11,462 nucleotides of DNA from Deltaproteobacteria bacterium (GTDB lineage: Bacteria; Desulfobacterota; Desulfovibrionia; Desulfovibrionales; Desulfovibrionaceae): the NCBI GenBank assembly GCA_031253875.1, contig JAIRVN010000013.1, positions 1 through 11,462 on the forward strand. The letters are read 5' to 3'. The notes beneath the pieces were generated by a model, which did no database searches, had not been told where the DNA came from, and worked only from the letters and a program-made list of their open reading frames with translations. Position numbers and translations under genes: made by a program. Positions 1 to 11,462 of the stretch are shown piece by piece (position 1 is the first letter of the stretch; each line of letters opens with the position of its first letter).

Positions 1-104
1 TCAACGTGTTCGGCAACACCATTGCGGCGCTGCTGCTGTACCGGGTTGGCGGCCAGCACCTGACGGACGCGGTGGACGAAGCGATCGCGGCCAAAAAATC
101 ATAA
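1..104 (+). CDS. C-terminal end of a probable dicarboxylate/amino-acid:cation symporter (partial)
   Basis: Only the last 33 codons are in the window (reading frame from base 3, stop TAA at 102-104). The peptide begins NVFGNTIAALLLYRVGG and ends in a short charged tail (DAVDEAIAAKKS). An Asn-Val-x-Gly-Asn/Asp motif inside a hydrophobic helix, followed by a short cytoplasmic tail, is what the last transmembrane helix of the SLC1-like DAACS symporters (GltP/DctA type) looks like; there this segment lines the substrate and sodium sites. The family call rests on this one motif, so other multipass carriers remain possible. The gene ends just before an intrinsic terminator and is convergent with the minus-strand cluster. 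Confidence 0.55.
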   Translation, partial: NVFGNTIAALLLYRVGGQHLTDAVDEAIAAKKS

Positions 105-131
105 CCGGGCGTCCGCGCACATGCGCATGTT

Positions 132-170
132 CAGGCCTGTCCCTTGCGGGATGGGCCTGTTGTCATTTTC
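132..170 (+). terminator. Rho-independent terminator after the symporter gene
   Basis: A 12-bp stem (132-143 with 148-159, including two G-T wobbles) closes on the tetraloop TTGC and is followed by a T-rich tail (TTGTCATTTTC, 160-170). It starts 27 bases after the symporter stop codon. On the minus strand the same hairpin is not followed by a T run, so it is a terminator mainly for plus-strand transcription. It could still act weakly on transcripts leaving the minus-strand cysteine-hydrolase gene. Confidence 0.8.
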
Positions 171-184
171 AAGAAGGAGCCCGC

Positions 185-760
185 TCAATGCTTTTCTATA
201 TAACGCAGGGAGTGCGGATCAATGTATATGAGCTGTCCCTGGCGTATCTCCGCAGTATTGGTGACGAATTCATGTTTCCCGATACGTTGGACGGCTTCAG
301 GCTCATGGCTTGCGTCATACAGGCGCAGGCTGCTGTCTTCCAGATGACTTATGGTGCTCCAGTGGCGGTTGACGGGCGGGTCTTCCGGCAGCAGATAACG
401 AAAAAAGCGGAACACTACCGCACGGCGCGGGCTTCCGTCCAGCCAGGAATGAATGGCCTGCCAGGTTTCCTCCGGATCGGGCGTACAGGCGCCTTCCCCA
501 GGCTGCGGGAAAGGCGCCTGCACGCGCATGGGATAATTGAAGGAATGCACCTGCAACATGGCGTCCACCAGGGGAATATAGTCGGTCTGCTGGTCGAGCA
601 CGGCTTTGAAGGCGTCTTTGTTGTCAGCCAGGGCCAGCAGGGTTTCGTGGAGAATCTCCCTGGCCTTGAGCGCCCGCAGTCCGTGAGTCAGGCGCATAGC
701 GTTGAGCACCGCGTATATGGCGCAAAAGACGTCGAGTTTGCCCTGGTAAAATGGTTTCAT
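185..760 (-). CDS. Papain-like (clan CA/C39-like) cysteine hydrolase
   Basis: A 191-residue soluble protein with no signal peptide or membrane helix, so probably cytoplasmic. The N-terminus YQGKLDVFCAIYAVLNAMR places a Gln (Q6) seven residues before a Cys (C13) that starts a hydrophobic helix. This is the oxyanion-hole/nucleophile layout of papain-fold and C39-like enzymes. Further on, RHWSTISHL (H133) and LRLYDAS (D149) supply the expected His and Asp on adjacent strands. All four catalytic-type residues are therefore present and the enzyme looks intact. It may be a protease, a transglutaminase-like enzyme or an acyltransferase; the sequence cannot decide. It is the last gene of the minus-strand cluster, 64 bases after the small GTPase gene, with a poor Shine-Dalgarno sequence (A-rich leader). 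Position next to the GTPase suggests the same pathway, possibly processing a partner. Confidence 0.65.
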   Translation of the reverse strand: MKPFYQGKLDVFCAIYAVLNAMRLTHGLRALKAREILHETLLALADNKDAFKAVLDQQTDYIPLVDAMLQVHSFNYPMRVQAPFPQPGEGACTPDPEETWQAIHSWLDGSPRRAVVFRFFRYLLPEDPPVNRHWSTISHLEDSSLRLYDASHEPEAVQRIGKHEFVTNTAEIRQGQLIYIDPHSLRYIEKH

Positions 761-824
761 GGTTTTTTTGTTTGCCTGCTCTTTCGAGGGGGCTCATTCA
801 TACCACCGCCTCGGACGGCGGCAG

Positions 825-1325
825 CTACTTTTCCTGCAGCATGGCCTCGGCCAGCCTGATAAAGGCATCCTCGACGCCTTCGCCCGTTTTGGCGCTTGTT
901 CTCAGCACCTGTATATCTTGCAGTTCAAGGCGCGCAATATCATCCTCCGTCACCTGCCAATCCGGGAGCAAATCCGCTTTGTTCAACAGCAGACAATGGG
1001 GCACATTGCCGATAACATCAAGGGCAAGCAGGCGAATGAGCAGCGCCGTATTCAGCGTGTCCTTGCGCGTGCCGTCGGCAACAAGGAAAAACCCCATAGC
1101 GCCGCGCAGATAGGAAACATTGATCTCATTGTATTCGTCCTTGCCCGCCATATCCCACAGCACCAGGTTGACGTCCTGTTCTCCCACGCGGCATTCTTTT
1201 TTGCTGATTTTCACTCCCAGGGTAGACAGATAACGATCCGAAAAAATCGAATGCACATATTGCTCGACAAGAGAGGTTTTGCCGACCGCAAAAGTTCCAA
1301 GCATGCAGATTTTCTTACTTACCAT
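825..1325 (-). CDS. Ras/Rab-like small GTPase with Lys in place of the catalytic Gln
   Basis: A 166-residue single-domain GTPase. All nucleotide-binding motifs are visible: P-loop GTFAVGKT (10-17), a switch I Thr (T35, in STLGV), DMAG (58-61), NKAD (115-118) and TSAK (143-146). Its Rab-like spacing and WDMAGKDE segment place it among bacterial Ras-like GTPases related to MglA and the 'Rup' groups. After DxxG the usual Gln61 equivalent is Lys (K62), so intrinsic hydrolysis should be slow or depend on a GAP-like partner. There is no C-terminal Cys for lipidation and no membrane helix, so it is cytosolic unless recruited. I chose the start at 1325 because GGAG lies five bases upstream; the in-frame ATG at 1349 has no ribosome binding site. 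The gene lies between the sensor kinase and the cysteine hydrolase, and the roadblock-like region of the OmpA protein is its most likely local partner. Confidence 0.88.
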   Translation of the reverse strand: MVSKKICMLGTFAVGKTSLVEQYVHSIFSDRYLSTLGVKISKKECRVGEQDVNLVLWDMAGKDEYNEINVSYLRGAMGFFLVADGTRKDTLNTALLIRLLALDVIGNVPHCLLLNKADLLPDWQVTEDDIARLELQDIQVLRTSAKTGEGVEDAFIRLAEAMLQEK

Positions 1326-1330
1326 TTTCA

Positions 1331-1334
1331 CTCC
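1331..1334 (-). promoter_or_regulatory. Shine-Dalgarno site that sets the GTPase start
   Basis: GGAG on the minus strand, six bases from ATG at 1325 (GGAG-TGAAA-ATG). It supports the shorter 166-residue GTPase over the start at 1349. Confidence 0.6.
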
Positions 1335-1354
1335 GCACAACGCGTGCATTTGCC

Positions 1355-1370
1355 GCGATCCGACGATCGC
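1355..1370 (-). other. Small intergenic hairpin between kinase and GTPase genes
   Basis: A perfect 6-bp inverted repeat (GCGATC / GATCGC) around a four-base loop lies in the 58-base gap between the kinase stop and the GTPase start. No T run follows, so it is not an intrinsic terminator. It could mark RNA processing or simply be chance. Confidence 0.3.
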
Positions 1371-1383
1371 CTCCGGGTACGCA

Positions 1384-3276
1384 TCAGTAGGTCAAAAAGT
1401 GGTCGAAAGGCAACTGCAGGTGGAACATACTGCCTTTACCAACTTCGGACTCCACCCAGAGTCGGCCCTGCATCAATTCCGTCAGACGTTTGCTCAACGT
1501 CAGCCCCAAACCGGCGCCGCCGTACTGGCGCGTCATGCTCCCGTCGGCCTGGGTAAAACCCTCGAAAATACGTTCCAACTGTGTGGATTCAATGCCGATA
1601 CCGCTATCCTGCACCAAAAAATGTACGGAAACTTGGCGCTCATTTTCCGTTTCCGTCCGAACGTGCAGAGCAACCTGTCCCTGTTCTGTAAATTTTATCG
1701 CGTTATGCAGCAGATGGTGCAAGATCTGTCGCAAATGGGGCGCATCTCCCACAAGCATATCCGGCAACGCCGCATCAACGTGCATCTCAAACATCAGCCC
1801 TTTAGCTTCGGCGCGATCCTTCATGCCATCGTACAGCGAGCGCAGCAGCGAGCGCAGGCCGAACGGAACATTTTCCGTCTCCACAGCGCCCGTCTGCATC
1901 TTGGAGAAATCCATGATGTCATTGAACACTCCCAGCAGGCTCAACGTGGAACTATGAATTTTTTCAAGGTATCCTTTGAGTTTGGCAGAGGGATTTTGTT
2001 GCAGCGCCAGATGGCTCATGCCCAGTATGCCATTCATGGGCGTGCGTATTTCGTGGCTCATACGCGCCAGGAAATCGTTTTTCGCCTGATTCTCCTCTTC
2101 AGCCAAATGCCGTCTGGCAATATCTTGAGCACGGATTTGGAGAATGTCGCGCAGGCACGTTATCACAGTATTATACACAGCCACCAGCATTCGTATTTCT
2201 TCGTTCGTTGCGACAAGCGCAAGCCTGCTTTCCAGGTCCCCGCCGCTAAGACGAAGCGCCGCAGCGTTGAGGGCCTGCAGAGGGCGGGAAACCTCGCGCG
2301 CTATCAGGAAATACAGCACAAGAAACAGCAATATGGCGGTAAGGGCCAGGTATCCCACATTTGTATACAGCGAACGCGTCACGTCGCGAAGGACGATTTT
2401 TTCCGGCACAACGGCCAGCAGAGTCCATTCCGTGCTTTGCACCGGCGCATACGCAAGCCACAGCGCCCCTGCCCCTGACGTCGCATCCAGACGGATAACG
2501 CCCTCTCCGCCCTTGTGGAGCAAGGCATACGCGAGCTCTTCCAAATCCGCGCGTTTTTGCGTCTGGGCAAGGCTCACCAGCGTATGCTGCAAAATATATT
2601 CGGACTCGGGATGGGAAATAACCGTCCCCGTCTTGCTGATAAGCACGATAAAGCCGCCCGCCGTTTCCAGCGCGGCGAGTTTGGTCCTGATGTCTGCAAC
2701 GCGCGTATCGACCTTGAACACCCCGATAAATTCGTTATCCTGCGTAATAGGCGCGCTGAAACTGACAACAATGGCATCTTCCGCGCTGAAGTACGGATCC
2801 GTCCAGGCACTGGCGCCTGTCAGCTTGGGGATAAGAAACCAGTCAGCAAACTGGTAATCAAAGTTGTATTCCGGGTCAATAAACATGTGCCTCATGGCGT
2901 TGCCGGAAGCACGAAACGCACGCGGCGCAAAAAATTTCTTTTGCGCGTCAAAGCGGTATGTGTCGAAAGCAACCACCGTGCCGTACACAGACGGGTTTTC
3001 CCTGGCGATGGCGTCAAGCAGTGGAAAAAAATCTTCTTCCCCGGCGAAAATGCCGCGGGAAAACAGGGCGGACACGGTCCGCGCCGCCTGCGCAAGCGAT
3101 ACGAAATGTCCGTCGACTTGCGCCGCACGGCTCGCCGCCTGGTTGGACAGCACGGTTATGGCCGAGTCCACTGCACGCTGTTTGCCGACGGAGTATTCAT
3201 AGCCGATGAGCAAACCGTAGAGGATTATCAGCGGCAAGCCGATAATAGCCAGCATTTTCGTCCGCAAAGGCAGCAT
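1384..3276 (-). CDS. Membrane sensor histidine kinase (dCache - HAMP - HisKA - HATPase)
   Basis: About 630 residues. An N-terminal membrane helix (about 8-27) and a second one (about 308-327) flank a 270-residue periplasmic region with the double-Cache layout typical of small-ligand sensors (for example SAWTDPYF and [10 protein letters not shown]). A HAMP-like linker follows, then the phosphoacceptor helix [19 protein letters not shown] with His at about 409. The ATP-binding domain has an N box ([10 protein letters not shown]), [13 protein letters not shown] and GGAGLGL. It ends directly after this domain: no receiver or HPt domain is present, and no response regulator is encoded in the window. 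The start is ambiguous between ATG 3276 and an adjacent GTG at 3279, without a strong ribosome site. The stop of the upstream binding-protein gene is only about 12 bases away, so translational coupling is likely. Pairing with a periplasmic binding protein suggests that the protein presents ligand to this sensor. Confidence 0.92.
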
Positions 3277-3288
3277 CACGGCGGCGGC

Positions 3289-4326
3289 TCACTTGACCGG
3301 AACAGGCCGGAAGAGCGTTTCATAAGAGAGCTTGCTGACGTCACGGCCCTGCGACTTCAACGCATCGACAATAAAGTCATAATCTGCCCGGCGCAGTTGG
3401 CCCCAATCCGCCGGATCCGGTCCGACCCCGTGCGTGACAAGATCCTTGACAACCTGGAGCATCCAGCGTTGGTGGCCCCTGTTCGTTACTACCGAATTGG
3501 CCTTCGTATAGCGCAATACCGTATCCAGCGTTTCTTCCTCATGTGCGAAGGCGTAGGCCCAACCTTTGATAACCGCCGCGTTCACGGCGGCGCAGATATC
3601 CGGATGCTCGTCCCTGTAGCGGGACGTGGTGAAAAGCCCGTCTCCCACAAAATTCAGGCCTGCATCCGCGTAATGGAATTCCACGAGATCCTTTTTGCGT
3701 AATCCCCTCTCAAGCAAGGAATAGTATTCGTTGTAATACATTGCCTGTGATGCGTCCGCCGCGCCCTGAAGCATGGGCGCCAGACTGTTGCTGAGCGGGA
3801 AAACAGCCTTGGGTTTGATGGCAAAAGCCGCCAAAAACATTCTGAATTCCGAATCAAAATCCCCGCCCCAGGAAAGGAGCACCTTGCCCGTCAGATCTTC
3901 CGGCTTGGTGATGCCCCGGCCGGCCCTGGCCACCATCATGGTAGCGCTTTTCTGCATGTATTGCCCTATGTTGACCGGATCCAGCCCCTCGATCCTGCGT
4001 AAAAGGCCTGTGGCCAGCCAGGCGGTGGCAAATTCCACTTCTCCCGCGCACAGACGGTGTATCGGCTTGTCGCCGAGCTTGGACCAGAGAAGTTGTACTG
4101 TCGGCAGTCCTGCTGCGCGGAAAAAACCTTTCTCGTACGCCATGATGAAACCGGCGAACTGCGCCTGAGGCTGCCATTGCATAAGTACACGGACAGGGGG
4201 CTGTACATCCGCGCTGCTCCGGGTCTGAGCACGCGAATCCGGCGGCATGCAACAGACAAGAACGGCGATACACGCCATGCGCCACACGATGGAACACATC
4301 CGGCTCAAATGCGTCGCACGCCACAT
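3289..4326 (-). CDS. Periplasmic NMT1/THI5-like (SsuA-type) substrate-binding protein
   Basis: A 345-residue exported protein. Residues about 1-33 form a signal peptide: Arg-containing start, hydrophobic MACIAVLVC core and a plausible signal peptidase I site SRA/Q. There is no proper lipobox. The mature part starts VRVLMQWQPQAQFAGFIMAY and continues with YEKGFF, the classic first lobe of the NMT1/THI5-like family that binds taurine, alkanesulfonates, pyrimidine precursors and similar molecules. GKVLLSWGGDFDSEFRMFL and the C-terminal HPDICAAVNAAVIKGWAYA helix also fit. No ABC permease or ATPase is encoded nearby. The gene lies just upstream of a dCache kinase, so a sensory co-receptor role is more likely than transport. 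The ligand cannot be read from the sequence. The start is placed at ATG 4326 because GGAGG lies five bases upstream; an in-frame GTG at 4347 is less likely. Confidence 0.82.
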   Translation of the reverse strand: MWRATHLSRMCSIVWRMACIAVLVCCMPPDSRAQTRSSADVQPPVRVLMQWQPQAQFAGFIMAYEKGFFRAAGLPTVQLLWSKLGDKPIHRLCAGEVEFATAWLATGLLRRIEGLDPVNIGQYMQKSATMMVARAGRGITKPEDLTGKVLLSWGGDFDSEFRMFLAAFAIKPKAVFPLSNSLAPMLQGAADASQAMYYNEYYSLLERGLRKKDLVEFHYADAGLNFVGDGLFTTSRYRDEHPDICAAVNAAVIKGWAYAFAHEEETLDTVLRYTKANSVVTNRGHQRWMLQVVKDLVTHGVGPDPADWGQLRRADYDFIVDALKSQGRDVSKLSYETLFRPVPVK

Positions 4327-4331
4327 ACAAT

Positions 4332-4336
4332 CCTCC
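4332..4336 (-). promoter_or_regulatory. Strong Shine-Dalgarno site that sets the binding-protein start
   Basis: GGAGG on the minus strand, five bases before ATG 4326 (GGAGG-ATTGT-ATG). It favours 4326 over the GTG at 4347. Confidence 0.7.
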
Positions 4337-4358
4337 GGGCAGTTCACAGATATGCGTT

Positions 4359-4387
4359 ACATTACATGGCTTGCACGGCGTCCGCAA
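4359..4387 (-). promoter_or_regulatory. Candidate internal sigma70-type promoter before the binding-protein gene
   Basis: On the minus strand, TTGCGG (4382-4387) and TAATGT (4359-4364) are 17 bases apart, in the 82-base gap between the OmpA-protein stop and the binding-protein start. The palindrome TTGCATGCAA (4391-4400) lies next to the -35 box. The match is moderate. If real, it would let the binding protein, kinase, GTPase and hydrolase be expressed apart from the upstream genes. Confidence 0.35.
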
Positions 4388-4408
4388 CCCTTGCATGCAA
4401 CGGATTTT

Positions 4409-6304
4409 TTATCGCTCGTCGCTCGCCGGAGCTGTCTTTCCTGCAAGATCCAAGCTTGCTCTGGGCATCTGGGCCAGATGCACTTTCAATTCAATACGCC
4501 GGCTGCCCTGATCGCCTTCCCGTAAATTTTTGGCAGGTTCCGCATATTGCGCCCCCATGCCGTAAATCGTCAACGGAATGCTTGCTCCACGGGCATACAA
4601 CATGGCGGCCAGAGTTTTTGCCCGCTCCTGGCTCAATTCGTAATTGCGTTTTTCCTGGCCCAGGCTGTCCGCATGGCCGTACACGGTCACACTGACGCTT
4701 ACGCCCATGTCTTTGCCCAATCTTTCCAGCGCTACCAAATCTTCCACAAGCTGCAAAAGTTTCGGATGATCTGCAGGAACAGGCATATCCCTGCCCAAAG
4801 GGAATTTTACGGAAACGGACTCAATAGCCCGGACAAGCTCGTGCATTCGATACGCGCGCGGATCCTCAAGCTGCTTCATATCGAGCTGTTTTATGCCCGG
4901 CACTGAAAGCAGTTCCCGGCGGCTCTGTAAAATCCAGTCCATGGGCGCTGTGCCGGAAAGACGCAGGATGCCGCCCTCGGCTTGAAATTCCATCTGCACG
5001 GTCTTTGGGAGACGGATTGCTTTCTCTATCCGCCTGGTGACAATGGGCGCCACATACGACACAAAGGGCTCCCAGCGGATGTGGAAACTCGCAGGATCCA
5101 CCCCCTGTTCCCGCAGCACCTGTTCAATGGGTCTGGCAAGCTCATCCCGCATGCAGAACATTGTCCAGGGCAGGGACTCTGTCCTGTGGATGTCATATAC
5201 CACTATGCCCGGTTCGCTGTTGAGCGCGGCAATGCCGCGTTCCAATGCTCCGCGCGTTTGCGCCGCCTCCTGCGCATGCTGATGCTCCGTATAGCGCCAT
5301 GCCCCGATGGCGCCCACGACAGCTATGACAAACGCCACCGGCAACGCCTTTATCCACATCGGCAATGGCTTGTCGTCCTCAATCATCCGGGTGACAAGGC
5401 AGGCATCCAGATGCCGGCACGCAAGGCTGAAGGGCGTTGTATCGCCGTTGAAATTTGCCAGAGCGTCCGCATGTTCGAGGATTATGAGTTCGAGGGCCGA
5501 ACGCAGCTTGTCCCGGAAATCCGCCGGCGGCGCGCCCTGTACGACACAAGCCAGATACGCCTTTGCGGAGCGTTCCACAAAAATTGTGGCCTCGCCCATC
5601 TGCAGTGATTCCAGTTCGTCCTGCCGGGCGCCGCTGAAACAGTCCCGCACGAAATCCTGGATAGCTGTAAGCATTGCGGAAACCATGTCCGCGTCCTGTC
5701 CCGGGACATCTTCGTCCTGCACATGGGCAAGTACAAGCCCCGTAGCGCTGTGGATCAAAAAAATCTGCTCGACCCTGTACACCAGGGTATGCAGCAGAAC
5801 AACCTCGCTGAAGGGTTTGCCCGTGCGCAGGGCTTCCAGCCGCCAGCGCAATCCTTTCCAACTGAAGGACATCTCCAGCGTCTTGTGCAACCCCTGAAGC
5901 ATGGTGCGAAAACTTTCCGCGATGGAGCGCCGGATTGCCGGTCCCATCAGCGGAAAAAGCACCGAGGTGAAATCCAGGGGATTCCTGCGCAGCGCGCCTT
6001 TGACGATTTCTTCGACTACAGGCTCAAGCGCCTTGCCCAGCCTGTCATCTTTGCCGGCGCGGAGCAGCACCGCCTCCGCAACAACCGTACTCACTTCGCG
6101 CGCGCGAAGAGCAGGATCGTCCAGGCGTTTCCTGATATCTTCAAGCAGGCTCAGCTCTGTTCCGAAAAGAAGCTCGCGCAGCGCGCCAAATTCTGTCTTG
6201 TCGGATACGGCTGCGACAGAAGGGACTTCGCAGGCCGCGTGCAAACGCGCCGCTTCAGAAGAAACAGCAGTATCGCGTTCAGGCATCCGGCGCGCCAGGC
6301 TCAT
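4409..6304 (-). CDS. Trans-envelope OmpA-domain protein with cytoplasmic roadblock/LC7-like region
   Basis: About 631 residues in four parts. (i) Cytoplasmic residues 1-317: a helical segment opening with ALRELLFGTELSLLEDIRKR (41-60), then a beta-beta-alpha-beta-beta-beta-alpha stretch (about 175-285; IFLIHSATGLVLAHV, DMVSAMLTAIQDFVRDCF, LESLQMGEATIFVE, AYLACVVQG) that matches the topology of roadblock/LC7 domains. (ii) One membrane helix at about 318-337. (iii) A periplasmic linker with a BON-like segment (about 424-480; RLSGTAPMDWIL, SVPGIKQLD). (iv) A C-terminal OmpA domain (about 490-610) with GHADSLG, NYELSQERAKTL and GSRRIEL, which carries the Asp and Arg used for peptidoglycan binding. 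It has no outer-membrane barrel. I recognise similar OmpA proteins beside small GTPases in other bacteria. The start overlaps the upstream gene by 26 bases; ATG 6286 is an alternative with an 8-base overlap. Neither has a clear ribosome site, which points to translational coupling. Confidence 0.82.
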   Translation of the reverse strand: MSLARRMPERDTAVSSEAARLHAACEVPSVAAVSDKTEFGALRELLFGTELSLLEDIRKRLDDPALRAREVSTVVAEAVLLRAGKDDRLGKALEPVVEEIVKGALRRNPLDFTSVLFPLMGPAIRRSIAESFRTMLQGLHKTLEMSFSWKGLRWRLEALRTGKPFSEVVLLHTLVYRVEQIFLIHSATGLVLAHVQDEDVPGQDADMVSAMLTAIQDFVRDCFSGARQDELESLQMGEATIFVERSAKAYLACVVQGAPPADFRDKLRSALELIILEHADALANFNGDTTPFSLACRHLDACLVTRMIEDDKPLPMWIKALPVAFVIAVVGAIGAWRYTEHQHAQEAAQTRGALERGIAALNSEPGIVVYDIHRTESLPWTMFCMRDELARPIEQVLREQGVDPASFHIRWEPFVSYVAPIVTRRIEKAIRLPKTVQMEFQAEGGILRLSGTAPMDWILQSRRELLSVPGIKQLDMKQLEDPRAYRMHELVRAIESVSVKFPLGRDMPVPADHPKLLQLVEDLVALERLGKDMGVSVSVTVYGHADSLGQEKRNYELSQERAKTLAAMLYARGASIPLTIYGMGAQYAEPAKNLREGDQGSRRIELKVHLAQMPRASLDLAGKTAPASDER

Positions 6305-6962
6305 TCAGCAGCATGTGTCCAAACTCGCCGCTCCACTGATTGCTCAGTTTGACGGCCACGTCATTAAACAAGCCGGACAAGGAACTGCGGTAGACCATGT
6401 CATGCCGGATCTGGGCGGCTGTACTGGCAAGGACCTCCAGAGTATCCCGGTACTTCTCCTCGACCTTGTCGGACAGGCTGCTGCTTTCGGTAAGCAGCAA
6501 CTGGCGCAGTTCCCGCTCCGTGGCGTCCAGCACGCCGGACAGCTTGGTCAGTTTGCGTTCAAAGCCTTCCACCGCCGCAGCCAGATCCTTGGCGAGTTGC
6601 GCAAACGCGTCCGCCCGCTCGCGCTGTTCGTTTTTCAGCCCTTCGTTCCGCTCTCGTTGCTCATTTTTCAGGGCTTCAGAACGCTCACGCTGTTCATTCT
6701 TTATTTCACTGTCGCGTTCCGCGCCTTCCGCCTTGATACGATGCATGAGAGAGGCGTTCTCGCTCTTCATAAAATTTTCCAAGGAATCAAGGCGTTTTTT
6801 TAACGCATCACGAGCATCGTTGATCTCGCGCGTAAAACGTTCTTCCTGACGCTGGAAACGCGTTTCCAGATCCTTCAACTGCGCGCCGAACAGGATATCC
6901 CGGACCTGTTCCATCGAAGAAGCCTCTATCGGATGTGGCGCTTCATTGGGACGTTTGCTCAT
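6279..6962 (-). CDS. Soluble coiled-coil protein with hendecad repeats
   Basis: 227 residues, strongly charged, with no signal peptide or membrane helix. An N-terminal motif MEQVRDILFGAQLKDLETRF (17-36) is followed by a long coiled coil (about 30-185). Inside it, an 11-residue unit is repeated four times (77-120; three near-identical copies beginning KNEQRER). The C-terminal cap contains YRSSLSGLFNDVAVKLSNQW. Its N-terminal motif resembles the one at the start of the neighbouring OmpA protein. The gene overlaps the OmpA-protein gene and begins 37 bases after the flavoprotein gene. Its start is supported by GGAG five bases before ATG 6962. I do not recognise a named family. An elongated scaffold that links the OmpA protein and the GTPase is an inference from context. 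Confidence 0.8.
   Translation of the reverse strand: MSKRPNEAPHPIEASSMEQVRDILFGAQLKDLETRFQRQEERFTREINDARDALKKRLDSLENFMKSENASLMHRIKAEGAERDSEIKNEQRERSEALKNEQRERNEGLKNEQRERADAFAQLAKDLAAAVEGFERKLTKLSGVLDATERELRQLLLTESSSLSDKVEEKYRDTLEVLASTAAQIRHDMVYRSSLSGLFNDVAVKLSNQWSGEFGHMLLNEPGAPDA
6603..6734 (-). repeat. Tandem 33-bp repeats encoding 11-residue coiled-coil units
   Basis: Four in-frame 33-bp units. Three (6603-6701, residues 88-120) encode KNEQRERSEAL, KNEQRERNEGL and KNEQRERADAF. The fourth (6702-6734) is degenerate, KAEGAERDSEI. Third-position differences between the copies show that the protein pattern is conserved beyond recent DNA duplication. Confidence 0.85.
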
Positions 6963-6999
6963 GTTATCTCCGCAAGTGGGTTATATGGAGGAAATACCC

Positions 7000-7566
7000 T
7001 CAACACAGCTTCCGCATCAGCCAGGCCATCTGTTCGCCCAGCTTTTCCATTGTACGCATGCCCTCGGCATCTTCTCTGACCGCGCCCGGCTCCAGGCCGT
7101 ACCCCATATTCCAATAATTGGACATGGGCACTATCATTTCATTGATGCCGAAAAAAGCCATCAACGTATTGTACACCTGTATGGCGCCGCCGCGGCGGGC
7201 AGCCACCACGGGGGCGCCCACCTTACGGGCCAGCATTTTTGTCGCCACGCAGGAATAGCCGGCTCGGTCAATCAGGGCTTTCATCTCTGTCGTGACATTG
7301 GCGAAATATGTGGGAGACGCGAGAACAATGGCGTCCGCAGCAAGCATCCGCGCGATCCATTCGTTCATGGGATCCTCGGTTTGCGCGCAACGGCCGGGAT
7401 GTTCGCGGCATTTGCCGCAGGCCAGGCAGCCGCGCACCGCCACGCCGCCGACGCAAATTTCTTCGCACGTGATGCCCGCCGCTTCCAACGGCCCGAACAG
7501 GCGTGTGAGCATATGATGCGTATTGCCGTCTTTGCGCGGACTGCCGTTATATGCCGTCAAATGCAT
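7000..7566 (-). CDS. Flavodoxin-fold NAD(P)H:FMN reductase / iron-sulfur flavoprotein-like
   Basis: 188 residues. GSPRKDGNTHHML (8-20) is the FMN-phosphate loop of the NADPH-dependent FMN reductase family. SPTYFANVTTEMKALIDR is the second flavin-contacting segment, and VGAPVVAARRGG follows the third strand. Residues C47, C50, C53 and C60 form a compact C-x2-C-x2-C-x6-C motif (in RGCLACGKCREHPGRC), as in iron-sulfur flavoproteins (Isf), where it binds a [4Fe-4S] cluster. Such proteins are common in strict anaerobes and move electrons between ferredoxin-type carriers and flavin. The start at 7566 has a strong AAGGAGG just upstream, and the gene has a good promoter at 7704-7732. It is the first gene of the minus-strand run, 37 bases from the coiled-coil gene with no terminator between. 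A functional link with the later genes is not evident. Confidence 0.85.
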   Translation of the reverse strand: MHLTAYNGSPRKDGNTHHMLTRLFGPLEAAGITCEEICVGGVAVRGCLACGKCREHPGRCAQTEDPMNEWIARMLAADAIVLASPTYFANVTTEMKALIDRAGYSCVATKMLARKVGAPVVAARRGGAIQVYNTLMAFFGINEMIVPMSNYWNMGYGLEPGAVREDAEGMRTMEKLGEQMAWLMRKLC

Positions 7567-7622
7567 ACTTCCTCCTTGGGGGTTGCTTCCCGAAAGCCGG
7601 GTTTACCATGTTTCCCAATGCA

Positions 7623-7703
7623 CCTTTAAAAAATTCTCCATTGTAGCCGAATTCCCGGCGCGGATCGCACGCCATATGCACGCTTCCCCGTAATTTTTTA
7701 AGG
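7623..7703. repeat. Long-spaced A/T inverted repeat in the flavoprotein leader
   Basis: CCTTTAAAAAATT (7623-7635) and AATTTTTTAAGG (7692-7703) are inverted copies, differing by one extra base and separated by 56 bases. The right arm covers the expected transcription start of the minus-strand promoter, so the 5' end of the mRNA could pair with a site about 60-70 bases downstream. It could be an RNA structure, a pair of operator half-sites, or A-tracts occurring by chance. Confidence 0.5.
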
Positions 7704-7732
7704 ATTATACGCAACTCCCCCGAAAGAGGCAA
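7704..7732 (-). promoter_or_regulatory. Sigma70-type promoter of the flavoprotein gene and probably the whole minus-strand cluster
   Basis: On the minus strand, TTGCCT (7727-7732) and a perfect TATAAT (7704-7709) are separated by exactly 17 bases. Transcription would start near 7697 and give a leader of about 130 bases. This is the best promoter match in the window. No terminator is visible between the seven minus-strand genes that follow. Confidence 0.7.
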
Positions 7733-7843
7733 TATCGTCGTCAAAACGTCGAAGATGAAAAACGCCTTCGGCCCATTTTTTTTGAAGACAGTTTTTCCGT
7801 ATTCACGTAGTATTTTTGCCGCCCCCTACTGGCTCTCTACGCC

Positions 7844-7847
7844 GAGG
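7844..7847 (+). promoter_or_regulatory. Shine-Dalgarno site that sets the DUF4198 protein start
   Basis: GAGG lies six bases before ATG 7854 and directly precedes a signal peptide. This fixes the start well downstream of the first in-frame ATG (7755). Confidence 0.6.
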
Positions 7848-7853
7848 ACGCCT

Positions 7854-8684
7854 ATGCCCCGCCTGGAATGTGCCCTTTTGCCCGCCCTCCTGTGGCTTCT
7901 GCTGGCCGCATCTCCGGCCTGCGCCGAATACTTTACCATCCTGCGCGCCAATCCGCCGTTGGTAAGCGACCAAAACTGCAAAGAAATTAACGTGTCCATC
8001 GCCTTTGGGCATCCTTTCGCGCAGACGGCAGCGGATATGGACTTGGTGCAGATGTTCGCGGCCATCAAATATCCCGCGAAGAAGGATGGACAAAGTATCC
8101 GCCATGAATTTCTCGATACCCTCAAGCCTGGAAAATATCTGAAAAAAAATGCCTGGGCCGCCACAATCCCTCTGCCGGAACCCGGACTGTACCAGCTTGT
8201 TCTGGAGACACGGCCCTATTGGGAGGAGACGCAGGGCATCTTCCTCCAGCAATTTGCGCAAACGCTCGTGCCGGTGCAGGGCTGCGAACATGGCTGGGAA
8301 ATACCCGTCGGCCTGAAATTGGAAATTCTTCCCCTGACGCGTCCTTTCGGCCTGATGGCGCCGGCCTTGTTCACCGGACGCGTGTTGTTCGACGGCAAAA
8401 TTTTGCCCGATACGCCGGTGCGCATAGAATACTTGAACGAGGACAAGCGGGCTGTCCCAAGTACCTACCATCAGACACAGCGCGTCCGCACCGATGAGTA
8501 CGGCATCTTCTCCTTCGTGTGTCCTCATCCGGGTTGGTGGGGTTTTGCGGCCGTCACCCAGGGCGCTCCGCTCAAAGGATCCGACGGACAACCCAAAAAT
8601 ACGGAATTGTCCGGCGTGCTGTGGATATATATTGATCCGCCGGCACTCCCGAAAAAAAAACAGACCGGCCAACAGGACGGCTGA
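7854..8684 (+). CDS. Secreted DUF4198-type protein
   Basis: 276 residues. A clear signal peptide (MPRLECALLPALLWLLLAAS, cleaved after ACA) is followed by EYFTILRANPPLV and a beta-rich periplasmic region. Typical elements are INVSIAFGHPF, PLPEPGLYQLVLETRPYW and, in the C-terminal half, a beta-sandwich-like segment (TDEYGIFSFVCPHPGWWGFA). This pattern matches DUF4198 proteins, some of which are linked to nickel or cobalt uptake; no transporter is next to it here, so a metal role is only a possibility. The start at 7854 is chosen from the ribosome site and signal peptide; the extension to 7755 would put 33 poorly hydrophobic residues in front. A poor promoter match (TTGAAG 7782, TAGTAT 7808, spacing 20) is all I see upstream. 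The gene is divergent from the flavoprotein gene. Confidence 0.7.
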   Translation: MPRLECALLPALLWLLLAASPACAEYFTILRANPPLVSDQNCKEINVSIAFGHPFAQTAADMDLVQMFAAIKYPAKKDGQSIRHEFLDTLKPGKYLKKNAWAATIPLPEPGLYQLVLETRPYWEETQGIFLQQFAQTLVPVQGCEHGWEIPVGLKLEILPLTRPFGLMAPALFTGRVLFDGKILPDTPVRIEYLNEDKRAVPSTYHQTQRVRTDEYGIFSFVCPHPGWWGFAAVTQGAPLKGSDGQPKNTELSGVLWIYIDPPALPKKKQTGQQDG

Positions 8685-8719
8685 ACGCCGTACATTTTTG
8701 GAATGCGCGAAAAGGGGGC

Positions 8720-8747
8720 TTGTTTTTTACATACGGATACTTATAGT
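8720..8747 (+). promoter_or_regulatory. Sigma70-type promoter of the Tim44-like gene
   Basis: TTGTTT (8720-8725) and TATAGT (8742-8747) are 16 bases apart; an overlapping TAGTAT at 8744 gives 18. The site lies in the 95-base gap after the DUF4198 gene, about 30 bases upstream of the Tim44-like start codon. Confidence 0.5.
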
Positions 8748-8779
8748 ATAGAGCATGATGAAACTGTGAGGAGAAAAAT

Positions 8780-9673
8780 ATGTACTTGAGATTGGTTGTA
8801 TTTTTTGCAGTACTGTTTGTCGGCATCCTGGCCCTGAGCGCTTGGGACGCGGACGCCGCCCGTTTTGGCGGCGGCAAATCTTTCGGCGGCGGTTCCTCTA
8901 TGAGTAAGCCCGCTGCGCCGCCTTCCCCCGCGCCCGGCATTAACAGGAGCGCTCCCGGCCAAAATGCTCCCGGCGCAGCAGGAGCGGCCGGCGCGGCAGC
9001 TTCCCCGCGCTTCGGCGGCATGGGCGGCATGCTCGGCGGACTGCTGGCGGGCACGCTTGTCGGGTCCCTGCTCTTCGGCGGTGGCTTTCAGGGCGGCGGT
9101 TTTATGGACATCCTGCTCATCGGCCTGCTGCTGTACTTCGCTTTCAAACTTTTCTCGCGCTTCCGCAGACCGGCCGAGGCCGGCGGCCCAAGCCAGCACA
9201 GGACATACCAGCCGGAACAGGCGCAACGTTCCGGAATGGACTGGGGCCAGTTGAGCGGACAACCGCACAGCACGAACATTGATGCACCCTCCAACAACGC
9301 CATTCCCGCCGGTTTCGATACCGAGGAATTTCTGCGTGGGGCCAAAATGGCTTACACACGCCTGCAGGCCTCCTGGGACAAGCGCGACCTGGACGACATC
9401 GCCCAATTCGCCAGTCCGGCGGTCATGAAGGAAGTACGCTCCCAAACCGAGGCCGACCCAAAACCTTCCACCACAGAAGTGCTGCTGATCAACGCCCAGT
9501 TGCTCTCTGTAGCCAGGGAAGGCGGCGTGGAACGGGCCACCGTGTTTTTTGACGTGTTGTTGCGCGAAGATCCCGCAATGCAGTCAACTACCCAAGCCCG
9601 TGAAGTATGGCACTTCATGCGCGACGACAGTGCATCCTGGAAGCTCGACGGCATCCAGCAGGTTGAAGGGTAG
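8780..9673 (+). CDS. Tim44-like domain membrane protein
   Basis: 297 residues. An N-terminal hydrophobic segment (MYLRLVVFFAVLFVGILALS, then DADAA) acts as a signal peptide or anchor. A Gly/Pro/Ala-rich linker follows (RFGGGKSFGGGSS onwards), then a Gly-rich hydrophobic stretch (about 79-125, GGLLAGTLVGSLLFGGG and MDILLIGLLLYFAFKLF) that forms one or two membrane helices. The C-terminal domain (about 178-297, from GFDTEEFLRGAKMAYTRLQ to SWKLDGIQQVEG) is an NTF2-like fold of the Tim44 family. Bacterial members with this order of parts are widespread in Proteobacteria and have no settled function. The start has GAGGAG upstream with normal spacing. The gene has its own promoter (8720) and is followed by only a weak 5-bp hairpin (9698-9710). 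Confidence 0.82.
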   Translation: MYLRLVVFFAVLFVGILALSAWDADAARFGGGKSFGGGSSMSKPAAPPSPAPGINRSAPGQNAPGAAGAAGAAASPRFGGMGGMLGGLLAGTLVGSLLFGGGFQGGGFMDILLIGLLLYFAFKLFSRFRRPAEAGGPSQHRTYQPEQAQRSGMDWGQLSGQPHSTNIDAPSNNAIPAGFDTEEFLRGAKMAYTRLQASWDKRDLDDIAQFASPAVMKEVRSQTEADPKPSTTEVLLINAQLLSVAREGGVERATVFFDVLLREDPAMQSTTQAREVWHFMRDDSASWKLDGIQQVEG

Positions 9674-9763
9674 TAAACGTCTTCTCGGGGGACTGTTGAA
9701 GCAACGCTTCTTCCCTTGCCAATCGGAACAAAAAGATATACCTTTTTGAGTTCCGTACAATAT

Positions 9764-9767
9764 GAGG
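9764..9767 (+). promoter_or_regulatory. Shine-Dalgarno site that sets the bL31 start
   Basis: GAGG six bases before ATG 9774. It supports the standard bL31 N-terminus MKEKIHPK over the upstream in-frame ATG at 9762, which overlaps the site itself. Confidence 0.65.
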
Positions 9768-9773
9768 TGTATC

Positions 9774-9983
9774 ATGAAAGAAAAAATTCATCCCAAAGCA
9801 TACAAGGCGAACATTTCCTGTGCTTGCGGCAATCAGGTGGAAGCGTTTTCCACGAAGGGCGAGAAATTGCATGTGGAAATTTGTTCTGCCTGTCATCCCT
9901 TTTTTACCGGCAAACAGCGTTTTGTGGATACAGCGGGCCGTATTGACCGTTTTCGCAAGAAATACGCCAAGTTTGACAAATAA
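9774..9983 (+). CDS. rpmE: Large-subunit ribosomal protein bL31 (zinc-binding type)
   Basis: 69 residues, the normal length. The family signature is complete: MKEKIHPK at the start, Cys residues at 16, 18, 37 and 40 ([18 protein letters not shown]) that bind zinc, and [16 protein letters not shown] at the end. This is the C+ (zinc ribbon) form, which many bacteria exchange for a Cys-less paralogue under zinc limitation; no Zur-like site is obvious upstream. A weak promoter candidate lies at TTGCCA (9716) and TATACC (9737), only 15 bases apart. The gene is followed by a strong hairpin before the DUF1385 gene. The order rpmE - DUF1385 - prfA is one I know from Desulfovibrionaceae. Confidence 0.97.
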
Positions 9984-10009
9984 GCGCTTCTTTTTTTGCG
10001 TCCGCATGG

Positions 10010-10040
10010 ATCCTCCCTGGATATTCCGGGGAGGATTTTG
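10010..10040 (+). terminator. Strong hairpin between rpmE and the DUF1385 gene
   Basis: A 12-bp stem (10010-10021 with 10025-10036, one G-T wobble) closes on the three-base loop TAT and is followed by only three further T bases before GCG. It lies 26 bases after the rpmE stop codon and 35 bases before the DUF1385 start. It probably ends or attenuates rpmE transcription; the short T tail suggests partial read-through into DUF1385 and prfA. An outer pair AAGCGC (9982-9987) / GCGCTT (10040-10045) could extend the structure. Confidence 0.65.
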
Positions 10041-10070
10041 CGCTTATCGCAGAACATTGCGAGTAACCCC

Positions 10071-11084
10071 ATGGCATGTTCCCCTGTTTCCGGTTTTGTC
10101 CGCCTTGTGAGCGACGCCAAGCCTCCGCTTGTGGGTGGACAGGCCGTGATGGAAGGTGTGATGATGCGCCACGGCAGCGCCTATGCCCTGGCGGTGCGCC
10201 ATCCGGACGGCACGATTGTGGCGGAGCGGCGGCCCTGGTTTTCACTCACCCGTTCGCCGCTTCTGTCCAAGCCCTTTGTGCGCGGCTTTCCCATCCTCAT
10301 TGAAACGCTGGTCAACGGCATCAAGGCGCTCAACCGCTCCGCGCAGCAGGGCGCGGAAGGAACGGGGGACGAAATCCAGGGCTGGCAGCTCGTGCTGACG
10401 CTGTTTCTGGCGTTGGCCCTGGCGATTGGGTTGTTTGTAGTCACGCCGCACCTCATGTCCATAGGCATGAACTGGCTGAAGCTGGGCGGCGGCGTAGAAG
10501 GCCTGAGTTTCCATTTGTGGGACGGGCTTTTTAAATTTCTTATTTTTATCGGCTATATTTTTTGTATTTCCTTTGTGCCGGACATTCGCCGCGTATTCCA
10601 GTACCACGGGGCGGAGCACAAGGTGATCCGCGCCTTTGAGGCCGATGGTGAAATCACCGCCGGCGAAGCCGCGCGCCACAGCCGTCTGCATCCGCGTTGC
10701 GGCACGACCTTTCTGCTTTTTGTCCTGTCCATTTCCATCATTCTGCACGCCGTGCTGGTGCCGCTGCTCTTTGTGTTCTGGACGCCGGAAGGCGCCGTCG
10801 TCAAACATGCGGCGACGATATTGTTCAAGCTGCTGCTTATGATCCCGATCAGCGCGCTGGCGTATGAGTTGATCCGCTACGCGGCTGGTTTGGGCGATAC
10901 CTGGATTGGAACCGTGTTGCGCGCGCCAGGCATGCTTTTGCAGATGCTCACCACCTATGAGCCGGATCAGGAACAAATCGAAGTGGCGGTAGTGGCCCTG
11001 GCCGAGGCGCTCGGCGAAGAGGCGCCGGAACGGCTGCGCGCGCCCATATATCAGCCTATGCAATCCGACGCGGCAAAATCATAG
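10071..11084 (+). CDS. DUF1385 (YqhQ-like) polytopic membrane protein
   Basis: 337 residues. The family motifs are present: VGGQAVMEGVMMR (21-33), RGFPILIETLVNG (71-83), FQYHGAEHKVI (176-186) and HPRCGTTFLL (207-216). Four hydrophobic helices lie at about 105-130, 152-170, 213-236 and 250-268. The His/Glu/Cys-rich motifs between the second and third helices suggest a metal or catalytic site, but the family has no established biochemical function. The start at 10071 follows a weak GCGAG site. The longer frame from 9996 would run through the 10010-10036 hairpin and lacks a ribosome site. The prfA start codon follows 13 bases after the stop, so the two are almost certainly cotranscribed. Confidence 0.88.
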   Translation: MACSPVSGFVRLVSDAKPPLVGGQAVMEGVMMRHGSAYALAVRHPDGTIVAERRPWFSLTRSPLLSKPFVRGFPILIETLVNGIKALNRSAQQGAEGTGDEIQGWQLVLTLFLALALAIGLFVVTPHLMSIGMNWLKLGGGVEGLSFHLWDGLFKFLIFIGYIFCISFVPDIRRVFQYHGAEHKVIRAFEADGEITAGEAARHSRLHPRCGTTFLLFVLSISIILHAVLVPLLFVFWTPEGAVVKHAATILFKLLLMIPISALAYELIRYAAGLGDTWIGTVLRAPGMLLQMLTTYEPDQEQIEVAVVALAEALGEEAPERLRAPIYQPMQSDAAKS

Positions 11085-11097
11085 TATCGGGGGCTTC

Positions 11098-11462
11098 ATG
11101 TTCGCCAGGCTTGAGGGATTGGAACGTACATACACGGAACTGGAAACGCAGTTGGCGGAACCTGATGTCTTTGCCGATCAAGAGCGGTACCGCAAACTGA
11201 CCAAAGCGCATGCCGGCTTGCACGAGGTGGTGGGCTTGTTCCGCAAACATCGCCAGACGCGTGAGGCATTGGACGAAAACAGCCAGTTGCTGAACGATCC
11301 GGATCCGGAACTGCGCGCCATGGTACAGGAAGAATGCTGCCAGCTTGAACAGGAATTGCCGAAACTGGAGCAAGAGCTCAAGATGCTGCTCTTGCCCGCT
11401 GATCCTTTGGACGCCAAAAACACCATACTCGAAATCCGGGCCGGTACCGGCGGCGAGGAAGC
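11098..11462 (+). CDS. prfA: Peptide chain release factor 1, N-terminal part (truncated by window end)
   Basis: The first 121 codons of RF1 are present. The N-terminal helical domain begins MFARLEGLERTYTELETQLA and continues through YRKLTKAHAGL. The segment ILEIRAGTGGEEA, at the very end of the window, is the conserved start of the PCRF core domain. The codon-recognition PxT motif and the catalytic GGQ loop lie outside the window. GTGGEEA occurs in both RF1 and RF2; the spacing, the missing programmed frameshift of RF2 and the DUF1385 neighbour favour RF1. RF1 releases the finished peptide at UAA and UAG codons. A GGGGG site lies upstream of ATG 11098. Confidence 0.95.
   Translation, partial: MFARLEGLERTYTELETQLAEPDVFADQERYRKLTKAHAGLHEVVGLFRKHRQTREALDENSQLLNDPDPELRAMVQEECCQLEQELPKLEQELKMLLLPADPLDAKNTILEIRAGTGGEE

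Follow-up and report, generated by a model that had tools for sequence, protein, structure and literature searches.

The stretch of DNA analysed here (the window, 11,462 nucleotides of a Desulfovibrionaceae contig) contains, at positions 185-6962, six consecutive minus-strand ORFs, all confirmed in the ORF listing; every ORF in the window is intact. In the direction of transcription these genes encode a 227-residue coiled-coil protein (6279..6962), an OmpA-family protein of 631 residues (4409..6304), an NMT1/THI5-type binding protein (3289..4347) and a dCache-HAMP-HisKA-HATPase histidine kinase (1384..3279), both assigned by Pfam scan, a Rup-type small GTPase (825..1325, within an ORF at 825-1349 whose conserved start lies at 1325) and a papain-fold cysteine hydrolase (185..760). 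A sequence-only reading of this run had proposed a single trans-envelope cassette, in which ligand binding in the periplasm is passed through the kinase and a peptidoglycan-anchored complex to the GTPase and a hydrolase effector. The strand, the order and the domains that it named were found, and the junctions are indeed short, although they measure at most 64 bases where it gave a bound of 82: the longest ORFs are separated, in order, by -26, +61, +9, +34 and +64 bases, the fourth junction becoming 58 bases if the GTPase begins at its conserved start. Short gaps on one strand are, taken alone, ordinary in bacteria, and promoter and terminator scans returned site counts about equal to those of shuffled sequence. 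The run also continues upstream of the coiled-coil gene, where an FMN reductase gene on the minus strand (7000-7566) follows after 37 bases as the seventh of the series, and thus the six-gene cut is arbitrary. A pathway that takes in all six genes is not supported; there is, however, a real conserved module inside the wider gene run. Three of the six genes represent an unusual form of a predicted bacterial signalling module, and the other three look like neighbours.

The module was delineated by GTPase searches at two levels: of 395 phylum genomes, 15 were positive at E 1e-20, and of 288 family genomes, 24 at E 1e-25. The neighbourhoods of 40 GTPase loci were read, counting that of the window. 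The order coiled-coil protein, OmpA protein, GTPase and output enzyme was found at 25 of the 40, all of them outside the window, and a compatible order interrupted by contig ends at two more (L135 and L139). At eight loci the GTPase and output genes occur with no adjacent OmpA gene; three of these are cut within 400 bases upstream and five have over 6 kb of upstream sequence, the five including L144 and L145, which are second GTPase copies in genomes G653 and G643. All four genes lie within 6 kb at L060, where the GTPase is on the opposite strand, while remote GTPases without the set were seen at L063 and at L064, whose contig is 3.4 kb long and carries a coiled-coil fragment. The OmpA protein was also searched for elsewhere in eight genomes whose GTPase had no adjacent OmpA gene; it is encoded on another contig in G577, G451, G644, G645 and G653, and had no match in G266, G642 (65% complete) or G648. 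The GTPase, the coiled-coil protein and the OmpA protein thus form a conserved unit. The output gene adjoins the GTPase in 34/40 loci and encodes a diguanylate cyclase or an HD-domain protein with a common N-terminal domain (domains checked for three, together with an alignment of the family). By eye this N-terminal domain is PAS-like, and in the three Rup output enzymes scanned no Pfam match was obtained there. Two records, titled Betaproteobacteria (L078) and Gastranaerophilales (L072), carry Desulfovibrionaceae-like Rup genes and may have been binned wrongly; the OmpA frame and the cyclase frame of L072 are both split in two.

The coiled-coil protein, which adjoins the OmpA protein in most Rup loci, gave no Pfam match above the cut-off. 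It contains about three copies of an 11-residue EQRER-type repeat (about 6609-6707 in the window), the copy number of which differs between relatives in the 23-row family alignment. A candidate N-terminal motif common to the coiled-coil and OmpA proteins was discarded as weak (probability 2.9%).

The OmpA protein is predicted, from domain scan, model and hydropathy, to comprise a helical N-terminus, a cytoplasmic longin domain (residues 175-307; 5384..5782), one transmembrane (TM) segment (residues 313-338; 5291..5368, where the model has a long helix spanning 316-363), a periplasmic part and a peptidoglycan-binding OmpA-like domain (about residues 493-610; 4475..4828), the last matching PF00691 with E=2e-7. 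Its close homologues include P0122-P0134, which are 70-82% identical to it. In the model, residues 174-302 follow the order of the longin fold, two strands, a helix, three strands and two helices. The fold-search matches listed for this region consist of longin entries and one COPI chain, with both the Mon1-Ccz1 and the Fuzzy-Inturned complexes present; at the sequence level, a profile of the region did not link it to any longin of the PDB, returning one match at E=1.1. The sequence-only reading had recognized a cytoplasmic domain of this general type and called it roadblock-like; on one AlphaFold2 model, it is better described as a predicted longin domain. Longin/Roadblock is listed jointly as present in bacteria in a table of PMC4917890, and thus, as far as that table goes, a related fold in bacteria is not new as such. 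In the literature searched, no assignment of a longin domain to the Rup neighbourhood was found.

The GTPase matches the Ras family (PF00071, E=3.2e-29), and the best PDB sequence match of its profile is Rab23 (2.4e-34), with Rab1, Rab10 and Rab8 close behind. An alignment of 21 rows, all from Rup-type loci and 20 of them distinct (L074 and L135 are identical), shows that the G3 motif, WDMAGKD in the window, lacks its glutamine in 20 of the 21, a single row (labelled L055 or L060) having Gln. This absence would suit a partner that contributes a catalytic residue. Residue 68 of the 825-1349 ORF, also in G3, is Ala in the window and Glu in 19/21 rows (18/20 distinct), including that of the sister species. 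The switch-I Tyr is kept throughout (21/21) and is followed by Leu in 20 rows and Ile in one. Fuzzy-Inturned and Mon1-Ccz1 are reported to require a substrate in which this Tyr is followed by a basic residue, Lys or Arg (PMC12383261; PMC5216073), which occurs in none of the 21 aligned rows, and these GTPases therefore do not fit the known tri-longin exchange mechanism. The longin domain may instead serve as a platform, act by another exchange mechanism or promote hydrolysis.

The three remaining genes have different associations. Relatives of the binding protein were detected in 88/288 family genomes (E 1e-20), at none of the 39 other GTPase loci within 6 kb, and its co-occurrence with the GTPase was rejected, the two being found together in 2/288 family genomes against 7.3 expected; the proposal that its ligand feeds the GTPase accordingly finds no support. 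Seventeen of the better-matching binding-protein loci (L146-L162), each from a different one of these 88 genomes, were fetched, and in 17/17 the next gene encodes a dCache-HAMP sensor with a SpoIIE phosphatase end, a cassette that may merit its own study. The window sensor is likewise a dCache-HAMP protein, with a histidine-kinase end instead of SpoIIE. At 2/39 other loci (L134 and L140) a relative of the kinase is encoded within 6 kb, never between the OmpA and GTPase genes; the kinase was also rejected as the output kinase that the 2014 survey describes for Rup, whose N-terminal domain was not matched (probability 0.4%). Binding protein and kinase are best read as a separate sensor cassette.

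The hydrolase gave no Pfam match, and Foldseek alone did not reach E 0.001 (best match 0.02, with probability 0.98); a confident model and a fold alignment with VIA-align support its papain fold, and Q6, C13, H133 and D149 are invariant in 60 aligned sequences, giving a papain-like fold with Gln, Cys, His and Asp in place. It does not occur within 6 kb of the GTPase at any of the 39 other loci, several of which are cut by contig ends. Relatives are present in 17/23 other Rup-positive family genomes (four of the matches are strong, with E below 1e-40; the other 13 are remote, at E 5e-25 to 4e-12), in all 17 away from the GTPase, and in 57/199 genomes of the order, where the OmpA protein was found in 3/199. 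The role of Rup effector assigned to it was rejected on these counts, and the hydrolase is not part of the Rup module.

The reading that we favour, and consider probable, is that the core is a variant Group 1 Rup module in which a wall-anchored longin platform regulates the GTPase, with the output enzyme unlinked in this genus and the sensor pair and hydrolase unrelated to it. The OmpA protein would grip periplasmic peptidoglycan and display its longin domain on the cytoplasmic side, forming with the coiled-coil protein a platform that brings the Rab-like GTPase to the inner membrane. The longin domain may bind the GTPase there and, responding to wall contact, the platform would set its nucleotide state. 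In the majority of the other carriers, the GTPase would then act on the neighbouring c-di-GMP-type enzyme through the N-terminal domain of that enzyme, whose gene is no longer linked in the window's genus. In the window, a sensor cassette read as independent lies between the OmpA and GTPase genes, and a papain-fold hydrolase read as unrelated comes after them. Points against this reading are the output gene missing from the window locus, the Leu or Ile at the switch-I position, the longin call from one model without a sequence match, and the five loci and three genomes described above in which an OmpA gene was not adjacent or not matched.

The genus contributes two of the 40 loci, the window and L123, the latter from G577, its only other genome and the sister species; the window genome is 58% complete in 259 contigs and G577 is 64% complete. 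The output gene is absent at the window locus, and the module there is thus not complete. A profile of the output N-terminal domain, run with no positive control, had no match in either incomplete genome, and a single-sequence search of the genus for the output gene matched the GGDEF half only; the gene could sit in the missing parts of the two genomes. An account in which the module is decaying in the genus, with the output lost, gene order broken and the remaining genes drifting, would explain this failure to find the gene. It would also be consistent with the Ala that replaces the G3 Glu and with the arrangement in G577, where OmpA and GTPase are on different contigs with unrelated genes downstream: glycogen-metabolism-like genes, by eye, after OmpA, and after the GTPase (86% identical to that of the window) a metallo-beta-lactamase-fold gene (L123 752-1531; lactonase-like by eye) and then, by eye, an alcohol-dehydrogenase-like gene. 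Decay is, however, rather improbable, as the window ORFs are all intact and both genes are under purifying selection, with dN/dS of about 0.09 for the GTPase (dN 0.077, dS 0.81; 162 codons) and about 0.22 for the C-terminal part of the OmpA protein (dN 0.138, dS 0.63; 319 codons). The missing output gene could also be taken as a gap that was filled, the binding protein and kinase having been recruited to the operon to feed the GTPase and the hydrolase having replaced the lost c-di-GMP-type enzyme; this is the full model of the sequence-only reading, and the common strand, the short junctions and an insertion exactly between OmpA and GTPase speak for it. The arrangement, however, recurs at 0/39 other loci, and the Rup output domain is missing from the kinase. 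In G577 no kinase was seen in the 206 bases of contig available upstream of the GTPase, and no hydrolase in the 2.4 kb downstream; the OmpA gene is not followed by the sensor pair, and the 64%-complete genome gave no match to the binding protein or to the hydrolase. Furthermore, the hydrolase adjoins panC-like and metK-like genes in two of the four relatives read. We consider this model unlikely.

It could also be argued that the cytoplasmic domain is of the roadblock/MglB type, and that it activates the GTPase in the manner of MglAB. The two folds, roadblock and longin, are related (PMC3521125; PMC10933270), Robl_LC7 gives weak matches in 2/74 members of the OmpA-protein family, and the absence of the G3 glutamine may mean that a residue acting in trans is needed. 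Against this, the two helices that follow the sheet in the model are in longin order, the Robl_LC7 matches are at E 0.13 or worse, and there is no roadblock entry among the 50 fold matches listed, although such a listing is compatible with roadblock. We consider a roadblock identity unlikely.

The favoured reading, a longin platform anchored to the wall, builds on a neighbourhood predicted computationally in 2014 by Wuichet and Sogaard-Andersen. In that survey (PMC4316618), Group 1 Rup GTPases are accompanied by a coiled-coil protein, an output module and a protein that joins a conserved domain, a TM segment and an OmpA domain; its authors state that experiments had by then characterized none of the members, and Rup GTPases were set apart as uncoupled from MglB (roadblock), their regulator being left open. 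No later experimental work on the Group 1 module was found in the open literature searched. Thus, the claim that no known system has the full set is correct for all six genes together, whereas the core had been described. If the OmpA partner does carry a longin domain, a candidate Rup regulator has been in plain sight, testable with two purified proteins. It is possible, although we put it forward tentatively, that bacteria own a Rab-longin system, in which a longin domain regulates a Rab-like GTPase and connects across the membrane to peptidoglycan and, in most of the carriers read, to c-di-GMP-type enzymes, and which has been rewired in this genus. Such a system would parallel, in bacteria, the longin-type Rab regulators and would bear on the origin of the membrane-traffic pairing of eukaryotes; it is this longin-GTPase pairing in bacteria that deserves attention.

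Among the closest known systems, those of Rup Group 1 share with the window a Rab-like GTPase that lacks the G3 glutamine and neighbouring genes for a coiled-coil protein and for an OmpA protein with one TM segment and a conserved domain on the cytoplasmic side. The window differs in having no linked output gene bearing the common N-terminal domain and in the inserted binding protein and kinase, and the 'domain of unknown function' of Group 1 is here predicted to be a longin. In the MglA/MglB pair, too, the partner of a Ras-like GTPase from bacteria has a related fold; the window GTPase, however, has Rabs as its best PDB matches, and its partner is fused to a membrane segment and an OmpA domain, its Robl_LC7 match not being significant. 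The actinobacterial conservon (CvnA-D) likewise holds a GTPase and a histidine kinase in one cluster but has a different gene set; the window again lacks a significant roadblock match, and its kinase, on inspection, has no C-terminal LPxR. The NMT1 and dCache-HAMP-SpoIIE cassettes of the same family, in which the binding protein directly precedes a dCache-HAMP sensor gene, resemble the inserted pair, except that the window partner ends in a histidine kinase. Finally, the tri-longin factors Mon1-Ccz1 and Fuzzy-Inturned similarly pair longin domains with a Rab-like GTPase; in contrast to their three, one longin domain is seen in the window protein, which is bacterial and peptidoglycan-anchored, and the switch-I basic residue is absent from its GTPase.
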